Source of the DNA: Candidatus Eisenbergiella stercoravium
Lineage (GTDB): Bacteria; Bacillota; Clostridia; Lachnospirales; Lachnospiraceae
NCBI GenBank assembly: GCA_019113175.1
Contig: DXHY01000047.1
Coordinates: 1 to 64,000, forward strand
Direction: 5' to 3'
DNA length: 64,000 nt
Made by a program: the position numbers and the translations under genes. Positions 1 through 64,000 of the stretch are shown here, piece after piece (the stretch's first letter is position 1; each line of letters begins with the position of its first letter). The notes beneath the pieces were generated by a model. It had not been told where the DNA came from and ran no database searches. It worked only from the letters and a program-made list of their open reading frames with translations.

Positions 1-126
1 TTACTATTCATTTCAGATACCTCTTGTATTTTTAGATTTTACCAACTCGCCAGGTCAGTAATAATCTAAATTTACTTGAGGTATTTTCTTTGGTCAACTC
101 CCTGATTTAAAGTATACAGGAAGCTT

Positions 127-486
127 TCATATCATGATGCTGTGATTATATCTGCCTTTGCTGACCCGGATACAGCGATTGATAACGTCGGCGGCTTCCA
201 GCCACTGAAGCGGCATTTCGTAATCATGAGCACGCGCCCCGGATTTAATCACCCGATACTGAAATTTGTGATTTTCTTTGGACAGCTGTGCAGGAATGCT
301 TCCCCAGTCCGCCATGATCCTGACCGTCTCCTGCGGCGCCGCATATTTTTCCATATCCGCGATATAAGCGTCATTCAACGCTTCCTGAGATGCAAGCACG
401 AAATTGAAATTCCGCGTTTCCACAAAAGTGTGTACGGACTGCGGTATGCCTCCCGTCACAGGATATTCCCGGTAGCACGACAGCGC
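127..486 (-). pseudogene. DUF4143-type AAA ATPase, internal fragment
   Basis: About 120 codons resemble the middle of DUF4143 (AAA_14-type) ATPases. Visible pieces are a GGIPQSV segment, the motif ADMEKYA, then SIPAQLSKENHKFQY and GARAHDYEMPLQWL, all typical of that family. The N-terminal Walker region and the C-terminal nuclease-like part are absent, and the frame ends in an unrelated tail (CIRVSKGRYNHSIMI). The frame runs without a break into an alanine-racemase-like piece on its 5' side, so the join looks like a deletion or recombination junction. The only in-frame ATG, at 504, lies inside the racemase remnant and has no clear ribosome binding site. I read it as a relic rather than an expressed gene. 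Confidence 0.6.
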
Positions 487-1601
487 GTGGGGAAGTCCGT
501 CCATGAAGCCGATGGGAAGGACCGCGATCTTTCGTTTTCGCTTCTCCTTTCGCTCGTGACATTTAATTCTCCAATCTGACTGTAAACATTAATCGCATCC
601 AGAATATGGAACTGTTCTGTCTGGTGTGTTCCCTTTGCTTTGGCTGTTACGAGAATATATTCCCTGCCTCCTACTTCCGCCAGACTCGCAAGGCACAATC
701 CCGCTTCCTCCGTATATCCGGTTTTACCGCCGATAATTTTGCCGCCGATGACTTCGGCATTGTCCATATACTTAAACATGGTGCTGTGAAAGGTGACACC
801 GTCCGGATGCAGATTCGTGGGCTGTGTGGTGTAGCAGCTGCTGGAAAATGCCTGGCGAAAAACTTCATACTGCAAAGCATATCTCAGAAGAACGGAAATA
901 TCCTTTACGGTGGAATAATGGTCCGGATCGTGTAATCCGGTCACATTGCAAAAATGAGTACCGCTCATTCCCATTGCTGCCGCTTTTTCATTCATCATAT
1001 CGACAAATGCTTCTTCCGAGCCCGCGATCCTGTCAGCGAATGCCACACAGCACTCAGCTCCGGACGGAAGCAGGATGCCATAAAGCAGATCTTTTAGAGT
1101 AACCTCCTCACCGGGCTGAAATCCGGCCATGGAAGCATTTCCCGCATATAACGGCTCAAAAATCTCATATGGCAGTGTGACTGTCTGATTCATATCGTCT
1201 GTATTTTCAATCGCCAGCAGAGCTGTCATGATTTTTGTCAGGGAAGCGGGATATATTTTGTCCTCGCCGTTATGCTCCGCAAGAACCTTTCCGGAATCCA
1301 GTTCAACCAGTATTGCATACGGACTGTACAGATGTTCCAGATCGACGTTGATTTCCGGGCAAACATGATTTTCAGAATCAGGCACCACGCTTTCGCTGTA
1401 CCCATTTTCTGCAGCTGTCCGCAGTTTTGTTGATGTCTCCGGATCATTTGCAAAAAAGAGAATGATCAGGATAGCGACAAAGCAGACAACAGAGATTTCT
1501 GCCATCAGAAATACTGCTTCTGTCAAAACATGCTTTTTCCGGCGTTTTCGCCTTTTCCTGCAATGCTGGCGTAATCTGACATTTCTTCCTGTATTTTCCA
1601 T
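456..1601 (-). CDS. D-Ala-D-Ala carboxypeptidase (PBP5/VanY-D type) with aberrant C-terminus
   Basis: Serine-type DD-carboxypeptidase that would trim the terminal D-Ala of peptidoglycan stems outside the membrane. A basic cytoplasmic N-terminus precedes one membrane anchor (about residues 30-50). The active-site motifs are all present: SLTK (SxxK), SGAE at the SxN position and KTGYT (KTG). SGAE rather than SxN occurs in several clostridial and VanY-D-like relatives. I prefer ATG 1601 over 1613 because a GGTGAT stretch sits just upstream. The family-like sequence ends near INVYSQIGELN. The last 30 or so residues are out-of-frame reading through the racemase and ATPase scraps, so the native stop was probably lost. 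It lies downstream of the VanRS-like pair and probably belongs to that regulon. Confidence 0.85.
   Translation of the reverse strand: MENTGRNVRLRQHCRKRRKRRKKHVLTEAVFLMAEISVVCFVAILIILFFANDPETSTKLRTAAENGYSESVVPDSENHVCPEINVDLEHLYSPYAILVELDSGKVLAEHNGEDKIYPASLTKIMTALLAIENTDDMNQTVTLPYEIFEPLYAGNASMAGFQPGEEVTLKDLLYGILLPSGAECCVAFADRIAGSEEAFVDMMNEKAAAMGMSGTHFCNVTGLHDPDHYSTVKDISVLLRYALQYEVFRQAFSSSCYTTQPTNLHPDGVTFHSTMFKYMDNAEVIGGKIIGGKTGYTEEAGLCLASLAEVGGREYILVTAKAKGTHQTEQFHILDAINVYSQIGELNVTSERRSENERSRSFPSASWTDFPTRCRATGNIL
487..558 (-). pseudogene. Alanine/serine racemase (VanT-like) C-terminal scrap
   Basis: In the same minus-strand frame as the DUF4143 fragment, the translation reads KRKIAVLPIGFMDGLPHALS. 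This matches the well-conserved block of alanine racemases and VanT serine racemases (xIAVLPIGYADGxPRxLS). Only about 24 codons remain and the frame is closed by a stop at 589-591, so no racemase is made. The piece overlaps the 3' end of the carboxypeptidase gene in another frame. Next to VanR/VanS-like genes and a PBP-type carboxypeptidase it suggests a lost vanT. That link is inference from context; the motif itself is directly visible. Confidence 0.6.
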
Positions 1602-1770
1602 ATTGATCACCATTCCGGAGTGTTTTTTATCATTTTTTATACGACAGGAATTTTCAATTCTTTGTATAAAGAGGCTCCTGTTCTGTATTCATTCTACCGG
1701 ACAGGAGTCTTGCGTACTTTAATATTTGGTTGTTTAAATCCTAAGAAAAAGCTAAGAAAATATAGAGGCT

Positions 1771-2919
1771 CTACTGATCGTACAGGGGAAGCGACACACA
1801 GAAAACCGTTTTTTCATCCTTGCTCACCGCAGTTATGGAGCCGCCATGCAAAGTGATGATTTCCTTTGCAATCGCAAGCCCCAGTCCAGCACCGCCCGTG
1901 TTGGTTGCGCGCGCTTCATCCAGGCGGAAAAATTTTTCAAAAATGGAATCCAGCTTATGCGGCGGGATGGTTTTTCCCTTATTCTGAAAATAAATCCTTA
2001 TTTCAGTATCATTCTGCTCCGTCCAAAGCAGAATTCCAGAACCCGGATAGCTGTATGCGATGGCATTTTTAAGGATATTGTTGAATACCCGGGCCAGTTT
2101 TTCCGCGTCTCCAAAGACGATTGTATTTTCCTCCACATTCAGTTCAATACAGTTTCCATGCTTTTGCAACAACGGATAAAATTCATCCGTCATCTGCACA
2201 AGCATATAATACAGATCGATGGTTTCCTTCTCTATTTTGATCTGCTGCAGATTGTATCTGGTAATTTCAAAAAATTCATTGATCAGGCTTTCCAGACGGC
2301 AGGCCTTATCCAGAGTGATGTGCACGTACCTTGTTCTTTGCTGTACAGGCATATCAGGAGCCTCGTCCAGGAGGCTCAGGTAACCGATGACTGAAGTCAG
2401 AGGTGTCTTCAAATCATGTGCCAGGTACGTGATCAGATCATTTTTTCCTGCGGTTTCTTCCTTCAGCCGCTGCTCATGCCTCTGCATGGCAGATTTGATC
2501 TCCGTCATCTGCGCAGAGATTTCTGCATACTCTTTTGGAAATATATTTGCAGCGTCCGTATCCGTATTCATGAATCTTTGTATCATCCGGGAAACCGCGG
2601 TAACAGACCGTTTTTCTCTCGAACGGGAATAAAAATGTGCCACAGTCAGTACAATTGCAATCCATGCGGTTACGCTTACGACAAGAACCTGTAAAAGCAA
2701 TTCCTTTATCTTGGGATAGTTCAGCCTTCGCTCCGGTGCATTCTGTACAGGGAGGCCCGTAAGATCTTTTTCTATCGTTATTATATAGTTTTCATCAAAC
2801 CAGTTCACAAAAGAACCATTCAAAGTATCATCTATCAGATAATACAGGGCAAAACACAGCATGACGCATACGGCAAAAATGAAAATCACACCAGACAGTT
2901 TCAGTAATTTACTTTTCAA
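1771..2919 (-). CDS. VanS-like sensor histidine kinase
   Basis: Membrane sensor kinase with two membrane segments (about residues 5-30 and 75-100) flanking a short extracellular loop. Then come a HAMP-like linker, the H-box KNDLITYLAHDLKTPLTSVI (phospho-accepting His in AHDLKTPL), an N-box NNILKNAIAYS and G-boxes ending GGAGLGLAIAKEI. The H-box and the following helix (LINEFFEITRYNLQ) match VanS proteins of glycopeptide-resistance clusters closely. An ATG at 2967 would give a long overlap with the regulator. TTG at 2919, preceded by GGGGGTG, gives an 11-nt overlap and a usual-looking N-terminus, so I chose it. Low identity of the sensor loop to known VanS means the ligand cannot be inferred. 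Confidence 0.85.
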   Translation of the reverse strand: MKSKLLKLSGVIFIFAVCVMLCFALYYLIDDTLNGSFVNWFDENYIITIEKDLTGLPVQNAPERRLNYPKIKELLLQVLVVSVTAWIAIVLTVAHFYSRSREKRSVTAVSRMIQRFMNTDTDAANIFPKEYAEISAQMTEIKSAMQRHEQRLKEETAGKNDLITYLAHDLKTPLTSVIGYLSLLDEAPDMPVQQRTRYVHITLDKACRLESLINEFFEITRYNLQQIKIEKETIDLYYMLVQMTDEFYPLLQKHGNCIELNVEENTIVFGDAEKLARVFNNILKNAIAYSYPGSGILLWTEQNDTEIRIYFQNKGKTIPPHKLDSIFEKFFRLDEARATNTGGAGLGLAIAKEIITLHGGSITAVSKDEKTVFCVSLPLYDQ

Positions 2920-3607
2920 TTTTATATCCGCACCCCCAAACGGTTTTGATATACTTAGGTTTTTCAAAGGAGTCTCCCATCTTTTCCCTCAGATGCCGGA
3001 TATGAACGGTAATAGTGTTATTGCTTTTGCTGAAATATTCATCCTTCCATATCTGATGAAATAATTCTTCCGCGCTGACCACATTTCCTATATTCCGGCA
3101 GAGAATCTGAAGAATCGAAAATTCGGTAGGCGTAAGGGAAAGGGGCTTTTCATTCAGCGTACATTCATGCGTTTTAATATTCAGAACAAGGCCGGAATGT
3201 ATGATTATATCCTTTTCATCTTCATTTATCGGACCATTATACCGTTTATACCTTCGCAGCTGTGCCTTTACGCGGGCAACCAGTTCCAGAGGAAGAAAGG
3301 GCTTTGTGATATAATCGTCTGCCCCCAATGTGAGACCTGTGATTTTGTCGGTTTCCTCTCCCTTCGCCGTCAGCATGATAACCGGATACTGATATTTTTC
3401 CCGTATTTTCCGGCAAAGCTGAAACCCATTCATATCCGGCAGCATAACGTCCAGAATTGCCAGATCCAGGGCCTCTGACTGAATACATTTCAGTGCGTCA
3501 GCGGCATTATAAAACTGAAACACAACGAAATTTTCGTTTTGAAGATAAAGGGAAACCAGGTTTGCAATTTCCGGCTCGTCATCAACTACCAGTATCTTAT
3601 CCACCAT
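2909..3607 (-). CDS. VanR-like OmpR-family response regulator
   Basis: 232-residue OmpR/PhoB-type regulator. The receiver domain has the acidic pair DDE near residue 9, the phospho-acceptor Asp in LAILDVMLPDMNG, the Thr in MLTAKG and the Lys in ITKPF. A winged-helix DNA-binding domain follows (LTPTEFSILQILC, TVHIRHLREKMG). The sequence AGLTLGADDYITKPF/LELVARVKAQLRRYKRYNG-like region is very close to VanR of vancomycin clusters. Partner of the overlapping VanS-like kinase. A 130-bp array of perfect hairpins lies between this start codon and any promoter, so the leader may be structured. Its likely targets are its own operon and the DD-carboxypeptidase. Confidence 0.88.
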   Translation of the reverse strand: MVDKILVVDDEPEIANLVSLYLQNENFVVFQFYNAADALKCIQSEALDLAILDVMLPDMNGFQLCRKIREKYQYPVIMLTAKGEETDKITGLTLGADDYITKPFLPLELVARVKAQLRRYKRYNGPINEDEKDIIIHSGLVLNIKTHECTLNEKPLSLTPTEFSILQILCRNIGNVVSAEELFHQIWKDEYFSKSNNTITVHIRHLREKMGDSFEKPKYIKTVWGCGYKIEK

Positions 3608-3631
3608 GAGAACACTCCATTCCGGAGCGTA

Positions 3632-3763
3632 GCAAAGCTCGCTTTGCCGCGACGGGGCGAAGAGAAATCGTGAATGCGATTTCCCGGATGCCTAAAAGCA
3701 ATTTGTGACGCTCCGGCACAAATTGCCGTGCAGACAATAAGCCATCGGCCTCATTGTCTGCAC
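3632..3763. repeat. Array of four perfect hairpins in the vanR-like leader
   Basis: Four inverted repeats in succession: GCAAAG/CTTTGC (3632-3647, 4-base loop), GAAATCG/CGATTTC (3664-3683), GCAATTTGTG/CACAAATTGC (3698-3726) and GTGCAGACAAT/ATTGTCTGCAC (3728-3763, with GCC ATC GGC inside its loop). None is followed by a T-run. Similar multi-hairpin arrays occur at 45.3 and 47.5 kb. It fills most of the 354-bp gap 3608-3961; no gene is seen there. Confidence 0.75.
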
Positions 3764-3876
3764 TCTCTTTCTCCAAAAATAGATGCTGTTTACAGCATAG
3801 CAGATAAGATAAAAATCTTTCATAGGATTTCAATAAGAAAATATTAAGATTTTCCTGATAGCCGCTTTATAAAAGA

Positions 3877-3904
3877 GAAAGACAGGTTTTTATGCCTGTC
3901 TTTC
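3877..3904 (-). terminator. Terminator of the hydrogenase operon
   Basis: Ten-base-pair stem GAAAGACAGG/CCTGTCTTTC with an 8-base loop, 58 bp beyond the hydrogenase stop codon. On the minus strand it is followed by a T-rich run (TCTTTTAT). Confidence 0.6.
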
Positions 3905-3961
3905 AAAATGTATAACAACTATTCCGTAAAATTCATAAAATCTTCCTGATACAATTCTCAC

Positions 3962-5683
3962 TCACCCATGGGTATGAAGCAACGCATGGGATTTCTCTCC
4001 CAGCGGTTTTCCCAGATAGTCCTCATAAAGCTTTGTAACCTCCGGATTCTCATGGGAGAAGCGCAGGGGACGCTTTTCGTCCAGCTGGTAGAGCTTTGGG
4101 CCTCTCACGTCGGCCATTTCCATGCCGTCCGTGATGGGCTGGCCTCCGCCGCCCACACATCCGCCGGGGCAGGCCATGATTTCTACAAAGTCATACTGCG
4201 CCTCTCCGCGCAGGATTTCCTCCATCAGATCTCTCGCGTTCTTCAGGCCGCTCACCGTGCAGGTACGCAAAGTCCTGTTTCCCAGGCGGAAGGAGGCTTC
4301 TTTTCTTCCTTCAAAACCGCGCACGTCGCTGAAGGCGTCCGGCGGCGGGTTCACTCCCTCCACACAGTAATAGGCCGTGCGGAGCGCCGCCTCCATCACG
4401 CCGCCGGTCACGCCGAAGATCACGCCGGCGCCGCTGCTCATTCCGAGCGGGGAGTCAAAGGCCTCCTCCGTCAGAAGGGCCGGGACGATGTGCTCTGCCC
4501 GGATCATTCTGGCGAGCTCTCTGGTGGTCAGCACGATGTCCACATCCGGGGTATGCAGCCCTTTCTGAGCGCCCGCGCTGTACATGTCGGAAAGGGTGGC
4601 CTCCCGCTTCTTGGACACGCAGGGCATGATGGAAATACTGCATATTTTGTCCGGCTCCACTCCGATCTTTTCCGCGAAATAGCTCTTCGTCACCGCGCCG
4701 AACATCTGTTGGGGCGATTTTGCAGTGGAAAGATGATCCGCCATCTGCGGATACTGGGTTTTCATGAAGCTCACCCAGGCCGGGCAGCAGGATGTGAACA
4801 TGGGCCAGCGCTTCTCCTGCGGGTCGGAAAGTCTGGAAAGCAGCTCGTTTCCTTCCTCCATGATGGTCAGGTCCGCGGAAAAGTTGGTGTCGAATACATA
4901 GTCGAAGCCGATCCGCTTCAGGGCGGCCACCATGCGGCCCTCCGTCGCCATATAGGAAGGCAGGTTCAGGGACTCCGCCCAGGCTGTGCGGACTGCAGGA
5001 GCCACCTGCACCACGGTCACGATCTCAGGGTCCGCCAGAGCGCGGAACACCTTCGCCGTATCGTCCCGTTCTCTCAGCGCGCCCGTGGGACAATGGGTGA
5101 TGCACTGACCGCAGATGCTGCAGTCCGATTCCTCGATGGTACGGTTGCGGGACACATCCACCGTGGTCCGGGAGCCGGTGTTCTGCACATCCCAGATATG
5201 CAGCGCCTGCACCTTGTCGCAGATCTGCACGCAGCGCATGCACTTGATGCATTTCCCAAAATCCCGGATCAGCGGGAATTCCCGGTTCCAGGGCATTTCC
5301 ATGATTTCCTTTTTGTAGGGAATATCCAGAATGCCCAGATCGTTGGAGAGCTTCTGCAGGTTGCAGTTGCCGCTGCGCACGCAGGTGGCGCAGTTGCTGT
5401 TGTGCTGGGACAGGATCAGCTCCACGTTGGTCCTGCGCACGGAACGCACCTTGGGCGAATTGGTGAAAAGCACCATTCCCTCCTCCACCGGATTGTTACA
5501 GGCGGTGACCAGCTTCACCTTTCCCTGCACCTCCACAACGCAGACCTTACAGGCGCTGATTTCGTTGATTCCTTCCAGATAGCATAAATGGGGGATGATG
5601 ATCCCTGCAGAGGCCGCGGCCTTCATGATCGTAGTGCCCTCCGGCACGCTGATCTTCTTGTTGTCAATCGTCAGTGTCACCAT
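3962..5683 (-). CDS. [FeFe] hydrogenase, group A catalytic subunit
   Basis: 573-residue cytoplasmic [FeFe] hydrogenase that interconverts protons and H2. In order: an N-terminal [2Fe-2S] ferredoxin domain (Cys at HLCYLEG, ACKVC and VTAC), a His/Cys [4Fe-4S] site around NCATCVRSGNC, two [4Fe-4S] clusters (CIKCMRCVQIC, CSICGQCITHCP), and the H-cluster motifs TSCCPAW, MPCVSKKRE and MACPGGCVGGGGQP. A short SSU-like tail follows. I start at ATG 5683 (MVTLTIDNKK), where the ferredoxin domain begins; this overlaps the upstream gene by 7 nt (ATGGTGA), implying translational coupling. No HydC-type subunit is present beside it. The partner suggests NADPH-linked or bifurcating electron transfer. HydEFG maturases are not in the window. 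Confidence 0.95.
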   Translation of the reverse strand: MVTLTIDNKKISVPEGTTIMKAAASAGIIIPHLCYLEGINEISACKVCVVEVQGKVKLVTACNNPVEEGMVLFTNSPKVRSVRRTNVELILSQHNSNCATCVRSGNCNLQKLSNDLGILDIPYKKEIMEMPWNREFPLIRDFGKCIKCMRCVQICDKVQALHIWDVQNTGSRTTVDVSRNRTIEESDCSICGQCITHCPTGALRERDDTAKVFRALADPEIVTVVQVAPAVRTAWAESLNLPSYMATEGRMVAALKRIGFDYVFDTNFSADLTIMEEGNELLSRLSDPQEKRWPMFTSCCPAWVSFMKTQYPQMADHLSTAKSPQQMFGAVTKSYFAEKIGVEPDKICSISIMPCVSKKREATLSDMYSAGAQKGLHTPDVDIVLTTRELARMIRAEHIVPALLTEEAFDSPLGMSSGAGVIFGVTGGVMEAALRTAYYCVEGVNPPPDAFSDVRGFEGRKEASFRLGNRTLRTCTVSGLKNARDLMEEILRGEAQYDFVEIMACPGGCVGGGGQPITDGMEMADVRGPKLYQLDEKRPLRFSHENPEVTKLYEDYLGKPLGEKSHALLHTHG

Positions 5684-7527
5684 ATCGCCGCCCGGCCTCC
5701 TTTCAGATTTCCATATCCGTAATGGTCGCACCGCAGGCAGCGCGCCGCCTCCTGTGCAGCTTCCTCCTTCGTCATGCACCGTTCAATTTCGCAGAAATCA
5801 CACTTGCGCTCTCCCGCTTCCCGCTCTGACATGTTCACACGGCCGCAGGGATGCTTGTCGGCATAATTCACCTGCGGAATCTCCACATCGCAGGAAATGA
5901 CATGGTGATAGCCCAGATATTCGTCGATGTTGGCCGCCGCCACCTTTCCTGCAGCGATGGCACGGATAACGGTTGCCGGTCCGGTCACGCAGTCACCGCC
6001 CGCGAAGATGCCGGGAATGTCCTTGACCGTGCTCTCGGCGAGCGCTTCGATGACGCCTCTTTTTACCGGAACGCCGGAGTCCTCAAAATGGCGGGATTCG
6101 ATGCCCTGCCCTACAGCCACCACCACGATGTCGCAGGGGATGCGCTGCATGGACACCTGCGCTTTCACCGGGCGCGCCCGTCCCCAGGCATCGATGGGGC
6201 CGATGATCTGGGGCTGTACCCAAAGGGCGGCCACCTTGCCATTGTCATCCGCTTCAATGCGCACAGGCGCCTTCAGGCTGTAAAGCTCCGCACCCTCCGC
6301 GATGGCGCCCTCCACCTCTTCCGGCAGGGCCGTCATATCCGACTGCCTTCTGCGGTAGGCGATTCCAACCTTTTTGGCTCCAAGCCGGATGGCGGAACGG
6401 GTACAGTCCATGGCTACGTTTCCGCCGCCCACCACCAGAACGGTCTTTCCGGTGAAATCCGGCGGATTGTTATCTCCGATGTTGCGGAGCATCTCCACCG
6501 CGGAGATCACGCCCTCTGCGTCCTCTCCCTCGATGCCGATTTTCTTGTCATTGTGCGCGCCGATGGCGATATAGACCGCATCATATTCCTCTCTCAGGCG
6601 GCTCAGGGGAATGTCGTTCTCCCCGTTTCCGATATTCACTCCCGTATGTACCTCTACGCCTGTGGAAAGAATGGCTTCAATATCCTCATCCAGCCGTTCT
6701 CTTGGGAAACGGTAGCTGGGAATGCCGTAGCGGAGCATGCCGCCCAGCCGGCTCTTCTGTTCGAATACCACCGCATGATGGCCCATCAGCTCCAGATAAT
6801 AGGCTGCGGAAAGACCGCCCGGCCCGCCGCCTGCAATGGCGATGCGCTTTCCTGTAGAGGGCGCCTTCTCCGGAACGGGCACCGTATTGGCTCTGGCGTT
6901 GTCCACCGCCATGCGTTTTAAGCCCCTGATGTTTACGGAACTGTCGATCATGTTTCTGCGGCAGCGCGCCTCGCAGGGATGCTCGCAGATCAGGGCGCAG
7001 GCCGTCGGGAACGGATTGTCCTTGCGGATCAGCTTCACCGCATCCGCGTACCGTTCCTCACCCACCAGTGCGATGTAGCCCGGAATGTCCACCCCCGCCG
7101 GACACAGAGCTACGCATGGCACCGGCTGCGTGATGGAATAGGAGCATTTCCCATGCTCGATATGATGAATATAGTCATCACGAATTCCCTGCAGACCGGC
7201 AAGCACCATGTGCGCGGCCTCAAAGCCGATGGCACAGTCGGCGGAATCCGTGATATTGTTCGCAGTCTCTTCAATCAGAGCCAGCGTATCCATTGTCGCC
7301 GTCCCGTCCAGTACCTGCTCCAGGAGATTCTGCAACTGCCCCAGGCCAATGCGGCAGGGCACACACTTCCCGCAGGTCTGCGCATGGCACAGCTTTAAAA
7401 ATGAAAGCTGAAGATCCACCGGACAAAGTCCCGGCGGACTGGCAACAATATGACGCTCCAGATCCTTATACAGCCGTTCTACGGTGAGCTGAGCCTGATC
7501 CGGCGTACTGATTTTTAATCGGCTCAT
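5677..7527 (-). CDS. NuoF-type Fe-S / GltD-type FAD-NADP oxidoreductase, hydrogenase partner
   Basis: 616-residue electron-transfer subunit. Residues about 1-130 match only the C-terminal Fe-S region of NuoF/HydB (CGKCVPCRIGLGQ); the FMN/NAD-binding part of NuoF is missing. From about residue 135 it is a glutamate-synthase small-subunit-like module: Fe-S Cys at CVALCPAGVDIPGY and CEHPCEARC, an FAD Rossmann motif GGGPGGLSAAYYLE, a second nucleotide site VVGGGNVAMDC, and the FAD motif GIFAGGDCV. A C-terminal Cys-rich region (CDFCEIERC, CLRCDHYGYG) could hold further clusters. It is translationally coupled to the hydrogenase, so it probably passes electrons between NAD(P)H and the hydrogenase. 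NADPH as substrate is an inference from the GltD/NfnB-like fold. Confidence 0.88.
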   Translation of the reverse strand: MSRLKISTPDQAQLTVERLYKDLERHIVASPPGLCPVDLQLSFLKLCHAQTCGKCVPCRIGLGQLQNLLEQVLDGTATMDTLALIEETANNITDSADCAIGFEAAHMVLAGLQGIRDDYIHHIEHGKCSYSITQPVPCVALCPAGVDIPGYIALVGEERYADAVKLIRKDNPFPTACALICEHPCEARCRRNMIDSSVNIRGLKRMAVDNARANTVPVPEKAPSTGKRIAIAGGGPGGLSAAYYLELMGHHAVVFEQKSRLGGMLRYGIPSYRFPRERLDEDIEAILSTGVEVHTGVNIGNGENDIPLSRLREEYDAVYIAIGAHNDKKIGIEGEDAEGVISAVEMLRNIGDNNPPDFTGKTVLVVGGGNVAMDCTRSAIRLGAKKVGIAYRRRQSDMTALPEEVEGAIAEGAELYSLKAPVRIEADDNGKVAALWVQPQIIGPIDAWGRARPVKAQVSMQRIPCDIVVVAVGQGIESRHFEDSGVPVKRGVIEALAESTVKDIPGIFAGGDCVTGPATVIRAIAAGKVAAANIDEYLGYHHVISCDVEIPQVNYADKHPCGRVNMSEREAGERKCDFCEIERCMTKEEAAQEAARCLRCDHYGYGNLKGGRAAIW

Positions 7528-8032
7528 AAAAGCAGTTTTCCCTTCCTTTCCCCAGAAAAATAAACCTTGAGCTGCCGTCCATCCGCAGGCATCCCCCTCG
7601 TCCGCCTGCGGCTGCGGACAAAAAGAGACAGAGGATACAGGCTGTTGTATAATATTTCCGTCTGAACGCCTGATTATTTCAGCTTTCTCTGCCTTTTTAC
7701 GTTATTTTATCATGGCTGCCGGATTTTTTCCATGATTATTGACTATTTTTCTCAACCGATCTGTTTTACATTTGTACAGATTCATCACAAAAAAAAGCCA
7801 ACATGCGGTTATTCATCACAAAAAACGGCATGCGTTTTCCGACTGCCGGAAAAGCAGCCGGAAACGCACGCCGGCGTTCAGAACTTCTGATCTTTATGCG
7901 GTATTATATACATCCTTCTGTTTCAGTATTGGCCTATTTCATCACCACCGTGGAGATGCTCTCCGCAGGCAGCATCAGCCGGGCCTTTTTTCCTCATTGG
8001 AATATCTCCGGAATACTCATTGACACAGGGTA
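7528..8032. other. 505-bp intergenic region before the hydrogenase operon
   Basis: No convincing gene. It holds the pepC terminator (7821-7873), a direct repeat ATTCATCACAAAAAA (about 7782-7797 and 7811-7825), and an 8-bp CCGCAGGC/GCCTGCGG inverted repeat near 7580-7610 in the hydrogenase leader. A TATTAT box on the minus strand near 7650 is a possible -10, without a good -35. Confidence 0.5.
7821..7873 (-). terminator. Terminator downstream of pepC
   Basis: Long GC-rich stem: minus strand CGGCGTGCGTTTCCG pairs with CGGAAAACGCATGCCG, with an inner CCGG...CCGG loop, followed by TTTTTT. It lies about 160 bp past the aminopeptidase stop codon. Confidence 0.65.
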
Positions 8033-9376
8033 TCAGATCATCCTTGCAAGAGATCCCATGGGATCCCAGGGCTCCAGCATGATGGGCTCAGACTCGTACT
8101 CCTTTACGAATTCCGCAGGGAGATATTTCTTATTCACCACAACCTGATACATGTATTCGTCAAACCAGGCATCGCTCATCACATAATATCCCTTCTCGCC
8201 CGCCTTGTCTCCCCAGCTGTTTTCCACGCGCCAGCGGTTCGGCTTTCCGTTCTCGTCCAGATTGACGCCCTGGAATACCATCGCATGGGTCATCAGGCTC
8301 TCACCGTAGTCCAGGCGCTCCGCCTTATTCATGCCGAATTTTACGCCGAGCAGGGTTTCCAGCTGATGCACGCCCGTATCCATGATGCCGCCCTCTCTTG
8401 TGGACTCCTGTCCCACATCACAGCCGAACCACACCGGAGAACCATCCTTCAGCTGAGCGATGGCCGCTTTCTTCAGCTCTTCGGCATCCAGATTCAGATA
8501 ACGGACCGGACGTCCCTCCTTCACATTTCCGAGAAATTTTACGCTGTAGCTCTTATGATAGGGCTTGTCCGCGGTGGGCGCGTTGATCAGGCTGATATAA
8601 TCCTGCAGCGGGAAGCCCACATACTTCTGATAGAACTCCTGAGGGGTAAGGCCGCAGTCGCGGATGAACTTGCCATCCTTATCCTCCACTTCAAAATCAA
8701 AGGTTTTCGGAGGCTCTCCCAGGCAGATGCACAGGATCCGGTAGATTTCCTCCAGCATGGCATCCTTTCTGGAGCGGAGCTCTTCCGTTGAAACGCCGTC
8801 CTGATGTGCCTTACGCAGGCGGCAGGCATCCTCTCTGAGCTTGAGCGTCAGACAGGAATCCATCTCCCGCGTTGCGGAGGACGCCTTTGTTTCCGGCATT
8901 GCGGTCTTCGGTACCAGACCGTATTTTTCAATCAGGTTGCAGAGCATATCCCACTGTCCGCCGTCATTCATCGGAGCAGTCAGCAGGAAGGAAATCAGCC
9001 TTCCGTTGGTGGGTTCATCCAGGGTCTCCAGGATGCTTTCCAGGAAATAATTGGCCTTTTCCAGCTTGTCATAAAAAAGCGTATAATTCTGGGAGAGTTC
9101 AAAGGTTTCCAGATTAAGCTTTTTGATCACTTCAAAGCGGAATACGTTCAGTGCCGCAAACATCCAGCAGCGGCCGCTCTGCTGCTGATTTGTGACCTCT
9201 CCCTGCTTCAGACTGATGGAAAATACATGGCGCATTCTCCTCGCCGCTTCATTATCCTGAGAGGATACGTACAGCCCGTTTGTCGTAACCGCATGCATCG
9301 CCGCCTCGTTCAGCTTTTCCTCATGAAAATCCTTCTGAAACTGCTCCAGCTTTTCTTTGGTAATTGTCTGTTCCAT
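8033..9376 (-). CDS. pepC: Aminopeptidase C (bleomycin-hydrolase family, C1)
   Basis: 447-residue cytoplasmic papain-fold aminopeptidase that removes N-terminal residues from peptides; members form self-compartmentalising hexamers. The nucleophile is in QQQSGRCWMFAALNVFR, the catalytic His in MTHAMVFQGV and the Asn in WRVENSWGDKAGEKGYYVMS. Length and N-terminus (MEQTITKEKLEQFQKDF) are normal for the family. The C-terminal EPWDPMGSLARMI includes the conserved tail that enters the active site in relatives. It stands alone, with a terminator downstream and a 189-bp gap before the ribonucleotide reductase gene. Confidence 0.95.
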   Translation of the reverse strand: MEQTITKEKLEQFQKDFHEEKLNEAAMHAVTTNGLYVSSQDNEAARRMRHVFSISLKQGEVTNQQQSGRCWMFAALNVFRFEVIKKLNLETFELSQNYTLFYDKLEKANYFLESILETLDEPTNGRLISFLLTAPMNDGGQWDMLCNLIEKYGLVPKTAMPETKASSATREMDSCLTLKLREDACRLRKAHQDGVSTEELRSRKDAMLEEIYRILCICLGEPPKTFDFEVEDKDGKFIRDCGLTPQEFYQKYVGFPLQDYISLINAPTADKPYHKSYSVKFLGNVKEGRPVRYLNLDAEELKKAAIAQLKDGSPVWFGCDVGQESTREGGIMDTGVHQLETLLGVKFGMNKAERLDYGESLMTHAMVFQGVNLDENGKPNRWRVENSWGDKAGEKGYYVMSDAWFDEYMYQVVVNKKYLPAEFVKEYESEPIMLEPWDPMGSLARMI

Positions 9377-9460
9377 ATCTGTCCTTTCCGCCGTTCAAAC
9401 GGCTTCTTACTGTCATACAGTCTCATTGTAGAAGCTTTTGCGCTTTCCGTCAACGGCCTG

Positions 9461-9508
9461 TCTGTAGGCAGGCCTCTATTTTTGTCTGTAGGCAGGCCTC
9501 TATTTTTG
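9461..9508. repeat. Perfect 24-bp tandem duplication
   Basis: Two identical 24-bp units starting TCTGTAGGCAGGCCTC lie head to tail between the pepC start and the nrdJ stop. Each unit contains the palindrome AGGCAGGCCT. No function is evident. Confidence 0.8.
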
Positions 9509-9516
9509 TCATAAGT

Positions 9517-9543
9517 ATGGCTGCGAAGAAGCTCCGCAGCCAT
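9517..9543 (-). terminator. Probable terminator of nrdJ
   Basis: Stem ATGGCTGCG/CGCAGCCAT with a 9-base loop, 23 bp past the nrdJ stop. The T-run is stronger on the plus strand (TTATTTTTTTATTTTT), so its direction is uncertain. Confidence 0.45.
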
Positions 9544-9565
9544 AAAAATTATTTTTTTATTTTTC

Positions 9566-11908
9566 TCAGCGGACCGGGCAGACGCCGTTCGCACATTCCG
9601 AATCCCCGATTTCAAGCTCGGTCTCTCCATGCTCATAGCGGGACAGCAGGGAGGGATTGAAGGGCTTCATGGCCGCACGGCGGCGTTCATACTCCGCCTC
9701 GTCGATGGCCTCATAGGGAAGCAGCTCATAGAAGCTGTCGTCATAGCTTAAGAAGGAAAGGGCAACCACATCATCCCAGTTGTCCCAGACCCACTGTTCC
9801 ACCTCGTCCCACTCGTGATCTCTCACATGTACGGTGATGGAGCAGTTATGATCCACATAATGCTGCATGAACATTTTGTAGTTCTCCAGCTGTTCCACTG
9901 CGGACACATCCGCCTTGACCCGGCCGGCCGGAGCCTTCACCGGGAATTCCACCACCTTGGTCACCGGATCCAGCGGGTCCTGTCCCACTTCAGGAAGCAC
10001 CGGATAGCCCAGATCCTCGCACACGCGGCAGAGCGGATCCGTAGCGGTGATGCGGATTCTGCGGATATAGTAAGGAGAATGGGAATAATGCACGCCGCTG
10101 GATACCGTGGGAAGCAGAGAAAGCGTTCCCTCCGGCTTGATGGTGGTCACAAGAAGCGGCTCCTTTCCTCCCAGTCTGGCCGCGATTTCCTTTGCGGCGG
10201 CATGTGCGGTTTCCCTCAGAGCCTCCAGCAGAGCGATCTGCTCGTCCCGATCCATACCGGTGGCATTCACCATATCCTGCCAGCCCGTGAGCGAGCAGCC
10301 CAGCAGACGGTCACGCTGCTGCACGCTGTTCCAGCTGTACATCTCAAGCTCCCGGCAGGTCATGCGGTAGCCCGCACGGGCGGAAAGCCGCTGCGCCTCC
10401 ATAAGTCCCTTTTTATCCAGTTCACCGTCCTTCACGAAGCCCATCACGTTCAGCGTGGTCAGGTTGCACAGGCCATGGCTGTCCAGAAGGATCTCTCCGC
10501 AGGGATTGCAGCCGTTGAAATTGGGTCTGCGCTTCGCGCCCGCTTCCTCATTGATCCAGCCCGGCTCTCCGGAATAACGCATCTGCTGCAGATGCCAGTG
10601 CAGTTTTTCTCTGGTGGGCTTTTTGCGGTAATAAATGGAATTATTGCTCATCTGGCGGTGGGCGATATTCTTATCGATCTCCCAGCGGCCGTTCACCTGG
10701 CGGTACAGATGGCTCTTGGCCTGGATACAGGTCTCGTCCTCCGCGTCGATCAGGCCGATCTCCGAGGTGCGGCGCACACCGCCGGACACCACGTTTTCCC
10801 CGATGATGTTGGCGATATCCAGAAGGTCAATGGGCTTTAAGGCCACCCACTGCGCGCCCTCCCGGTTTCCTGCCGCAGCAACTACCTTATGGATCTTATC
10901 GATCATGGTCATCATGGAGCCGTAACCGCTCGCGGTTCCTCCAAAGGTCTTCAGTCTCTCACCCTTGGGACGGATGGAATCGTAAACCACCACAAGGCCC
11001 TCGATCCCCCGGTATTCCCGGTTGGTCAGGATATCGAAATAATGGGTCAGTGCCTGAGCCCATCCCTCTTTGGAATCCCCGATGGTCAGCGTTGCCACAT
11101 CCCGGCTGAAAGTCAGATCCGTGTATTCCAGCCGTTCTCCCGCAGGCTTCGGATCATAGGATTTGTGCAGGATTCTAAGATCCGTACGAACCGGGGGCAG
11201 CTTCTGGGCATCAGACTGCAGGACGCGCACACCCACACCGCTTCCCACCATCAGGAGATAAAACAGATCGTGATAGGCCGTAAAGCTGTCGATCACGGTA
11301 AAGGCACAGTTGTAGTTGGCCATGGGATACTGGTCAGCCACCGGCGTACCTCCCACCCACAGGGTACGGCCGGAAAGGAACTGGCGCATATGATAAATAT
11401 TGTCATACAGCTTTTCCGCTTCCTCTCTGGACGTGGGAGCCAGAGAGCAGTTATATTCCACCGCGCGGCGCACGGTCTCCCACCAGAATTCCCTGCGGTC
11501 CAGCCGGGGAAGGAACCGGGAATAGGTCCGGGTATAGACGAATGCGCCCAGCTGCTCCATAGGATTGGGCGCGTGCTTGTAAGGGCTTAAAAATTCCCGG
11601 GACAAGAGCCCTTCCTTCTCCATGCCTCCGGCACGTTCCTTCTCCTTCTCCAGCCGGTAGCGGATATACGCCTTTGCCGTCTGATAATGTTTCTGCTCAA
11701 AAAGCGTCTCCTCCACCGTATCCTGAATGGTTTCGATATCCCAGATCTCCTCTTTTCTTGAACGAAGCTTTTCCGTTACAGCCTCCGTAATCCGTGCTGC
11801 AGCCTCCTCATCATGCTCTCCAGCAGCGGCTGCCGCAAGGGAAACCGCCCTGGAAATAAAACCGGGATCAAAGGGAACCACCTTTCCGCTTCTCTTCCTT
11901 ACATTCAT
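9566..11908 (-). CDS. nrdJ: Adenosylcobalamin-dependent ribonucleoside-triphosphate reductase (class II, monomeric)
   Basis: 780-residue RTPR that makes deoxyribonucleotides independently of oxygen, using B12 to generate the thiyl radical. An N-terminal ATP-cone (residues about 1-90) gives allosteric control. The catalytic barrel includes NYNCAFTVIDSF, an NPCGEILL active-site motif with CNLTTLN, and a C-terminal redox pair in ECANGVCPVR. This is the Lactobacillus leichmannii-like monomer. I start at ATG 11908 rather than TTG 11914 because GGAGG lies 7 nt upstream. The promoter carries two NrdR boxes. A functional enzyme implies B12 import or synthesis elsewhere. Confidence 0.95.
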   Translation of the reverse strand: MNVRKRSGKVVPFDPGFISRAVSLAAAAAGEHDEEAAARITEAVTEKLRSRKEEIWDIETIQDTVEETLFEQKHYQTAKAYIRYRLEKEKERAGGMEKEGLLSREFLSPYKHAPNPMEQLGAFVYTRTYSRFLPRLDRREFWWETVRRAVEYNCSLAPTSREEAEKLYDNIYHMRQFLSGRTLWVGGTPVADQYPMANYNCAFTVIDSFTAYHDLFYLLMVGSGVGVRVLQSDAQKLPPVRTDLRILHKSYDPKPAGERLEYTDLTFSRDVATLTIGDSKEGWAQALTHYFDILTNREYRGIEGLVVVYDSIRPKGERLKTFGGTASGYGSMMTMIDKIHKVVAAAGNREGAQWVALKPIDLLDIANIIGENVVSGGVRRTSEIGLIDAEDETCIQAKSHLYRQVNGRWEIDKNIAHRQMSNNSIYYRKKPTREKLHWHLQQMRYSGEPGWINEEAGAKRRPNFNGCNPCGEILLDSHGLCNLTTLNVMGFVKDGELDKKGLMEAQRLSARAGYRMTCRELEMYSWNSVQQRDRLLGCSLTGWQDMVNATGMDRDEQIALLEALRETAHAAAKEIAARLGGKEPLLVTTIKPEGTLSLLPTVSSGVHYSHSPYYIRRIRITATDPLCRVCEDLGYPVLPEVGQDPLDPVTKVVEFPVKAPAGRVKADVSAVEQLENYKMFMQHYVDHNCSITVHVRDHEWDEVEQWVWDNWDDVVALSFLSYDDSFYELLPYEAIDEAEYERRRAAMKPFNPSLLSRYEHGETELEIGDSECANGVCPVR

Positions 11909-11945
11909 ATCCAAACCTCCGTCTTACATTTATAACAATTAACGC

Positions 11946-11993
11946 GCACTATATATAGTATAGTATCCATTTCGTCTTGTCAATATATAGGGG
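11946..11993 (-). promoter_or_regulatory. nrdJ promoter with tandem NrdR boxes
   Basis: On the minus strand, TTGACA (11978-11983) and TACTAT (11955-11960) are 17 bp apart. Two 16-bp sites fit the NrdR consensus acaCwATATAtwGtgt: 11946-11961 (core CTATATATAG) and 11978-11993 (core CTATATATTG). Their centres are 32 bp apart, about three helical turns, which is the classic spacing for cooperative NrdR repression. One box covers the -35 and the other the -10. Confidence 0.85.
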
Positions 11994-12018
11994 TTCATGG
12001 TTTCTGTCTTTTTTATTC

Positions 12019-14718
12019 CTATTCCAGAGCGCCCTTCACCCTTTTTCTGCGGCAGAGCCTGCGCTCATTCCTGTTGGCAAACGCTCTCGCCCTCCCTTTC
12101 AGCAGAATTTTCCTGCCCTCCGGGTTCCGGGTATAGACGAGACGGTATTTTCCGATACAGGGCTGCATTCCCTTCAGGAAGGCCTCCGCCTTCTCCTTTG
12201 AGCCGGAAAACAGACGGGGGACACAATAGAAATGCCTCGGGAATCTGCTCCGTCCCTGGCAGAGCAGATATCTCTGATTGTCCACAGGAGAAAGCATCTG
12301 GGAAAGCGCGTCCGCAAATACCGTCTTTTCCCGGTCCGTTCCTCCCTTCAGCCAGGCCGCGAACAGATACCCGTCCGCTTCCTCCGTCTTCACTACGCAT
12401 TCCGACGTGATTTCTCCTGCCTCCCGAAGGACGGAAAGCATCCGTTTTCCGATCGCGTCAAAATACCGCTGAGGCGTGAGAAACCTCAGAATCCGCCCGC
12501 CCCAAAATACCGTACCCAGCGCAGCGGCAGCGGTCAGAAGCCAGAACAGCCAGCCCCTGCCGGAAAGACTGCCGGGCGAAAGATTTCCGAGAATGTTCAG
12601 CACCTCCACGGCGATCAGCAGAAGCTGCACCGCCAGCGCATTGATGAATGCCATTCCCGGCTTCAGCGCCTCCCTTCCGGCCGCACACTGATCCGCTGTA
12701 TCCATCTTCTCATAAACACTCACCGCCTCCGTCCATTGTCTCGCAACCGTTTCCCGGTCCGCGCTGCGGGCCGCCATCTCCCCGTTGATCTCAGCGATAT
12801 GCTTTCTCGTATAGGGCGGTTTTATGATGGTAAGCCTTTCCGTTCCGTTTTCAATGGTGCTTCCATCATAGGAAAGCCCCAGAATACCGTCCATTCTGCG
12901 TTCCAGGGTATGAAAATCCTCTGAAAGCTCCGGGCCGGGAACGCCGGCGAGCTGTTTTTCTTTTCTCTCTTCCGGCCCCGGCAGGCAGACCAGATGCCAG
13001 ATATTGCTCACCTTATCCGGATCCTTTTCAAAGGTACGGATGGCCCGCCCCCGCATCTGATTGCCCAGCACATAGGAACCCACAAAGCTGGCAAGGATCA
13101 GAGAATTGATGCAGGGCGCGTCCCACCCTTCACCAAGCAGGGATTTGGTTCCCACCAGAATCTGAATCCATCCCGCCTCGAACAGTGCGGTCATGACCTG
13201 TGTATACAGGGAAAGCCTGCCTGCAGCCTCCACCTCCAGATAGCCCAGATCCCTTCCCTCCCGGTCCGTAAACGGCCTGCAGGAAGAAAGCAGCTTTTCA
13301 GCAGGGACTCCGCTCTCCAGCGCAAAAGCGTCCAGTGCCCCGCGCGGAATTACAATCAGGCTCCCGCACAGAACGCCAAGCCTCCAGTCCCTTTCCTCCC
13401 TCCGCAGAAGTTCAAAGACAGGAAGCACGCCGATGGAACGGATTTCCTTTTCCCCATCTCCCACCGCACTTCTGTATTCTCCCCGGATGTAGTCCGTCAG
13501 AATCAGAAGGCGCAGCCTTTCCTTCAGGGACTGATATTCCAGCCCTGCGATCTGCCGGATGCTCTCCAGCTTTCCCCTGCTGTTAATAAGCATTTTTTCA
13601 ATTTTATCATTGATCAGAAATCCCACTTTCTTCTTCTCAATCAGTCCGGCAGCCTTCAGCCTTCTGATCAGCTCCTCCCGATAACCCGCCGGGCAGAAAA
13701 AGCTTTCCGCATCATCAAAAAGCAGCCCCTGCAGAAGCTTCTCCATCCACGCCTCTGACATTTTCGGCAGCCGCTTTACCGTGAGCACCTCCAGCCATTT
13801 CCCGCTGAAAGGGATTCCCTCCGCCTGACAATAAATCAACAGGGCGGACAGATAACCGGGATTATCCAGCATTCGGTCAAAACTGCCCTCATAATCCATG
13901 AGCCCGCCGTGTGATGCCACAGCGGACTTCAACTCACCATCTGCCATGAGGCTTTCAAACATAGCGGCCGCTTCCCTGCGAAACAGACGGATTTTCTTTT
14001 CCTCTTCCCTGTCCGGCCAGTTAAACAGGACATAATCCTGATGGGGACAGAGACTTCCCTCCTTTACCAGCTCTGGAATTGTGATCTCCGCATCGATCTG
14101 TCCGCACATGTTGATATAGCGCTCCCACTGGGCAGGTGTGGAGTCATAGGGCGGCGTGGCGGTCAGCGCGATCACCACCGCACCCTCCATCTGCGCCATA
14201 AAAGCCTCCAGGGCCTTCCACCATTCGTTTTTCAGATGATGGCATTCATCCAGACAGATGGTGCCAATACCCGCCTCCTTCACCTTCTCCACGAAAGAGA
14301 AGTCCCGGAAATCCATCTGTTCCCTGTAAGCCCCGTCTCCGTCCTCCTCTGTCTCTTCCTTTCTGTTCATCGCACAGAAAAGCGTCTGATAGGTCAGAGA
14401 GGTCACCAGGCCCGGCCTGTGAATATCGTTGGACAGCCCGCCCTCTCCCGATGACGGATTCACCAGAAAGGAGCCTTCTATCCGTTCCAGCCACTGCTGG
14501 CGGATGACGATTCTGGGGGACAGAATCAGGCAGGGCTTTCCCGCCCGTCGGATCAACTCGATGCCCAGAGTGGTCTTTCCCGCGCCGGGCGCCGCCACGA
14601 TGTGCACCTTTCCATCCTTCAGGTAGGTATCCGCCTCATCGAGTACCCTTTTCTGATAGCTTCTCCAGCTTCCCTGAAATTCCAGAATCCCGTCAAATAC
14701 GTTTCCCGCTGCTTCCAT
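12019..14718 (-). CDS. DEAD/DEAH-box helicase with two C-terminal membrane segments
   Basis: 899-residue SF2 helicase-like protein of unknown role. Motif I is AAPGAGKTT (about residue 43), motif II DECHH, motif III ALTATPP and motif VI QMRGRAIR, so both RecA-like lobes look intact. An unusual insert of about 250 residues separates the lobes. After the helicase core there are two strongly hydrophobic stretches (about 684-707 and 721-743), then a basic C-terminal domain of about 150 residues that I do not recognise. Such membrane segments are rare in helicases. ATG 14718 has a GGAGG 5 nt upstream; it overlaps the preceding hydrolase by 26 nt. Candidates are a membrane-associated defence or DNA-uptake function, but nothing here proves either. 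Confidence 0.8.
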   Translation of the reverse strand: MEAAGNVFDGILEFQGSWRSYQKRVLDEADTYLKDGKVHIVAAPGAGKTTLGIELIRRAGKPCLILSPRIVIRQQWLERIEGSFLVNPSSGEGGLSNDIHRPGLVTSLTYQTLFCAMNRKEETEEDGDGAYREQMDFRDFSFVEKVKEAGIGTICLDECHHLKNEWWKALEAFMAQMEGAVVIALTATPPYDSTPAQWERYINMCGQIDAEITIPELVKEGSLCPHQDYVLFNWPDREEEKKIRLFRREAAAMFESLMADGELKSAVASHGGLMDYEGSFDRMLDNPGYLSALLIYCQAEGIPFSGKWLEVLTVKRLPKMSEAWMEKLLQGLLFDDAESFFCPAGYREELIRRLKAAGLIEKKKVGFLINDKIEKMLINSRGKLESIRQIAGLEYQSLKERLRLLILTDYIRGEYRSAVGDGEKEIRSIGVLPVFELLRREERDWRLGVLCGSLIVIPRGALDAFALESGVPAEKLLSSCRPFTDREGRDLGYLEVEAAGRLSLYTQVMTALFEAGWIQILVGTKSLLGEGWDAPCINSLILASFVGSYVLGNQMRGRAIRTFEKDPDKVSNIWHLVCLPGPEERKEKQLAGVPGPELSEDFHTLERRMDGILGLSYDGSTIENGTERLTIIKPPYTRKHIAEINGEMAARSADRETVARQWTEAVSVYEKMDTADQCAAGREALKPGMAFINALAVQLLLIAVEVLNILGNLSPGSLSGRGWLFWLLTAAAALGTVFWGGRILRFLTPQRYFDAIGKRMLSVLREAGEITSECVVKTEEADGYLFAAWLKGGTDREKTVFADALSQMLSPVDNQRYLLCQGRSRFPRHFYCVPRLFSGSKEKAEAFLKGMQPCIGKYRLVYTRNPEGRKILLKGRARAFANRNERRLCRRKRVKGALE

Positions 14719-15550
14719 TGTCTCCTCCCCCAAAGCCACCCTGCATAATCAAACGTTCTATATACGCATTCACCGTCTCAGGCGCATCCGTATTAGAATT
14801 GTGTCCTGCATTTTCAATCCACTCGATGGGAATACCCGTTCTTCTGTGCCACGCTTTATTATATCGGACACAGGAACCCGCGTGATCTTTCCTGCCGCAG
14901 ATAAGCAGGGCAGGACATTTTATTTCATAGTTCAGATCCGCTTCCATCGCCTCTGCCAGCATCCTGAATCCATGCCCGCTCAGAGCAGCATAGCGTTTTT
15001 GATCTCCCTCATAAACCAGCATCATATCCCGCATAAGCTTTCTTCCGTATTCCGTAACCGCGACGCCGTTTGTTCCTGATTTCAGCAGAAGGCGCCACGG
15101 ATAATGCCGGTATACCGGCTCCATTCTTTTTAAAAGCCAGATCTCCGCTCCGGTAACATAACTTCGCTGCAGGGGCGCAGAATCTATGGCGATAAATCCT
15201 GCCAGTTTCTCCGGGTAAAGCTCCGCATATGCCTGGCCGACATACCCTCCCATTGACTGCCCTACGATAACCGGCCTGTCGATGCCTTCCTTTTTAAAAA
15301 TTTCTTCCAGCCATCCGGCCTTATCCATGAGGCTGAAATTCAGTTCAAACGGCCATGACGATGCATGCCCCGGCGCATCCCATACAAAAACATTATATCT
15401 GCTTTCAAAATATGCGATCTGCCGGTCGAACAGCCGGTGGTCAGCCGTGAGCCCCGGAAGAAAAATCAGGGAAATATCCTGCTTGTTCATTCGATCGGAT
15501 ATCCAATAGTGGATTGCTCCGCGATCTGTATTATGTATTTTTTCAATCAT
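14693..15550 (-). CDS. Alpha/beta-fold hydrolase
   Basis: 285-residue soluble hydrolase. An oxyanion-type block FLPGLTADHRLFDRQ is followed by WDAPGHASS, the nucleophile elbow GQSMGGYVG (Ser), an acid in LLICGRKDHAG and the catalytic His in IENAGHNSN. This is a standard esterase/lipase-like triad; the substrate cannot be told. I prefer ATG 15550 (MIEKIHNT) over 15565 because a GAGAGGGG run precedes it, though the spacing is tight. The 3' end overlaps the helicase start, so the two are probably co-translated; whether they share a function is unknown. No transcription stop lies between them. Confidence 0.85.
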   Translation of the reverse strand: MIEKIHNTDRGAIHYWISDRMNKQDISLIFLPGLTADHRLFDRQIAYFESRYNVFVWDAPGHASSWPFELNFSLMDKAGWLEEIFKKEGIDRPVIVGQSMGGYVGQAYAELYPEKLAGFIAIDSAPLQRSYVTGAEIWLLKRMEPVYRHYPWRLLLKSGTNGVAVTEYGRKLMRDMMLVYEGDQKRYAALSGHGFRMLAEAMEADLNYEIKCPALLICGRKDHAGSCVRYNKAWHRRTGIPIEWIENAGHNSNTDAPETVNAYIERLIMQGGFGGGDNGSSGKRI

Positions 15551-15675
15551 ACCCCTCTCCCACATCCTGTGCCGGGCTACAGAAAAAGCAAAGCTTCCGG
15601 TGTCATTCCATGTCAGAAGTATATCCCAAACCGGACAGTTTGTAAAACGCTATCGGGGTCATGGCATGCCCGGTC

Positions 15676-15712
15676 AAAAAACCGGATGCCGCTGAATAAG
15701 CGGAACATCCGG
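15676..15712 (-). terminator. Terminator of the minCDE operon
   Basis: Minus-strand hairpin with stem CCGGATG/CATCCGG and inner CCGC/GCGG, followed by TTTTTT, 16 bp beyond the minE stop. Confidence 0.8.
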
Positions 15713-15727
15713 CTTTACGCAAAATCC

Positions 15728-16027
15728 TTATCCTTTTTTCCTGCGGTTCTTCCCCGCGTTATGCTTCACCTCACGGATCGGGATGTTGGCAAACAGCACC
15801 GGCCCGGTGGAAGCGCCGTCCGCCTCCGCATCCGAATCAGAGATCTGAATATCCAGCCCCTGCGCATCGATATCCATATATTTGGAAATCACTTCAATGA
15901 TATCGTTCTTGATCATTTCCATCACTTCCGGTGAACAGTTCACACGATCCGACACCAGAAGCAGCTTCAGACGGTCCTTTGCAACCTCACTGGAGCTTTT
16001 CCTGTTAAAAAAATCCAGAAGTCCCAT
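15728..16027 (-). CDS. minE: Cell division topological specificity factor MinE
   Basis: 99-residue partner of MinD that stimulates its ATPase, drives MinD off the membrane and confines Z-ring formation to midcell. The N-terminal amphipathic helix MGLLDFFNRK is followed by the anti-MinCD helix (AKDRLKLLLVSDRVNCSPE) and the beta-rich dimerisation domain (ISKYMDIDAQGLDIQIS). The start is 18 bp after minD. A basic tail ends the protein. Confidence 0.95.
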   Translation of the reverse strand: MGLLDFFNRKSSSEVAKDRLKLLLVSDRVNCSPEVMEMIKNDIIEVISKYMDIDAQGLDIQISDSDAEADGASTGPVLFANIPIREVKHNAGKNRRKKG

Positions 16028-16045
16028 AACTACCTTTCTCCCCCT

Positions 16046-16837
16046 TTAGTTCATTCCGAACAGTCCCTTGATTACGCCGAGCATGCCCTTTCTGGCATCC
16101 AGATCCATAAAGGGAACTTCTTCTCCGTTGATACGCTGGCAGATATTCTTATAAGCTTTTCCGGCCGGGCTGCTGCCGCCCACCAGAGGATCTCCATTGT
16201 TCGTGGAGACCACGATCTGCTCGTCATCCGGGATCACACCGATCAGCGGAATGGACAGAATATCGCATACATCCTCCACCTTCAGCATATCGCCGCGCTT
16301 TACCATATCCATACGGATGCGGTTGATGATGAGGTCGATCCGCTTCATCTCATTCGCTTCCAGGAGGCCCACAATCCGGTCTGCATCACGGATGGCAGAA
16401 ACCTCCGGCGTGGTCACCACAAGCGCACGGTCCGCTCCGGCAATGGCGTTTTTAAATCCCTGCTCAATTCCCGCCGGGCAGTCCAGAAGAATGTAGTCAA
16501 ACTCCTGACGAAGCTCGTCCACCAGTTCCTTCATCTGTTCCGGGGTCACGGAATCCTTGTCTCTCGTCTGCGCGGAAGGAATCAGGCACAGCTCCGGATA
16601 TTTTTTATGTTTGATCATCGCCTGCTTCAGGCGGCATTTCCCTTCTACCACGTCCACCAGGTTGTAAACGATCCGATTTTCCAGTCCCAGCACCACGTCC
16701 AGATTCCGCAGTCCGATATCCGTGTCGATCATGACAACCTTCTTATTCAGCATCGCAAGGCCGCACCCCACGTTCGCTGTCGTGGTGGTTTTTCCAACGC
16801 CGCCCTTTCCCGATGTAATTACGATTACTTCACTCAT
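16046..16837 (-). CDS. minD: Septum-site determining ATPase MinD
   Basis: 263-residue ParA/MinD-family ATPase that binds the membrane as an ATP dimer and recruits MinC. The deviant Walker A is GKGGVGKTTTTANVG, Walker B-like segments are VVMIDTDIGLRNLD and YILLDCPAG, and the C-terminal helix GMLGVIKGLFGMN is the membrane-targeting amphipathic helix. It sits between minC and minE in the canonical order, with a 95-bp gap after minC. Confidence 0.97.
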   Translation of the reverse strand: MSEVIVITSGKGGVGKTTTTANVGCGLAMLNKKVVMIDTDIGLRNLDVVLGLENRIVYNLVDVVEGKCRLKQAMIKHKKYPELCLIPSAQTRDKDSVTPEQMKELVDELRQEFDYILLDCPAGIEQGFKNAIAGADRALVVTTPEVSAIRDADRIVGLLEANEMKRIDLIINRIRMDMVKRGDMLKVEDVCDILSIPLIGVIPDDEQIVVSTNNGDPLVGGSSPAGKAYKNICQRINGEEVPFMDLDARKGMLGVIKGLFGMN

Positions 16838-16932
16838 TTTTCTGATTCCTCCTGCTGTTCCTTATCTCCGGCAGAGACCTGCTTTGTCTCACTCCGCCGG
16901 TCTTTCTTTTGTTTTTCAGATATGAGCCGCGC

Positions 16933-17682
16933 TCAGATCTGATCCAGACAGCCCTTCGTCATGGGCTCAATGCAGATATTGCCGTCTCTGACCAGCGCGA
17001 CCCGCGGAATATCCGTTTCTTCGTTTTTTCCCTTCCGCAGAAGCCGCTTTTTCTCCTTTTCCCGATCCGGACTTTTGGCAATATAATCTCCGATCTGAAG
17101 CTGAATCGGCTTCATGTCCAGAGCGAAAATAAAGCAGCTGCTGTCTCCGCCCGCTCCGGCCCATGCGTTTCCCCGCAGAGAGCCGAGAATAACGATATTT
17201 CCCTGGGAAACAATTCTTGCGCCCGGGTTCACATCCCCAATCAGAGTCACATTGGATGCGCTCTCCAAAACCTGGCCGGAACGAAGATTTCCCTTATAAA
17301 AATCGGATTCCGGCCCGCCTTCGCCCTGCTCCGGAAACTTCTCCGTTTCCACTGCTTCTCTGCGGGACGCGGTTCCCCTTCCTCCTGCGAGCGCCTGTTC
17401 CACACGCTGCCTCATCTGCTCCTCCATCTGCGGATCATGATTCATGATGCAGACGATCTGCATGGAAGAATTTTCCGTGATGGCGTCAAGAATTTCTCTC
17501 TCTTCCTTCTCAGACAGTTCTCTCCCCTCAAAGGAAATCGCCACCTTCGAATTTCCAAAAAACTTTTCCGATTCCTTAAACTTCTCTCCCACCTGACTAA
17601 CCAGCTCCGGAAACGGAATTTTGTCATTCAGAATCAGATTTACGCCATATCTGTTGCGCTTAATTAAAATATCGTTTAACAT
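16933..17682 (-). CDS. minC: Septum-site determining protein MinC
   Basis: 249-residue inhibitor of FtsZ polymerisation. The N-terminal domain (about 1-100, MLNDILIKRNRYGVNLIL) binds FtsZ. A charged linker leads to the C-terminal beta-helix (GQVLESASNVTLIGDVNPGA, then SLRGNAWAGAGGD) that binds MinD and dimerises. I start at ATG 17682, preceded by GGAGG 4 nt upstream. A longer in-frame extension to 17739 runs toward the hairpin element and lacks family similarity. First gene of minCDE. Confidence 0.93.
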   Translation of the reverse strand: MLNDILIKRNRYGVNLILNDKIPFPELVSQVGEKFKESEKFFGNSKVAISFEGRELSEKEEREILDAITENSSMQIVCIMNHDPQMEEQMRQRVEQALAGGRGTASRREAVETEKFPEQGEGGPESDFYKGNLRSGQVLESASNVTLIGDVNPGARIVSQGNIVILGSLRGNAWAGAGGDSSCFIFALDMKPIQLQIGDYIAKSPDREKEKKRLLRKGKNEETDIPRVALVRDGNICIEPMTKGCLDQI

Positions 17683-17791
17683 ATCTCCTCCAGCTCTGTT
17701 CTGGCATATCCGCAAAAAAAGACATGCCGCTCCAAGCAATTATACCTTTTCTGAGCCAATCTGCAAAGACCTTTGTCGAATTTTGTTTCAA

Positions 17792-17950
17792 AAACCGCCA
17801 TGCGTCCATTTAACCGGGAGTTCTGTCGCAAGCTTGCTTGCAGAAGAACTCCTGGTTGAATGGACATACGGCGGTCAGCCGCAAGCGGGATGCAGCGCAG
17901 CGAAATCCCGCTTGGCATGGCGGTTTCCCCCAGGCGGGGACTGCCCGCCT
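17792..17950. repeat. Cloverleaf-like multi-branch palindromic element
   Basis: A closing stem AAACCGCCATGC (17792-17803) pairs perfectly with GCATGGCGGTTT (17915-17926). Inside are a 21-bp arm (17804-17824 with 17845-17865, two wobbles) ending in GCAAG/CTTGC, a weak 4-bp arm CGGC/GCCG (17869-17881) and a 9-bp arm AAGCGGGAT/ATCCCGCTT (17883-17913). A further hairpin AGGCGGG/CCCGCCT (17932-17950) follows and touches the stop of the next gene. It fills the 266-bp gap before minC. Confidence 0.8.
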
Positions 17951-18590
17951 AAGCGTCCTTCCCCCACTTTTCCGTCAGCCTTTCATAGATCAGCTCCACC
18001 TGCTCCGGCTTGAGGTAGCGTCTGTTATGGCGCATGATATCCGCCATCAGGCCTGGAAAATCCGTCAGGGTCACCGCCCAGCGGTTCTCTCCCAGGTTTC
18101 CCGATGTCAGAAGAATTCCCTTCGGGCCGAACACCGCGAGGGAATAACAGGGAAGGGCCGGCATGTCCCGGCACTCCCACTGCACAAGATCCAGGCTCCT
18201 TTTGTTAATCAGAAAGGGACTGTAAATAAAATTGCGGCAGGCAGGAAAACGGCTGCGGAAGGACTGGATCCAGTAACGGCCGGAGGGGTTTCCGGATATG
18301 GAGCCGGCCAGATCGGCAGAAGTAACCGCATAGATGCCGGATTCATGGATCAGAAGCAGATCAGCGCCTGCCTGCCCTTCCTGGCCGGACAGACGGGACG
18401 CGGGCAGCAGACGGCAGTATCCCGCCATCTGGAGAATGGCGGAACGGATTCTCTCCGTGCATTTTTCCGGCCCGGTAAAGGTACAGTCATAATAGGAGCT
18501 GTGGCTGTATTTCACATCATAGGGATTATAGGTGCTTTTCTTCCGGTACAGCCAGATAAAAAGAAATAGCAGAATTACCGCTGTCAGCAT
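17949..18590 (-). CDS. Membrane-anchored NERD-domain-like protein
   Basis: 213 residues. One N-terminal membrane helix (MLTAVILLFLFIWLYRKK) is followed by a basic stop-transfer and a soluble domain. The run ADLLLIHESGIYAVTSADLAG, then SGRYWIQSF and FIYSPFLINKRSLDLVQW, resembles the NERD (nuclease-related) domain pattern; however the usual acidic/Lys catalytic set (ESKN-like) is changed to TSAD, so nuclease activity is doubtful. Its function is unknown. It lies 77 bp after the Lhr helicase gene and 266 bp before minC, and may belong to the helicase operon. Confidence 0.6.
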   Translation of the reverse strand: MLTAVILLFLFIWLYRKKSTYNPYDVKYSHSSYYDCTFTGPEKCTERIRSAILQMAGYCRLLPASRLSGQEGQAGADLLLIHESGIYAVTSADLAGSISGNPSGRYWIQSFRSRFPACRNFIYSPFLINKRSLDLVQWECRDMPALPCYSLAVFGPKGILLTSGNLGENRWAVTLTDFPGLMADIMRHNRRYLKPEQVELIYERLTEKWGKDA

Positions 18591-18667
18591 TTTTCATTTC
18601 TCCTCTTTCCACGTCAGTCATGATCTTCTCCGCCTTTGCGCAGCACGTATGAAAGGCGGGCCCTCTC

Positions 18668-21600
18668 CTACCGGTACAGGACATAATCCTGCATTTCCCG
18701 CAGAAACCCGGCCGCCTGAAGCGCTCCGCGGCAGCTTTCCGGATATTCTTTCATCACCATCCGCTTCAGGCCGGGATACAGCCTTCCGGCCGCAAACTGG
18801 CCTGCAAACAGAAAGATTCCTTCCTCCGCCGCATCCTCCTCCCAGACACGCAGGGAGCGGCCCTGCCGTTCCAGAAGCATCACAGGGCGGCCCGCCCGCA
18901 GAGCCACAAGGGTTCCCGGCACATTGGGGAAGCTGCGCCCGTCCCTGTGGGGAAGCGCTTTGCCCCAGACCTGTGCAGGGTCGGCGGCATTTACCCAGAT
19001 GATCTGTTCCGAAGGCTCCTGCAGGGCGCGTATCGAACCGGCAAAGGCGGCCGCATCCATGAACTGCGCGCCGGACATGCCTTCCACGAAATAGCCCCTG
19101 CGGGCCTGTCCCGTATATTCCCGCAGGCTTAAGCTTCTGAGCACGTCCTTCCAGAGAACGTCCTTTCCCCAAAGTCCTGCCGCCGTTTCCCGGCACAAAA
19201 TCACGCTCCGTTTGAATCCGCGTTCCAGCAACGTATCCATGGACGGGGACAGACAGGGACGGACCACATCCCATCTGCCTGCGTGCAGGGCTTTCACCCG
19301 TACGCCCACCCGCTGTCTGGCCGTCCGGCCCGCCGTTTTCTTTCGTTCCAGCCATTGCCGCACCGGAACGAAGCTGTCCGCACAGACCAGCCCCTTTTCC
19401 ATCAGGGACATCAGCGTATCATAGGGAGATTCTCCGTCCAGCACGCCGTTTAACGCCTGCATGAAGCTGGCGCCCCGCTTCAGAAGAGCTTCATAGATCA
19501 GCCTTTCCTTCACGGAAAGGGTCTCCAAAACGCCGGAAAGATCCGCCTCCCAGTCGATCTCCTCCTGAAAATCAAAACGGAGTTCTCCGTTCCCGTCCAT
19601 GTGCCAGAACAGTTCTCCTTCTGCCAGGTATCTGTCCAGCAGGTTTTCCCGGTAACCCGCTGCCCGGCGCGGCAGGACGATCCCTTCCCAGGCGGCAGCC
19701 GGAAGGGACAATCCGGCGTACAGGCGCAGGGCATTTTCCACCGCTTCCCCGGCGGGCAGACTGTTCTCCAGCCGTTTGGCCAGAAGCGCCGCATAGCATT
19801 CCGCAGGGCAGGTGGCAATTTCCTCCCGGCGGTTTTGAAGCGTTTTCCTGACGGCCCGCTGATAGAGCTGCGCATGAAAATACAGACACTTCTCCGGATC
19901 CGGCTCTGGCCCGTCCGCCCCGGCGGCGATGGTCTGACGCACCGCCTCCTTCCGGCCGGCCAGAAGCTCCAGAACCGTTTCCGCCCGTTCTTCGCTCAGC
20001 CCGTAACGCCGCGCCGTCTGTTCTGCACTGGCCGCTCCGCGGTAACGAAGCATCCGCCTCACGATGTGCGCAAGTTCCTCGTTTTTCCCTTCCTCCAGGG
20101 CAAGACGGTACTGCGTTTCCTGCTCGGCGGCGATCCACAGCCCCTGTTCCAGACAGACCACCCGTCCCTGCGCGGCCAGATTTTCCAGCCACTGCGCCGG
20201 GATATCCAGTTCTCCCGCCGCCAGATCCCCTTCGGCCATGAGCAGGGAGTGCAGCTGGTTTTCGTTTTCCGGAAGGCGGCTTCGCTCCTGTACGGAAAGC
20301 AGCTCCCGCTCTCCGGGGAGGAGACCGTCCGGGGAAACATTTCCCGAAAGCAGTTCCTTTTCCTCCCGTTTCAGGGCTTCCAGGGCCGACTGCCTGATCC
20401 CGTTCGTGGAAGGGGCATAATCATACATCACCGCAGCTTCCTGCGCCCAGCGCAGAGGAAGGGACATGGGCGACGGCACCTTTGTACCGATCTCCCGCAC
20501 CGTCACCACGCCCGCCCGGATATCTTCCAGAAGTTCCTGAAGGCCCTTCACATCCCACAGATCTTCCATGCATTCCCGCATGGTCTCCCGCATCAGGGGA
20601 TGCCGTGCTGTCCGGACGGCCTGATCCAGCATTTCCGCCCCTTTCAGCCGCTGCAGCCACAACGGCTGCCTGCCCTTTTTCCGCGCGCCCATCATCAGCG
20701 CCCTGCCGCTGTTGTAACGGAATGTCATATGGAAAAGAGAGGTCGCAGGCAGCATGGCGGCAAGCAGCTTTTCGCAGGAAGCAGGATCGATCTGAAAAAG
20801 AAGCCCTTCCGGAATCTCTCCCTTCTCCGCATACGCATACAGCAGGATTCCTTCCTCCTCGTCCACGCTGCCCACCGCGCTTTTCATCCGGCCCTCCGCC
20901 GCCCGCTGCAGAAGCAGGGACAGGGGCGCGTTGATCCTTCTTCCGAACACGGAATGGATCATGGCCTGCGCATTTCCGGAGCTGTCCCGGAAATGTTCCA
21001 CAAGAATGGTCCTTTCATCGGGAAGGGCGCCCGTGGCCGCGATCTGCCGCTTCAGATAGCCCGCCGCCAGATCGGACGCCGCCTCAGACAGCCCAAGCTC
21101 CTTCAGCGCATCCGTCAGGCCCTTCTTCTGTGCCGCCGGCGCGTTTTCCTGACCATCCGGCGCGTCATCCTCCCTGGCCGCCCGGCTCAGATTCCCGAGC
21201 ATCCGCCCAAAGGCTTCCCCTGTCCGCTTATCCCGTCCCCGGATCTCTCCCTTCCAGAAGGGAAGACGGGCTCCCTGTGCCTCCGAGCGCGTCACCACCA
21301 CCCGATCCTTGTCAATGGAAACGATTTTCCAGCCGAAGGAGCCCAGAAGGAAGCGGTCTCCTGTTCTGGACTCGAAAACAAATTCTTCATCCACCTCTCC
21401 CAGCTTCACGCCTTCCTCGGTCTGCACCGCATACAGGCCCCGGTCCGGGATGGTGCCTCCCGCCGTCACCGCCAGCAGGCGGCTGTAGCCGTCTCCCTCC
21501 ACCCGCTCATGGATGCGGTCGTACAGGATTCTGGGGCGGACGGGAATCTCCCGGTCATGCTCATAGTCTCCGGCGAGCATGGCACAGACGTCTTTCACGT

Positions 21601-22918
21601 CCTCCTTCGTCACGTTCCGAAAGGGCCAGGCGCGGGAAAGCATTTCCATCACCTCATCCAGCGTGTAGCTTCCTGCCGCCGCCATGGATACCAGATGCTG
21701 GGCAAGAACATCCAGACAGCCGGAGGGCGGCTTCACCCGTTCGATTCCTCCTTCTCTGGCCAGCTGCGCCGTCATGCCGCAGGTCACGCATTCCGCCGCC
21801 GTTCTGGGAAAGAGAATCATCTCGCTGACCCGGCCGGGATTGTGTCCCGCCCGGCCAAGCCGCTGCATGGTTCCGGAAATGGTACGGGGACAGCCCACCT
21901 GCAGTACCTGGTCGATCTGCCCCACATCAATGCCCAGCTCCATGGAGGAGGTGGCACAGAGAAGCCGCAGCCTGCCGGCGCGCAGATCCTCCTCCACCTC
22001 CTCCCGCTGCTCCTTTGACAGACTGCCGTGATGCACCCTGGCAAAATCCTTTCCGCCGAGCTGATTCACATAAAAGGCAAGCTTCTCCGCATATCTCCTG
22101 CCCTCCACAAAAGCGAGGGTGCTCCTGTTTTCCAGACAGTGCCGGTAAACCAGCTCTGCAAGCTCCTCCCACACCGGGTCTCTCTGTCGCCTGTCCGCGT
22201 CCGTAAAGGGACTTTCCACCACCAGCTTCACCTGCTTCTGCATGGGCGGCGCCGCGATTTCGGCTCCTTCCGGCGCAAGATAACGGGCCGCCTCCTCCAG
22301 CGGCTCAATGGTGGCGGACAGGCCGATCCGCTGAAGCGGCGCTCCGCAAAGCCTGTCAAGCCTTGCCAGGGAAAGCATCAGATGGGCGCCCCGTTTCGTG
22401 TCGATCACCGCATGCAGTTCATCCAGAATGACCGCCTTCGCCGTGCGAAGAAGCCCTCTGCCTCCCGCGGATGTGAGCATCAGATACAGCGATTCCGGCG
22501 TGGTGATGAGAATGTGGGGCGGACGTTTCAGCATCCGCTGCCGATCCTTCTGCGGCGTATCTCCCGTGCGCACGGCCACCCGGATCCGCTCCGTTCCTCC
22601 AAGCCCCGCAAGAGGCCGCTTCAGATTCTCCCGGATATCCGACGCCAGAGATTTCAGGGGTGATACATAGATCACATGCAGCTCATCGGACAGCGCATCC
22701 TCCTCCGCAAGACCCATGAGCCGGTCCAGAAAGACCAGAAAGGCCGCCAGCGTCTTTCCCGTTCCCGTAGGCGCGCTCACCAGCGTATGCCTGCCCGCTG
22801 CAATGAGCGGCCAGGCTTCCTTCTGCACCCTGGTAGGCTGCCCCATCTCCTGTAAAAACCACTGTCCGGTTTCCTCCCGGAATATCTCCCATCCTCTGCT
22901 TCTCTTCATTTCCATCAT
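18668..22918 (-). CDS. Lhr-type ATP-dependent DNA helicase
   Basis: 1416-residue large helicase-related (Lhr) protein. Q-motif-like PTRVQKEAWPLIAAG, Walker A SAPTGTGKTLAAF, motif Ib VSPLKSLASDI, motif II DELH, motif III ATIEP and motif VI RLGRAGHN-type sequence are visible, followed by the long Lhr-specific C-terminal half (winged helix and beta-sheet bundle). Lhr proteins unwind DNA and RNA:DNA hybrids and act in repair. The start ATG 22918 overlaps the dus stop as ATGA, so the two are coupled. The length of about 1400-1500 residues fits full-length Lhr. High GC gives long antisense open frames here, which I ignore. Confidence 0.92.
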   Translation of the reverse strand: MMEMKRSRGWEIFREETGQWFLQEMGQPTRVQKEAWPLIAAGRHTLVSAPTGTGKTLAAFLVFLDRLMGLAEEDALSDELHVIYVSPLKSLASDIRENLKRPLAGLGGTERIRVAVRTGDTPQKDRQRMLKRPPHILITTPESLYLMLTSAGGRGLLRTAKAVILDELHAVIDTKRGAHLMLSLARLDRLCGAPLQRIGLSATIEPLEEAARYLAPEGAEIAAPPMQKQVKLVVESPFTDADRRQRDPVWEELAELVYRHCLENRSTLAFVEGRRYAEKLAFYVNQLGGKDFARVHHGSLSKEQREEVEEDLRAGRLRLLCATSSMELGIDVGQIDQVLQVGCPRTISGTMQRLGRAGHNPGRVSEMILFPRTAAECVTCGMTAQLAREGGIERVKPPSGCLDVLAQHLVSMAAAGSYTLDEVMEMLSRAWPFRNVTKEDVKDVCAMLAGDYEHDREIPVRPRILYDRIHERVEGDGYSRLLAVTAGGTIPDRGLYAVQTEEGVKLGEVDEEFVFESRTGDRFLLGSFGWKIVSIDKDRVVVTRSEAQGARLPFWKGEIRGRDKRTGEAFGRMLGNLSRAAREDDAPDGQENAPAAQKKGLTDALKELGLSEAASDLAAGYLKRQIAATGALPDERTILVEHFRDSSGNAQAMIHSVFGRRINAPLSLLLQRAAEGRMKSAVGSVDEEEGILLYAYAEKGEIPEGLLFQIDPASCEKLLAAMLPATSLFHMTFRYNSGRALMMGARKKGRQPLWLQRLKGAEMLDQAVRTARHPLMRETMRECMEDLWDVKGLQELLEDIRAGVVTVREIGTKVPSPMSLPLRWAQEAAVMYDYAPSTNGIRQSALEALKREEKELLSGNVSPDGLLPGERELLSVQERSRLPENENQLHSLLMAEGDLAAGELDIPAQWLENLAAQGRVVCLEQGLWIAAEQETQYRLALEEGKNEELAHIVRRMLRYRGAASAEQTARRYGLSEERAETVLELLAGRKEAVRQTIAAGADGPEPDPEKCLYFHAQLYQRAVRKTLQNRREEIATCPAECYAALLAKRLENSLPAGEAVENALRLYAGLSLPAAAWEGIVLPRRAAGYRENLLDRYLAEGELFWHMDGNGELRFDFQEEIDWEADLSGVLETLSVKERLIYEALLKRGASFMQALNGVLDGESPYDTLMSLMEKGLVCADSFVPVRQWLERKKTAGRTARQRVGVRVKALHAGRWDVVRPCLSPSMDTLLERGFKRSVILCRETAAGLWGKDVLWKDVLRSLSLREYTGQARRGYFVEGMSGAQFMDAAAFAGSIRALQEPSEQIIWVNAADPAQVWGKALPHRDGRSFPNVPGTLVALRAGRPVMLLERQGRSLRVWEEDAAEEGIFLFAGQFAAGRLYPGLKRMVMKEYPESCRGALQAAGFLREMQDYVLYR

Positions 22919-23868
22919 CCAAGCATTCTTAAAAGATTTCTGACCGCCGCCCGGTATTCGGAAAGGCTCTGCGCCTTGCGGATCTTCTTTCGTTCCGTCC
23001 CGCCCTCGGGGAACAGCCTTCCCAGATAGAACCACAGCTCCTTCAGCTTGAAAAGCACATCCCGCTCCCCGGAAAGCACCTCTCCATAATCCGCAGCAAG
23101 CCGGTCCAGAAAGTCTCCCAGCTCTTTTCCGGAAAGGGCTTCGCCGCCCTTAAGCTGCCGGATCAGGGACGGATCCGCCACCGCGCCCCTCCCCAGCATC
23201 ACCCTGTCCACCTGGGGAAAACGCTCCTGAAAGCGGGCCACATCCTCCACTGTGAACAGATCTCCGTTATACACCACCGGAAAGGGACATCCGGACAAAG
23301 CCCGTTCAAAAGCATCCCAGTCCGGCCGGTTTGCATAATAATCCTCCCGCACCCGCGGATGAACGATCAGCTCCTTCAGCGGATAACGCCGGTACAGCTC
23401 CATGAGCGGAAGAAATTCCTCCGCTTCCTCCATCCCGAGCCGGGTTTTGATGGAAATTTCCATTCGGCTCTTCCCGTCTGCGGGAGCCGGGAAAGCGGAG
23501 AAAATTTCCTCCAGAAACGCCCCCAGCAGCTTCGGCTGACCCAGGAAACCGGCTCCCTTTCCCTTGGAAATCACCGTGCCGGAAGGGCAGCCCAGATTCA
23601 GATTCACCTCATGATAGCCGTATTCCAGAAGCTTCTCTGCCGCCCGGATGAAATCCTCTGCCCGGTTGGTGAGGATCTGGGGCACCAGAACCATTCCCTC
23701 ATTGTTTTCCGGCAGGATATCCCTCACTTCCCTGGCATTGAATGTCTTCTTCGGCCGCGGGGCGAGAAAGGGGGAAAAATATTTGTCAAAGGCCGGAAAC
23801 AGCGCATGCTGGGCGCGCCTGTAAATATAACCTGTAATCCCCTCCATCGGGGCGAGATAATACTGCAT
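22915..23868 (-). CDS. tRNA-dihydrouridine synthase (Dus family)
   Basis: 317-residue FMN enzyme that reduces uridines in the tRNA D-loop region. The TIM-barrel start MQYYLAPMEGITG, the catalytic Cys motif NLNLGCPSG with KGKGAGF, the IKTRLGM strand and the LIVHPR/YNGDLF segments are all present. ATG 23868 follows a GGGAG; an earlier ATG at 23889 adds seven non-conserved residues. Coupled by an ATGA overlap to the Lhr-type helicase gene. Confidence 0.93.
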   Translation of the reverse strand: MQYYLAPMEGITGYIYRRAQHALFPAFDKYFSPFLAPRPKKTFNAREVRDILPENNEGMVLVPQILTNRAEDFIRAAEKLLEYGYHEVNLNLGCPSGTVISKGKGAGFLGQPKLLGAFLEEIFSAFPAPADGKSRMEISIKTRLGMEEAEEFLPLMELYRRYPLKELIVHPRVREDYYANRPDWDAFERALSGCPFPVVYNGDLFTVEDVARFQERFPQVDRVMLGRGAVADPSLIRQLKGGEALSGKELGDFLDRLAADYGEVLSGERDVLFKLKELWFYLGRLFPEGGTERKKIRKAQSLSEYRAAVRNLLRMLG

Positions 23869-23932
23869 TCTTCCATCTCCCTGAATCAAAACTTTTTCCG
23901 GCAGCAGCTTTATCTGCCGGCTGATGAAAACC

Positions 23933-25000
23933 TTAACGGGAAATCACCCGGATTTCTTCCGTCCGTCCTTCACTGAGCGTAAAATGGTCAGCCACCCCTT
24001 CTGTGATCAGAATCTCTCCCTCTTCCGTCACCAGGATCATCTCAAAATCTCCGTTTTCCCTCCAGTATTCCTCCGCCTTCTGCGGCCCCATCACAAAAAG
24101 CGCCGTGGAAAGGGCGTCTCCCATCCGCCCCTGCGGACAGATGATCGTGACGGACAAAAGGCCGCTTTTCGCCGGATATCCGGTTTCCGGATCCAGAATG
24201 TGCCAGTAGACGTTTCCATCCTTGTCCTCAAAATAATTTTCATATCCCCCGGAGGTCACCACAGCCTGGTCGCTGACCCGAAGCACCCCCAGTGTGCCGT
24301 CCTCCCAGGGGCTTCGCAGGCCCACTCTCCAGTCGGTCCCGTCCGGCCTGCTTCCCACCGCCTGAATATTTCCTCCCAGGCTGAGGATGGCGCATTCGAT
24401 CCCCCGGGCCCGGACCGCCTCCGCCGCAAGGTCGCCTGCATAGCCCTTTCCCACCGCGCCCAGGTCCAGTTCCATCCCTTCCGGCACCGTCAGAAGCGTT
24501 CCGTCCAGCGTGATTTTCTCATGGCCCACATCCTCCAGCAGCGCGTCGATTTCTTCCTGAGAAGGCACCTGTTTCGTGTCCGTGGTAAAGCCCCAGGCCC
24601 GCAGCACCGGGTAGATGGTGGGCTCCAGCGCTCCGTCCGTTTTCTCTGCCATCTCAAGCGCAAAGGAAACCAGCTCCGCCGTCTCTTCGCTGACGTTCAC
24701 CGGTTCTCCCCCGCTGTGGTTGGCCTGATAGATCTCACTTTCCTCATCCGTCACGGACCACAGCGCTTCCACTTCCTCCACACGTGCACGCGCGTCCGCA
24801 AGGGCATCCTCCGCCTGCTCTCCATAGGCAGTGAAAGTCATATAGGTGTTCATGGCAAAAAAGCTGTTTTCCGCCTCCTGCGCCTCAAGATCTGTACGGC
24901 CGCAGCCGGAAAGCGCCGTAAGAAGAAGCAGAAGCACCGCCAGGAACTGCCGGGTTCTGCGACGCTTCCCGTTTTGCTTTTGATTTTGTAATCTTTTCAT
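23933..25000 (-). CDS. apbE: FAD:protein FMN transferase, lipoprotein (ApbE)
   Basis: 355-residue lipoprotein that attaches FMN to Thr/Ser of target proteins outside the membrane. A basic N-terminus, hydrophobic core and lipobox LSGC mark the signal peptide. Family blocks include MNTYMTFTAYGE, GALEPTIYPVLRAWGF, ELDLGAVGKGYAGDLA, LSLGGNIQAVG and HILDPETGYPA. Start ATG 25000 is the last of several closely spaced ATG codons; 25006 is possible. No obvious flavinylation substrate (NqrC/RnfG or FMN-binding protein) is nearby in the window. Confidence 0.93.
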   Translation of the reverse strand: MKRLQNQKQNGKRRRTRQFLAVLLLLLTALSGCGRTDLEAQEAENSFFAMNTYMTFTAYGEQAEDALADARARVEEVEALWSVTDEESEIYQANHSGGEPVNVSEETAELVSFALEMAEKTDGALEPTIYPVLRAWGFTTDTKQVPSQEEIDALLEDVGHEKITLDGTLLTVPEGMELDLGAVGKGYAGDLAAEAVRARGIECAILSLGGNIQAVGSRPDGTDWRVGLRSPWEDGTLGVLRVSDQAVVTSGGYENYFEDKDGNVYWHILDPETGYPAKSGLLSVTIICPQGRMGDALSTALFVMGPQKAEEYWRENGDFEMILVTEEGEILITEGVADHFTLSEGRTEEIRVISR

Positions 25001-25118
25001 ACGCATTCCATAAAAATAAATCCGTGGTAACAATCCTCAATGGATTCATTGTAACGGAAACGGTGACAAAACACAACCGCCATATCCGGCCAGCGGAATG
25101 ATCCGTTTTTTTCTCCGC

Positions 25119-25742
25119 TCACCCGTTCAGCAGCCACTCCTTCAGCTCACGGTGCTCCCGTTCCGGCCTGCTTTCAAAGAGGTTGATGTACTCCCTTTCG
25201 CCGTACCGGTTCCGGAAGGCCGGATAGAGAAAGCCATATTCCGGCTGGCCCGGTTCGTATTCCCCGGAAAGAGGGCTGAGCATACAGATCATGTATTCAT
25301 AGACCTCCTCCGAGCCCTCCAGCCATTCCCCGTCCGTACCCTTCACCGGCACATCATAGCGCCCGTGGAAGAAAAAGCAGGCGTAGGGATAACCGGGATG
25401 ATATTTTTCTCCCAGCACCTCATAGAAAATATCCAGCAGCGCATCGTTCTTCAGTCCGGACTCCTTGATTCCGTCCAGAAGCTGCCAGACGCCCCCGGGC
25501 TTTCTGGCCGCTTCCGGAATCCGGTACTCCTTCAGCTGCTCATTCGTCCGCGAAATCAGGATTTCTTTGGCCAGGCCCAGATTTCTGGTCCGTTCGGCCG
25601 CAGACAGCCGCAGGAAATTCTTATTGAACGTGCCATCCACATAGCCTTCTTCGTCCAGGTAGGCTCCCGCGATCTGTCCGATGGAGGCGCGGGACGGCGT
25701 CATGCGTCTGGTCAGTTCCAGCATATCTTCTCTTCGTATCAT
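25119..25742 (-). CDS. DUF4317 family protein, short version
   Basis: 207 residues matching the N-terminal and central part of DUF4317, a clostridial family of unknown function. Diagnostic pieces are IRREDMLELTRRM, GQIAGAYLDEEG, GLKNDALLDIFYE, RYDVPVKGTDG, SEEVYEYMICMLSPL and YGFLYPAFRNR. Typical members are nearly twice as long; this one stops after the NLFESRPE segment, so the C-terminal region is missing or never existed in this branch. No clear ribosome binding site precedes ATG 25742; an upstream ATG at 25784 would pass through the perfect hairpin GGCAGAGC/GCTCTGCC near 25751-25770, which may sit in the leader. Confidence 0.65.
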   Translation of the reverse strand: MIRREDMLELTRRMTPSRASIGQIAGAYLDEEGYVDGTFNKNFLRLSAAERTRNLGLAKEILISRTNEQLKEYRIPEAARKPGGVWQLLDGIKESGLKNDALLDIFYEVLGEKYHPGYPYACFFFHGRYDVPVKGTDGEWLEGSEEVYEYMICMLSPLSGEYEPGQPEYGFLYPAFRNRYGEREYINLFESRPEREHRELKEWLLNG

Positions 25743-25962
25743 AAGTTTAACCGGCAGAGCATACGCTCTGCCCTTCCTTTCCATTCTTTTTCAGAGAATC
25801 CCTGTCTTTCCCATTATACATGGAAAACCTGTTTTCATGGAAATATATTTTGATGAAAAATACTGGTGCCGCGTTTTTATCTACCGTATAATGAAAGCAT
25901 GCACCAGCTTTATCATGAGAACAACGGTACCGTATGCCTGTACCGGGAAAAGGAGAAGGAGT

Positions 25963-26757
25963 ATGGAAAGAAAACTGGAAGGGAAAGTTGCCATCATTAC
26001 GGGAGCTTCCAAGGGAATCGGGGAAGGTATCGCAAAGATCTTCGTCCGCTACGGGGCAAAAGTGGTTCTTGCCGCACGCGGGGAAAAGGTGCTTGCGCTC
26101 GCTGAGGCACTTCGTTCAGAAGGGTATGAAGCCACCGGCGTTCAGACGGACGTATCCAACGAAGCGAGCGTGGAAAAGCTCGTACAGACCGCCGTTTCCA
26201 CCTATGGGACGGTGGACATCCTGGTCAATAATGCGGGGATCTGCACGCTGGAGGATTTTGACGCGCCCTCCAACGCCATCCGGGACCGCCACATTGACAT
26301 CAACATCAAAGGCGTGTGGAACGCAACCAAGGCTGTGCTTCCCATCATGAAGGCCAAAAAAGACGGCCGGATCGTGGTCATGAGCTCCGTTACCGGATAT
26401 ATGGTGGCCGATCCCGGAGAAGCGGCCTATGCCATGACCAAAGCCGCGCTGATCGGTTTCACCCGCGCCATGGCCAGGGAAACCGCCGATTTCAACATCC
26501 GTGTCAACGCGATCTGTCCAGGCTATGTGCGCACGCCTCTCGTGGAGGGGATGGCACAGCAGTCCGACCCGGAATGTCCGGAACGGGCCATTCAGGCCAT
26601 TGCGGATGCGGTACCCTTAAAGCGGCTGGCAAGGCCGGAAGAAATCGGAGAGCTTGCCGCATTCCTGGCAAGCGATGAATCCAGCTACATCACGGGAACG
26701 CAGGTGGTCATCGACGGCGGAAGCACCCTGCCGGAAACCTCCTCCATGGGTCAGTGA
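25963..26757 (+). CDS. ucpA: SDR-family oxidoreductase, UcpA-like
   Basis: 264-residue short-chain dehydrogenase. Glycine motif TGASKGIGEGIA, NNAG at the central strand, Ser in VVMSSVTGYM and the YxxxK active site in AAYAMTKAAL. The C-terminal half (GYVRTPLVEGMAQQS, then SYITGTQVVIDGGSTLPETS) is very like Escherichia coli UcpA, hence the symbol. The physiological substrate of UcpA is unclear; links to aldehyde tolerance have been reported. ATG 25963 is preceded by AAGGAGAAGGAG; a TATAAT box lies at 25887-25892. Transcribed alone. Confidence 0.88.
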   Translation: MERKLEGKVAIITGASKGIGEGIAKIFVRYGAKVVLAARGEKVLALAEALRSEGYEATGVQTDVSNEASVEKLVQTAVSTYGTVDILVNNAGICTLEDFDAPSNAIRDRHIDINIKGVWNATKAVLPIMKAKKDGRIVVMSSVTGYMVADPGEAAYAMTKAALIGFTRAMARETADFNIRVNAICPGYVRTPLVEGMAQQSDPECPERAIQAIADAVPLKRLARPEEIGELAAFLASDESSYITGTQVVIDGGSTLPETSSMGQ

Positions 26758-26760
26758 GCA

Positions 26761-26805
26761 AAGAACCGGGAAGGCGCATTTTCCGCGTCCTCCCGGTTCT
26801 TTTTC
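26761..26805. terminator. Bidirectional terminator between ucpA-like and cytidylate-kinase-like genes
   Basis: Perfect 11-bp stem AAGAACCGGGA/TCCCGGTTCTT with a 19-base loop, followed by TTTTT on the plus strand and short T-runs on the minus strand. It serves two convergent genes. Confidence 0.85.
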
Positions 26806-26812
26806 AATCAGA

Positions 26813-27436
26813 TCAGGGTTCTTCTCTCATCCTGCAGCAGAGTATTTCCGCTATGGTTTCCAGCTTCAGGGAAGCGGTGTTGAACATGTAGTCGTACCGG
26901 CTGCAGTCGTCCCACTCTCTGCCCGTATAATATTTGCAGTAGCTGCGTCTCTCCCTGTCGATGCGGCGCCGTTTTCTTGCCGCCTCGTCACCGGGAATAT
27001 TTTCCATCCGCATCATGCGGCGGATACGCCATTCCTTTGGCGCATAGAGAAAAACGGCAAGAACATCCTCTCTTTCCCGGAGCGCATAATCCGCCAGGCG
27101 TCCGACAAATACACAGGGACCTTTTTCCGCCAGACTGCGGATGGTGTTTTCCTGGATGGTATACAGGGTTTTCTGATTGAAAACCGTATCCGCCTCCAGC
27201 GCCTCCCGCTCCTTTGAAGGAAGAAATTCGATCAGCCTGTTCGCCTGAAAATTATCCATCCGCTCGTCAGCCACCCGCAGAACGTTTTCCCGAATTCCCG
27301 TTCCTCTGGATATTTCAGACAGAATCTCATGGTTATACAGCGGAATTCCCAGCTTTTCGGAAAGAAGAAGGCCGAGCTCGCTGCCTCCTGCTCCGTACTG
27401 GCGGCTGATTGTTATGATGTGAATCTTCTTCTCCAT
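26813..27436 (-). CDS. Cytidylate-kinase-like family protein
   Basis: 207-residue P-loop kinase-like protein. The start ITISRQYGAGGSELGLLLSEKLG carries a degenerate phosphate-binding loop (QYGAGGSE, not GxxGxGKS); this is normal for the clostridial cytidylate-kinase-like family (PF13189). CVFVGRLADYALRE and FLYAPKEWRIRRM correspond to the NMP/LID region with conserved Arg. Phosphorylation of CMP is possible but not established for this branch. 51 bp downstream of the FAD oxidoreductase and probably co-transcribed. Confidence 0.85.
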   Translation of the reverse strand: MEKKIHIITISRQYGAGGSELGLLLSEKLGIPLYNHEILSEISRGTGIRENVLRVADERMDNFQANRLIEFLPSKEREALEADTVFNQKTLYTIQENTIRSLAEKGPCVFVGRLADYALREREDVLAVFLYAPKEWRIRRMMRMENIPGDEAARKRRRIDRERRSYCKYYTGREWDDCSRYDYMFNTASLKLETIAEILCCRMREEP

Positions 27437-27487
27437 TCAGCTCCCTTCCCGGCTCCGCCGTCTTCCCGTCACAAAATACTCCGCCGA

Positions 27488-28762
27488 TTACTGCTTCGCG
27501 TCAAATACTCCCAGCATGCCAGCCTGCTCCACCCAGCTGCTGATCTCTTCCGCATCCGTGCTGTAACGGCCGATTTTCTTCATTCTCTCAAAATACACGG
27601 AACCGGAGAAGGTATACTTTCTGGAACGTCCCTCCTCGGTTTCCATTTCTTTTTTCACATAGGCGATGGCATCTCCGATCAGGGTGCTTTCCGGCAGGGT
27701 CAGAGGCTCCTTGCCTTCCGCGTACTGAACGGCGTTGTATCCGGCCAGAACGCCCGTCACAATCGCTTCCGTATGGCCAACCAGCAGGCCCGCCTTCTCT
27801 CCGGCGCAGAACAGATTGTCCACGCCCTCCACCTTCAGCGCGTTGCTTCTGGGTGCCATGGCGAAATAACGCATGGAATTTCCCTTACCGCCCGCATAAG
27901 GATCCTCGTAACGTGCGTTCTCAAATCCGGGGATCTGGTGCAGGGTCTCCAGGTTATAGAAAGGAGTCATCAGCTTTGCATGGCCCGTGTCCAGCAGAAC
28001 GATATTGTCGCGGAACTGAGGCAGGGCATACTGCTGGCAGCATTTCAGACTCAGATGATCCTCTCTCAGCTCCTGAGGAATGGGATAGACTACGACGCCC
28101 TTTTCATCCAGCTCCTCCACGATCTCCGGAGCAAGGGATTCCTTCAGGATCTTGCAGGAACCGCTCATGGAGCCGATGCTTCCGTCCGCTTTCTTTCCCT
28201 GCATCTCTTCCACTCCGGCAAGTCCCGTGACCGACACACGGCCTCCGAAGCTGGGGCATCTCAGCACGCACATGGCACAGCCGTTTCCGTATTTCGTGCA
28301 GTTGTTCATCGGCCCTGCAGTTCCGGTGGTATCAATGAAAACATCGCCCTCGTACACGTTTCCGTCCGCATCCTCCACGCTTACGATCCTGCCGCCGTCT
28401 TTCTGAAGTTTCGTGATTCTGGCCTGCAGGCATACCTGAATGCCAAGGGAAAGAAGGTATCTGGTAACCGCACCGGAAATGGTGGCCACATCGTACAGAT
28501 CCGCGTGCGCATGGCCGGGGAACTCGATATTTTTATGCCGGAGATTCTGTTCGATCACGCCAAACAGCTCGCCGCCGCCCATGGCGATCATCTCCTCCGT
28601 GGCGGTATACCTTCCATTATTTCTCATGATGCCGCCAACCAGACCGGTTCCAAGCAGCATATCGGTCCTTTCCAGAAGGGTAACCTCCGCCCCCAGCTTT
28701 CTCGCTTCAACGGCAGCCGCACAGCCGGACCAGCCGCCGCCTGCAATCACAACCTTTTTCAT
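27488..28762 (-). CDS. FAD-dependent oxidoreductase
   Basis: 424 residues. An N-terminal FAD-binding Rossmann motif (VVIAGGGWSGCAAAVEARKLGAEVTLLE, shown here only as GGGWSG at residue 8) and a C-terminal NLFCAGEKAGLLVGHTEAI segment identify a GidA/FAD_oxidored-type flavoprotein. Several Cys (NNCTKYGNGCAMCVLRC) in the middle could bind a metal or be redox-active. The substrate is not recognisable. ATG 28762 is preceded by AAGGAG 11 nt upstream. Downstream lies the cytidylate-kinase-like gene. Confidence 0.8.
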   Translation of the reverse strand: MKKVVIAGGGWSGCAAAVEARKLGAEVTLLERTDMLLGTGLVGGIMRNNGRYTATEEMIAMGGGELFGVIEQNLRHKNIEFPGHAHADLYDVATISGAVTRYLLSLGIQVCLQARITKLQKDGGRIVSVEDADGNVYEGDVFIDTTGTAGPMNNCTKYGNGCAMCVLRCPSFGGRVSVTGLAGVEEMQGKKADGSIGSMSGSCKILKESLAPEIVEELDEKGVVVYPIPQELREDHLSLKCCQQYALPQFRDNIVLLDTGHAKLMTPFYNLETLHQIPGFENARYEDPYAGGKGNSMRYFAMAPRSNALKVEGVDNLFCAGEKAGLLVGHTEAIVTGVLAGYNAVQYAEGKEPLTLPESTLIGDAIAYVKKEMETEEGRSRKYTFSGSVYFERMKKIGRYSTDAEEISSWVEQAGMLGVFDAKQ

Positions 28763-28933
28763 GACTGTAATCTCCTTTTTATCATTTTCAAATACGGTCC
28801 TTCTTCTCTCTTCTGTTACTTTTTCAGGAGACCGACCGTATTCCCATTTAAGACCACCATAATTTTTTTCTCTTCTTTTGTCAATACCCTGCTGGAACAT
28901 TGGCGGAAATCTTTCTGTTTTTCGCCCTGATTA

Positions 28934-28962
28934 TTGACTTTCCCTCTGTCCTATGCTACCTT
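28934..28962 (+). promoter_or_regulatory. Promoter of the permease gene
   Basis: TTGACT (28934-28939) and TACCTT (28957-28962) with a 17-bp spacer, 84 bp upstream of the permease ATG in the divergent gap 28763-29046. The rest of that gap shows nothing else. Confidence 0.5.
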
Positions 28963-29046
28963 TTACTTTAACGGAGCAGAGTATCAGCGGCACTGTTTGT
29001 TTCCGGGTGTTCTGCGCCATATCCTACATAGAAAAGGGGTTCTCTC

Positions 29047-30420
29047 ATGGTTACTCTGTCTCTTGAGCACTATATTTTCATCTTTATGACCATTCTCATT
29101 CTGGTGTTTCTCATTTTTAAAAAGGAAATCGTCATTCCCTGCGTGGTCGGTATCCTGCTGATCGGTTTTGCCTACACGGGAAACGTGGTGTCGTCTGTTC
29201 AGATTCTGAACAACGCCATCATCGCTTCCAACGGTGAGCTGTTCGGCATCATGCTGGTCATCGCCCTGGTCACCGCCCTGTCCAAGGCCATGCATACCGT
29301 GGGCATCGACGAACTCATGATCCGTCCCGTCAGGAAAATCATCCGAAAGCCTTCCGGCGCGTTCTGGGGAATCGGCCTGTGCATGCTCATCGTCTCCTGG
29401 CTCATCTGGCCCTCTCCCGCAGTGGTGCTCATCGGCGCCCTTCTTCTGCCCGTCGCCGGACGCGTAGGCCTTCCCGCCATCTGGGCTGCCGTAGCGATGA
29501 ACATCTTCGGGCACGGCATGGGGCTTTCTTCCGATTTCTTCATTCAGGGCGCGCCGGCCATCACAGCGGCGAGCGCGGAGCTTCCGGTGCCCTCCGTCAT
29601 CTCCGCCTCCGTTCCGCTCTGGCTGGTCATGTCCATCACCGTTGCCGCCGTCTCTTTTTTCATGATGAAGCGGGAAATGAAGAAGAACCTTTTAAAGGGC
29701 GAACAGGAAATCACCGTCGACTACGCGGCTTCTGAAATCAAACGTCCCGTTCTTTCCCGGATCCTGGCCGTTGTGGTCACCGCCACCTTTGCCGCCATCA
29801 TCATTGCCATGGTGACGCTGGATATCCAGGGCGGAGACGCCACGGCTCTGGTTGCAGGCGCTGCTCTGATTCTGACCTGCATCATCACCATCGCCGACTC
29901 CGGCTTCCAGGCGGCTCTGAGCGATACGGTTGATTATATCAAGGAAGGCTTTGTCTTTTCCGTCCGCATCTTCGCGCCTGTTCTGGTCATCGCCGCGTTC
30001 TTCTTCCTGGGAAGCGAGGATTATGCGGTTGCGATTCTGGGAGAAGGCGCTCCCGCCATCCTGAATGACATCAGTTACTTTATCTCCGCCCATGTACCGG
30101 TCAACAATGTTTTCTGCATCATCATCGAAATTCTGGTAGGCGTTATCACCGGACTGGACGGTTCCGGCTTTTCCGGCCTTCCTCTGGTCGGCTCCATCGC
30201 CGGTACCTTCTCCGCCACGACCGGGTTTGATACCGCAGCACTGGCTGCTCTCGGCCAGATCACAACCGTCTGGGTGGGCGGCGGAACCGTCATTCCCTGG
30301 GGCGTGGTTCCCGTGGCCGCCATCTGCGGCATCTCCCCTGCGGAGCTTGCCCGTAAGAACCTGATTCCGGTCATTGCCGGCATCATCGCCATGGGGCTTG
30401 CAGCTCTGTTTCTTGTCTAG
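29047..30420 (+). CDS. Polytopic permease, ion-transporter-superfamily type
   Basis: 457 residues with about 11-12 hydrophobic segments. Repeated re-entrant-like features (LIVSWLIWPSPAVVLIGALL, then GVITGLDGSGFSGLPLVGS and VWVGGGTVIPWGVVP) recall the ion transporter (IT) superfamily of gluconate, citrate, C4-dicarboxylate and Na+/H+ carriers. I cannot assign the substrate. ATG 29047 follows AAAAGGGG. The stop codon overlaps, tail to tail, the stop of the histidine kinase on the other strand by 4 nt. Confidence 0.65.
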   Translation: MVTLSLEHYIFIFMTILILVFLIFKKEIVIPCVVGILLIGFAYTGNVVSSVQILNNAIIASNGELFGIMLVIALVTALSKAMHTVGIDELMIRPVRKIIRKPSGAFWGIGLCMLIVSWLIWPSPAVVLIGALLLPVAGRVGLPAIWAAVAMNIFGHGMGLSSDFFIQGAPAITAASAELPVPSVISASVPLWLVMSITVAAVSFFMMKREMKKNLLKGEQEITVDYAASEIKRPVLSRILAVVVTATFAAIIIAMVTLDIQGGDATALVAGAALILTCIITIADSGFQAALSDTVDYIKEGFVFSVRIFAPVLVIAAFFFLGSEDYAVAILGEGAPAILNDISYFISAHVPVNNVFCIIIEILVGVITGLDGSGFSGLPLVGSIAGTFSATTGFDTAALAALGQITTVWVGGGTVIPWGVVPVAAICGISPAELARKNLIPVIAGIIAMGLAALFLV

Positions 30421-31787
30421 GAAGACCGGGCCGGAAGGGAAATACTGACCTTCAGGCCACGCGGGGGACTGTCGGCAAAACAGATGGTTCCCCGATGGGC
30501 CCTGACAATCTGCATCACCAGCTTCAGGCCCAGGCCATGCTCCGCTCTTTCATCGTTCTCCTGCGTGCTGGCGATATCATTCCCCCGATTCAGCGCGTTC
30601 AGGAATTCCGGAGCAATCCCCATCCCGTCATCTGAAACCGTACACAGACAGCGTCCGTTTTCTTCACCGACAGAAAGCACAATCCTGCATCCCTGGGGAT
30701 TATGGGTGATGCTGTTGCGGATCAGGTTATCCAGCATACGCCGCAGGAGCCCATCATCCCCCAAAAGGTGAATGGGCCGACCCGGATGCATTTCAGTAAA
30801 TATGAGCTCATAGCGGCTTTCCAGCCCGCCGTTCAGGACTTCGCTGACTGCCTGCCGGCTGATCTCCACCCAGTCCACGTCTTTGAAGCGGATGGGCTGG
30901 AGCGCGTATTCCAGTCTGGTAGTCAGATTCAGCTCATCGATCAATCGTCTCATCTTCTCGCCTTCCCGGCGGATAATGCCTGCCTGTTTTCTGGCCTCCT
31001 GCGGAAGGACGCGGTCATTTTCCAGCTCGCTGGCATATCCCAGAACCATCGAAAGCGGTGTGCGGATATCATGGGAAACGCCGCGAATCCATTCCGCTCT
31101 TGTGTTATCCTTTTTCCTCATATAATCCGCAGCCCGGTTCAATCCGGCATTGATCTCAGCCAGCTCTCCCTGTTCATTCAGATGCAGCACCCTGCCGTGG
31201 CTTAAATTCTGAATACCCTCCAGGATCGGAGTCATGGCCCGTTCCACCCTGTGGGTATTCCGCAGAACCAGGAAAACAATGAGCAGCAGATTACCGATAA
31301 AGACTCCCCCAATCCCGGCGAACATAACACCCATATAGGGCCATTCCAGAGAAAAATAATATTTCACCAGCGTTCGGGGCTGGAAGCCTGCAACCATGAG
31401 GCAGCCGTCCTCACGCGTCCATATTTTTACCGGGTAGTCCTCCAGATACCAGCGGCTGAAAGATGCAACCTCCGCACACGTATAGGACCTCGGCAGGTTT
31501 TCCGGAAGATCCTGCTGCCATACCACATCGCCATCCTCATTCAGCAGCATCGCCCAGGCAGCTTCCTTTCGCAGCATGGATATGGCGGCCTCATCTGCCC
31601 CCCAGCTCCCATCCTGCAAAACAACGTGATCAGAAAACTCCCCGATGGAAAAAGAGCTGTCCGAACCGCTCATGCTTCCCGCGATCATAATGGCAGAGAA
31701 CAATGCAATATTGACGGCAAAAAACAGAATCATGGTTCCGACCATGGAAAAAACGTACCGCCGGAAGAAACGCTGCACCGTATTCAT
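30417..31787 (-). CDS. Sensor histidine kinase (HAMP, lantibiotic/bacitracin-sensing type)
   Basis: 456 residues. Membrane helix 1 at about 10-37, an extracellular domain of about 110 residues, helix 2 at about 150-172, a HAMP segment, the H-box WIRGVSHDIRTPLSMVLGYA, N-box DNLIRNSITHN and G-boxes DDGMGIAP and EHGLGLKLVMQIV. The large sensor domain and gene context (RR, divergent BcrAB-like exporter) resemble kinases that sense cell-wall-active peptides; the ligand itself is unknown. Start overlaps the regulator stop by ATGA. Confidence 0.85.
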   Translation of the reverse strand: MNTVQRFFRRYVFSMVGTMILFFAVNIALFSAIMIAGSMSGSDSSFSIGEFSDHVVLQDGSWGADEAAISMLRKEAAWAMLLNEDGDVVWQQDLPENLPRSYTCAEVASFSRWYLEDYPVKIWTREDGCLMVAGFQPRTLVKYYFSLEWPYMGVMFAGIGGVFIGNLLLIVFLVLRNTHRVERAMTPILEGIQNLSHGRVLHLNEQGELAEINAGLNRAADYMRKKDNTRAEWIRGVSHDIRTPLSMVLGYASELENDRVLPQEARKQAGIIRREGEKMRRLIDELNLTTRLEYALQPIRFKDVDWVEISRQAVSEVLNGGLESRYELIFTEMHPGRPIHLLGDDGLLRRMLDNLIRNSITHNPQGCRIVLSVGEENGRCLCTVSDDGMGIAPEFLNALNRGNDIASTQENDERAEHGLGLKLVMQIVRAHRGTICFADSPPRGLKVSISLPARSS

Positions 31788-32479
31788 GGCTGCACCTCCT
31801 TGAGATTGAGGCGGTAACCAAGCCCCTTTACGGTAATGAGGGAAACCGGCTTCGAAGGATTTTCTTCGATTTTTTCCCGCAGATGCCGGATGTGAGTGGA
31901 AAGCGTGCTTTCATATCCCTGCCAGAACTCTCCGCATATCGTCTCGCACAGAATGCCTGTGGTAACGATCCGTCCCGCGTTTTGATACAGCTTTTCAAAC
32001 AGCTGCAGCTCTTTGGCGGTCAACGTCTGCTTTTCTCCGTTTTTCCACACCTCGGCATTGGCCATATCCACAGTGGCTCCGGCCAGTTCGACCAGCCCGT
32101 TCTGTTCGGGGTAGGCGCGGCTTAGGATCGCGCCGGCCCGAAGCAGCAGTTCTCTTGGCAGGAACGGTTTGGGAAGATAATCGTCCGCGCCGATTTCCAG
32201 CCCCTCGATGCGGTCTTCCGCTTCCCCTCGCGCCGTCAGCATCAGAACGGGCACACGGCTTGTCCGGCGCATCTCCTTCAGGACTGAAAAACCATCCATT
32301 CCCGGCATCATGACATCCAGTACGATCAGGTCCGGCTGATTCTCCTTCCACGCCCGCAGCGCCTCCGGGCCGGACGAAGCGGTCAGAAGCTTCGTATATC
32401 CCGCCCGCCGGAAAATGGAGAGCAACATCTCCAGTAAATCGCGGTCGTCATCGACCAGCAGTATTTTGTGATTCGTCAT
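31784..32479 (-). CDS. OmpR-family response regulator
   Basis: 231 residues. The receiver contains VDDD near residue 11, phospho-Asp in LIVLDVMMPGMDG, Thr in MLTARG and Lys in LPKPF. The winged-helix output domain includes LTAKELQLFEKLYQN and STHIRHLREKIEENPSKP. ATG 32479 follows AAAGGA; TTG 32485 is a weaker choice. It probably controls the divergent ABC operon: the 157-bp gap has two related direct repeats, TTATATCTCAAAGG (about 32507) and GTTATCTTAAGG (about 32581), that could be its sites (inference). Confidence 0.88.
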   Translation of the reverse strand: MTNHKILLVDDDRDLLEMLLSIFRRAGYTKLLTASSGPEALRAWKENQPDLIVLDVMMPGMDGFSVLKEMRRTSRVPVLMLTARGEAEDRIEGLEIGADDYLPKPFLPRELLLRAGAILSRAYPEQNGLVELAGATVDMANAEVWKNGEKQTLTAKELQLFEKLYQNAGRIVTTGILCETICGEFWQGYESTLSTHIRHLREKIEENPSKPVSLITVKGLGYRLNLKEVQP

Positions 32480-32636
32480 AGCCAAATCCTTTCACCACCT
32501 TTATCTTTATTATATCTCAAAGGAAACCGACTGCCTATTCCGTGTCTGAAATCTCAGAGATAATTCAAGGTTGGCTCAGCGTTATCTTAAGGTCAGGGTG
32601 ATATGCTTACACCATCACGAAAGGAGGCATTCACTC

Positions 32637-33560
32637 ATGAACAGTTATGTTATCGAAACCCGCGGCCTTACCAAAAAATACGGAGAAGTAAACAGCGTAT
32701 CCAACCTGTCCATCCATGTAAAAAAAGGGCGCATCTACGGCCTGCTGGGCCGTAACGGTGCCGGCAAAACCACCACCATGCGGATGCTGCTGGGCCTTAC
32801 GGCTCCTTCTTCCGGTGAAGTGAAGATTTGGGGCAGGCCGCTCCGCGGAAATGAAAGGAACATCCTGCCCCGCATCGGCTCTCTGATCGAATCGCCGGGT
32901 TTCTATCCGAATCTGACAGGAACGGAAAACCTTCGGATTTTTGCCGACCTGAGGGGTTTAAAAAGCCCCAGATTTATCAAAGACGCTCTGGAAGTCGTCA
33001 ATCTGCCATACAGGGACAAAAAACTCTTTTCCCAATATTCCCTGGGCATGAAGCAGCGCCTTGCCATTGCTCTTGCTGTGATGCACAACCCGGAGCTTTT
33101 GATTCTGGATGAGCCGATCAACGGTCTTGATCCCATCGGCATCGCTGAGATGCGCGGCTTTATCCGGGAGCTGTGCGATTCCACCGGAAAAACCATTCTG
33201 ATCTCCAGCCACATTCTGTCGGAGATAGCCCTGCTTGCCGACGACATCGGGATCATCGATCACGGCATTTTGCTGGAAGAAGAAAGCCTTGAGGAACTGG
33301 AAGCGAAGAATGGAAAGTATTTCCGCTTTACCGTTTCCAATGCGCCGACGGCAGCCAGACTGCTTGAAAGCAGGCTGGGCGTTCAGAACATCCAGGTGGA
33401 TAATGCCAACGGGCTGACGGTCCGCAGCCCGCACCTGGACGCCGGAGAAGCGGTCCGGCTGTTTGTGGAGGCAGGGCTGTCCGTGTCTGACGCACATCTG
33501 TATGAAGATACTCTGGAGGATTATTTCAAACAGGTCACGGGAGGTGAGGGAATTGCTTAA
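32637..33560 (+). CDS. BcrA-like ABC transporter ATP-binding protein
   Basis: 307 residues. Walker A GRNGAGKTTTMRML, Q-loop region, signature SLGMKQRLAIA, Walker B LLILDEPINGLDP and switch His in ISSHIL. ILDEPINGLDPIGIAEMR is typical of bacitracin and lantibiotic self-protection ABC transporters. It powers export or membrane extraction of a peptide antibiotic together with the two permeases downstream. ATG 32637 is preceded by AAGGAGG. No peptide biosynthesis genes are nearby, so it would be resistance without production. Confidence 0.85.
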   Translation: MNSYVIETRGLTKKYGEVNSVSNLSIHVKKGRIYGLLGRNGAGKTTTMRMLLGLTAPSSGEVKIWGRPLRGNERNILPRIGSLIESPGFYPNLTGTENLRIFADLRGLKSPRFIKDALEVVNLPYRDKKLFSQYSLGMKQRLAIALAVMHNPELLILDEPINGLDPIGIAEMRGFIRELCDSTGKTILISSHILSEIALLADDIGIIDHGILLEEESLEELEAKNGKYFRFTVSNAPTAARLLESRLGVQNIQVDNANGLTVRSPHLDAGEAVRLFVEAGLSVSDAHLYEDTLEDYFKQVTGGEGIA

Positions 33561-34356
33561 GCTTTTACACTGTGAATTTGCCAAGCTGAAACGCAGGCCC
33601 CTGTTCTTCGCCGCGGTGGCCATTTCGGCCCTGCTCCCGCTGGGATGCGCGCTTTTTCTGCCGGAAATGCGGGAGTTCTCAGACGGTGCGGAAGCGGTGG
33701 ACCGCCTGATGTCCGCCCTGTTTCAGCTGAGCGCGTACCTGCTTCTCATGCCCGCCGTGATAGTGCTCGCATCCAATCTGCTTTTTGAGGAACAGGACAA
33801 TGATACCCTGAAGAATCTGATGACCGTCCCCGTGGGCAAGCCGGCCCTGGCCCTTGCAAAGATGGCTCTGCTGTTTCTTTTTTCCATCGCGTTTATGGCT
33901 GTCGGCGGCCTGGTCAATCTGGCCATCGTGCTGGCCTACGGGCTGGAGCCGACAGGCTTCTGGAAACTGTTCTGCGTGGGAATCGGCCAGGGGATCATGA
34001 TGTGGGCCGGGGCGCTTCCATGCGTTCTTCTGGTGGTGCTTCTGAACCGCAGTTACATTATTTCTGTAATCATCACCTTTTTCTATACGACGGTCAACTA
34101 TATTTTCAGTACCAACGACTTTTTTCTCATGCAGCCGTTTGGATTCAATCCGGGGACACTGCTGCCCGGGCCGCTGACCTTCCGCTGGTTCTTCCAGTAC
34201 CTTGATACCTCAGACTCCGGCGCGCAGATGACGGAGCTGCTGGAACGGATCAGCCCCTATTTTGTGACGACTCCCCAGGCATTTCTGGTTGTTATCCTGG
34301 AGTCGGCGGTGTTTCTGACTTTAATCTCACTGGTCTATAAACGCCAGAGCTGTTAG
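33553..34356 (+). CDS. BcrB/MutE-like ABC transporter permease
   Basis: 267 residues with six predicted membrane helices. It starts with the amphipathic MLKLLHCEFAKLKRRPLFF that is standard in this family and contains FEEQDNDTLKNLMTVPVGK after helix 2, again standard. I choose TTG 33553, eight bases after GGAGG and overlapping the ATPase stop by 8 nt, instead of an upstream ATG inside the ATPase gene. Confidence 0.82.
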   Translation: MLKLLHCEFAKLKRRPLFFAAVAISALLPLGCALFLPEMREFSDGAEAVDRLMSALFQLSAYLLLMPAVIVLASNLLFEEQDNDTLKNLMTVPVGKPALALAKMALLFLFSIAFMAVGGLVNLAIVLAYGLEPTGFWKLFCVGIGQGIMMWAGALPCVLLVVLLNRSYIISVIITFFYTTVNYIFSTNDFFLMQPFGFNPGTLLPGPLTFRWFFQYLDTSDSGAQMTELLERISPYFVTTPQAFLVVILESAVFLTLISLVYKRQSC

Positions 34357-34368
34357 GAGGTGTAAGCT

Positions 34369-35172
34369 ATGTGGAGTATTCTGAAAGGGGAATGGCGCAA
34401 GTTACGGCGCTGCCAGATTCTGCTGGTCGGCATCGTTGCTCTGGCGCTCTGCCCCGTAGTACAATATGGCAGCCAGCTGATCGTCAATCCGGAAATCCGT
34501 GATCCCAACTACAATTTTGTCAGCCTGTTTTCCAGCGTAATCTGGGGAAATACGCAGATTTTCCTGCCGCTCTCTCTTGTCATGATCGGCGGCTGGATGA
34601 TTGACCGCGAACACACGAACGACACCATGAAAAACCTGCTGACGGTTCCGGTCTCCTACCCCGGACTGCTGGGAGGAAAGCTGATCGTCACCATCTGGCT
34701 GTCCCTGATGTTTGGAGCCTACAGCGTGGCCGTCACGGTTCTGACAGGCACGATTGCCGGCCTGGACGGTCTTTCCGCCGCCGTCCTGTTACGGCAGGGC
34801 GTGCAGGTGGTTGCGGCCGCTTTCAATACCTGCCTGGTCTGCATGCCGATGATTCTGATTTTCGGCCAGCTGCGGGGCGCTTATCTTGGCGGTTCCCTTC
34901 TGACATTTTTCCTGGGGTACTGCATTCTGTTTTTCAAGAACGGCTTCCTTCTGTCCGCATATCCGTTTTCCGCGGCGCTGATCCTCGCCGGATTTGATAT
35001 GCAGGATTATAACGGCGCCACGCAGGCCCCAAGCACCTTACTGTCGCTTGCAGGCATCGCGGCGGTTCTTATTCTGACAACGGCGGTTCTGCTGCTTTCG
35101 CATCCCGCCAGCAGGACGGGAAAAATCAAAAAGAAAAAAGGAAGGAAAGGGCGCGGCAGACGGCGCGCTTAG
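34369..35172 (+). CDS. MutG-like ABC transporter permease
   Basis: 267 residues, six membrane helices, paralogous to the preceding permease: it repeats the layout MWSILKGEWRKLRRCQILL and DREHTNDTMKNLLTVPVSYP. The C-terminus is very basic (KIKKKKGRKGRGRRRA). ATG 34369 follows TAGGAGGTG. Together with the first permease it would form the heterodimeric membrane part of the exporter. Confidence 0.82.
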   Translation: MWSILKGEWRKLRRCQILLVGIVALALCPVVQYGSQLIVNPEIRDPNYNFVSLFSSVIWGNTQIFLPLSLVMIGGWMIDREHTNDTMKNLLTVPVSYPGLLGGKLIVTIWLSLMFGAYSVAVTVLTGTIAGLDGLSAAVLLRQGVQVVAAAFNTCLVCMPMILIFGQLRGAYLGGSLLTFFLGYCILFFKNGFLLSAYPFSAALILAGFDMQDYNGATQAPSTLLSLAGIAAVLILTTAVLLLSHPASRTGKIKKKKGRKGRGRRRA

Positions 35173-35198
35173 AAAGGACCGGAAAGGACAATTCAATC

Positions 35199-35828
35199 AT
35201 GAAGAAAAGCAATAGGAAAAACAATTCAGTAGGAAAAAGATTCTTTTTTATCGCTGCGCTGCTCTGCGCCTGCAGCTTATCCGGATGCTCAACGGCCATC
35301 CAGTCTCTGGCGGACGGGACAGACGCCATTTTGAACGGGCTGGCAGGCGGCACCGACATTGTGCTGAACGGGCTGGCGGACGGCACCGGTCAGATGCTTG
35401 ATTCCTTAACAAAAGTGGACGACGGCCGGCTGAAAGACCGTCTTCTGGAAGCCTATGGGACGCTCCTGGATGAAGCGGGTTCCACCGTGCTGACGCCGGA
35501 AAGCAGATTGAAAGGCCGCCTGAAAAAAGGCGGGGATGATTATACGGGTTCCTATGAAGCGGACTATTCTGACTTTACGGGAACAGAGCTTCTGTTCGGC
35601 GGCACCACTCTGGAACGCGAAGGCGGCAGCACCCTGAGCATCAGGTGCACGCTTTCTCTTGAAAACGGCAGCGCCGCAGTTTTTCTCCGCTCCGGCTCAG
35701 ATGATCCCGTGGTTCTTCTCTCTGAAAGCGGCGCTTACACCGGCACTGTGGAAGCGGACGGCGCAAGCACCTATATCGGCGTATGGGGCGATCATGCGGA
35801 CGGGAGCGTATCCATTGAGATCGAATGA
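35199..35828 (+). CDS. Lipoprotein accompanying the immunity-type ABC transporter
   Basis: 209 residues. Signal peptide with lipobox LSGC at about residues 27-30. Directly after the Cys comes a three-fold 11-residue repeat (SLADGTDAILN, GLAGGTDIVLN, GLADGTGQMLD), likely an amphipathic helix or spacer, then an acidic beta-rich domain. Lantibiotic systems often add a lipoprotein (LanI) that binds the peptide at the membrane; sequence similarity to LanI is not visible, so that role is inferred from position only. Confidence 0.7.
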   Translation: MKKSNRKNNSVGKRFFFIAALLCACSLSGCSTAIQSLADGTDAILNGLAGGTDIVLNGLADGTGQMLDSLTKVDDGRLKDRLLEAYGTLLDEAGSTVLTPESRLKGRLKKGGDDYTGSYEADYSDFTGTELLFGGTTLEREGGSTLSIRCTLSLENGSAAVFLRSGSDDPVVLLSESGAYTGTVEADGASTYIGVWGDHADGSVSIEIE

Positions 35829-35861
35829 CCGCCATATCAGTTTCTCCATACGGCAGATGAA

Positions 35862-35908
35862 CAGCAGGCCCGGAAGGATGGGGCATTTTCTATGCCCTGT
35901 CCTGCTGC
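35862..35908 (+). terminator. Weak terminator-like hairpin after the ABC operon
   Basis: Outer stem CAGCAGG/CCTGCTG and inner stem GGGCAT/ATGCCC between the convergent lipoprotein genes. No T-run follows, so termination is uncertain. Confidence 0.35.
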
Positions 35909-35964
35909 CGGGAAAAGGAGAAGCAGCTTACCGTGTTTTCCTCTCAGTTCGGACTGTCCGATTA

Positions 35965-37068
35965 TTATGGCAGGAATATTTCTTTACCTGTCTCCGCGTT
36001 AATTAAAATTACCGATTTGCCGGTATCATTTTCCACCGCTTCAAAATACCATACCGGTTCCGTCTCATAGTTCTGCGCCTCATCCAGATATACCCTCTCA
36101 TAAAATTTTGCTCTTGTTACTTCACAGCCGGCGTCATCTGAAGTATTCTCAAATTTTCCCTCAATTACAGCGGCAATATCCTCAAAGGGCTTCAGTGAAA
36201 CCTGCTCTTCTTCCCTGCTGAATGCGTAGACATTATTTATGTTTAAAAATTCAACTCCTCTGGCAGAACACACCGCCTGAACAGGAGCATTATCCGGAGT
36301 ATCATATGCCATGATTCCGGCAATGCTCATCAGATCATGAAAAATCGGAATACCTTCATTTTGCTGGTAAGCATAAATAAAATATGCATCATCTTCCTGG
36401 CTCCAGTTTTCTTTTTGCTGGTCTTCTTCCAGATAATTTTCCTGTATATACTCTTCTTCCAGAGTCTTCATCGTCTGAAAATTCAAAGGATAAAAACCAA
36501 ATACAAAATCTTCAGGATGGTATCCCAATTCTTCCATCGTATTTTTTATTTCCGTAATACATTCTTCGCCGCTTTTAAAAGAAACCTTATCCTCTTCAAG
36601 CACTGCCTGATTGTTCGAATCCTGCACGCCGATATTCATGTAATATTGGGAATTGCTGCTTCCATAGCTAATCCCTTCACCTAATCCAAGACTTTCGCCA
36701 TCCGCAAACAGATAATAATCATACGGGACTCTTCCTTCATCTGCCGGAATTTCCGGTTTTTCAATCACTTCTTTTCCTTCTCCGAACATCGCCCATGCTT
36801 TCTCCTTATCACAGCAATACAGGCCCTCTACAGAAGCGACATGAATCTCCTGTTTCATATTTTCCGGAATCTCCAGCTGACAGTTAAACTTCACCTTTCC
36901 TGAATCAGAGGTTTTTTCATATTTTTCCGGAAAAGCATATTCCGTATTTTCCATTGAAGCTGTTTCTTCCGTCTCTTCTTTACCGGCATTTCCAACGCTC
37001 TTACCGCTGCATCCGGCGCAGATCGTACATACGCATAAAACCAGGTAAAACCATTTCATTTTTTTCAT
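35965..37068 (-). CDS. Hypothetical lipoprotein linked to an AgrCA-like system
   Basis: 367 residues. Signal peptide MKKMKWFYLVLCVCTICAGC ends in a lipobox. The mature protein is acidic, with no family I recognise; the C-terminus (EPVWYFEAVENDTGKSVILI, then NAETGKEI) resembles PepSY-like or YycH-like beta-sheet ends. ATG 37068 has AAAGGAG upstream; the longer frame adds an unrelated 32-residue extension. It is 119 bp after the GHKL kinase on the same strand, so it may be a target or sensor part of that system. AT-rich compared with the genes to its left. Confidence 0.6.
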   Translation of the reverse strand: MKKMKWFYLVLCVCTICAGCSGKSVGNAGKEETEETASMENTEYAFPEKYEKTSDSGKVKFNCQLEIPENMKQEIHVASVEGLYCCDKEKAWAMFGEGKEVIEKPEIPADEGRVPYDYYLFADGESLGLGEGISYGSSNSQYYMNIGVQDSNNQAVLEEDKVSFKSGEECITEIKNTMEELGYHPEDFVFGFYPLNFQTMKTLEEEYIQENYLEEDQQKENWSQEDDAYFIYAYQQNEGIPIFHDLMSIAGIMAYDTPDNAPVQAVCSARGVEFLNINNVYAFSREEEQVSLKPFEDIAAVIEGKFENTSDDAGCEVTRAKFYERVYLDEAQNYETEPVWYFEAVENDTGKSVILINAETGKEIFLP

Positions 37069-37187
37069 TTCGATTTTACTCCTTTTTCTTTGGTTTTCCC
37101 GGACTATAGCACATGCACGCACAGTTTTTATGAAATTGTAAAAATCAGACCATACTTTTGTCAAAAACAGACCTTTTATAACGCCTC

Positions 37188-38465
37188 TTACTTTTTGATA
37201 TGCGACAGATACAAAAGTACATGAACATAAAATCTGTTTTCTGTATGTTCTATTTTTATTTCTCCTCCATTTGCCGCAACAACCCTTTTTACATTTTCCA
37301 ATCCTATACCATGTATCGCAGGATCCTTCTGGGTCGTCTGCAGCGTATCCTTCTTTTCTATGATTTTTCCTGAATAACTGTTTTCAATAAAGATAAATAA
37401 AACCTCCTGTTTTACCCGAAGCTTTATTGCAAGTTTCTTTTCCTCTGATTTACCTGCTTCTCTTACCGCATTATCTACCAGATTTCCCAGAATCACACAG
37501 ATGTCAAAATGATTCAGACTCATGCTTTCCGGAATATTAATCTGCACATCTACCTGCTTCAAAACCGCATTCGCCTTCTGAAGCATATAATTCAATACTC
37601 CATCTATGTCCGGGTTTCCGGTTGACGCATATTCCCTGGGATTCAACATAAATTCCTGCATCTTATTCAGATAAGCTGCCATCTCGTCATTGCTGCCTTT
37701 TCTGGCCAATGCAGACAGTTCAATAATATGATGCTTAATGTCATGCCTCAGCGCCCTGATACGTTCTTCCGACTCCCTGGCTATGTCCAGTTGATAGGAA
37801 TATATCTTCACCATCTGCTTAAATACCTGTTCATTCATGCGGGAAGAATAAAATTTCATCAATGAATGGTACAAATAAAAAATAAGAATATTAATGACAA
37901 GAAGTGTTAAGGCGGCAAAAATAACAACCTCTTTCATTGCATATGCTGTAATTACCAGATAATATATGTATATGATACTGATAACGGGAACCAGCAAAAG
38001 AGCGGCCATGTTTGACAACGGCAAATCTGTTTCCTTTTCGGCCCCCGCTGTCCTTTCCAGAATGATCGCAATAAAGAGCAGAATTAAGCTTGTAATGCAC
38101 TCATAAATCTGATTTACGGATTCGCCTGCCGCATACGTTGTCAGGGACAGAATAACAACGCTGTCCACCAGAGCATTTATCACATAAATAATGAAAACAG
38201 CCAGGCATTTTTTTGTCCATCTCAGCTGATATGGCAAAAAAATTATAAAAAGGCTCGCCACATTTGATATGATATTCAGAGCCGGAGTAGAAAATCTCAG
38301 GCTTACCATACCCGTCCATCCCCAGCCAATGAGGTATAATATAAACACATATTTCCATTTACAGGTCTCTTCAGGAGCAAAAATACGTACAAAATGCTTC
38401 AATGCATAAAAACGCAATGCGTTTGCTGACAACGCAATTATGCAATTATATGTTTCCAAACTCAT
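37188..38465 (-). CDS. GHKL-type sensor kinase (AgrC-like)
   Basis: 425 residues. Six hydrophobic segments fill about residues 1-215. A cytoplasmic linker carries the phospho-acceptor region IRALRHDIKHHIIELSALA, then a GHKL ATPase domain with NLVDNAVREA (N-box) and GIGLENVKRVV (G-box). AgrC/FsrC-type peptide sensors share this layout. No agrB/agrD-like peptide processing genes are visible, so the signal is unknown. Start at 38465 (or ATG 38474); both overlap the regulator stop. Confidence 0.85.
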   Translation of the reverse strand: MSLETYNCIIALSANALRFYALKHFVRIFAPEETCKWKYVFILYLIGWGWTGMVSLRFSTPALNIISNVASLFIIFLPYQLRWTKKCLAVFIIYVINALVDSVVILSLTTYAAGESVNQIYECITSLILLFIAIILERTAGAEKETDLPLSNMAALLLVPVISIIYIYYLVITAYAMKEVVIFAALTLLVINILIFYLYHSLMKFYSSRMNEQVFKQMVKIYSYQLDIARESEERIRALRHDIKHHIIELSALARKGSNDEMAAYLNKMQEFMLNPREYASTGNPDIDGVLNYMLQKANAVLKQVDVQINIPESMSLNHFDICVILGNLVDNAVREAGKSEEKKLAIKLRVKQEVLFIFIENSYSGKIIEKKDTLQTTQKDPAIHGIGLENVKRVVAANGGEIKIEHTENRFYVHVLLYLSHIKK

Positions 38466-39165
38466 CTGCTGCACTCTCTAATATCTTTCTGCGCACGTCT
38501 GCACGGTTGGCTTTACTGATATTTAATATGTCTCCATTATTCATTTTTACCCATTCATAGGTAAATTCTTTCACATAATTTCGATTAATCAAATATGATT
38601 TATGGATTTTCAAAAAATTTCCCGGCGTCCTTTTCTCAATCTCGCTTAATTTTCCATAAAATGTTTTTATCTCCTTCTTCAGTACAATATTTATCTTTCT
38701 TCCTTCGCTCTGAAAATATAGAATATCATTATACGCAATGCGAAATCTGTCATTATAATTTTGAAACTCAAAGCTCGAATTATTTTTCCCCGCAGCCCGA
38801 TAAATATTATCCAGCACATGATACACTTTTTCCTGCTCTAGAGGCTTTATCAGGAAATCAAAAGGGTGATTTTGAAACAGCTGCAAGGCATAATGCTCTT
38901 TTGAAGATATGTATACCAGAAAAATAGTATCATCCTCCATAATCTCCCTTATATATTTTCCCACCGAAACCCCATCCATTCCCGGCAATTCTATATCCAG
39001 AAAAAGAATATCTGTTCTTTCCCTTTTTAAATAATCCAACAAAGTATCTCCTGAATAAAAGACCTCAGCGGTGAGAAAAACCCTCTTTTCTTTCGCATAT
39101 TTTAAAAGCAAATTCTCCAGGTCCGAACAGGTAGCCTTTTCATCATCACAAATTATTGCTTTCAT
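38446..39165 (-). CDS. LytTR response regulator (AgrA-like)
   Basis: 239 residues. Receiver domain with ICDDE, phospho-Asp in ILFLDIELPGMDG and Lys in FLIKPLE. The C-terminal LytTR domain (DRFRIAYNDILYFQSEGRK, then FLKIHKSYLINRNYV) binds DNA through a beta-sheet fold. ATG 39165 is preceded by GGAGGCGGAG, rather far (10 nt). It is the first gene of a three-gene unit with the kinase and the lipoprotein. Confidence 0.88.
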   Translation of the reverse strand: MKAIICDDEKATCSDLENLLLKYAKEKRVFLTAEVFYSGDTLLDYLKRERTDILFLDIELPGMDGVSVGKYIREIMEDDTIFLVYISSKEHYALQLFQNHPFDFLIKPLEQEKVYHVLDNIYRAAGKNNSSFEFQNYNDRFRIAYNDILYFQSEGRKINIVLKKEIKTFYGKLSEIEKRTPGNFLKIHKSYLINRNYVKEFTYEWVKMNNGDILNISKANRADVRRKILESAADEFGNI

Positions 39166-39344
39166 AAATTTTCACTCCGCCTCCACTTAAGCATCATACT
39201 CTTTCAGGTACATTCATACAAGTCCATTTCCGGCTTATGCATCTGAATTGGCGGGTGAAAATATTCTTTGGCCTTTGTTTCCCGATCTGTCCGGTACAGT
39301 AGTTTCCTGTCCATGCAGCTGTGAGCGGTTTTCTAAGAAAATAT

Positions 39345-39373
39345 ATAAAAACCGCCAGTCATCTGATTGGCGG
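39345..39373 (-). terminator. Terminator after the toroid-like gene
   Basis: Minus-strand hairpin CCGCCA/TGGCGG (with an inner ATC/GAT pairing) followed by TTTTTATATATTTT. It lies 79 bp beyond the stop at 39452 and separates that gene from agrA-like transcription. Confidence 0.8.
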
Positions 39374-39451
39374 CCCGATCATACTCTATATGCTAAATGC
39401 CAAAACCAAAGAGTTATTGATGAGTGTTCTCTTGTTAACTGTCTGAATATT

Positions 39452-40378
39452 TCATGACAGTTTAGCCACCCACGCCAGAACTGAATGGTCATAAATTTTT
39501 GTTTTTTCATTTCTCCATGTATCTGATAATTTTTGAACAGAAAATGCGTTACCAAAATTCCATAAGCCATCCATACAGTATTTGGTCGCTAACTGCTTTA
39601 TTCCAGCGGCAAAAATATCGTCATAACACTCAAATTTTGAAATATGAAACAGAAGTCTGTAAAGGATATTTATATCTATGCTGGAAAAATCTCTTAACTT
39701 AACTCCTGCATACTGAATTATCACATCATCACTATATAACCAATTCAAATACTTCTCCTGAATACTTTTATTTATTTGCCTGGAAAGATTTGCAAATAAT
39801 TCAATTAAGTATACCGAATTCAAACCAATATAGCTTCCATGAATTTGACAGCCAACTAATTTTTCAGAAATGGTATTTGTACTATATGGATCATAGGCTT
39901 TCCCTTTGAATGCCTCATTTAAAATATCTAACCACTTTTCACAATTCTTTAAATAAGCTTTATCTTCCGATGTAAAATTTGACAGCTTAGAAATAACAAA
40001 TATGGGCTGTGCTGCACGATACCACTTGTTCTTTTCATAGCCATCCGGCCAAGCTATTTCATTATTCAAGATTTCTTCCATGTAAAGGCAAAGATTGTCC
40101 ACAAGCCCATTGCCTCTTCTCAATCCAAGAATATTCATCGATTCAATTGCTTTTTCTGTTGTACCATACTTTTGTTTTATTTTTGAATTTTGAGAATGAA
40201 AACGTCCATATCCTCCATCAGCATTCTGGTTGTCTCTTAGCATTTGTACCCATTTGCTGGTGTAAAAATTATCAAAGCACTCCTGACTTATATCTTCGTT
40301 TAACAAAAGTGCAAGCCTGTACTTGATTACCGGTGAAGTTGTATTATTAAACAAATCTTTCTGTATTTTTGATAGCAT
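39452..40378 (-). CDS. Unknown protein with alpha-toroid (terpene-cyclase/prenyltransferase-like) features
   Basis: 308 residues, soluble, AT-rich coding. The segment LRDNQNADGGYGRFHS resembles QW-type repeats of squalene-cyclase and prenyltransferase toroids, and KYCMDGLWNFG near the C-terminus looks like a second, worn copy. Asp-rich catalytic motifs of cyclases (DxDD) are absent, so an enzymatic role is not supported. No signal peptide. It stands between two terminator-bounded units; no good ribosome binding site is visible before ATG 40378. Its base composition differs from the core genes, suggesting transfer. Confidence 0.5.
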   Translation of the reverse strand: MLSKIQKDLFNNTTSPVIKYRLALLLNEDISQECFDNFYTSKWVQMLRDNQNADGGYGRFHSQNSKIKQKYGTTEKAIESMNILGLRRGNGLVDNLCLYMEEILNNEIAWPDGYEKNKWYRAAQPIFVISKLSNFTSEDKAYLKNCEKWLDILNEAFKGKAYDPYSTNTISEKLVGCQIHGSYIGLNSVYLIELFANLSRQINKSIQEKYLNWLYSDDVIIQYAGVKLRDFSSIDINILYRLLFHISKFECYDDIFAAGIKQLATKYCMDGLWNFGNAFSVQKLSDTWRNEKTKIYDHSVLAWVAKLS

Positions 40379-40466
40379 AATGTTATCTTTTTTACGTTTT
40401 TACTCCAATAAAGTTATAAGAATGCCGGAAAAAACTGTGATATATATCCCGTGATACGGTTGCCTG

Positions 40467-40748
40467 CTATTTCTCACCATAGAAACCTTCCGAACTGTAT
40501 TCTGCCCATTTTAAGTACATTTCCTGGTAATTTTGTTTTATGAACCCCTGTATAATATGAATTTCCCTGTCTTTCAGGATACCTCTGTTCTGCAAAATCG
40601 TATCCCCATTTTCCTGAACAAAAAACTTTGCCGATCCTGCCTCTGTCAGTCTTCTGTCACTCGCATGAACATGCATACATTCAATTACGCAATGAGATGT
40701 GAAATATAAATAGTATCCGGCAATTTTGAACTCATAATATTTCGGCAT
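40467..40748 (-). CDS. DUF4160-like small protein
   Basis: 93 residues beginning MPKYYEFKIAGYYLYFTSHC; with MHVHASD and the ending YSSEGFYG it fits DUF4160. Members often occur in toxin-antitoxin-like gene pairs, but activity is unproven. ATG 40748 overlaps the upstream stop by one base (TGATG), with GGAGGAG in front. Last of three overlapping small genes. Confidence 0.7.
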   Translation of the reverse strand: MPKYYEFKIAGYYLYFTSHCVIECMHVHASDRRLTEAGSAKFFVQENGDTILQNRGILKDREIHIIQGFIKQNYQEMYLKWAEYSSEGFYGEK

Positions 40749-40972
40749 CACATCTCCTCCATAAATTTTCTGTTCTTTTTCAAATAATCCTTCACTATAC
40801 TTATTTCTATATCATCCATGCTTGTTTCCAGCACTTCACCGTTTTTTGAAAAAACCGCTGCTCTATCAGGACGGTTTAAATTGAGGACACGAAAATTTTC
40901 CTGATTACGGGTAAAAGCATATCCATTTACAATCATATCAGCTTCATCAGCTACTTTTATTATATTCGTCAT
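40748..40972 (-). CDS. Small hypothetical protein in the DUF4160 operon
   Basis: 74 residues (MTNIIKVADEADMIVNGYAF...), acidic N-terminal half, Lys-rich C-terminal helix (ISIVKDYLKKNRKFMEEM). The line LNLNRPDRAAVFSKNGEVLE looks like a beta-hairpin pair. No family recognised by me. It overlaps both neighbours (26 nt upstream, 1 nt downstream), implying coupled translation. Confidence 0.65.
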   Translation of the reverse strand: MTNIIKVADEADMIVNGYAFTRNQENFRVLNLNRPDRAAVFSKNGEVLETSMDDIEISIVKDYLKKNRKFMEEM

Positions 40973-41243
40973 CGGCTATTCTCACTTTCTTAATTGGAGC
41001 CAGAAAAACACTGGAATCAAAATACAAATTTTTTAAAACAGGTACCAGATCAATATACTCTTCTTCCTCCTGATCATTATGTGCGTACTTTGCCATTACA
41101 ACGAGATAACCATGATCCCATTCTTTTACTTCCGTATATCTTTCAAGAGAATATGGCGCCTTAAATCGAATCACATGATTACGAAATCGGAAAACAGTAT
41201 AATCTTTTTCACAGCTCAATGTTGCTTCGTCTTTTTCAATCAT
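40947..41243 (-). CDS. Small hypothetical protein, first gene of the DUF4160 operon
   Basis: 98 residues, acidic, probably beta-rich (TVFRFRNHVIRFKAPYSLE, then WDHGYLVVMAKYAHNDQEEE). No signal peptide or membrane segment. Unknown family. Its 3' end overlaps the next gene by 26 nt. Upstream (41288-41325) lies a long inverted repeat. Confidence 0.65.
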   Translation of the reverse strand: MIEKDEATLSCEKDYTVFRFRNHVIRFKAPYSLERYTEVKEWDHGYLVVMAKYAHNDQEEEEYIDLVPVLKNLYFDSSVFLAPIKKVRIADDEYNKSS

Positions 41244-41289
41244 ATATTCACCGTATTATTTATTCTCTACCATATATCTGTTAATATTG

Positions 41290-41326
41290 CAAGAGTGGAC
41301 TTTTATACTATAATAAAAGTCCACTC
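41290..41326. repeat. Long AT-rich inverted repeat
   Basis: GAGTGGACTTTTAT pairs with ATAAAAGTCCACTC around a short AT loop. It sits between the stop of the GGGtGRT gene and the start of the small-gene operon, and may act as a terminator for the former; there is no strong T-run outside the stem. Confidence 0.6.
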
Positions 41327-41359
41327 CTAATTATCATTTGAAATGATTCAATATTTTAT

Positions 41360-42370
41360 TTAGAACTTACCAGCGTTTGCAGCTTCTTCGATGGAAACGG
41401 CAACAGCAACGGTCATACCCACCATCGGGTTATTGCCTGCGCCAATTAATCCCATCATTTCTACGTGCGCGGGAACGGAGGAAGAACCTGCGAACTGCGC
41501 ATCGGAATGCATACGGCCCATGGTATCGGTCATGCCGTAGGAAGCAGGACCTGCAGCCATGTTATCGGGATGAAGGGTACGGCCGGTGCCGCCGCCGGAT
41601 GCAACGGAGAAGTACTTCTTGCCCTGCTCCAGGCGCTCCTTCTTGTAGGTACCTGCAACGGGATGCTGGAATCTGGTCGGGTTGGTGGAGTTTCCGGTGA
41701 TGGAAACGTCAACGTTCTCCTTGTGCATGATAGCAACGCCTTCGCAGACATCGTTTGCGCCGTAGCAGTTAACCTTTGCGCGGAGTCCATCGGAATAGGA
41801 CTTACGGAATACTTCCTTAACGGTGTTGGTATAAGGATCATATTCGGTCTCAACAAAGGTGAAGCCGTTGATTCTGGAGATGATCTGAGCAGCGTCCTTT
41901 CCAAGACCGTTCAGGATAACTCTCAGGGGTTTCTTACGAACCTTGTTTGCCTTCTCAGCGATTCCGATAGCGCCTTCCGCAGCAGCAAAGGACTCATGTC
42001 CTGCCAGGAAGCAGAAGCACTCGGTATCCTCTTCCAGAAGCATCTTGCCCAGGTTTCCATGTCCAAGACCTACCTTACGGGTGTCAGCAACGGAACCGGG
42101 AATACAGAAAGCCTGAAGGCCTTCTCCGATCGCTGCAGCAGCCTCAGAAGCCTTTCTGCAGCCCTTCTTGATGGCGATTGCAGCGCCAACAATATATGCC
42201 CAGCAAGCATTTTCAAAGCAGATGGGCTGAATCTTTTTCACCTGATCATACACGTCAAGGCCGGCATCCTTCGTGATCTTCTCTGCCTCTTCCAGAGAAG
42301 CAATGCCATAGCTGTTCAGTACGGCATTGATTTTATCAATACGTCTCTCATAGGATTCAAATAAAGCCAT
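41360..42370 (-). CDS. GGGtGRT protein
   Basis: 336 residues, cytoplasmic. The signature SGGGTGRTLHPDN-like stretch (GGGTGRT) names the family. Other Cys/His-bearing blocks are PICFENACWAY, GLGHGNLGKM and FCFLAGHESFAAAEGA. The family is nearly always beside a NifU-like scaffold, as here, but its biochemical job is not established; a role with Fe-S clusters is an inference from that pairing. ATG 42370 is 15 bp from the upstream stop. Confidence 0.9.
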   Translation of the reverse strand: MALFESYERRIDKINAVLNSYGIASLEEAEKITKDAGLDVYDQVKKIQPICFENACWAYIVGAAIAIKKGCRKASEAAAAIGEGLQAFCIPGSVADTRKVGLGHGNLGKMLLEEDTECFCFLAGHESFAAAEGAIGIAEKANKVRKKPLRVILNGLGKDAAQIISRINGFTFVETEYDPYTNTVKEVFRKSYSDGLRAKVNCYGANDVCEGVAIMHKENVDVSITGNSTNPTRFQHPVAGTYKKERLEQGKKYFSVASGGGTGRTLHPDNMAAGPASYGMTDTMGRMHSDAQFAGSSSVPAHVEMMGLIGAGNNPMVGMTVAVAVSIEEAANAGKF

Positions 42371-42385
42371 TTTCGCTACCTCCTC

Positions 42386-43078
42386 TTATTCCTGTCTGGG
42401 ATCAATGATCTTGACTGCATCTTCAACACGTCCATACTGGCCTTTTGCCTTCTCATATGCCGTGTTGGGATCGTCGCCCTTCTTGATGAAGTCAGTCATC
42501 TTTCCAAGGCTTACATACTGGTAGCCGATAATCTGGTTGTCCTCGTCAAGAGCGATTCCCGTTACATAGCCTTCGGCCATTTCCAGATAACGGGGACCCT
42601 TCTTCAGAGTTCCGTACATGGTACCAACCTGGCTTCTGAGTCCCTTTCCAAGGTCCTCAAGACCGGCACCGATGGGAAGTCCGTCCTCAGAGAACGCGCT
42701 CTGAGTTCTGCCGTAAGCGATCTGAAGGAACAGCTCTCTCATGGCGGTGTTGATCGCGTCGCATACAAGGTCTGTATTTAAAGCTTCCAGAACCGTTCTT
42801 CCCGGAAGGATCTCAGCTGCCATAGCTGCGGAGTGGGTCATGCCGGAGCATCCGATGGTCTCTACCAGAGCCTCCTGGATGATACCCTCTTTTACATTCA
42901 GAGTCAGCTTGCAGGCGCCCTGCTGAGGAGCACACCAGCCAACACCATGGGTAAGACCGGAAATGTCCTTGATTTCTTTGGACTTTACCCATTTCGCTTC
43001 TTCAGGGATCGGAGCACAGCCATGAGCAACGCCCTGTGCCACGGGACACATTTCTTCAACTTCTTTTGAATAGATCAT
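42386..43078 (-). CDS. Iron-sulfur cluster assembly scaffold (NifU-like), GGGtGRT partner
   Basis: 230 residues. MCPVAQGVAHGCAP at the N-terminus and VETIGCSGMTHSAAMAAEIL in the middle give the Cys pattern of this NifU/IscU-related subfamily. Clusters would be assembled for [FeFe]-hydrogenase-type or other Fe-S proteins, which abound in this organism. It is the first gene of the pair. The 472-bp region upstream is dominated by palindromic repeats. Confidence 0.88.
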   Translation of the reverse strand: MIYSKEVEEMCPVAQGVAHGCAPIPEEAKWVKSKEIKDISGLTHGVGWCAPQQGACKLTLNVKEGIIQEALVETIGCSGMTHSAAMAAEILPGRTVLEALNTDLVCDAINTAMRELFLQIAYGRTQSAFSEDGLPIGAGLEDLGKGLRSQVGTMYGTLKKGPRYLEMAEGYVTGIALDEDNQIIGYQYVSLGKMTDFIKKGDDPNTAYEKAKGQYGRVEDAVKIIDPRQE

Positions 43079-43550
43079 GTGAAAACTCCTTTCGATATGT
43101 AGATTGTTTCAGCGGGCGGGGATATTGCCGGATATCTCCGCCGACGGAACCTGATGCCGGCTGATGGCCGCAAAAGGCCCGTCCCCAATCGTTCGTTCTA
43201 TTTTCTCACATTTCTGTATAAAAATCCAGCCCTTTTGAAAAAAATTGTCAAAAGGTCGTTACAATTCACAGCCGATTCAGAATGGACAACACGCGCGTCG
43301 TGCCTGCACGTAAGCACGTGTTATCCATTCTGAATCTGGACTGCAAAGCAGTCACCCCACCCTCATGAGCAGCCTTAGCGCCGTAAGGCGCGGGACTGGA
43401 GCCTCGAAGAGGCGACGGGTGCGAATGAGGGTGGGGTGCTGTGACTCATAACAAAAGCTTAGGTCAGCATCATCCGGTCGTACAACGACCAGTCCACGTT
43501 TTTGTCAGGTTAACATCATCCGGTCGTACAACGACCTGTCCACGTTTTTG
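43079..43550. other. 472-bp intergenic region with palindromes and tandem repeats
   Basis: No gene is seen. From 43079 to about 43260 it is the leader of the NifU-like gene (TTGACA on the minus strand at about 43244, without a well-spaced -10). Then come the multi-branch palindrome (43274-43438) and tandem copies of the neighbouring gene's 3' end (43459-43550). Confidence 0.6.
43274..43438. repeat. Multi-branch palindromic element with short-loop hairpins
   Basis: First arm: GATTCAGAATGGA (43274-43286) pairs perfectly with 43324-43336, continues as AACACG/CGTGTT and closes on a CGTG/CACG hairpin. Then GACTGC AAA GCAGTC (43339-43353). Then a 14-bp stem CACCCCACCCTCAT/ATGAGGGTGGGGTG (43353-43366 with 43425-43438) that encloses GCGCC GTAA GGCGC (a GNRA-type loop) and GCCTC GAA GAGGC. 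Confidence 0.8.
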
Positions 43551-43577
43551 TCAGGTTAACATCATCCGGTCGTTGGC
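43459..43577. repeat. 46-bp tandem repeats copying the 3' end of the ABC ATPase gene
   Basis: The last codons and stop of the ABC ATPase gene (minus strand ACGACCGGATGATGTTAACC, then TGA) recur twice downstream with 46-bp periodicity (43505-43550, and a slightly worn copy at 43459-43504). Each unit also contains the hairpin GGTCGT TGT ACGACC. Confidence 0.85.
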
Positions 43578-44345
43578 GAATTCGCCGCCGCTGGCCTGTT
43601 CGAATTTCTGGAGAAGATCGGAAACCTTCAGTTTCTTCTTTTCCTCTCCTTCCACATCATAGATGATTTTTCCTTCATGCATCATGATCAGACGATTGCC
43701 GTGGGCAATGGCGTCCTTCATATTATGGGTAATCATCAGGGTGGTAAGATGCTCCTCATCCACGATGCGCTGCGTTACTTCCAGCACCTTGGCAGCGGTT
43801 TTGGGATCCAGCGCGGCAGTGTGCTCGTCCAGAAGAAGGAGCCTCGGCTTTTTCAGGGTGGCCATGAGCAGCGTCAGGGCCTGGCGCTGGCCGCCGGAAA
43901 GAAGCCCCACCTTGCTGGTCATGCGGAATTCCAGACCGAGGCCGAGAATTTTCAGCTTTTCCTGATACATCTGGCGTTCCTTCTGCGTGATGCCGGGCAC
44001 CAGCGTTCTCCTGCTTCCCCGCCGGGCCGCGAGAGCAAGGTTTTCCTCGATCTGCATATTTGCCGCCGTTCCGGTCATGGGATCCTGAAATACTCTGCCC
44101 AGATATTTGGCGCGCTTATATTCCGGAAGCTTTGTAACATCGATGTTGTCGATGGTAATTGTCCCCTCATCCACGGGAAAGACGCCGGCCACCGCATTCA
44201 GCATAGTGGATTTTCCTGCCCCGTTACCGCCGATGACGGTAACAAAATCTCCCTCCTTCAATTTCAGGTTGAGACCGTCCAGAGCTGTTTTTTCATTGAC
44301 GGTGCCCGCATTGAAGGTCTTACGGATTCCTTTCAGTTCAAGCAC
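43551..44345 (-). CDS. ABC transporter ATP-binding protein (TrpZ-like)
   Basis: 264 residues. Walker A GGNGAGKSTMLNAVAG, signature LLSGGQRQALTLLMA, Walker B LLLLDEHTAALDPKT, switch His in MITHNM. Partner of the permease and the PF04392-type binding protein. I prefer GTG 44345, which overlaps the permease stop by 8 nt and has AGGAGGTGA just upstream, over GTG 44354, which would lie on that ribosome binding site. Its 3' end has been tandemly duplicated. Confidence 0.88.
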   Translation of the reverse strand: MLELKGIRKTFNAGTVNEKTALDGLNLKLKEGDFVTVIGGNGAGKSTMLNAVAGVFPVDEGTITIDNIDVTKLPEYKRAKYLGRVFQDPMTGTAANMQIEENLALAARRGSRRTLVPGITQKERQMYQEKLKILGLGLEFRMTSKVGLLSGGQRQALTLLMATLKKPRLLLLDEHTAALDPKTAAKVLEVTQRIVDEEHLTTLMITHNMKDAIAHGNRLIMMHEGKIIYDVEGEEKKKLKVSDLLQKFEQASGGEFANDRMMLT

Positions 44346-45276
44346 GGGGCTCACCTCCTTTTTTCGCAGGCTTTACAGGCTTTGCAAAATACTTTTCCCG
44401 GATGTGGGGAATCGCCAGGAACACTGCGACCACCAGAGCGGAAAGCAGCTTCAGATCATTGGCGTTTAAGCCCAGCCAGAGCACAACCTGGAGCACCAGA
44501 TAATAAATGATGGCGCCGAAGGCGACCGTTGCAAGCGTAAAGGCAAAATTTCCGCGTACCCGTCGGAAGATCACCTCACCGATGATGACGGCTGCGAGAC
44601 CGATGACGATAGCGCCGCGTCCCATATTCACGTCGGCAAATCCCTGATACTGCGCCAGAAGTCCGCCGGAAAAAGCCACGATTCCATTGGAAACCATCAG
44701 GCCGAGCAGCTTACAGAAATCCGTATTGATGCCCTGTGCCCGGGACATGTTGGGATTGGAGCCCGTCGCACGGATGGAGCAGCCCAGCGCCGTACCAAAA
44801 AACCAGTAAAGTACGGCGATCAGGATGACAATAATGATCAGACAGATCAGAAGCGTATTTTCATAAAAGGGAACATCCTTTACATTTCTCAGGGAAATGA
44901 GCAGATCGTACTGGGATGCGCTGAGCGCCTGATTGGCGCGGTTTCCCATAATCCGCAGGTTGATGGAATACAGACCGAGCTGGGTCAGGATTCCCGCGAG
45001 AATCGCCGGGATTCCCATGGCGGTGTGGAAAATTCCTGTTGCAAGTCCCGCGAGTACGCCCGCCAGAAAGGCAGCCAGCAGCGATACCCATACAGAATGC
45101 CCGCTGAGCATCATCATTACACAGACCGCACCCCCGGTACACATGGAACCGTCCACCGACAGATCCGCCAGGTCCAGAATCTTATAGGTGATATAAACGC
45201 CAATCGCCATGATTCCCCAGACCAGGCCCTGTGCGCATGCACCTGGAAGCGCATTGAAAAGAGCCATAATATTCAC
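44338..45276 (-). CDS. ABC transporter permease (TrpY-like)
   Basis: 312 residues, about nine membrane helices, branched-chain amino acid permease-like (BPD_transp_2). Markers: YITYKILDLADLSVDGSMCT, GILTQLGLYSINLRIMG, LGCSIRATGSNPNMSRAQGI. This architecture with a PF04392 binding protein matches importers of aromatic amino acids (TrpXYZ type) in Gram-positives; the substrate here is not proven. Starts 175 bp after the binding-protein gene across a hairpin array. Confidence 0.88.
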   Translation of the reverse strand: MNIMALFNALPGACAQGLVWGIMAIGVYITYKILDLADLSVDGSMCTGGAVCVMMMLSGHSVWVSLLAAFLAGVLAGLATGIFHTAMGIPAILAGILTQLGLYSINLRIMGNRANQALSASQYDLLISLRNVKDVPFYENTLLICLIIIVILIAVLYWFFGTALGCSIRATGSNPNMSRAQGINTDFCKLLGLMVSNGIVAFSGGLLAQYQGFADVNMGRGAIVIGLAAVIIGEVIFRRVRGNFAFTLATVAFGAIIYYLVLQVVLWLGLNANDLKLLSALVVAVFLAIPHIREKYFAKPVKPAKKGGEPRA

Positions 45277-45291
45277 TTTCTACCTCCTGTC

Positions 45292-45407
45292 TGCCGCCAC
45301 AGGCGGCATAAGTTCATAAAAGAATGCCGGAGGCATTCTTTGGCACGAACTTCGTTCGTGCCGCTCCCACAAACAGGGATGCCCAGAAGATGCGGCATCC
45401 CCGTTTT
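45292..45407. repeat. Four-hairpin array between binding protein and permease genes
   Basis: TGCCGCC ACA GGCGGCA (45292-45308), AAAGAATGCC GGA GGCATTCTTT (45319-45341), GGCACGAAC TTC GTTCGTGCC (45342-45362), and AAACAGGGATGCC/GGCATCCCcGTTT (45371-45407). The first three have 3-base loops. Order and stems match the array at 47451-47542. The array could attenuate permease and ATPase expression relative to the binding protein. Confidence 0.85.
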
Positions 45408-45451
45408 GTACATGATATGTTTTCGTCCGTAACAAACGGACAGCCTGCGCT

Positions 45452-46546
45452 TTATTCAGCGGCAATCGGCTCGTAATCGTCCGGAACCGTGATTCCGAGC
45501 TCACTGCAGATCGCCTCGTTGTACATCTTGGTTACATTGGGAGCGGACTTGATCTCCATGGTGGAAATATCCGCGCCGTTTTCAAGGATGTCAACCGCCA
45601 TTTCACCAGCCGTATAGCCGATGTCATAGTAGCTGATGGAAAGCGTCGCTACGCCGCAGCCGGCGCAGATACCCTGCTCACCGGCAATAACCGGGATTCC
45701 TGCAGGCAGGCACACATTGTTGATAACTTCAGTATTTGCTGCTGCGGTATTGTCCGTAGGAACATAGATCACATCACAGGAGGATACCGCGTTGGTAACA
45801 ACAGAAGCCAGATCATTGGAATCCGCAAAGGTATAGTCCTCGCAGGTATATCCGTAGCCCTCCAGATAACCGCGGATGGTATCCGCCTGGTAAATGGAGT
45901 TGGGTTCCGCGGAGCAGTACAGAAGGCCAACGGTCTTCGCATCCGGGAACAGCTCGTTCAGCATCGCAGCCTGCTCTTCCAGGGGTGCCAGATCGGAGGT
46001 TCCTGAAATGTTCATTCCAGTGGTTCCCGTCCAGTCATCGATTCCAAGTGCAGTGGCATAATCGGTGATGGAGGTGCCGAGAATCGGGATTTCCGTAGTT
46101 CCCTGTGCAGCCGCCTGAAGAGCTGCCGTGGCATTTGCCAGAATCAGGTCCACATCTTCGGCTACAAACTGATTAATGATCGTGGCGCAGGTTGCAGAAT
46201 CGTTGGAAGCGTTCTGTTCGTCAAATACAACCCTGTCCTCGCCAAGCAGTTCCACCATGGCATCCTTGAAGCCCTGGGTCGCCTGGTCCAGCGCATCATG
46301 CTGCAGAAGCTGGCAGATGCCGATATGATAAACCGTATCGCTTCCGGCTGTATCCGCCGTACTCTCCGCTACACTCTCTGCCGCCGTGCTTTCTTCCGCA
46401 GCAGTTTCCGCTGCTGAAGTCTCCGAAGCTACCGCCTCTGAGGACTGCGTTTCCGAAGAAGCGGAGTTTCCTGTGCTGCTTCCGCAACCTGCCAGCATGG
46501 CAGCGGTCATGGTGAATGCTGTTACTACCGCCAATAACTTTTTCAT
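45452..46546 (-). CDS. ABC transporter substrate-binding protein (PF04392, TrpX-like)
   Basis: 364-residue lipoprotein. Signal peptide with lipobox LAGC (MKKLLAVVTAFTMTAAMLAG, then C), followed by an 50-residue linker rich in Ala, Ser and Glu, then the bilobed domain beginning YHIGICQLLQHDALDQAT. LILANATAALQAAAQGTTEI and VIYVPTDNTAAANTEVI are typical of the ABC_sub_bind family. First gene of the importer operon and preceded by a good promoter. High expression relative to the permease is expected for such a protein. Confidence 0.9.
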   Translation of the reverse strand: MKKLLAVVTAFTMTAAMLAGCGSSTGNSASSETQSSEAVASETSAAETAAEESTAAESVAESTADTAGSDTVYHIGICQLLQHDALDQATQGFKDAMVELLGEDRVVFDEQNASNDSATCATIINQFVAEDVDLILANATAALQAAAQGTTEIPILGTSITDYATALGIDDWTGTTGMNISGTSDLAPLEEQAAMLNELFPDAKTVGLLYCSAEPNSIYQADTIRGYLEGYGYTCEDYTFADSNDLASVVTNAVSSCDVIYVPTDNTAAANTEVINNVCLPAGIPVIAGEQGICAGCGVATLSISYYDIGYTAGEMAVDILENGADISTMEIKSAPNVTKMYNEAICSELGITVPDDYEPIAAE

Positions 46547-46616
46547 AACTGATTCCCCTTTTCTTTCCTCAATTTGATCGCTTCAATGCGTGAAAGCATT
46601 AATGCGTTCAACTGTT

Positions 46617-46645
46617 ACTATACACGAAATACCAACATTCGTCAA
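46617..46645 (-). promoter_or_regulatory. Promoter of the ABC importer operon
   Basis: Minus-strand TTGACG (46640-46645) and TATAGT (46617-46622) separated by 17 bp. Between the promoter and the start codon, repeated CGCATT words (ACGCATTAATGC, CACGCATTG at about 46585-46607) could be an operator; this is a guess. Confidence 0.75.
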
Positions 46646-46654
46646 CCAGAAAAT

Positions 46655-46689
46655 AAAGCCATGCTCCGAAGGCGGCGGAGCATGGCTTT
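46655..46689 (-). terminator. Terminator of the argH-asd-topB-LbH unit
   Basis: Perfect 13-bp stem AAAGCCATGCTCC/GGAGCATGGCTTT, 72 bp past the LbH gene stop, followed on the minus strand by ATTTTCT. Confidence 0.75.
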
Positions 46690-46760
46690 GCTGTCCACCG
46701 GCAGACCGGAAGACAGCAGCGGGCAGGGCCATCAGGCCTGCGTATTCAGTTCATCCTTTT

Positions 46761-47435
46761 TCAGTCCATTCTTCTTTTTGCGACGATCTCATCCGCATTT
46801 TTGAAAATGGAATTTTCCGGGACATAGCCTCTCACCATGGACAGGGGGTAGATATTGCTGCCGCGTCCAATCACCGTTCCGGGATTCAGAACGCTGTTGC
46901 ATCCCACCTCCACGTTGTCACCCAGCATGGCCCCGAACTTCTTCAGGCCGGTGTGGCATTCCTTTCCCTCGCAGCGGACCACCACCAGAGTCTTGTCGCT
47001 CTTGACGTTGGAGGTAATGGAGCCAGCTCCCATGTGCGCCTTATAGCCAAGGATGCTGTCGCCCACATAGTTGTAGTGAGGTACCTGAACCTTATTAAAG
47101 AGAATCACATTTTTCAGCTCTGTGGAATTGCCGACCACTGCTCCCTTTCCCACGATAGCGCTGCCCCGGACAAAGGCACAGTGGCGCACCTCGGCTTCCT
47201 CATCGATGATGAGCGGTCCGTTCAGACAGGCTGTGGGAGCCACCTTCGCGCTCTTCGCAATCCAGATGTTTTCTCCCCGCTTCTCATAACGATCCTCCGG
47301 AAGGCTGTTGCCCAGCTCGATGATAAAATCCTTAATCTTCGGAAGAATCTCCCAGGGATATTCCGCCCCTTCAAAAACAGCAGCCGCTATGGTTTCCCTC
47401 AAATCATAAAGCCTGTCAATCCTGCATGCCTTCAT
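46761..47435 (-). CDS. Left-handed beta-helix (GlmU/acyltransferase-like) protein
   Basis: 224 residues. After a helical N-terminus (MKACRIDRLYDLRETIAAAV) comes a hexapeptide-repeat beta helix (IWIAKSAKVAPTACLNGPLII, shown in part; then VRHCAFVRGSAIVGKGAVVG). It resembles the C-terminal half of UDP-GlcNAc pyrophosphorylase-like proteins but has no nucleotidyltransferase domain. It is probably an acyl- or sugar-phosphate-handling trimer; substrate unknown. ATG 47435 has AAGGAGG upstream; the longer frame through the hairpin array is not real. Confidence 0.82.
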   Translation of the reverse strand: MKACRIDRLYDLRETIAAAVFEGAEYPWEILPKIKDFIIELGNSLPEDRYEKRGENIWIAKSAKVAPTACLNGPLIIDEEAEVRHCAFVRGSAIVGKGAVVGNSTELKNVILFNKVQVPHYNYVGDSILGYKAHMGAGSITSNVKSDKTLVVVRCEGKECHTGLKKFGAMLGDNVEVGCNSVLNPGTVIGRGSNIYPLSMVRGYVPENSIFKNADEIVAKRRMD

Positions 47436-47450
47436 GTTTCCTCCTTTTTC

Positions 47451-47570
47451 TGCCGCCTTTGGGCGGCACCGCCCTTTGGCGGCATTACATTCTGTCAAAA
47501 ACAGCGTAAGCTGTTTTTTGGCACGAACCCGCGGTTCGTACCGGCCTCCTTTTTGCTGCCAGGGGCAGCA
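47451..47570. repeat. Five-hairpin array between topB and the LbH gene
   Basis: TGCCGCC/GGCGGCA (47451-47468), CCGCC/GGCGG (47469-47482), AAAAACAGC GTAA GCTGTTTTT (47497-47518), GGCACGAACC CGC GGTTCGTaCC (47520-47542, one mismatch) and TGCTGCC AGG GGCAGCA (47554-47570). The TGCCGCC and GGCACGAAC hairpins are the same as at 45.3 kb. Confidence 0.85.
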
Positions 47571-47577
47571 TTCCAAC

Positions 47578-49914
47578 TCATTTCTGCTTTCCGGACGCCG
47601 TCTCCGCCTTTTTCGCAGGGGCGGAGACAGCAGCCGGACGTTTTGCATAATATCTTGCGCTGTCCTCAAACTGTCTGTAGAGGACCTGCTGGTTATTCAG
47701 CTGTTTTACGATATTGGTTCTTCTCGTCACGAAATCCGTGAGCTTTTCCATATACTCATCGCTGGTAATCTCTCCCTGCGCCACCATGGCAAGCCCTTTC
47801 TCCCAGCTCGCCGTGAGGGCTGGATTTAAAAGAGGGCGGATGGAATCCGATACCACGTCGTAGATCATTTCCCCCATCTGGGTGGGCGTGATGATCTGGG
47901 TCTTTTTGTTCAGGGACAGATACTGAATGGCGACCAGCTTTTTGAGGATCTCCGCCCTGGTGGCTCTGGTTCCGATTCCGCTTCCCTTGATCTGCGCGCG
48001 CAGCTCCTCATCCTCGATGAACTGGCCCGCATTTTCCATGGTCAGGATCATGCTTCCGGAATTGTACCGTTTGGGCGGAGATGTCTCTCCTTCCCTGATG
48101 GAAAAGCCCTGACAGGAAAGCTTCATTCCTTTTTTCAGCTTCTGCAGGCCGGCGAGAAAGGCGGCGTCATATTTTTCTTCCGTCTGGCCTCCTTCCTCCT
48201 TCTGTGCATCCGCACCGGAGGCGCTTTCCGGCTCCGCCCCGCCGTTCTGATCCATCCCGCCGCTCTGGTCCGCTCCGTCCCGGCCTGTGCGGTTCGCGGC
48301 GGCTCCTTTGTCCTGGCGGCGCGCCACCTTCAGGTAGCCCTCCTTCACCAGCACGCGAAAGCTTGAGAAAAACCGCTCCTTTTTCATGATGCATACCAGA
48401 GAAATCTTCTGATAAACGGCCGGCGGATAAAAAATACTCAGAAACCGCCTGACGATCAGTTCATACACTCTGGCCGACGCGGGCGCAAGGGAACGGAGCG
48501 CTCCAAGCCCCTGACCGGTGGGAATGATCGCGTAATGATCCGTGATCAGCTTATCGTTCACATATCTGGTTTTCGCGATTCCTTTATAAGTGCCGGATTC
48601 CAGCACCTGAGACGCGAATGCGGCCAGCGGCTGATAGCTTTTAAGCCCGCCGATGTTCCTTGCGATTTCCTTCGCGACAGCGGTGGAAAGCACACGGGCG
48701 TCCGTACGGGGGTAAGTGGTCAGCTTCTTTTCATAAAGTTCCTGGGCGATCCGCAGGGTCTCATCCGGGCTGAGCTTGAACAGACGGGAGCAGTCGTTCT
48801 GAAGCTCCGCCAGGTTGTATAAAAGAGGCGGGTACTTCTGCTCCTTCTTCCGCTCGATCTTTTCGATCACGGGCACTTCTTCCTCTGTTTTCAGAAAATC
48901 GATCAGCGCCTCGGCGCTCTCTTTTTTCAGAAAACCGTTTTCCTTGTAAAGCAGGGGTGACTGATACCAGGCGGAACCCTCCACGGCCCTCCACTCGCCC
49001 TCGAAGCCTTTCTGCGGCACGGATGCCTCCCGTGCCGCGGACGCCTCCCGTGCCGCAGATGTTTCTCGCACCGCGGACGTCTCCCGTGCTTCAGAGGTTT
49101 CTCGCACTGCGGATGCCTCCCATGCAGCGGGTGTTCCCTGCGGTGCGGAAATTTCGGCCATACCGTTCTCTCCGTTTCCTGCGGCCATTCCTTCCGGAAG
49201 CAGGGAAGCCGTCACCCGGTAAAAGGGAGTTTTTACGAACTGGCGTATCTCCCGTTCCCGGTTCACCACCATACCCAGCACACAGGTCATGACCCGGCCC
49301 ACGGAGATGACGGCCCGGTCCAGCTTCAGGTAGTTTTTCACCGGCGTGCCGTATTTCAGCGTGAGGACGCGGGAGAAGTTGATTCCCATCAGGTAATCCT
49401 CCTTCGCCCGCAGATAGGCCGCGTCGCTCAAATGGTCATAGGCGGAAAGGTCTTTCGCCTCCCGGATGCCGCGCAGAATCTCCTCTTCCGTCTGGGAATC
49501 GATCCACACCCTGCGCCGGGTCTTGCCATGCACGCCCGCCTGTTTTTCCACCAGCCGGTAAATATACTCCCCCTCCCTTCCGGAGTCCGTGCACACATAG
49601 ATGGTGGTCACATCCTCCCGGTTCAGCAGGGAGCTGACAATATCGAACTGCTTCTGTACGCCAGGGATCACTTCGTATTTGTATTCCTCCGGCAGAAAGG
49701 GAAGGGTCTGAAGGCTCCAGCGCTTCAGCGCCGGATCATAGGCCTCCGGGTAGCTCATGGTCACCAGATGGCCAACGCACCAGGTCACCACAGCCTCCTC
49801 CGATTCCATATATCCGTCCCGGTTTGCCATACGGTATTTCAGCGCTTTGGCAAATTCCCGGGCCACGCTGGGCTTTTCTGCGATAAACAGATCCTTTCCT
49901 TTATCCTGACTCAA
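47578..49914 (-). CDS. topB: DNA topoisomerase III (type IA)
   Basis: 778 residues. TOPRIM domain with the start KDLFIAEKPSVAREFAKAL, then CTDSGREGEYIYRLVE; the active-site Tyr lies in LTTYPRTDARVLS. The enzyme relaxes and decatenates DNA through single-strand passage. Two low-complexity inserts are odd: six hexapeptide repeats (RETSAV-like, encoded by 49022-49129) and a Gly/Gln/Asp-rich stretch near RTGRDGADQSGGMDQNGG. The start is TTG 49914 with AGAGGAAG upstream. It lies 16 bp after asd. Confidence 0.93.
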   Translation of the reverse strand: MSQDKGKDLFIAEKPSVAREFAKALKYRMANRDGYMESEEAVVTWCVGHLVTMSYPEAYDPALKRWSLQTLPFLPEEYKYEVIPGVQKQFDIVSSLLNREDVTTIYVCTDSGREGEYIYRLVEKQAGVHGKTRRRVWIDSQTEEEILRGIREAKDLSAYDHLSDAAYLRAKEDYLMGINFSRVLTLKYGTPVKNYLKLDRAVISVGRVMTCVLGMVVNREREIRQFVKTPFYRVTASLLPEGMAAGNGENGMAEISAPQGTPAAWEASAVRETSEARETSAVRETSAAREASAAREASVPQKGFEGEWRAVEGSAWYQSPLLYKENGFLKKESAEALIDFLKTEEEVPVIEKIERKKEQKYPPLLYNLAELQNDCSRLFKLSPDETLRIAQELYEKKLTTYPRTDARVLSTAVAKEIARNIGGLKSYQPLAAFASQVLESGTYKGIAKTRYVNDKLITDHYAIIPTGQGLGALRSLAPASARVYELIVRRFLSIFYPPAVYQKISLVCIMKKERFFSSFRVLVKEGYLKVARRQDKGAAANRTGRDGADQSGGMDQNGGAEPESASGADAQKEEGGQTEEKYDAAFLAGLQKLKKGMKLSCQGFSIREGETSPPKRYNSGSMILTMENAGQFIEDEELRAQIKGSGIGTRATRAEILKKLVAIQYLSLNKKTQIITPTQMGEMIYDVVSDSIRPLLNPALTASWEKGLAMVAQGEITSDEYMEKLTDFVTRRTNIVKQLNNQQVLYRQFEDSARYYAKRPAAVSAPAKKAETASGKQK
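49022..49129. repeat. Six 18-bp tandem repeats inside topB
   Basis: Six consecutive 18-bp units of the form GAtGcCTCCCGTGCcGCg encode the hexapeptide series WEASAV, RETSEA, RETSAV, RETSAA, REASAA, REASVP. Length is a multiple of three, so copy-number change keeps the frame. Confidence 0.9.
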
Positions 49915-49930
49915 TGCTTTTCTTCCTCTT

Positions 49931-51022
49931 TCAGTCTTCCTTTGCGGTGATGTAGCCCTGGGCCTTCAGAAGCTCCGCGCACAGGATCGCTCCGCCGGCC
50001 GCGCCGCGCACAGTGTTGTGGGACAGGCCGATGAACTTCCAGTCATATACCGTATCCTCACGCAGTCTTCCCACAGAAATGCCCATACCGTTTTCATAGT
50101 TCACGTCCAGAGTTACCTGGGGCCGGTTGTCCTCCTCCAGATACTGGATGAACTGCTTCGGCGCGCTGGGAAGATTCAGCTCCTGGGGAACACCGCGGAA
50201 GCTTACCAGTTTCTCGATCAGCTCTTCCTTCGTCGCCTTCTTTGCGAATTTTACGAATACGGCAGCGGTATGTCCGTTCAGAACGGGAACGCGCACGCAC
50301 TGGCAGGTGATGACAGGAGAAGTAGCGGGAACGATCACGCCGTCCTCGATCTTACCCCAGATACGCAGGGGTTCTTTTTCGCTCTTTTCTTCTTCTCCGC
50401 CGATATAGGGGATGATGTTGCCCACCATTTCCGGCCAGTCCTGGAAGGTCTTTCCCGCACCGGAAATCGCCTGATAGGTGGTTGCCACCACTTCCGTGGG
50501 TTCAAACTCCTTCCAGGCAGTGAGAACAGGGGCATAGCTCTGAATGGAGCAGTTGGGTTTCACCGCAACGAAGCCTCTGGTGGTTCCCAGTCTCTTCCTC
50601 TGGAATTCAATCACCTGCATGTGCTCCGGATTAATCTCCGGCACCACCATGGGAACGTCGGGCGTCCAGCGGTGAGCGCTGTTGTTGGAAACCACGGGAG
50701 TCTCTGTCTTTGCATAGTCTTCTTCGATCTTTTTGATCTCTTCCTTCGTCATGTCAACCGCGCTGAAAACGAAGTCCACGTCTTTCGCTACTTTTTCCAC
50801 CTCGTTCACGTTCATGACAACGATGTTCTTCACCGCTTCCGGCATGGGCGTGTCCATTTTCCAGCGGCCGCCCACGGCCTCCTCATAGGTCTTTCCCGCA
50901 GATCTGGGACTTGCGGCAATCACCGTCACCTCAAACCAGGGATGGTTCTCCAGCAGAGAAATAAAACGCTGTCCCACCATTCCGGTTCCGCCCAGGATAC
51001 CAACCTTCAGCTTCTTTTCCAT
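49931..51022 (-). CDS. asd: Aspartate-semialdehyde dehydrogenase
   Basis: 363 residues. Makes aspartate semialdehyde for lysine/DAP, threonine and methionine synthesis, using NADPH. N-terminal GILGGTGMVGQRFISLL, catalytic Cys in AVKPNCSIQSYAP, and His in VRVPVLNGHTAAVFV. The sequence belongs to the archaeal/fungal-type ASADH branch. ATG 51022 has GGAGGA upstream, 21 bp after argH. Confidence 0.95.
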   Translation of the reverse strand: MEKKLKVGILGGTGMVGQRFISLLENHPWFEVTVIAASPRSAGKTYEEAVGGRWKMDTPMPEAVKNIVVMNVNEVEKVAKDVDFVFSAVDMTKEEIKKIEEDYAKTETPVVSNNSAHRWTPDVPMVVPEINPEHMQVIEFQRKRLGTTRGFVAVKPNCSIQSYAPVLTAWKEFEPTEVVATTYQAISGAGKTFQDWPEMVGNIIPYIGGEEEKSEKEPLRIWGKIEDGVIVPATSPVITCQCVRVPVLNGHTAAVFVKFAKKATKEELIEKLVSFRGVPQELNLPSAPKQFIQYLEEDNRPQVTLDVNYENGMGISVGRLREDTVYDWKFIGLSHNTVRGAAGGAILCAELLKAQGYITAKED

Positions 51023-51043
51023 GATTCAATCCTCCGTTTTTTT

Positions 51044-52438
51044 CTATTCCGTAATTCTTCCGTTTTCCTGCAGGTATTTTCTGTTGATGGCGATGACCTG
51101 TTCCATGGCCTGCCTGCCGGGCGCGCCCAGAGTCAGGCGTTTTTCCACACAGGTTTTCATGGAGACGGCATCGTAAACATCCGCCTCAAAAACAGGGCTG
51201 AAGCTTTTGAATTCCTCTATGGAAAGCTCTCCGATGCTTTTCCCGCGCTCAATGCAGTAGAGCACCAGCCGCCCGATCACGCCGTGCGCATCCCGGAAGG
51301 GAACGCCCTTTTCCACCAGATAATCCGCTGCGTCCGTGGCGTTGGTAAAGCCGCCCGCAGCGCTTCTTTCCATCGTTTCTTTGCGGAAGCGCATGGTTTT
51401 TACCATGCCGTTAAACAGGATCAGGCAGCTCTTTACCGTATCGATGGCGTCAAAGGTACCTTCCTTGTCCTCCTGCATATCCTTGTTGTAGGCCAGCGGA
51501 ATGCCCTTCATGGTGGTGAGCAGCCCCATCAGCGCTCCGTAGACCCGGCCGGTCTTTCCTCTCACCAGCTCCGCGATGTCCGGATTCTTTTTCTGCGGCA
51601 TGATACTGCTTCCCGTGGAGTAGGCGTCGTCGATTTCCACAAAGCCGTATTCGTTGGAATTCCAGGTGATGATCTCCTCGGAAAAACGGCTCAGATGCAT
51701 CATCACCGTGGAAAGTGCGGATAAAAGCTCGATACAGTAATCCCGGTCGGAAACCGAATCCATGCTGTTTAAGGTGGGGCCGTCAAAGCCCAGAAGCTTC
51801 GCGGTATATTCCCGGTCCAGCGGGTAAGTGGTTCCGGCCAGCGCGCCCGCTCCCAGCGGACAGGTATTCATCCGGTGATATATGTCCTTCATCCGGAGCC
51901 GGTCCCTCTTGAACATTTCAAAATAGGCGCCAAGATGGTGAGCCAGCGTGGTGGGCTGCGCCTTCTGCATGTGGGTAAAGCCCGGCATGATGGTGTCCAG
52001 ATTTTCCTCCATCAGAGAAAGGAGGGTTTCCAGAAGCTCCCTGATATAACCGTCGATCTCCAGGATCTCTTTTCTCACATAAAGCTTCATGTCCAGCGCT
52101 ACCTGGTCATTCCGGCTTCTCCCGGTGTGAAGCTTCTTTCCCGCGTCCCCGATCCGGTCGATCAGGTTCGCCTCCACAAAGCTGTGTACATCCTCATATT
52201 CGTCCGTCACGGCAAGCTTTCCCGCCGCCACATCCTCCCGAATCCCGGTAAGGCCGTCCACAATCGCATCTTTTTCCTGATCCGTCAGGATTCCCTGCTT
52301 TGCCAGCATGGTCGCATGGGCGATGCTTCCCTGAATATCTTCCTCCAGAAAGCGCTGATCAAAATGGATGGAAGCGTTGAACTGATATGCAAGACGATCC
52401 GTTTCCTTTGTGAAACGTCCGCCCCAGAGCTGTGCCAT
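51044..52438 (-). CDS. argH: Argininosuccinate lyase
   Basis: 464 residues. Last step of arginine synthesis: argininosuccinate to arginine and fumarate. Starts MAQLWGGRFTKETD; the fumarase/aspartase superfamily signature SSIMPQKKNPDIAE carries the catalytic Ser loop, and the GRSRNDQVALD and THMQKAQPTTLAHH blocks are intact. ATG 52438 has GGAGG at the right distance. An open reading extension upstream to 52771 is not homologous. First gene of a run with asd, topB and the LbH gene; argG is not in the window. Confidence 0.96.
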   Translation of the reverse strand: MAQLWGGRFTKETDRLAYQFNASIHFDQRFLEEDIQGSIAHATMLAKQGILTDQEKDAIVDGLTGIREDVAAGKLAVTDEYEDVHSFVEANLIDRIGDAGKKLHTGRSRNDQVALDMKLYVRKEILEIDGYIRELLETLLSLMEENLDTIMPGFTHMQKAQPTTLAHHLGAYFEMFKRDRLRMKDIYHRMNTCPLGAGALAGTTYPLDREYTAKLLGFDGPTLNSMDSVSDRDYCIELLSALSTVMMHLSRFSEEIITWNSNEYGFVEIDDAYSTGSSIMPQKKNPDIAELVRGKTGRVYGALMGLLTTMKGIPLAYNKDMQEDKEGTFDAIDTVKSCLILFNGMVKTMRFRKETMERSAAGGFTNATDAADYLVEKGVPFRDAHGVIGRLVLYCIERGKSIGELSIEEFKSFSPVFEADVYDAVSMKTCVEKRLTLGAPGRQAMEQVIAINRKYLQENGRITE

Positions 52439-52678
52439 ATTTACCTCCGTTCCGCCGCACCAGGTCCGGCATGTTTTCTTTTGCAGTCCTCCGAAAGACC
52501 CGCCCGTCAGGCCGGCTTCCGGCTCAATTAAAAATGATAGTACCACAAAACCGCCGCTCTTGCAACGTTCGATCTGCGGCGCTTTCAACAAAAAGGAACA
52601 GAATTCCTCTTTTTTCATATGATATCCTATATCGAAGATATGCCGCCGAAGTTCAACGCTTCGAAATGGAGGAATGAC

Positions 52679-53446
52679 ATGGAAGACACTCAGCTTTCCC
52701 TGAAAAACGTATCCTTTTCCTACCACAGCCAGAGCGGCGAGGTACGTGCCCTTGACAGCATCAGCTTCCATGTGCGCGCCGGAGAATTCGTCGCCATCGT
52801 CGGCCCAAGCGGCTGTGGAAAATCAACGATCCTGTCCCTGATCGCAGGCCTCTTAAAGCCGGAATCCGGGGACATTACTTTTTATACGGAAGATCCCCAT
52901 GACAAAAAGCCGGGAATCGGCTACATGCTGCAGCGTGACCATCTGTTTGAGTGGCGCAGCGTATACCGGAACATCATCCTCGGCCTGGAAATCAATCATC
53001 AGCTCACCCCGGAGAAAAAAAAGAAGGTTCTCGCCATGGCGGAGGATTACGGCCTTACTCCTTTTCTGTCCAAAAAGCCCAGCGAGCTTTCCGGCGGGCT
53101 GAAGCAGCGCGCCGCCCTGGTGCGCACCATGGCCATGGAACCGGACATTCTGCTGCTGGATGAGCCTTTCAGCGCCCTGGATTACCAGACCCGGCTGAAC
53201 GTCTCCGCGGACATCTGCCGGATCATCCGTTCCGCACAGAAAACCGCCATTCTCATCACCCACGATCTTTCCGAGGCCATCAGCCTTTCGGACCGGGTGA
53301 TCGTTTTAAGCAGCCGTCCCGCGCGGGTCGTAAAGGAAATCCCCATCCGCCTGACGCTGCGGGACGATAGCCTGCTCGCCGCAAGAAATGCGCCGGAATT
53401 CAAAACCTATTTCAATCTGTTGTGGGAGGAACTGAATCATGGATAA
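52679..53446 (+). CDS. ABC transporter ATP-binding protein (SsuB/TauB/ThiZ type)
   Basis: 255 residues. Walker A GPSGCGKSTILSLIAG, Q-loop GYMLQRDHLFEWRSV, signature LSGGLKQRAALVRT, Walker B LLLDEPFSALDYQTR, switch His in LITHDLSEA. Belongs with nitrate/sulfonate/taurine/thiamin-precursor importers. ATG 52679 follows GGAGGAATGAC. Overlaps the permease start by 8 nt. Confidence 0.9.
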   Translation: MEDTQLSLKNVSFSYHSQSGEVRALDSISFHVRAGEFVAIVGPSGCGKSTILSLIAGLLKPESGDITFYTEDPHDKKPGIGYMLQRDHLFEWRSVYRNIILGLEINHQLTPEKKKKVLAMAEDYGLTPFLSKKPSELSGGLKQRAALVRTMAMEPDILLLDEPFSALDYQTRLNVSADICRIIRSAQKTAILITHDLSEAISLSDRVIVLSSRPARVVKEIPIRLTLRDDSLLAARNAPEFKTYFNLLWEELNHG

Positions 53447-54302
53447 GAAAAAAGAAGATATCCTTAAGGAAAACGAAACGGGAATCCGTCCGGGAAAAGT
53501 GCCTGAACCGCCTGTCACACCCCGCCAGACAGCCTTTCTCGCCGCCCACAGGAAAAACCGCCGGGTGGTCACCTTCCTGCGCGTTTTTCTGCTGATCCTG
53601 TTTCTTGCCGTATGGGAGCTGTGCTCTGATTTCGATGTGATCGACGCCTTTTTCTTCTCCAGCCCCAGCCGGGTAGTCATCAATTTTCTCACCCTGCTGA
53701 AAGAAAAATCCCTTCTCACCCACATCGGGATCACTCTGTATGAAACGCTGTTAAGCTTCCTGCTGGTCTTTCTCATCAGCATGATATGCGCCACCATTCT
53801 GTGGTATTCCACCAGGCTTTCGGAAATTCTGGAGCCCTACCTGGTGGTGCTGAACAGCCTGCCAAAATCCGCCCTGGCCCCCCTTCTCATCGTGTGGCTG
53901 GGCACCGGAATGAACACCATCATCGTGGCGGGTATGTCCGTGGCTCTCTTCGGCGCCATCATCAGCCTGTACACGGGCTTCCGGCAGGTGGACGAGGAAA
54001 AAATCCGCCTGATCCATACGCTGGGAGGAAGCCGCCGGGACTCCCTTTTCAAGGTCGTTCTGCCCGGCTCCATCCCCATTATCTTAAGCACCATGAAGGT
54101 CAACATCGGGCTGGCTCTGGTGGGCGTGATCATCGGGGAATTCCTTGCCGCAAGACGGGGGCTGGGATATCTGATTATTTATGGGAGCCAGGTGTTCCAG
54201 CTGGATATGGTGATTACCTCCATCCTGATTCTCTGCATAATCGCCATGGGGCTGTATCAGGTGATTCAGGGGGTGGAAAAGTTTTACAGGAAACGGCTGT
54301 GA
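53439..54302 (+). CDS. ABC transporter permease (SsuC type)
   Basis: 287 residues. A polar N-terminus (residues 1-45), then six membrane helices with the EAA loop HTLGGSRRDSLFKVVLPGS and the end LDMVITSILILCIIAMGLYQ. No binding-protein gene is adjacent on either side, which is unusual for this type. The 3' end together with its terminator is duplicated at 59952-60106. Confidence 0.9.
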   Translation: MDKKKEDILKENETGIRPGKVPEPPVTPRQTAFLAAHRKNRRVVTFLRVFLLILFLAVWELCSDFDVIDAFFFSSPSRVVINFLTLLKEKSLLTHIGITLYETLLSFLLVFLISMICATILWYSTRLSEILEPYLVVLNSLPKSALAPLLIVWLGTGMNTIIVAGMSVALFGAIISLYTGFRQVDEEKIRLIHTLGGSRRDSLFKVVLPGSIPIILSTMKVNIGLALVGVIIGEFLAARRGLGYLIIYGSQVFQLDMVITSILILCIIAMGLYQVIQGVEKFYRKRL

Positions 54303-54347
54303 AAAGTTTTCGGCAGGCCGATGCGGCCTGCCGGGGAAGCTTTTTTA
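54193..54347 (+). repeat. 155-bp direct repeat, copy A (permease 3' end plus terminator)
   Basis: Covers the last 36 codons of the permease and its terminator hairpin. It matches 59952-60106 without gaps, with about 11 differences by eye (about 93% identity). Confidence 0.85.
54311..54346 (+). terminator. Terminator of the SsuBC-like operon
   Basis: Stem CGGCAGGCC/GGCCTGCCG followed by GGGAAGCTTTTTT. It overlaps the stop codon of the convergent zinc-ribbon gene. Confidence 0.85.
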
Positions 54348-55238
54348 TGGCAGAACTTCCTCAATAACATCCCGTCTGGCAATGTAGCGATACAGATGGC
54401 CGGACAGCCAGTCCGCTTCGTTTCTCTCCTGCTCTAAAAATTCTGCCGCCCTCTCCTTCAGGAATCCGATATCCGTATTTTCTCCAACGGGAACAACGAC
54501 TACGCCGTGTATGCCCGCAGGAATGATGTACAGGTCTCGCCCACAGATTCCACCCACCAGACATACGATTCCGATCAGAGTTCCGGAAATGCCGCCTTCC
54601 GAAAATAGCCTGAACGCCAGCCAGATACCTACAATCGAAATCAGGACATCAAGAAGATTGCCGAATTTCACTGCAACCATGGTAAAGATGGGGTGATTCC
54701 ATACCTTTGAAAATCTTCCGTTTCCGTCTTTTTCCTGCGTCTGGCCTGCGGTCCGCCCCTTCGGCTGGCCGGACTCCGCCTGGGCCGTATTTGCAGGATC
54801 CGCATATGCCTGTCCCGCATTCTTTTGGCCTGTGTCTGTCTGGCCTGCATTGGTCCCTCCCGCATTCATCTGCTCTGCATTAGTCTGGGCTGAGCTTCCA
54901 TTTCCCATATCAGCCTGAGCTGCGTCTGTTGTGCCCGCATCCGGTTGATCCGTAGGCATCGTGGCTGTATCTGTCCGGCCCGTTTCCTGTTGCTTTGTTT
55001 CCTGCTGTTTTTCTCCGGCGGCATCAGGCTTCTGCGCCAGCTTTTCGCCATATGCTTCCTCCAGTTTCTGCCGCAGCTCGCCGCCCGCCTGTCTGGAAGC
55101 CTGCATGATCTTTCCCACAGCTACAGTGACATCTTCCTTCGTTACCTTCCCGCCGGAAGACTGCTGGACTTTCGTCCCGCATTTCGAACAGAATTTCGCG
55201 CCTTCTGATAACTCCGCTCCACAGTTTCTGCAATACAT
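54345..55238 (-). CDS. Zinc-ribbon membrane protein with repetitive linker
   Basis: 297 residues. N-terminal double-Cys zinc ribbon (CRNCGAELSEGAKFCSKCG), a helix (VTKEDVTVAVGKIMQASRQA), then about 100 residues of low-complexity Gln/Thr/Asn/Ala/Gly repeats (NAGQTDTGQ-like). Two hydrophobic segments (about 190-235) and a soluble C-terminal part end the protein. Zinc-ribbon membrane proteins of this kind are common in clostridia; the role is unknown. Its stop sits inside the terminator region of the convergent permease. Confidence 0.75.
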   Translation of the reverse strand: MYCRNCGAELSEGAKFCSKCGTKVQQSSGGKVTKEDVTVAVGKIMQASRQAGGELRQKLEEAYGEKLAQKPDAAGEKQQETKQQETGRTDTATMPTDQPDAGTTDAAQADMGNGSSAQTNAEQMNAGGTNAGQTDTGQKNAGQAYADPANTAQAESGQPKGRTAGQTQEKDGNGRFSKVWNHPIFTMVAVKFGNLLDVLISIVGIWLAFRLFSEGGISGTLIGIVCLVGGICGRDLYIIPAGIHGVVVVPVGENTDIGFLKERAAEFLEQERNEADWLSGHLYRYIARRDVIEEVLP

Positions 55239-55545
55239 TCTTTTTCTCCTCTCACTGTATTTTTTAAATACATATCAGCGCTGTATATGGACATTGTAGC
55301 ATTGCATGTGGACAGGATTTGTCACTGTGGATTTTTATGGAAAAATTTTAGTATTTAATCATACCGGTCCCTGGCGATAATCCGACGGATATCCAGCACA
55401 ATTTTAATAATCCGTTTATTCTGAAAGACGATCATTTTCTTTTGAATATTGCGCAAACACAGCGCGTTGCGACATTTTTCAATGTATGATATACTTGGGT
55501 TTGAAGAACGACAAAACGGAAATGATAAAAAGGGAGAGAGGGGCT
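55239..55545. other. Divergent intergenic region
   Basis: About 307 bp between the zinc-ribbon and GGDEF genes. Contains the GGDEF promoter (55467-55495); no small gene or further structure is apparent. Confidence 0.5.
55467..55495 (+). promoter_or_regulatory. Promoter of the GGDEF gene
   Basis: TTGCGA (55467-55472) and TATACT (55490-55495) with a 17-bp spacer. This places the transcript start near 55502 and rules out an in-frame ATG at 55486 as the start codon. Confidence 0.75.
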
Positions 55546-56679
55546 GTGAGACGCGTTTGGCAGATGTTTACGGCATTTTGTAGTCGTAACCGGACTTATT
55601 TTTCAAATAATCAACAGCAGGTAGCTGAAAACAACCTTAGGATGCTCTGGGCGGCGCTATGGGTATTACTGGTGTTTCTGGCAGTGTACGGCGTCTGGAC
55701 TACATCAACAATTCGCTATCTACCGTTGGCAGTATGTTATGTGGTCATCTGTGCAATAGTGTCCGCTCTGCTGCTGGTCACACATTTTTTCCGTAATCAC
55801 AGACCGAAGCCCTGGCTGATACAGGCCTCCTGTATGGCCTGCGTGTGCACTCTCATGGGATTTGTAATTGTAATCAGCGTTTTTCCATTCCCCCAGGATC
55901 CGGCTATTTTTTATCCTTTGGGGTATATTGTTGTAGCCAGTCTGTTCAATTTCTCTTATCAGCGCATAATGCTTTTGATGTCGGTTATCTCCATTGTATA
56001 TCTGATCATAGTAAATATGTTCCGTCCACCGGAAATGATCTACCTGGATCAATTTTCCGGAGTAACCACATGGATTGTTACCTCTCTGTTTCTGCTGCTG
56101 CTCTCCGACCTGCGACTGCGTAATGGTGAAACATTATTGCTCCTGGAAAAGGTCAGTCAGACGGACAGTCTTACCGGCCTGCCAAACCGGAGAGGTGCAC
56201 ATGTGTATATGTCCACCAGTTTCTCCCATTGCCAGCAGAAAGGACTTCCCATAGCGGCCATGATGATTGATGTGGATCATTTCAAGGAATATAACGACCT
56301 GTTGGGTCATCAGGCCGGTGATTCCTGTCTGGTGTCGATTGGTCAGATACTGCAGGATTTTTCCCGGAAATACAGCCTGCTTGCTTCCCGCTATGGCGGG
56401 GAGGAGTTTCTGATATTGCTGCCGGATGTGGCAGAAAAGGATGCCAGGCAGCTGTCGGAGGAACTGCTGGAGCGAGTCCGGCAGCAAGCGATAACCACTC
56501 CCAATGGAATCGTGACAATCAGCATAGGGACGGCAGTGTGCTGCCCCGGTCAGGAAGACACTATCTCAGATCTGATTCATCAGGCTGACGAGGCACTGTA
56601 CCGTTCTAAGGCCAACGGCCGCAATCAGGCCACCATTGTGGTTCAGCCGGCTCCTCCTTTTCAAAGCCAACGAATGTAA
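55546..56679 (+). CDS. Membrane-bound diguanylate cyclase (GGDEF)
   Basis: 377 residues. Six or so membrane helices (about 30-190) followed by a GGDEF domain: DSLTGLPNRRG, IDVDHFKEYNDLLGHQAGD, and the active A-site YGGEEFLILLP. All catalytic residues for c-di-GMP synthesis seem present. An RxxD inhibitory site is not obvious. I choose GTG 55546, preceded by AAGGGAGAGAGG, over ATG 55522, which has only a weak site. Monocistronic. Confidence 0.85.
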   Translation: MRRVWQMFTAFCSRNRTYFSNNQQQVAENNLRMLWAALWVLLVFLAVYGVWTTSTIRYLPLAVCYVVICAIVSALLLVTHFFRNHRPKPWLIQASCMACVCTLMGFVIVISVFPFPQDPAIFYPLGYIVVASLFNFSYQRIMLLMSVISIVYLIIVNMFRPPEMIYLDQFSGVTTWIVTSLFLLLLSDLRLRNGETLLLLEKVSQTDSLTGLPNRRGAHVYMSTSFSHCQQKGLPIAAMMIDVDHFKEYNDLLGHQAGDSCLVSIGQILQDFSRKYSLLASRYGGEEFLILLPDVAEKDARQLSEELLERVRQQAITTPNGIVTISIGTAVCCPGQEDTISDLIHQADEALYRSKANGRNQATIVVQPAPPFQSQRM

Positions 56680-56836
56680 CCTTGTAAGGCATCCGGAGAA
56701 ATATCGTTTTTTATGGAATGAGGCGATGCCTGGAAGAAAGCTTTGGTACGCCTGCGCGGAAAGTATCTCCTTCTTCATCCGTCTCATTAACATCCAATAC
56801 AGCCTGACCTCAATTTCCGTCACAGGCCAGTTCAGC

Positions 56837-57255
56837 TTAAAATTCCTGATAATCGCCTGAGGGTACAGGTTCATCGGCAGGTGCAGTACCAATTACGCCG
56901 ATCATGGGATCAATGGGCCATACCACGTCATTAAAATGGGCATAACCATCTATGACCGGAATGATCTTAGTCCGCGCTTCGCAGGTCGGTCACAGCGCGC
57001 CATACCCCTCCAGAGTCATCATGACGCCATTGTCTGCGACCTGAATATCCAGGATATCCACCGCCAGCACATCGCCCGGCTCTGCGCTGTCTATGCAGAG
57101 CGGGCCTGTGGCGGGATTCGTATGGGTGAAATCCAGATTGTCTTCATGATCCGCTTCGGTTTTGATCCGGTTACCAAAGCAATCCTGTGTGATAAATCTC
57201 ACAATATCCCCGCCTGCAGCATGAGCAGACGGAGGGCAAGATTTTATGATACATT
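56837..57255 (-). pseudogene. Acetamidase/formamidase remnant with internal stop
   Basis: The minus strand reads GGDIVRFITQDCFGNRI, then NPATGPLCIDSAEPGDVLAV and DILDIQVADNGVMMTLEGYGAL, all diagnostic of the FmdA/AmdA family. An in-frame TGA (56990-56992) follows, and the same frame continues for 50 codons with IIPVIDGYAHFNDVVWPIDP and MIGVIGTAPA, which is also family sequence, to a TAA at 56837. The C-terminal half of the roughly 300-residue family is missing. The possible start is ATG near 57255. A degraded gene rather than a frameshift error, since two defects are present. Confidence 0.8.
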
Positions 57256-57388
57256 CCGCTCATTTCCAAGCTTTATTCAGTCCTGTTCCTTCCATCTATG
57301 ATTATCTATTATACGGATCCGGATAGACAGAATGTGTCTATCTCTATTTTTTTCTGACTGCGCATATCCAGTCTCTCTATGGGCAGCA

Positions 57389-57754
57389 TTACATGACATG
57401 TTCTGCCATATACATCCCTATGGCTACACCAGCCAGGCAGCAGACAACACTCAAAATGACATATACAGCCGAAGCCTTGAAATATCCCTGCTCCAGAAGA
57501 CTGTAAGCCTCGAGCGAAAATGTAGAAAATGTTGTAAATCCTCCACATACTCCTGTTTTCAGGAACAATACTGCGTTCTGCGGCAGATTTTTTCTTGCAG
57601 AAAGACCGGCAATAGTACCGATGATTAGAGCCCCTATAACATTGATGAATAGAGTCAGCAGAGGGAACTTTCCCTTATATGGGATTAAGCTGATGGTATA
57701 TCTGAGCATGGCGCCGACTGCCCCTCCCATTCCAACAAATAAAAATCCTGTCAT
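57389..57754 (-). CDS. crcB: Fluoride channel CrcB/Fluc
   Basis: 121 residues, four membrane helices. GMGGAVGAMLRYTISL, FINVIGALIIGTIAG, and the pore motif GVCGGFTTFSTFSLEA (Phe-box and Na+-site region) are conserved. Such channels work as dual-topology dimers and expel fluoride. ATG 57754 overlaps the stop of a 58-codon upstream frame as ATGA, so translation may be coupled. No fluoride riboswitch is recognisable upstream, and no second crcB copy is seen. Confidence 0.92.
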   Translation of the reverse strand: MTGFLFVGMGGAVGAMLRYTISLIPYKGKFPLLTLFINVIGALIIGTIAGLSARKNLPQNAVLFLKTGVCGGFTTFSTFSLEAYSLLEQGYFKASAVYVILSVVCCLAGVAIGMYMAEHVM

Positions 57755-57927
57755 ATTTTCTCCCTATTCTGAATTCCGATTCCGGAAAAGCCTGGTATTT
57801 CATTCCTGAATAATGGGAGAAATTCAATCTCAATGATGTATGGAATTGCCTCTTCTACGGTATGAATACACCCCGTATCATCTTCCGCGACACCATGTAT
57901 GATCCAGGTATCGGATTCTCTGGCCAT
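57751..57927 (-). pseudogene. 58-codon remnant of an AlkZ-related clostridial protein, upstream of crcB
   Basis: Short frame (MARESDTWIIHGVAEDD, then TGCIHTVEEAIPYIIEIEFL and PLFRNEIPGFSG). This resembles, from memory, the N-terminus of a widespread clostridial protein annotated as AlkZ-related (pattern DPDCIHTVEEL...VGFLPLFKNEIPGFS), normally over 200 residues. After about 50 residues the similarity ends and the frame stops on the crcB start (ATGA). It is either a truncated relic now serving as a leader cistron, or a small protein. Family match is moderate. Confidence 0.5.
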
Positions 57928-58042
57928 CTCTCAATACTCCTTTTTCAACCAGTTTAGGATTTACTGCACCATTTATCACCATCACTTTTTGGTGATTACA
58001 AAATCAGAATGATCATAAAGTGCTGTTGAAAAACCAGCACAC

Positions 58043-59008
58043 TCATATGTCATCATCACTCAAGCGCAAACAATATCTCTCCGAGTTTTTCCACTGTTCT
58101 ACAACGAAATCAAAAGGAAGTACATCTTCTTTTGCAAAAACGTAGTTCCGTTGCATATTTTGGTAATCCTTACGAAGCGCATCATTGTCAGCAAAACCTC
58201 TAAGCAACCGAAAATCGGAAAATTTCTTTTCGGCTAAGTCGCTTCCTGTTCTTCTGGTCTCTTCCAGCCTTTTATATCCCAGCATTTCAAGGAACATCTG
58301 CCGATTTCCAATCATCCCCTGAATTTGTTCCAAATCCAGCATGATGCTGACATCATAAAGATGTTTTGCCACATCAAAATACATTTCACGCTCATTATAA
58401 AATTCAGCGGCAAAAATCTTGTCTGCGAAAATTCTCTCCAAACGAATTGTCTTTATCATAAAAGGTCCAACATCGTATTGCGTCTGAAGAATTTTCCGTT
58501 GTCCTTCTGCGGCATAAGTATAAAGTATTGGCTCAATTTCAAGCGATGTAAAAGGCTCGCTGACAGTAAAGGAGGTTCCTTCTACTTTTACATATCCAAA
58601 GCGTTGGAGCGGATCATCTGTATCAACACCTACAAGCGGAATATAGTCATAAACTGCCGTAATACTGCCTTTCCGGTCATCTTCCAGTTCTTTTCTGGAT
58701 GTACGTGGCAAAACCTGATATTTCTTTGTTGCCAACTCCAATCGTTTCTTTGCCTGGCTGTTACTGCAATTATCAATACACACCGTTAAATCAATATCCT
58801 CTGAAAAGCGGCAGATACTTTTTTGTGCTTTATACAGAGCCGTTCCGCCTTTGAAATAGGCCGGCAATTCTGCCTGTTTGTCTGCCAATTCCCTCAACAG
58901 GAGTGTAACATAATAGTCTTTTTCTAAAATATCTGACCGAATACCGCTGACTTCATGAATCAAACTAATAATATTCAAAAAAGCAAGCTTATCCTCGTGC
59001 AGCTTCAT
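58043..59008 (-). CDS. AbiEii-type nucleotidyltransferase toxin
   Basis: 321 residues. The polymerase-beta-like motif YFKGGTALYKA with FSEDIDLTV (GS...DxD equivalent) identifies the AbiEii/AbiGii family, toxins of abortive-infection and type IV-like toxin-antitoxin systems that transfer nucleotides, in studied cases to tRNA. The rest fits in length. Its start overlaps the antitoxin by 20 nt. AT-richer than the chromosomal core, typical of transferred defence genes. Confidence 0.9.
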   Translation of the reverse strand: MKLHEDKLAFLNIISLIHEVSGIRSDILEKDYYVTLLLRELADKQAELPAYFKGGTALYKAQKSICRFSEDIDLTVCIDNCSNSQAKKRLELATKKYQVLPRTSRKELEDDRKGSITAVYDYIPLVGVDTDDPLQRFGYVKVEGTSFTVSEPFTSLEIEPILYTYAAEGQRKILQTQYDVGPFMIKTIRLERIFADKIFAAEFYNEREMYFDVAKHLYDVSIMLDLEQIQGMIGNRQMFLEMLGYKRLEETRRTGSDLAEKKFSDFRLLRGFADNDALRKDYQNMQRNYVFAKEDVLPFDFVVEQWKNSERYCLRLSDDDI

Positions 59009-59663
59009 AATTACCCTCCAACATAATATCTATCGTTCGAACCAAAGTTTTTTGCCCGTAATACTTTCGGGCCATCAAAATCAGTTGATCCGTTTCTAAC
59101 GCAAATTCCTGGGCTACCGCTCTTACCACATCAACCGGTTTTGCCGTATCTACCGGCGCCATATCCAGTTCTCTGATAACATCCAGAATTTGTAAATACC
59201 GAAAATTATCAGCATTGACCATGATAGGCGGTTTTCGAATCTCTATCTGCATTCCTTTCGGGATTTGCTTTTTGTGCAGATTGGTTGCGATACACCTTTT
59301 CTTTGGCATCTGAGAAACCAGGCCAATACGATTTAACTCCGACAATCCTGTTTCGTACCCTATCACCTCATTTTCATTGCGAAGCAGATGCTTACAAAAA
59401 AGAGTTTCTTTATCCGGGGCATAATATCCAAATGCAGTCTTTACTTTCCTGCAATAAACTCCTTTGGTCAAGCGCATGATTTGCCCTTCTTTTTCAAGCC
59501 GTGCCATATTTACATTGACCGCCTTTTTTACCATTACTGTTTCCAGCAGAAGTCGTCCTGCTACATACTGGGCGACCTGTTCTGTTGTAATTACTTGATT
59601 GGGATCCATTGCGGTAAGATACTGCATGATAAAATCTTTATACCTTGTTTTTGTCTTTTCCAT
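58989..59663 (-). CDS. AbiEi-type / DUF6088 antitoxin
   Basis: 224 residues. N-terminal winged helix (QVITTEQVAQYVAG, then MARLEKEGQIMRLTKGVYCR) followed by a helical C-terminal domain (ADNFRYLQILDVIRELDMAP). Expected to repress its own promoter and neutralise the overlapping nucleotidyltransferase, as AbiEi does. The promoter lies at 59733-59761. ATG 59663 follows AGGAGAG. Confidence 0.88.
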   Translation of the reverse strand: MEKTKTRYKDFIMQYLTAMDPNQVITTEQVAQYVAGRLLLETVMVKKAVNVNMARLEKEGQIMRLTKGVYCRKVKTAFGYYAPDKETLFCKHLLRNENEVIGYETGLSELNRIGLVSQMPKKRCIATNLHKKQIPKGMQIEIRKPPIMVNADNFRYLQILDVIRELDMAPVDTAKPVDVVRAVAQEFALETDQLILMARKYYGQKTLVRTIDIMLEGNYEAARG

Positions 59664-59732
59664 ACAGCTCTCCTTTCTGCCACAGCTTCATTTGTTATTA
59701 TAATGCTAAATTCCATTCCAATCTATGCAATC

Positions 59733-59761
59733 ATAATAACATTTCTCTCTATTGCAGTCAA
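59733..59761 (-). promoter_or_regulatory. Promoter of the AbiE-like operon
   Basis: Minus-strand TTGACT (59756-59761) and TATTAT (59733-59738), 17-bp spacer, about 70 bp upstream of the antitoxin start. The palindromic word ATTATAATGC next to it could be an operator; uncertain. Confidence 0.65.
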
Positions 59762-59951
59762 TGCGCCGGGCAAAAAGCAAATCCTATTATGGTAAAAACG
59801 CTGTACAGTTTCCCCATACAGCGGCATACAGCTTATTTACCGATCAAGCCACCAGGCGAACCGGTACGAACCAGCGCCGGCCAAATCGTGATTGCATTTT
59901 TACAAATATCAACAACTCCGGTTATCCAATTTCTCACCACCGCATCCCGCC

Positions 59952-60106
59952 TGTTCCAGCTGGATATGGTGATCACCTCCATCCTGATTCTCTGCGTGAT
60001 CGCCATGGGGCTGTATCAGGTAATTCAGGGGGTGGAAAAATTTTACAGGAAACGGCTGTGAAAAATTTTCGGCAGTCCGATCCGGCCTACCGGGGAGGCT
60101 GTTTTA
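59952..60106 (+). pseudogene. 155-bp repeat copy B: 3' fragment of an SsuC-like permease with its terminator
   Basis: Reads LFQLDMVITSILILCVIAMG and LYQVIQGVEKFYRKRL, then the same terminator motif as at 54.3 kb, here damaged (CGGCAGTCC/GGCCTACCG). Preceded by about 280 bp without a gene. It marks the far edge of the 54.3-60 kb accessory segment. The only open frame joining it starts in unrelated sequence. Confidence 0.8.
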
Positions 60107-61211
60107 TTTCTCTTTCTTCAGCACCGTCCGGCACTGTTTCCGGAAACAGGCAATGCCATAGGACAGAATGGTTTCCATTCCCTCTTCGCTCAGCCTGGCA
60201 GCATAATCCTTCTCTTCAATCTGTTCGATTGCCGCCTGACAGGCTTCCTCCAGCTTCCCTTTCTCCGCATATTTCATCTTGATGACAATACCGATCTTTT
60301 CCGGAAGGATTTCGATCATGATATCCGTATATCCCTCTCCGCTTTCCAGATTGGAAAAGACGTTCCATTCCGTCTGATACCGCAGGATTCCCAGCAGGAA
60401 GCCGTGATAAAAGTTTTCCTTTAAATCCTTTCTGACCGCCGTGTCCCGGATGCTCACTGTCCGCTCCAGCCAGGAGGTAAAGACGCTCTCCACCACGGAC
60501 AGATCACCATCTTTCAGGGCTTCGCAGAACCGGTCAAGCTCCATCGTGTCCTTTCTGACTACCGCCTGCATCCAGTCCTGAATCTGGGTCACAAAAATCT
60601 CCCTGATTTCCTGATAAGTTAATTCGTTTCGAATTTCCTTCAGAACCGTTTCTCCGGCGATCAACCGCTCGATCTCGCTTCGGGTTGTTGCTGAAGCATT
60701 TTCCAACAGATGTCTTATGATCGTTTTGCTGCCGGTATTTGACCAGCAGGCTGTCGTTCGTTTTCAGCGCATTTCCAAACATGTTCCGGATCAGAAGGTT
60801 CATTTCATCATAATATCCCTGTTCATTTGCCTTTTTCATCGGAACATCATACTCATCGATCAGTATAATCGCTTTTTTGCCACAATGCTTCCGCAAAAGA
60901 TCAGAAAGTTCTTTCAGGCTGATGGAAATAACCGGAAATTTCCCCATATATTCTTCGCACAGCTCTGTGTCTCCCGCAATTTCCAGTCCGTCAAACAGCT
61001 CTTTATCGCATCCGATCTCAAAAAAGGATTTCAGCATGCTCATATTCAGCGATTTTCCAAATCGCCTTGAACGGGTAAACAGAGTAACCTTTCCTCCGCT
61101 CCGGAGTAGGTCGCGGATCAACGCAGTCTTATCCACATAGTAAAAGTCTTCCCTCCGAATTTCTTCAAAGTTCTCCATTCCGATGGGAAGTCTTTTCTTA
61201 AAACCATTCAT
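60104..61211 (-). pseudogene. AAA-ATPase-like (PF09820/PDDEXK) gene with three internal deletions
   Basis: Starts normally (MNGFKKRLPIGMENFEEIRR, Walker-like RSRRFGKSLNMSMLKSFFE). Compared with family members, stretches are missing at three places: between VISISLK and ELSDLLRKH, between LKTNDSL and NTGSKTIIRHLLENA (with a frame change near 60740), and between NELTYQE and IREIFVTQIQ. The C-terminal nuclease-like domain (MIEILPEKIGIVIKMKYAEK) survives in the second frame. Function is lost. The full-length family is of unknown role, about 550 residues. Confidence 0.85.
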
Positions 61212-61333
61212 CGTTTTGTGCGCTCCTTTTCCCGGCACTGCGTAACGGACAGGCAGGGCTTTAACCCGTAGACTTTTGCCTGTACTTATATTTTTGATTT
61301 TACCATTCGCAGTACGGAATGGCAAACCATTTA

Positions 61334-61367
61334 GAAAAAGCCGGCCGGGACACTTCTCCCGGCCGGC
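61334..61367 (-). terminator. Terminator of the SDR gene
   Basis: Perfect 10-bp stem GCCGGCCGGG/CCCGGCCGGC with an 8-base loop followed by TTTTT on the minus strand. Confidence 0.9.
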
Positions 61368-61415
61368 CTGCGGCTTCGCAATTTAACAATTTTCCTGCAT
61401 CCGCGGTTATCCGTC

Positions 61416-62174
61416 TTATCCGGCGATCCAGCCGCCGTCTACCACCAGCACGTCGCCATTCACATAGGAAGAATCATCGCTGGCAAGGAAAAGGGCTGCG
61501 GAAGCAATCTGGGCTGCACTTCCCGGTTCCGGCGCGCAGGCGAGCACCTGCTTCACCCTGCCGTAGCCGGCCATGTTGGGCTGACCCATGGATGAGCTGA
61601 TCTCCGTAGCAATACCTCCGGGAGCGATGGCGTTACAGCGGATGCCGTCCGGCATATACATAAACGCGGTGTTTTTCGTCATGGAAACCAGCGCGGCCTT
61701 GGATGCACAGTAAGCCGCTCCGGCACAGGTACGCATGGATCCCACGGATGCCACATTGATAATGGATCCTCCGCTTTTCTGGGCCAGGAAAACCTGTACC
61801 GCCTTTCTCATGGCATACATGGGCGCATAGGTATTCACCTTCATCACATGGTCAAACCGGTCGTTTGTCACATCCCCGATAGGACTCATATCGTCCATCA
61901 CTCCCGCGTTGTTCACCAGCACATCCAGCCGTCCGAATCTGCTGACAGCAAGATCGATCATTGCCTCATTCGTTTCTTCCAGAGAAATATCTCCGGGGAA
62001 GATTTCCACTTTCCCGGCTTCCTCCTTCAGCGACTCCGCCAGCTCCTCCAGCCGTTCCTTCCTTCTTGCAACCGCAACCACAGAAGCTCCCTCTTTCACG
62101 AACAGCTCCACGATCGCCTTACCCATACCGGAGGACGCTCCGGTTACAACAACAGCCTTGTTTTCCAGTTTCAT
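61416..62174 (-). CDS. SDR-family oxidoreductase
   Basis: 252 residues. Glycine motif TGASSGMGKAIVE, NNAG, Ser in INVASVGSMRT and active site AAYCASKAALVSMTK. C-terminal DVLVVDGGW. Classical SDR; the substrate is not predictable, though the Arg-rich segment ARRKERLEE after the first strand suggests NADP(H). ATG 62174 has AAGGAGG upstream. Single gene with its own terminator. Confidence 0.9.
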   Translation of the reverse strand: MKLENKAVVVTGASSGMGKAIVELFVKEGASVVAVARRKERLEELAESLKEEAGKVEIFPGDISLEETNEAMIDLAVSRFGRLDVLVNNAGVMDDMSPIGDVTNDRFDHVMKVNTYAPMYAMRKAVQVFLAQKSGGSIINVASVGSMRTCAGAAYCASKAALVSMTKNTAFMYMPDGIRCNAIAPGGIATEISSSMGQPNMAGYGRVKQVLACAPEPGSAAQIASAALFLASDDSSYVNGDVLVVDGGWIAG

Positions 62175-62346
62175 ATTCTCCTCCTTTTCTGCTGCCGGTT
62201 TTATCCGCCTGATTAAAATGAGGCTTCTTCATCCGGCGATTTTCTAAAATCTATTGTATCAGATTTGTCAGAAAATAGATAGGCATTTGTCATATTTTTC
62301 AGACCTTTTAAATCTGAAAAGACCGCTGAGCGCTGTACCCGTGCTT

Positions 62347-64000
62347 TCATAAATCTCTCTTTTTCCATTTCAGAAGGATGGCAGAATTGACGATGACCAG
62401 CACGGAGCCTGCATTATGGACCAGCGCGCCCACCACCGGATTCAGGATTCCCGTGATGGCCAGAATGATTGCAAGAAAATTCAGCGCCATGGAGAAGGTG
62501 AGGTTGCATTTGATGGTAAACATCATCCTGCGTGACAGGGCGAACAGATGTGGAAGCTCCTTCACCTCGTCATCAACCAGTGCGATATCCGCCGCATCCA
62601 CGGCGATATCGCTTCCGACTCCGCCCATGGCGATTCCCACATCCGCTTTTTTCAGCGCCGGCGCATCATTGATGCCGTCTCCGATCATGCAGACAGGGCC
62701 GTTTTCCTTCCGGTATGTACCGATATGCTCCAGCTTATCCTCCGGCAGGCAGCCTGCATATACCTCCCGGATGCCCAGCTTCGCAGCAATGGCGTTTGCG
62801 GCGCTCACATGATCGCCTGTCAGGAGCACCGGGCGGACGCCCAGATCCTGAAGCTTCCGGATCATTCCTGCGCTCTCTGGCCGAAGGGTGTCCGCCAGGG
62901 CGAGAAAGCCTGCCGCCTTACCGTCCAGAGCCAGATAGATCACGGTACAGCCCTGCTCCAGGCAGGTGCCTGCCCTGTTCATGAGAGAAGCCTCCACAGG
63001 CACGCCGTTTTCCTCAAGGAGCTCTCTGTTTCCCGCAAGGATCTGTCTTCCCTCTGCCTGTACCATCACTCCCCGGCCCGGAACCATGGAAAACTGCTCC
63101 GGATCCCCGGGCGTCTTTCCGGTCTTTTCCTGATAACAGTTCACCACGGCCTTTCCCAGCGGATGCTCAGACCTCTTCTCGGCGGCAGCCGCAAGGGCAA
63201 ACAGCTCTTCTCCGCTCAGTCCGTCCATAACGCTCTGCGTTTCCACCACGCGGGGTGTTCCTTCTGTCAGCGTGCCCGTCTTGTCAAAGGCGATGCCTGT
63301 CACCGCGGCGAGCCGTTCCAGAGCGTCGCCCTCGCGGACCAGAAACCCGTGCTTTGTCGCGTTGCCGATCGCCGCCATGATCGCGGTGGGTGTGGCAAGC
63401 ACCAGCGCACAGGGACAGAATACCACCAGGATGGTGACCGCACGGATGATCTCTCCGGTGAAAAGCCAGGTCAGAGCCGCCGCGCTGAGGGCGATCACCA
63501 CGATCCAGGTGGCCCACCGGTCGGCAATTCCAACGATCTTCGCCTTTCCGGCATCTGCGGACTGCACCAGCCGGATCATACGCTGGATGGAGCTATCCTC
63601 CCCAACCCTTTCAGCTTTCATGTCAAAGGAGCCGAACTGGTTGACCGTGCCGCTCTTCACCTCATCTCCCGCTTCCTTGTCCACGGGCAGGGATTCTCCT
63701 GTCATAATGGCCTGATTGATGGAGGTCTGTCCGGAAAGGATAACGCCGTCCACGGGGACCGTTTCTCCGGGCAGCACGCGAAGCACATCTCCCACCTTCA
63801 CCTCGCCCGCCGGAATCAGAGTTTCCGTCTGTCCCGATATCACCCTGGCGGTCTGCGGGGTAAGATGCACCAGGCGTTCAATGCCGGCTCGCGCCTTCGC
63901 CACGGTCACATCCTCCAGCAGAGCGCCCAGCTGCATGATAAACGCCACCTCTCCCGCCGCAAAATCCTCTCCGATAATAACCGAAGCGATCAGCGCAATG
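62347..64000 (-). CDS. Heavy-metal P1B-type ATPase, C-terminal part (5' end outside the window)
   Basis: Open frame continues past base 64000. Visible: the actuator domain with MTGESLPVDKE, the metal-site helix FCPCALVLATPTAI (CPC), the phosphorylation site FDKTGTLTEGTP, HP-locus SEHPLGKAVV, and MIGDGINDAPALKKADVGIA. The final helices carry NPVVGALVHNAGSVLVIVNS. The CPC motif and HN...GS ending favour a soft-metal exporter (Zn/Cd/Cu class); the exact metal is unresolved without the N-terminus. About 550 residues are present. Confidence 0.93.
   Translation of the reverse strand, partial: IALIASVIIGEDFAAGEVAFIMQLGALLEDVTVAKARAGIERLVHLTPQTARVISGQTETLIPAGEVKVGDVLRVLPGETVPVDGVILSGQTSINQAIMTGESLPVDKEAGDEVKSGTVNQFGSFDMKAERVGEDSSIQRMIRLVQSADAGKAKIVGIADRWATWIVVIALSAAALTWLFTGEIIRAVTILVVFCPCALVLATPTAIMAAIGNATKHGFLVREGDALERLAAVTGIAFDKTGTLTEGTPRVVETQSVMDGLSGEELFALAAAAEKRSEHPLGKAVVNCYQEKTGKTPGDPEQFSMVPGRGVMVQAEGRQILAGNRELLEENGVPVEASLMNRAGTCLEQGCTVIYLALDGKAAGFLALADTLRPESAGMIRKLQDLGVRPVLLTGDHVSAANAIAAKLGIREVYAGCLPEDKLEHIGTYRKENGPVCMIGDGINDAPALKKADVGIAMGGVGSDIAVDAADIALVDDEVKELPHLFALSRRMMFTIKCNLTFSMALNFLAIILAITGILNPVVGALVHNAGSVLVIVNSAILLKWKKRDL

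Follow-up and report, generated by a model that had tools for sequence, protein, structure and literature searches.

The window analyzed here is a stretch of 64,000 nucleotides at the start of contig DXHY01000047.1 of Candidatus Eisenbergiella stercoravium, in which two arrays of short-loop hairpins each lie between two genes of the minus strand. The first array separates genes for the substrate-binding and permease proteins of an ABC transporter, and the second separates a DNA topoisomerase gene, which we take to be topB-like, from the gene of a hexapeptide-repeat protein. All of the following features are on the minus strand, and hairpins are written as left arm, loop, and right arm.

44338..45276, minus strand: ABC transporter permease (PF02653), gene downstream of copy 1
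45282-45362, minus strand: copy 1, match to the model R1
45283..45288, minus strand: Shine-Dalgarno (SD) sequence AGGAGG of copy 1, followed by the GTG start codon (45276-45274) of the permease gene
45292..45308, minus strand: hairpin C of copy 1, TGCCGCC-TGT-GGCGGCA (loop aca on the plus strand)
45309..45318, minus strand: AT-rich linker of copy 1
45319..45341, minus strand: hairpin B of copy 1, AAAGAATGCC-TCC-GGCATTCTTT (loop gga on the plus strand)
45342..45362, minus strand: hairpin A of copy 1, GGCACGAAC-GAA-GTTCGTGCC (loop ttc on the plus strand)
45452..46546, minus strand: ABC transporter substrate-binding protein (PF04392), gene upstream of copy 1
46761..47435, minus strand: hexapeptide-repeat (LbH) protein, gene downstream of copy 2
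47440..47445, minus strand: SD AGGAGG of copy 2, followed by the ATG (47435-47433)
47441-47542, minus strand: copy 2, match to R1
47451..47483, minus strand: hairpin C of copy 2, doubled (47469-47483 and 47451-47468)
47484..47496, minus strand: linker of copy 2
47497..47518, minus strand: hairpin B of copy 2, AAAAACAGC-TTAC-GCTGTTTTT (loop gtaa on the plus strand)
47520..47542, minus strand: hairpin A of copy 2, GGTACGAACC-GCG-GGTTCGTGCC, with one U-G wobble in the mRNA
47545..47550, minus strand: inner SD-like AGGAGG right before hairpin A of copy 2, which follows in place of a gene
47554..47570, minus strand: diverged C-type hairpin, TGCTGCC-CCT-GGCAGCA, upstream, opening array 2
47578..49914, minus strand: DNA topoisomerase (PF01131, Toprim), gene upstream of copy 2

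The genes of each flanking pair both read from the minus strand, so in functional order, opposite to that of the plus strand, the series runs hairpin A, hairpin B, an AT-rich linker, the GC-rich hairpin C, a purine tail with the SD, and the start codon. The original prediction, made from sequence alone, held that the same hairpin series occurs at 45292-45362 and 47451-47542 between co-oriented genes, and both arrays and both gene orientations were found as given. The second array required correction. On the plus strand, its last hairpin (47520-47542) reads GGCACGAACC-cgc-GGTTCGTACC, the right arm carrying one A for G, which is a U-G wobble on the mRNA strand; its hairpin C is doubled (47451-47468 reads TGCCGCC-tttg-GGCGGCA on the plus strand); and an extra C-type hairpin is present at 47554-47570. 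The prediction also missed that each unit finishes with the SD for the following gene and lies immediately ahead of that gene's start codon.

The unit, approximately 80 to 95 bp in length, recurs throughout the genome. In total, R1 matched 137 times in the window's genome, thereby excluding the possibility that copies are confined to the window, which would have refuted the predicted repeat family. We resolved 105 arrays of one to three units each, the three-hairpin units forming short tandem arrays in which three distinct hairpins follow one another in a fixed order, together with the linker and the SD tail. The palindrome of hairpin A with a 3- to 5-nt loop was found at 24 places in the genome, compared to 0 for a reversed-pattern control, so the series is not due to chance; full A-B-C units were present at 23 of the 24. 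Together with the rewritten stems of related bacteria, these three-hairpin arrays with a terminal SD point to a family of gene leaders that spreads, depends on structure, and seems not to have been described before; its mobility and function are inferred.

The position of the arrays relative to genes is highly regular. The last unit runs into the start codon of an ORF of ≥60 amino acids in 102/104 assessable arrays (one of the 102, at locus L151, being a weak GTG call), with the start codon usually located 2 to 9 nt past the end of the model. By comparison, an ATG with an ORF of ≥60 amino acids was found at 874/5200 random same-strand positions. A sample of 22 of the 102 downstream proteins was mixed, including araA, topA, pheS, trpD, fabD, asnB, rpmD, argJ, sigE, galE, thyA, tyrS, purA, nrdR, trmD, and others, and no regulon or pathway was apparent among them. 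The predicted location in operons is only partly general: 45/104 arrays are ≤60 nt from an upstream same-strand ORF, while 52/104 are >100 nt from one or lack one within the retrieved sequence. Promoter-proximal and operon-internal copies look alike, and thus no single operon role explains all of them. An upstream reading frame beginning at an ATG in hairpin C was considered and rejected, since the frames, available in 62/102 arrays, are spread over all three registers relative to the gene (25, 22, and 15) and none is conserved. A promoter in the linker was likewise rejected, with -10-like strings in only 23/108 linkers.

The stems are conserved while the loops are free, as the original prediction of a repeat family had claimed, and the stems covary; stems that failed to covary would have refuted it. 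In an alignment of the units (A5), which was fitted to the structure and contains two antisense rows, 95.8% of cells are paired and 22/26 pairs have changed on both sides. The both-side-changed cells number 323, compared to a mean of 88.8 in shuffles and 28 to 50 in slid controls. A DNA palindrome would covary too, as would an RNA structured on the sense strand. At orthologous loci (28 pairs from 11 loci), the stems differ by 2 to 4% (10/504 positions in A stems and 12/336 in C stems), compared to 43/219 in the linker, 65/417 in the tail, 554/2570 (22%) at third codon positions, and 37 to 48% in the loops (56/117 for A and 34/92 for C). On the mRNA strand, the stem mismatches comprise 18 G-U and 14 A-C in 3,672 pairs, and a terminator-like control gave 31 versus 19 in 1,161 pairs, a comparison of low power. 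No RNA-strand bias is apparent among the mismatches, which leaves selection acting on the RNA unproven. Exact inversions of the loop within a single locus were observed at two loci for A and two for C, which suggests that hairpins form in the DNA. Loop-loop pairing between different hairpins, noticed by eye at one locus (L006), was not upheld in the other loci read and was dropped, without a statistic.

To place the family among relatives, other genomes were searched. It is present in 13/13 genomes of the genus, which we take to be Eisenbergiella, and the same architecture with different A and B stems occurs in other genera of Lachnospiraceae (one scan behind this result scored only 22 candidates per genome). 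Each genome has its own stem consensus, defining subfamilies, and both the presence and the copy number of units vary between related species. The site before the hexapeptide-repeat gene is empty in loci L200 and L201, each with one SD, whereas the permease site carries a full unit in L202, a solo C-SD form in L203, and, by eye, a shortened unit in L207 (a hairpin, the linker TTGATTTGTAT, a GC-rich hairpin, and GGGAG). One genome of another genus, G208, contains three 107-nt copies before three unrelated genes, two of them each one base from the third, loops included, which indicates recent spread; at its prfA-like gene, the unit is absent from all four relatives in which the ortholog was found. 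A C-SD pattern occurred in 15/297 Lachnospiraceae genomes outside the genus with one or two matches each (18 matches versus 8 for the reversed control), and nine of the 15 were reexamined with a second model, R2, which matched in three (G288, G308, and G196). The pattern GCCGCC..GGCGGCRGAATGNRAG was found in 1/391 class-level Clostridia genomes and not once in the genome of the window itself, which makes it too narrow to judge the distribution. Carriage by phages or plasmids was not supported: two patterns had 0 matches among viral contigs, and one unit searched by blastn against plasmid and phage collections had no match at an E value of ≤1e-3.

The original prediction suggested an association with a TnpA-REP-type transposase, and this part was not supported. 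No match to the Y1/REP transposase family PF01797 occurs in the genome of the window, which is 95% complete, and no parallel with copy number was found. PF01797 matches occur in 6/13 genomes of the genus, with none in G004 to G007 (48 to 72 R1 matches), two each in G008 to G010 (36 to 65 R1 matches), and the most, eight, in G012, which has one R1 match. A REP/RAYT link was therefore rejected, and no mobilizing enzyme was found. No clean or constant target-site duplication could be identified, the empty sites being too diverged to define an exact junction, and no terminal inverted repeats were seen in the aligned units read, which open with the self-contained hairpin A and end in the purine tail. 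There were 0 Rfam matches at the gathering threshold over the whole window and 0 up to an E value of 1 in 45200-47700. A known RNA family was rejected on this absence, and the earlier failure to recognize a named family held against Rfam.

Several described repeats nevertheless resemble the unit in part. BOX elements of Streptococcus pneumoniae (boxA-boxB(n)-boxC) are also modular, hairpin-forming, and dispersed, and their inner modules are repeated in tandem, in numbers that vary from strain to strain (86 elements in Table 1 of PMC3049150). They differ in being overrepresented between convergent genes (16/86; PMC3049150, Table 1), and an SD end before start codons is not described in the relevant sections of that paper; sequences were not compared. 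REP/BIME elements with RAYT (TnpA-REP) are, similarly, many-copy palindromes with genome-specific stems. Their palindromes carry a conserved tetranucleotide at the foot. They are single palindromic units, unlike the three hairpins in fixed order plus SD described here, and the carrier genome lacks Y1_Tnp. MIRUs of mycobacteria are short repeats that readily occur in tandem and, as here, lie at the boundaries of operon genes near start codons, but they are not known to be built of three short-loop hairpins (again without sequence comparison). ERIC, RUP, Correia, and other MITE-like repeats are likewise small, dispersed, and highly base-paired. MITEs possess terminal inverted repeats and target-site duplications (PMC3049150), whereas the unit has separate hairpins at its ends and no constant duplication could be identified.

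The layout of the unit, its position before the start codons of many unrelated genes, its tandem arrays, its differences in presence and copy number between related species, and its conserved or compensated stems with free loops are shown by these data. The explanation we propose, which could as readily prove wrong as right, is a dispersed leader cassette under structural constraint that supplies an SD itself and is retained for the structure it forms; its movement and its role are both inferred. The unit would be copied as DNA to new sites and could settle at a gene's 5′ edge, where the SD it brings along would keep that gene translatable. Recombination or slippage between the repeated C-SD segments would give rise both to tandem arrays and to solo forms consisting of C-SD. 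Once transcribed, the hairpins would fold locally, help free the purine SD tail from upstream sequence, and possibly protect RNA ends, and selection at each locus would keep a partly insulated ribosome-binding site.

Folding predictions indicate that any such insulation is modest. For 97 of the 102 leaders, the predicted unpaired probability of the SD averaged 0.559, compared to 0.464 when the upstream part was shuffled (preserving base composition only), and accessibility exceeded the shuffle in 66/97 (Wilcoxon P = 0.0002). The start codon showed no such gain (0.526 versus 0.498), and the SD was predicted to be more paired than unpaired in 41/97 leaders. The SD is paired in the lowest-energy fold of copy 1 of the window, with loss of hairpin C, and in that of locus L255, where it pairs with the linker.

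A bolder version, against which we lean slightly, is a self-spreading translation-initiation cassette, a family of DNA elements that would insert at the 5′ edges of genes, provide a structured ribosome-binding site ready for use, and be moved by an enzyme not yet recognized, now forming the start region of approximately 100 genes, including housekeeping genes, with A and B stems particular to each genus and a shared architecture and C-SD core. Small interspersed bacterial repeats are often read as parasites in harmless spots, for example between convergent genes; in the arrays examined, this repeat occupies a very sensitive position immediately ahead of the start codon and brings the SD with it. 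If the reading is true, the family would offer modular ribosome-binding sites of natural origin and a system for studying how structure persists while sequence is rewritten. It would also give a repeat the means to reset translation across many genes and would account in part for the 5′ leaders that differ between closely related gut bacteria.

The alternative that survives best, and remains possible, is a purely selfish small repeat (REP- or MITE-like) tolerated only beside start codons by virtue of its own SD, its stems being kept for the mobilizing machinery or its palindromes restored by replication through hairpins. The stem subfamilies with one consensus per genome, the recent near-identical copies in G208, the mismatches without mRNA-strand asymmetry, and the hypervariable loops with exact same-locus inversions favor it. 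Against it, old copies at fixed loci keep their stems far better than third codon positions, which is unexpected for a dead copy, and the carrier has no Y1 transposase. Moreover, since 102/104 arrays lie directly before an ORF, at most two could lie between convergent genes, compared to 16/86 for BOX (PMC3049150).

Less likely is a cis-regulatory RNA in which a trans-acting protein or small RNA binds the A and B stems and controls translation widely, both factor and stems being genus specific. The stem sequence is indeed common to many genes within a genome, different between genera, and strongly conserved. The absence of a pathway among the 22 sampled downstream proteins and of an Rfam match argue against it, and structure-only selection with common descent accounts for the same data.

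A switch based on alternative pairing between the purine SD tail and the pyrimidine-rich 3′ arm of B is very unlikely. The 5′ arms are purine rich (A in 8/8 groups and B in 6/8), the L255 fold just described sequesters the SD, and the B 3′ arm pairs with its own tail at a mean duplex energy of −7.6 kcal/mol in type I (−6.6 with other-clade tails), −6.7 in type II (−6.3), and −10.2 in the G001/G003/G012 group (four units; −8.2). The own tail is nevertheless no better than tails of the same group (−7.6 versus −7.8 in type I and −6.7 versus −6.9 in type II) and is weaker than other-clade tails in G002, G011, G288, G208, and G078. The pairing is thus not specific and the switch was rejected, although the test is weak, with 13/32 non-own loci unparsed and some parses doubtful (e.g., L250 and L254). 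Equally improbable are intrinsic terminators or attenuators between genes, for which the GC-rich intergenic hairpins and a TTTT near the 3′ end of B in 12/84 units speak, but 0/84 units in which three hairpins were parsed have any hairpin followed within 8 nt by ≥6 T, units precede rpmD and other housekeeping genes, and none of five terminator-like sites in 45000-48000 is a hairpin of the element.

An SD-like string, as seen inside the second array of the window, precedes the first hairpin A in 52/104 arrays, compared to 272/2080 random 14-mers, and is lacking in the other 52; its occurrence there is equally explained by tandem units.

Two arrays of short hairpins occupy the minus strand of the window, and both are matches to R1, a covariance model of the repeat unit:

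45282-45362, minus strand, array copy 1
47441-47542, minus strand, array copy 2

Read in gene direction, both arrays begin with hairpins A and B, continue through a 10- to 13-nt linker into hairpin C, and close with an AGGAGG-containing purine tail that is followed by a start codon. The gene neighbors of copy 1 encode an ABC substrate-binding protein (PF04392) and a permease (PF02653); copy 2 is flanked by a topoisomerase gene and the gene for a hexapeptide-repeat protein. Hairpin C is doubled in copy 2, and an additional, diverged segment comprising hairpin C and the Shine-Dalgarno (SD) string (C-SD) is situated upstream of it.

The original prediction, that the two arrays define a repeat family, held. 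The 4.1-Mb genome contains 24 copies of the A palindrome, compared to none of the reversed control; 23 of them are followed by B, the linker, C, and the SD, and the other, in L012, is an orphan. The unit is well defined and is neither a chance product nor confined to the window. At E ≤ 0.01, R1, which was built on 23 units, gave 137 matches in this genome, a count that includes weak matches to the opposite strand of arrays already detected (e.g., C6:2645-2706, minus strand). To place units relative to genes, R1 was run on 100 fetched sources, excluding L170 (which overlaps L012) and L185-L188 (weak matches). The best 150 of the 190 matches were aligned, and the weakest 40 were left unexamined; after 18 overlapping rows were dropped, 132 units remained. 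They form 105 arrays, 85 with one unit, 13 with two, and 7 with three.

The units are located directly before start codons. With one array truncated by the end of its stretch, 104 could be assessed, and 102 of these run up to the start codon of an open reading frame (ORF) of ≥60 aa, mostly 2 to 9 nt past the model end (one, L151, rests on a weak GTG call). The two exceptions, L042 and L181, have more hairpin-like sequence after the array. Same-strand positions drawn at random from these stretches gave an ATG with an ORF of ≥60 aa in 874/5,200 trials. An SD-like string precedes the first A hairpin in 52/104 arrays, versus 272/2,080 random 14-mers that contain one; a GC-rich hairpin, under a loose definition that does not always correspond to C, precedes it in 46/104. 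The gap to the next upstream same-strand ORF varies from none, where the two overlap, up to 978 nt. Forty-five arrays lie ≤60 nt from such an ORF, and in 6 of these a promoter-like pair occurs within 110 nt before the array; another 52, which lie >100 nt away or whose stretch contains no such ORF, include 19 with the pair. Thus, units occur inside operons, where the original prediction had put both window copies, and probably also in leaders behind promoters.

The downstream genes are diverse. For 22 of the 102 downstream proteins, at most the first 230 aa were searched, and many scores consequently fell below whole-protein cutoffs. The best matches were to araA, topA, pheS, trpD, fabD, a YfcC-like antiporter, a glutamate synthase part, asnB, rpmD, argJ, sigE, galE, thyA, tyrS, purA, ybaB, a MATE transporter, nrdR, trmD, and a glycosyl transferase. 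The protein of L019 had no match, and that of L152 had one, below its cutoff. No pathway was common to the 22 sampled proteins. A unit lies directly before an apparently shared rpmD (L30) gene in both the window's genome (L182, by family search) and the congeneric G011 (L208, which we take to be rpmD by reading of its sequence), with different stems.

At E ≤ 0.01, R1 detected the unit in all 13 genomes of the genus, the window's included, and in none of 24 genomes of other genera in the family or 24 others from the order. When the genome_contigs collection, which may omit records very close to the window, was scanned with a pattern, 50 stretches were returned. Of these, 40 are titled Eisenbergiella, 9 belong to a single "Lachnospiraceae" bin that coincides with G004 (of the same genus), and 1 is titled Mediterraneibacter. 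The last (L092, CALWBC010000397.1, uncultured Mediterraneibacter) has an Eisenbergiella-type array in tandem form, and the galE-like gene behind it is 98% identical to that of the window's genome; perhaps the bin is mislabeled or contaminated. The perfect C-SD pattern was counted 123 times in the window's genome, 74 in G002, 38 in G011, 31 to 113 in seven other relatives, once in G003, and not at all in G001 and G012; the control never exceeded 2 in any genome.

The same architecture also occurs with other stems. Among 24 R1 matches fetched from five relatives (G001, G003, G012, G002, and G011), many preserve the order and the position before ATG, yet their A and B stems differ, as does C in some cases (e.g., TGGGACAC/GTGTCCCA, GGAGAAGC/GCTTCTCC, and GCGGCC/GGCCGC). 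In some, only one distal hairpin is present (L216), and L214, a match from G001, does not clearly belong to this type. A second covariance model, R2, was built from 50 diverse units, 2 of them antisense rows. In its alignment, 95.8% of cells pair, both sides change in 22/26 pairs, and doubly changed cells number 323 versus a mean of 88.8 in shuffles and 28 to 50 in slid controls. Because the alignment had been fitted to this structure, the figures are biased in favor of it. At E ≤ 1e-4, R2 matched 4/200 family genomes, two of them outside the genus. Twelve chosen non-genus genomes (the two R2 hits, nine C-SD hits, and one arbitrary) were analyzed at E ≤ 0.1, and six had matches: G208 (29), G288 (14), G078 (12), G308 (5), G196 (2), and G036 (1), or 11, 7, 11, 1, 0, and 1, respectively, at E ≤ 0.01. 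Inspection of 24 of these places identified the architecture, or its B-linker-C part, before ATG in G208, G288 (in tandem, 93 to 100 bp apart), G078, and G036, and a solo C-SD before ATG in G196; the G308 matches were mixed, some unconvincing. At the site of window copy 1, before the permease gene, G002 (L207) seems to carry an abbreviated unit whose stems are unrelated in sequence (a hairpin, a TTGATTTGTAT linker, a GC-rich hairpin, and GGGAG), which R2 did not detect at E ≤ 1e-4.

The unit has spread within genomes. In G208, from another genus, L247 and L277 each differ from L255 by one base across a 107-nt stretch that begins at the foot of A, takes in the loops and spacer, and reaches the start codon, and the flanks are unrelated; three more copies are 93 to 96% alike, and about nine longer matches are 72 to 79% alike. 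The gene behind L277, which we take to be prfA-like by reading of its sequence, was found in 5/6 genomes of that genus, and the four other than G208 lack a unit there. Presence also differs between species of the window's genus. At the hexapeptide gene, L199 has a unit, and L200 and L201 are empty with one SD. At the permease gene, L202 has a unit, L203 a solo C-SD, and L199 a partial deletion (A and half of B are missing relative to the window); L200, L201, and L204-L206 lack the unit. Other loci likewise show empty, solo C-SD, and full states, and unit numbers differ. In the relatives (L199-L206), a terminator-like stretch (AAGCGG...CCGCTTTTTG) lies between the substrate-binding and permease genes; in the window (45363-45450), it is cut off exactly at the start of hairpin A.

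The stems are constrained, and the loops vary, as originally claimed. Across 28 species pairs at 11 orthologous loci (the pairs share species), differences were found at 10/504 A-stem and 12/336 C-stem positions, 43/219 linker and 65/417 tail positions, 56/117 A-loop and 34/92 C-loop positions, and 554/2,570 third codon positions with an identical amino acid. The stem divergence is a low estimate because the search pattern admits near-standard stems only. Among 40 A-loop pairs, 4 were identical and 5 were exact inversions (two loci; 0.8 expected by re-pairing); among 53 C-loop pairs, 12 were identical and 3 inverted (two loci; 0.6 expected). The inverted loops suggest that the hairpins form in DNA. 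Stem mismatches revealed no strand bias (18 G-U and 14 A-C in 3,672 pairs), but a terminator-like control (31 and 19 in 1,161 pairs) indicated that this comparison has little power.

Four of five folded leaders were more stable than all 200 of their shuffles, and L255 was beaten by one (z across the five, −3.0 to −6.5). In the predicted lowest-energy folds, window copy 2, L017, and L241 leave the SD unpaired, whereas it is paired in L255 and in window copy 1, whose fold replaces hairpin C; the start codon region of L017 and L241 is predicted to be paired. Five of the 102 leaders had no room or no recognizable SD string and were left out of the accessibility analysis. In the remaining 97, the mean SD unpaired probability was 0.559 versus 0.464 with the upstream part shuffled, preserving base composition only (higher in 66/97; P = 0.0002), and it was <0.5 in 41. 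The start codon gained nothing (0.526 versus 0.498). Therefore, the folding predicts that the upstream part helps SD accessibility, modestly.

Several other readings were rejected. Intrinsic terminators would require U-tracts, and TTTT lies near the end of B in 12/84 units, but no tract of 6 in 8 follows the hairpins of these units. A REP/RAYT link lacks a Y1 transposase (PF01797) in the carrier genome. Pairing of B with the SD tail was not specific, and neither a conserved small reading frame in the unit nor a general promoter in the linker was found. Separately, G012 has the most Y1 transposases (8) and the fewest R1 matches (1) in the genus, the opposite of the REP/RAYT pattern.

We infer that the unit moves as DNA and would survive at start codons because it supplies the SD itself. 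Recombination between C-SD repeats may account for tandem growth and for solo forms. The folded leader would be under selection because it helps keep the SD clear of upstream RNA, and it may perhaps also protect RNA ends. The units had no match in Rfam or in the viral, plasmid, and phage collections searched, and in open-license PMC literature, no title or abstract start concerned the hairpin repeat. Published accounts (PMC3049150, PMC12548453, and PMC2267715) and general knowledge of MIRU and REP served as background; we class the repeat as one of the small interspersed kind that belongs to none of the named families, and the original prediction had likewise recognized none that fits.

The window contains other features. 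A perfect 14-bp hairpin followed by ATTTTCTGG (46655-46689, minus strand) forms a terminator-like site behind the hexapeptide gene. The topoisomerase ORF (47578-49914, minus strand) includes a low-complexity repetitive stretch (REASAAREASAVRETS-like) at about 48980-49110. Another perfect 14-bp hairpin, GAGTGGACTTTTAT/ATAAAAGTCCACTC with a 6-nt loop, lies at 41293-41326, its stems unlike those of the repeat family.
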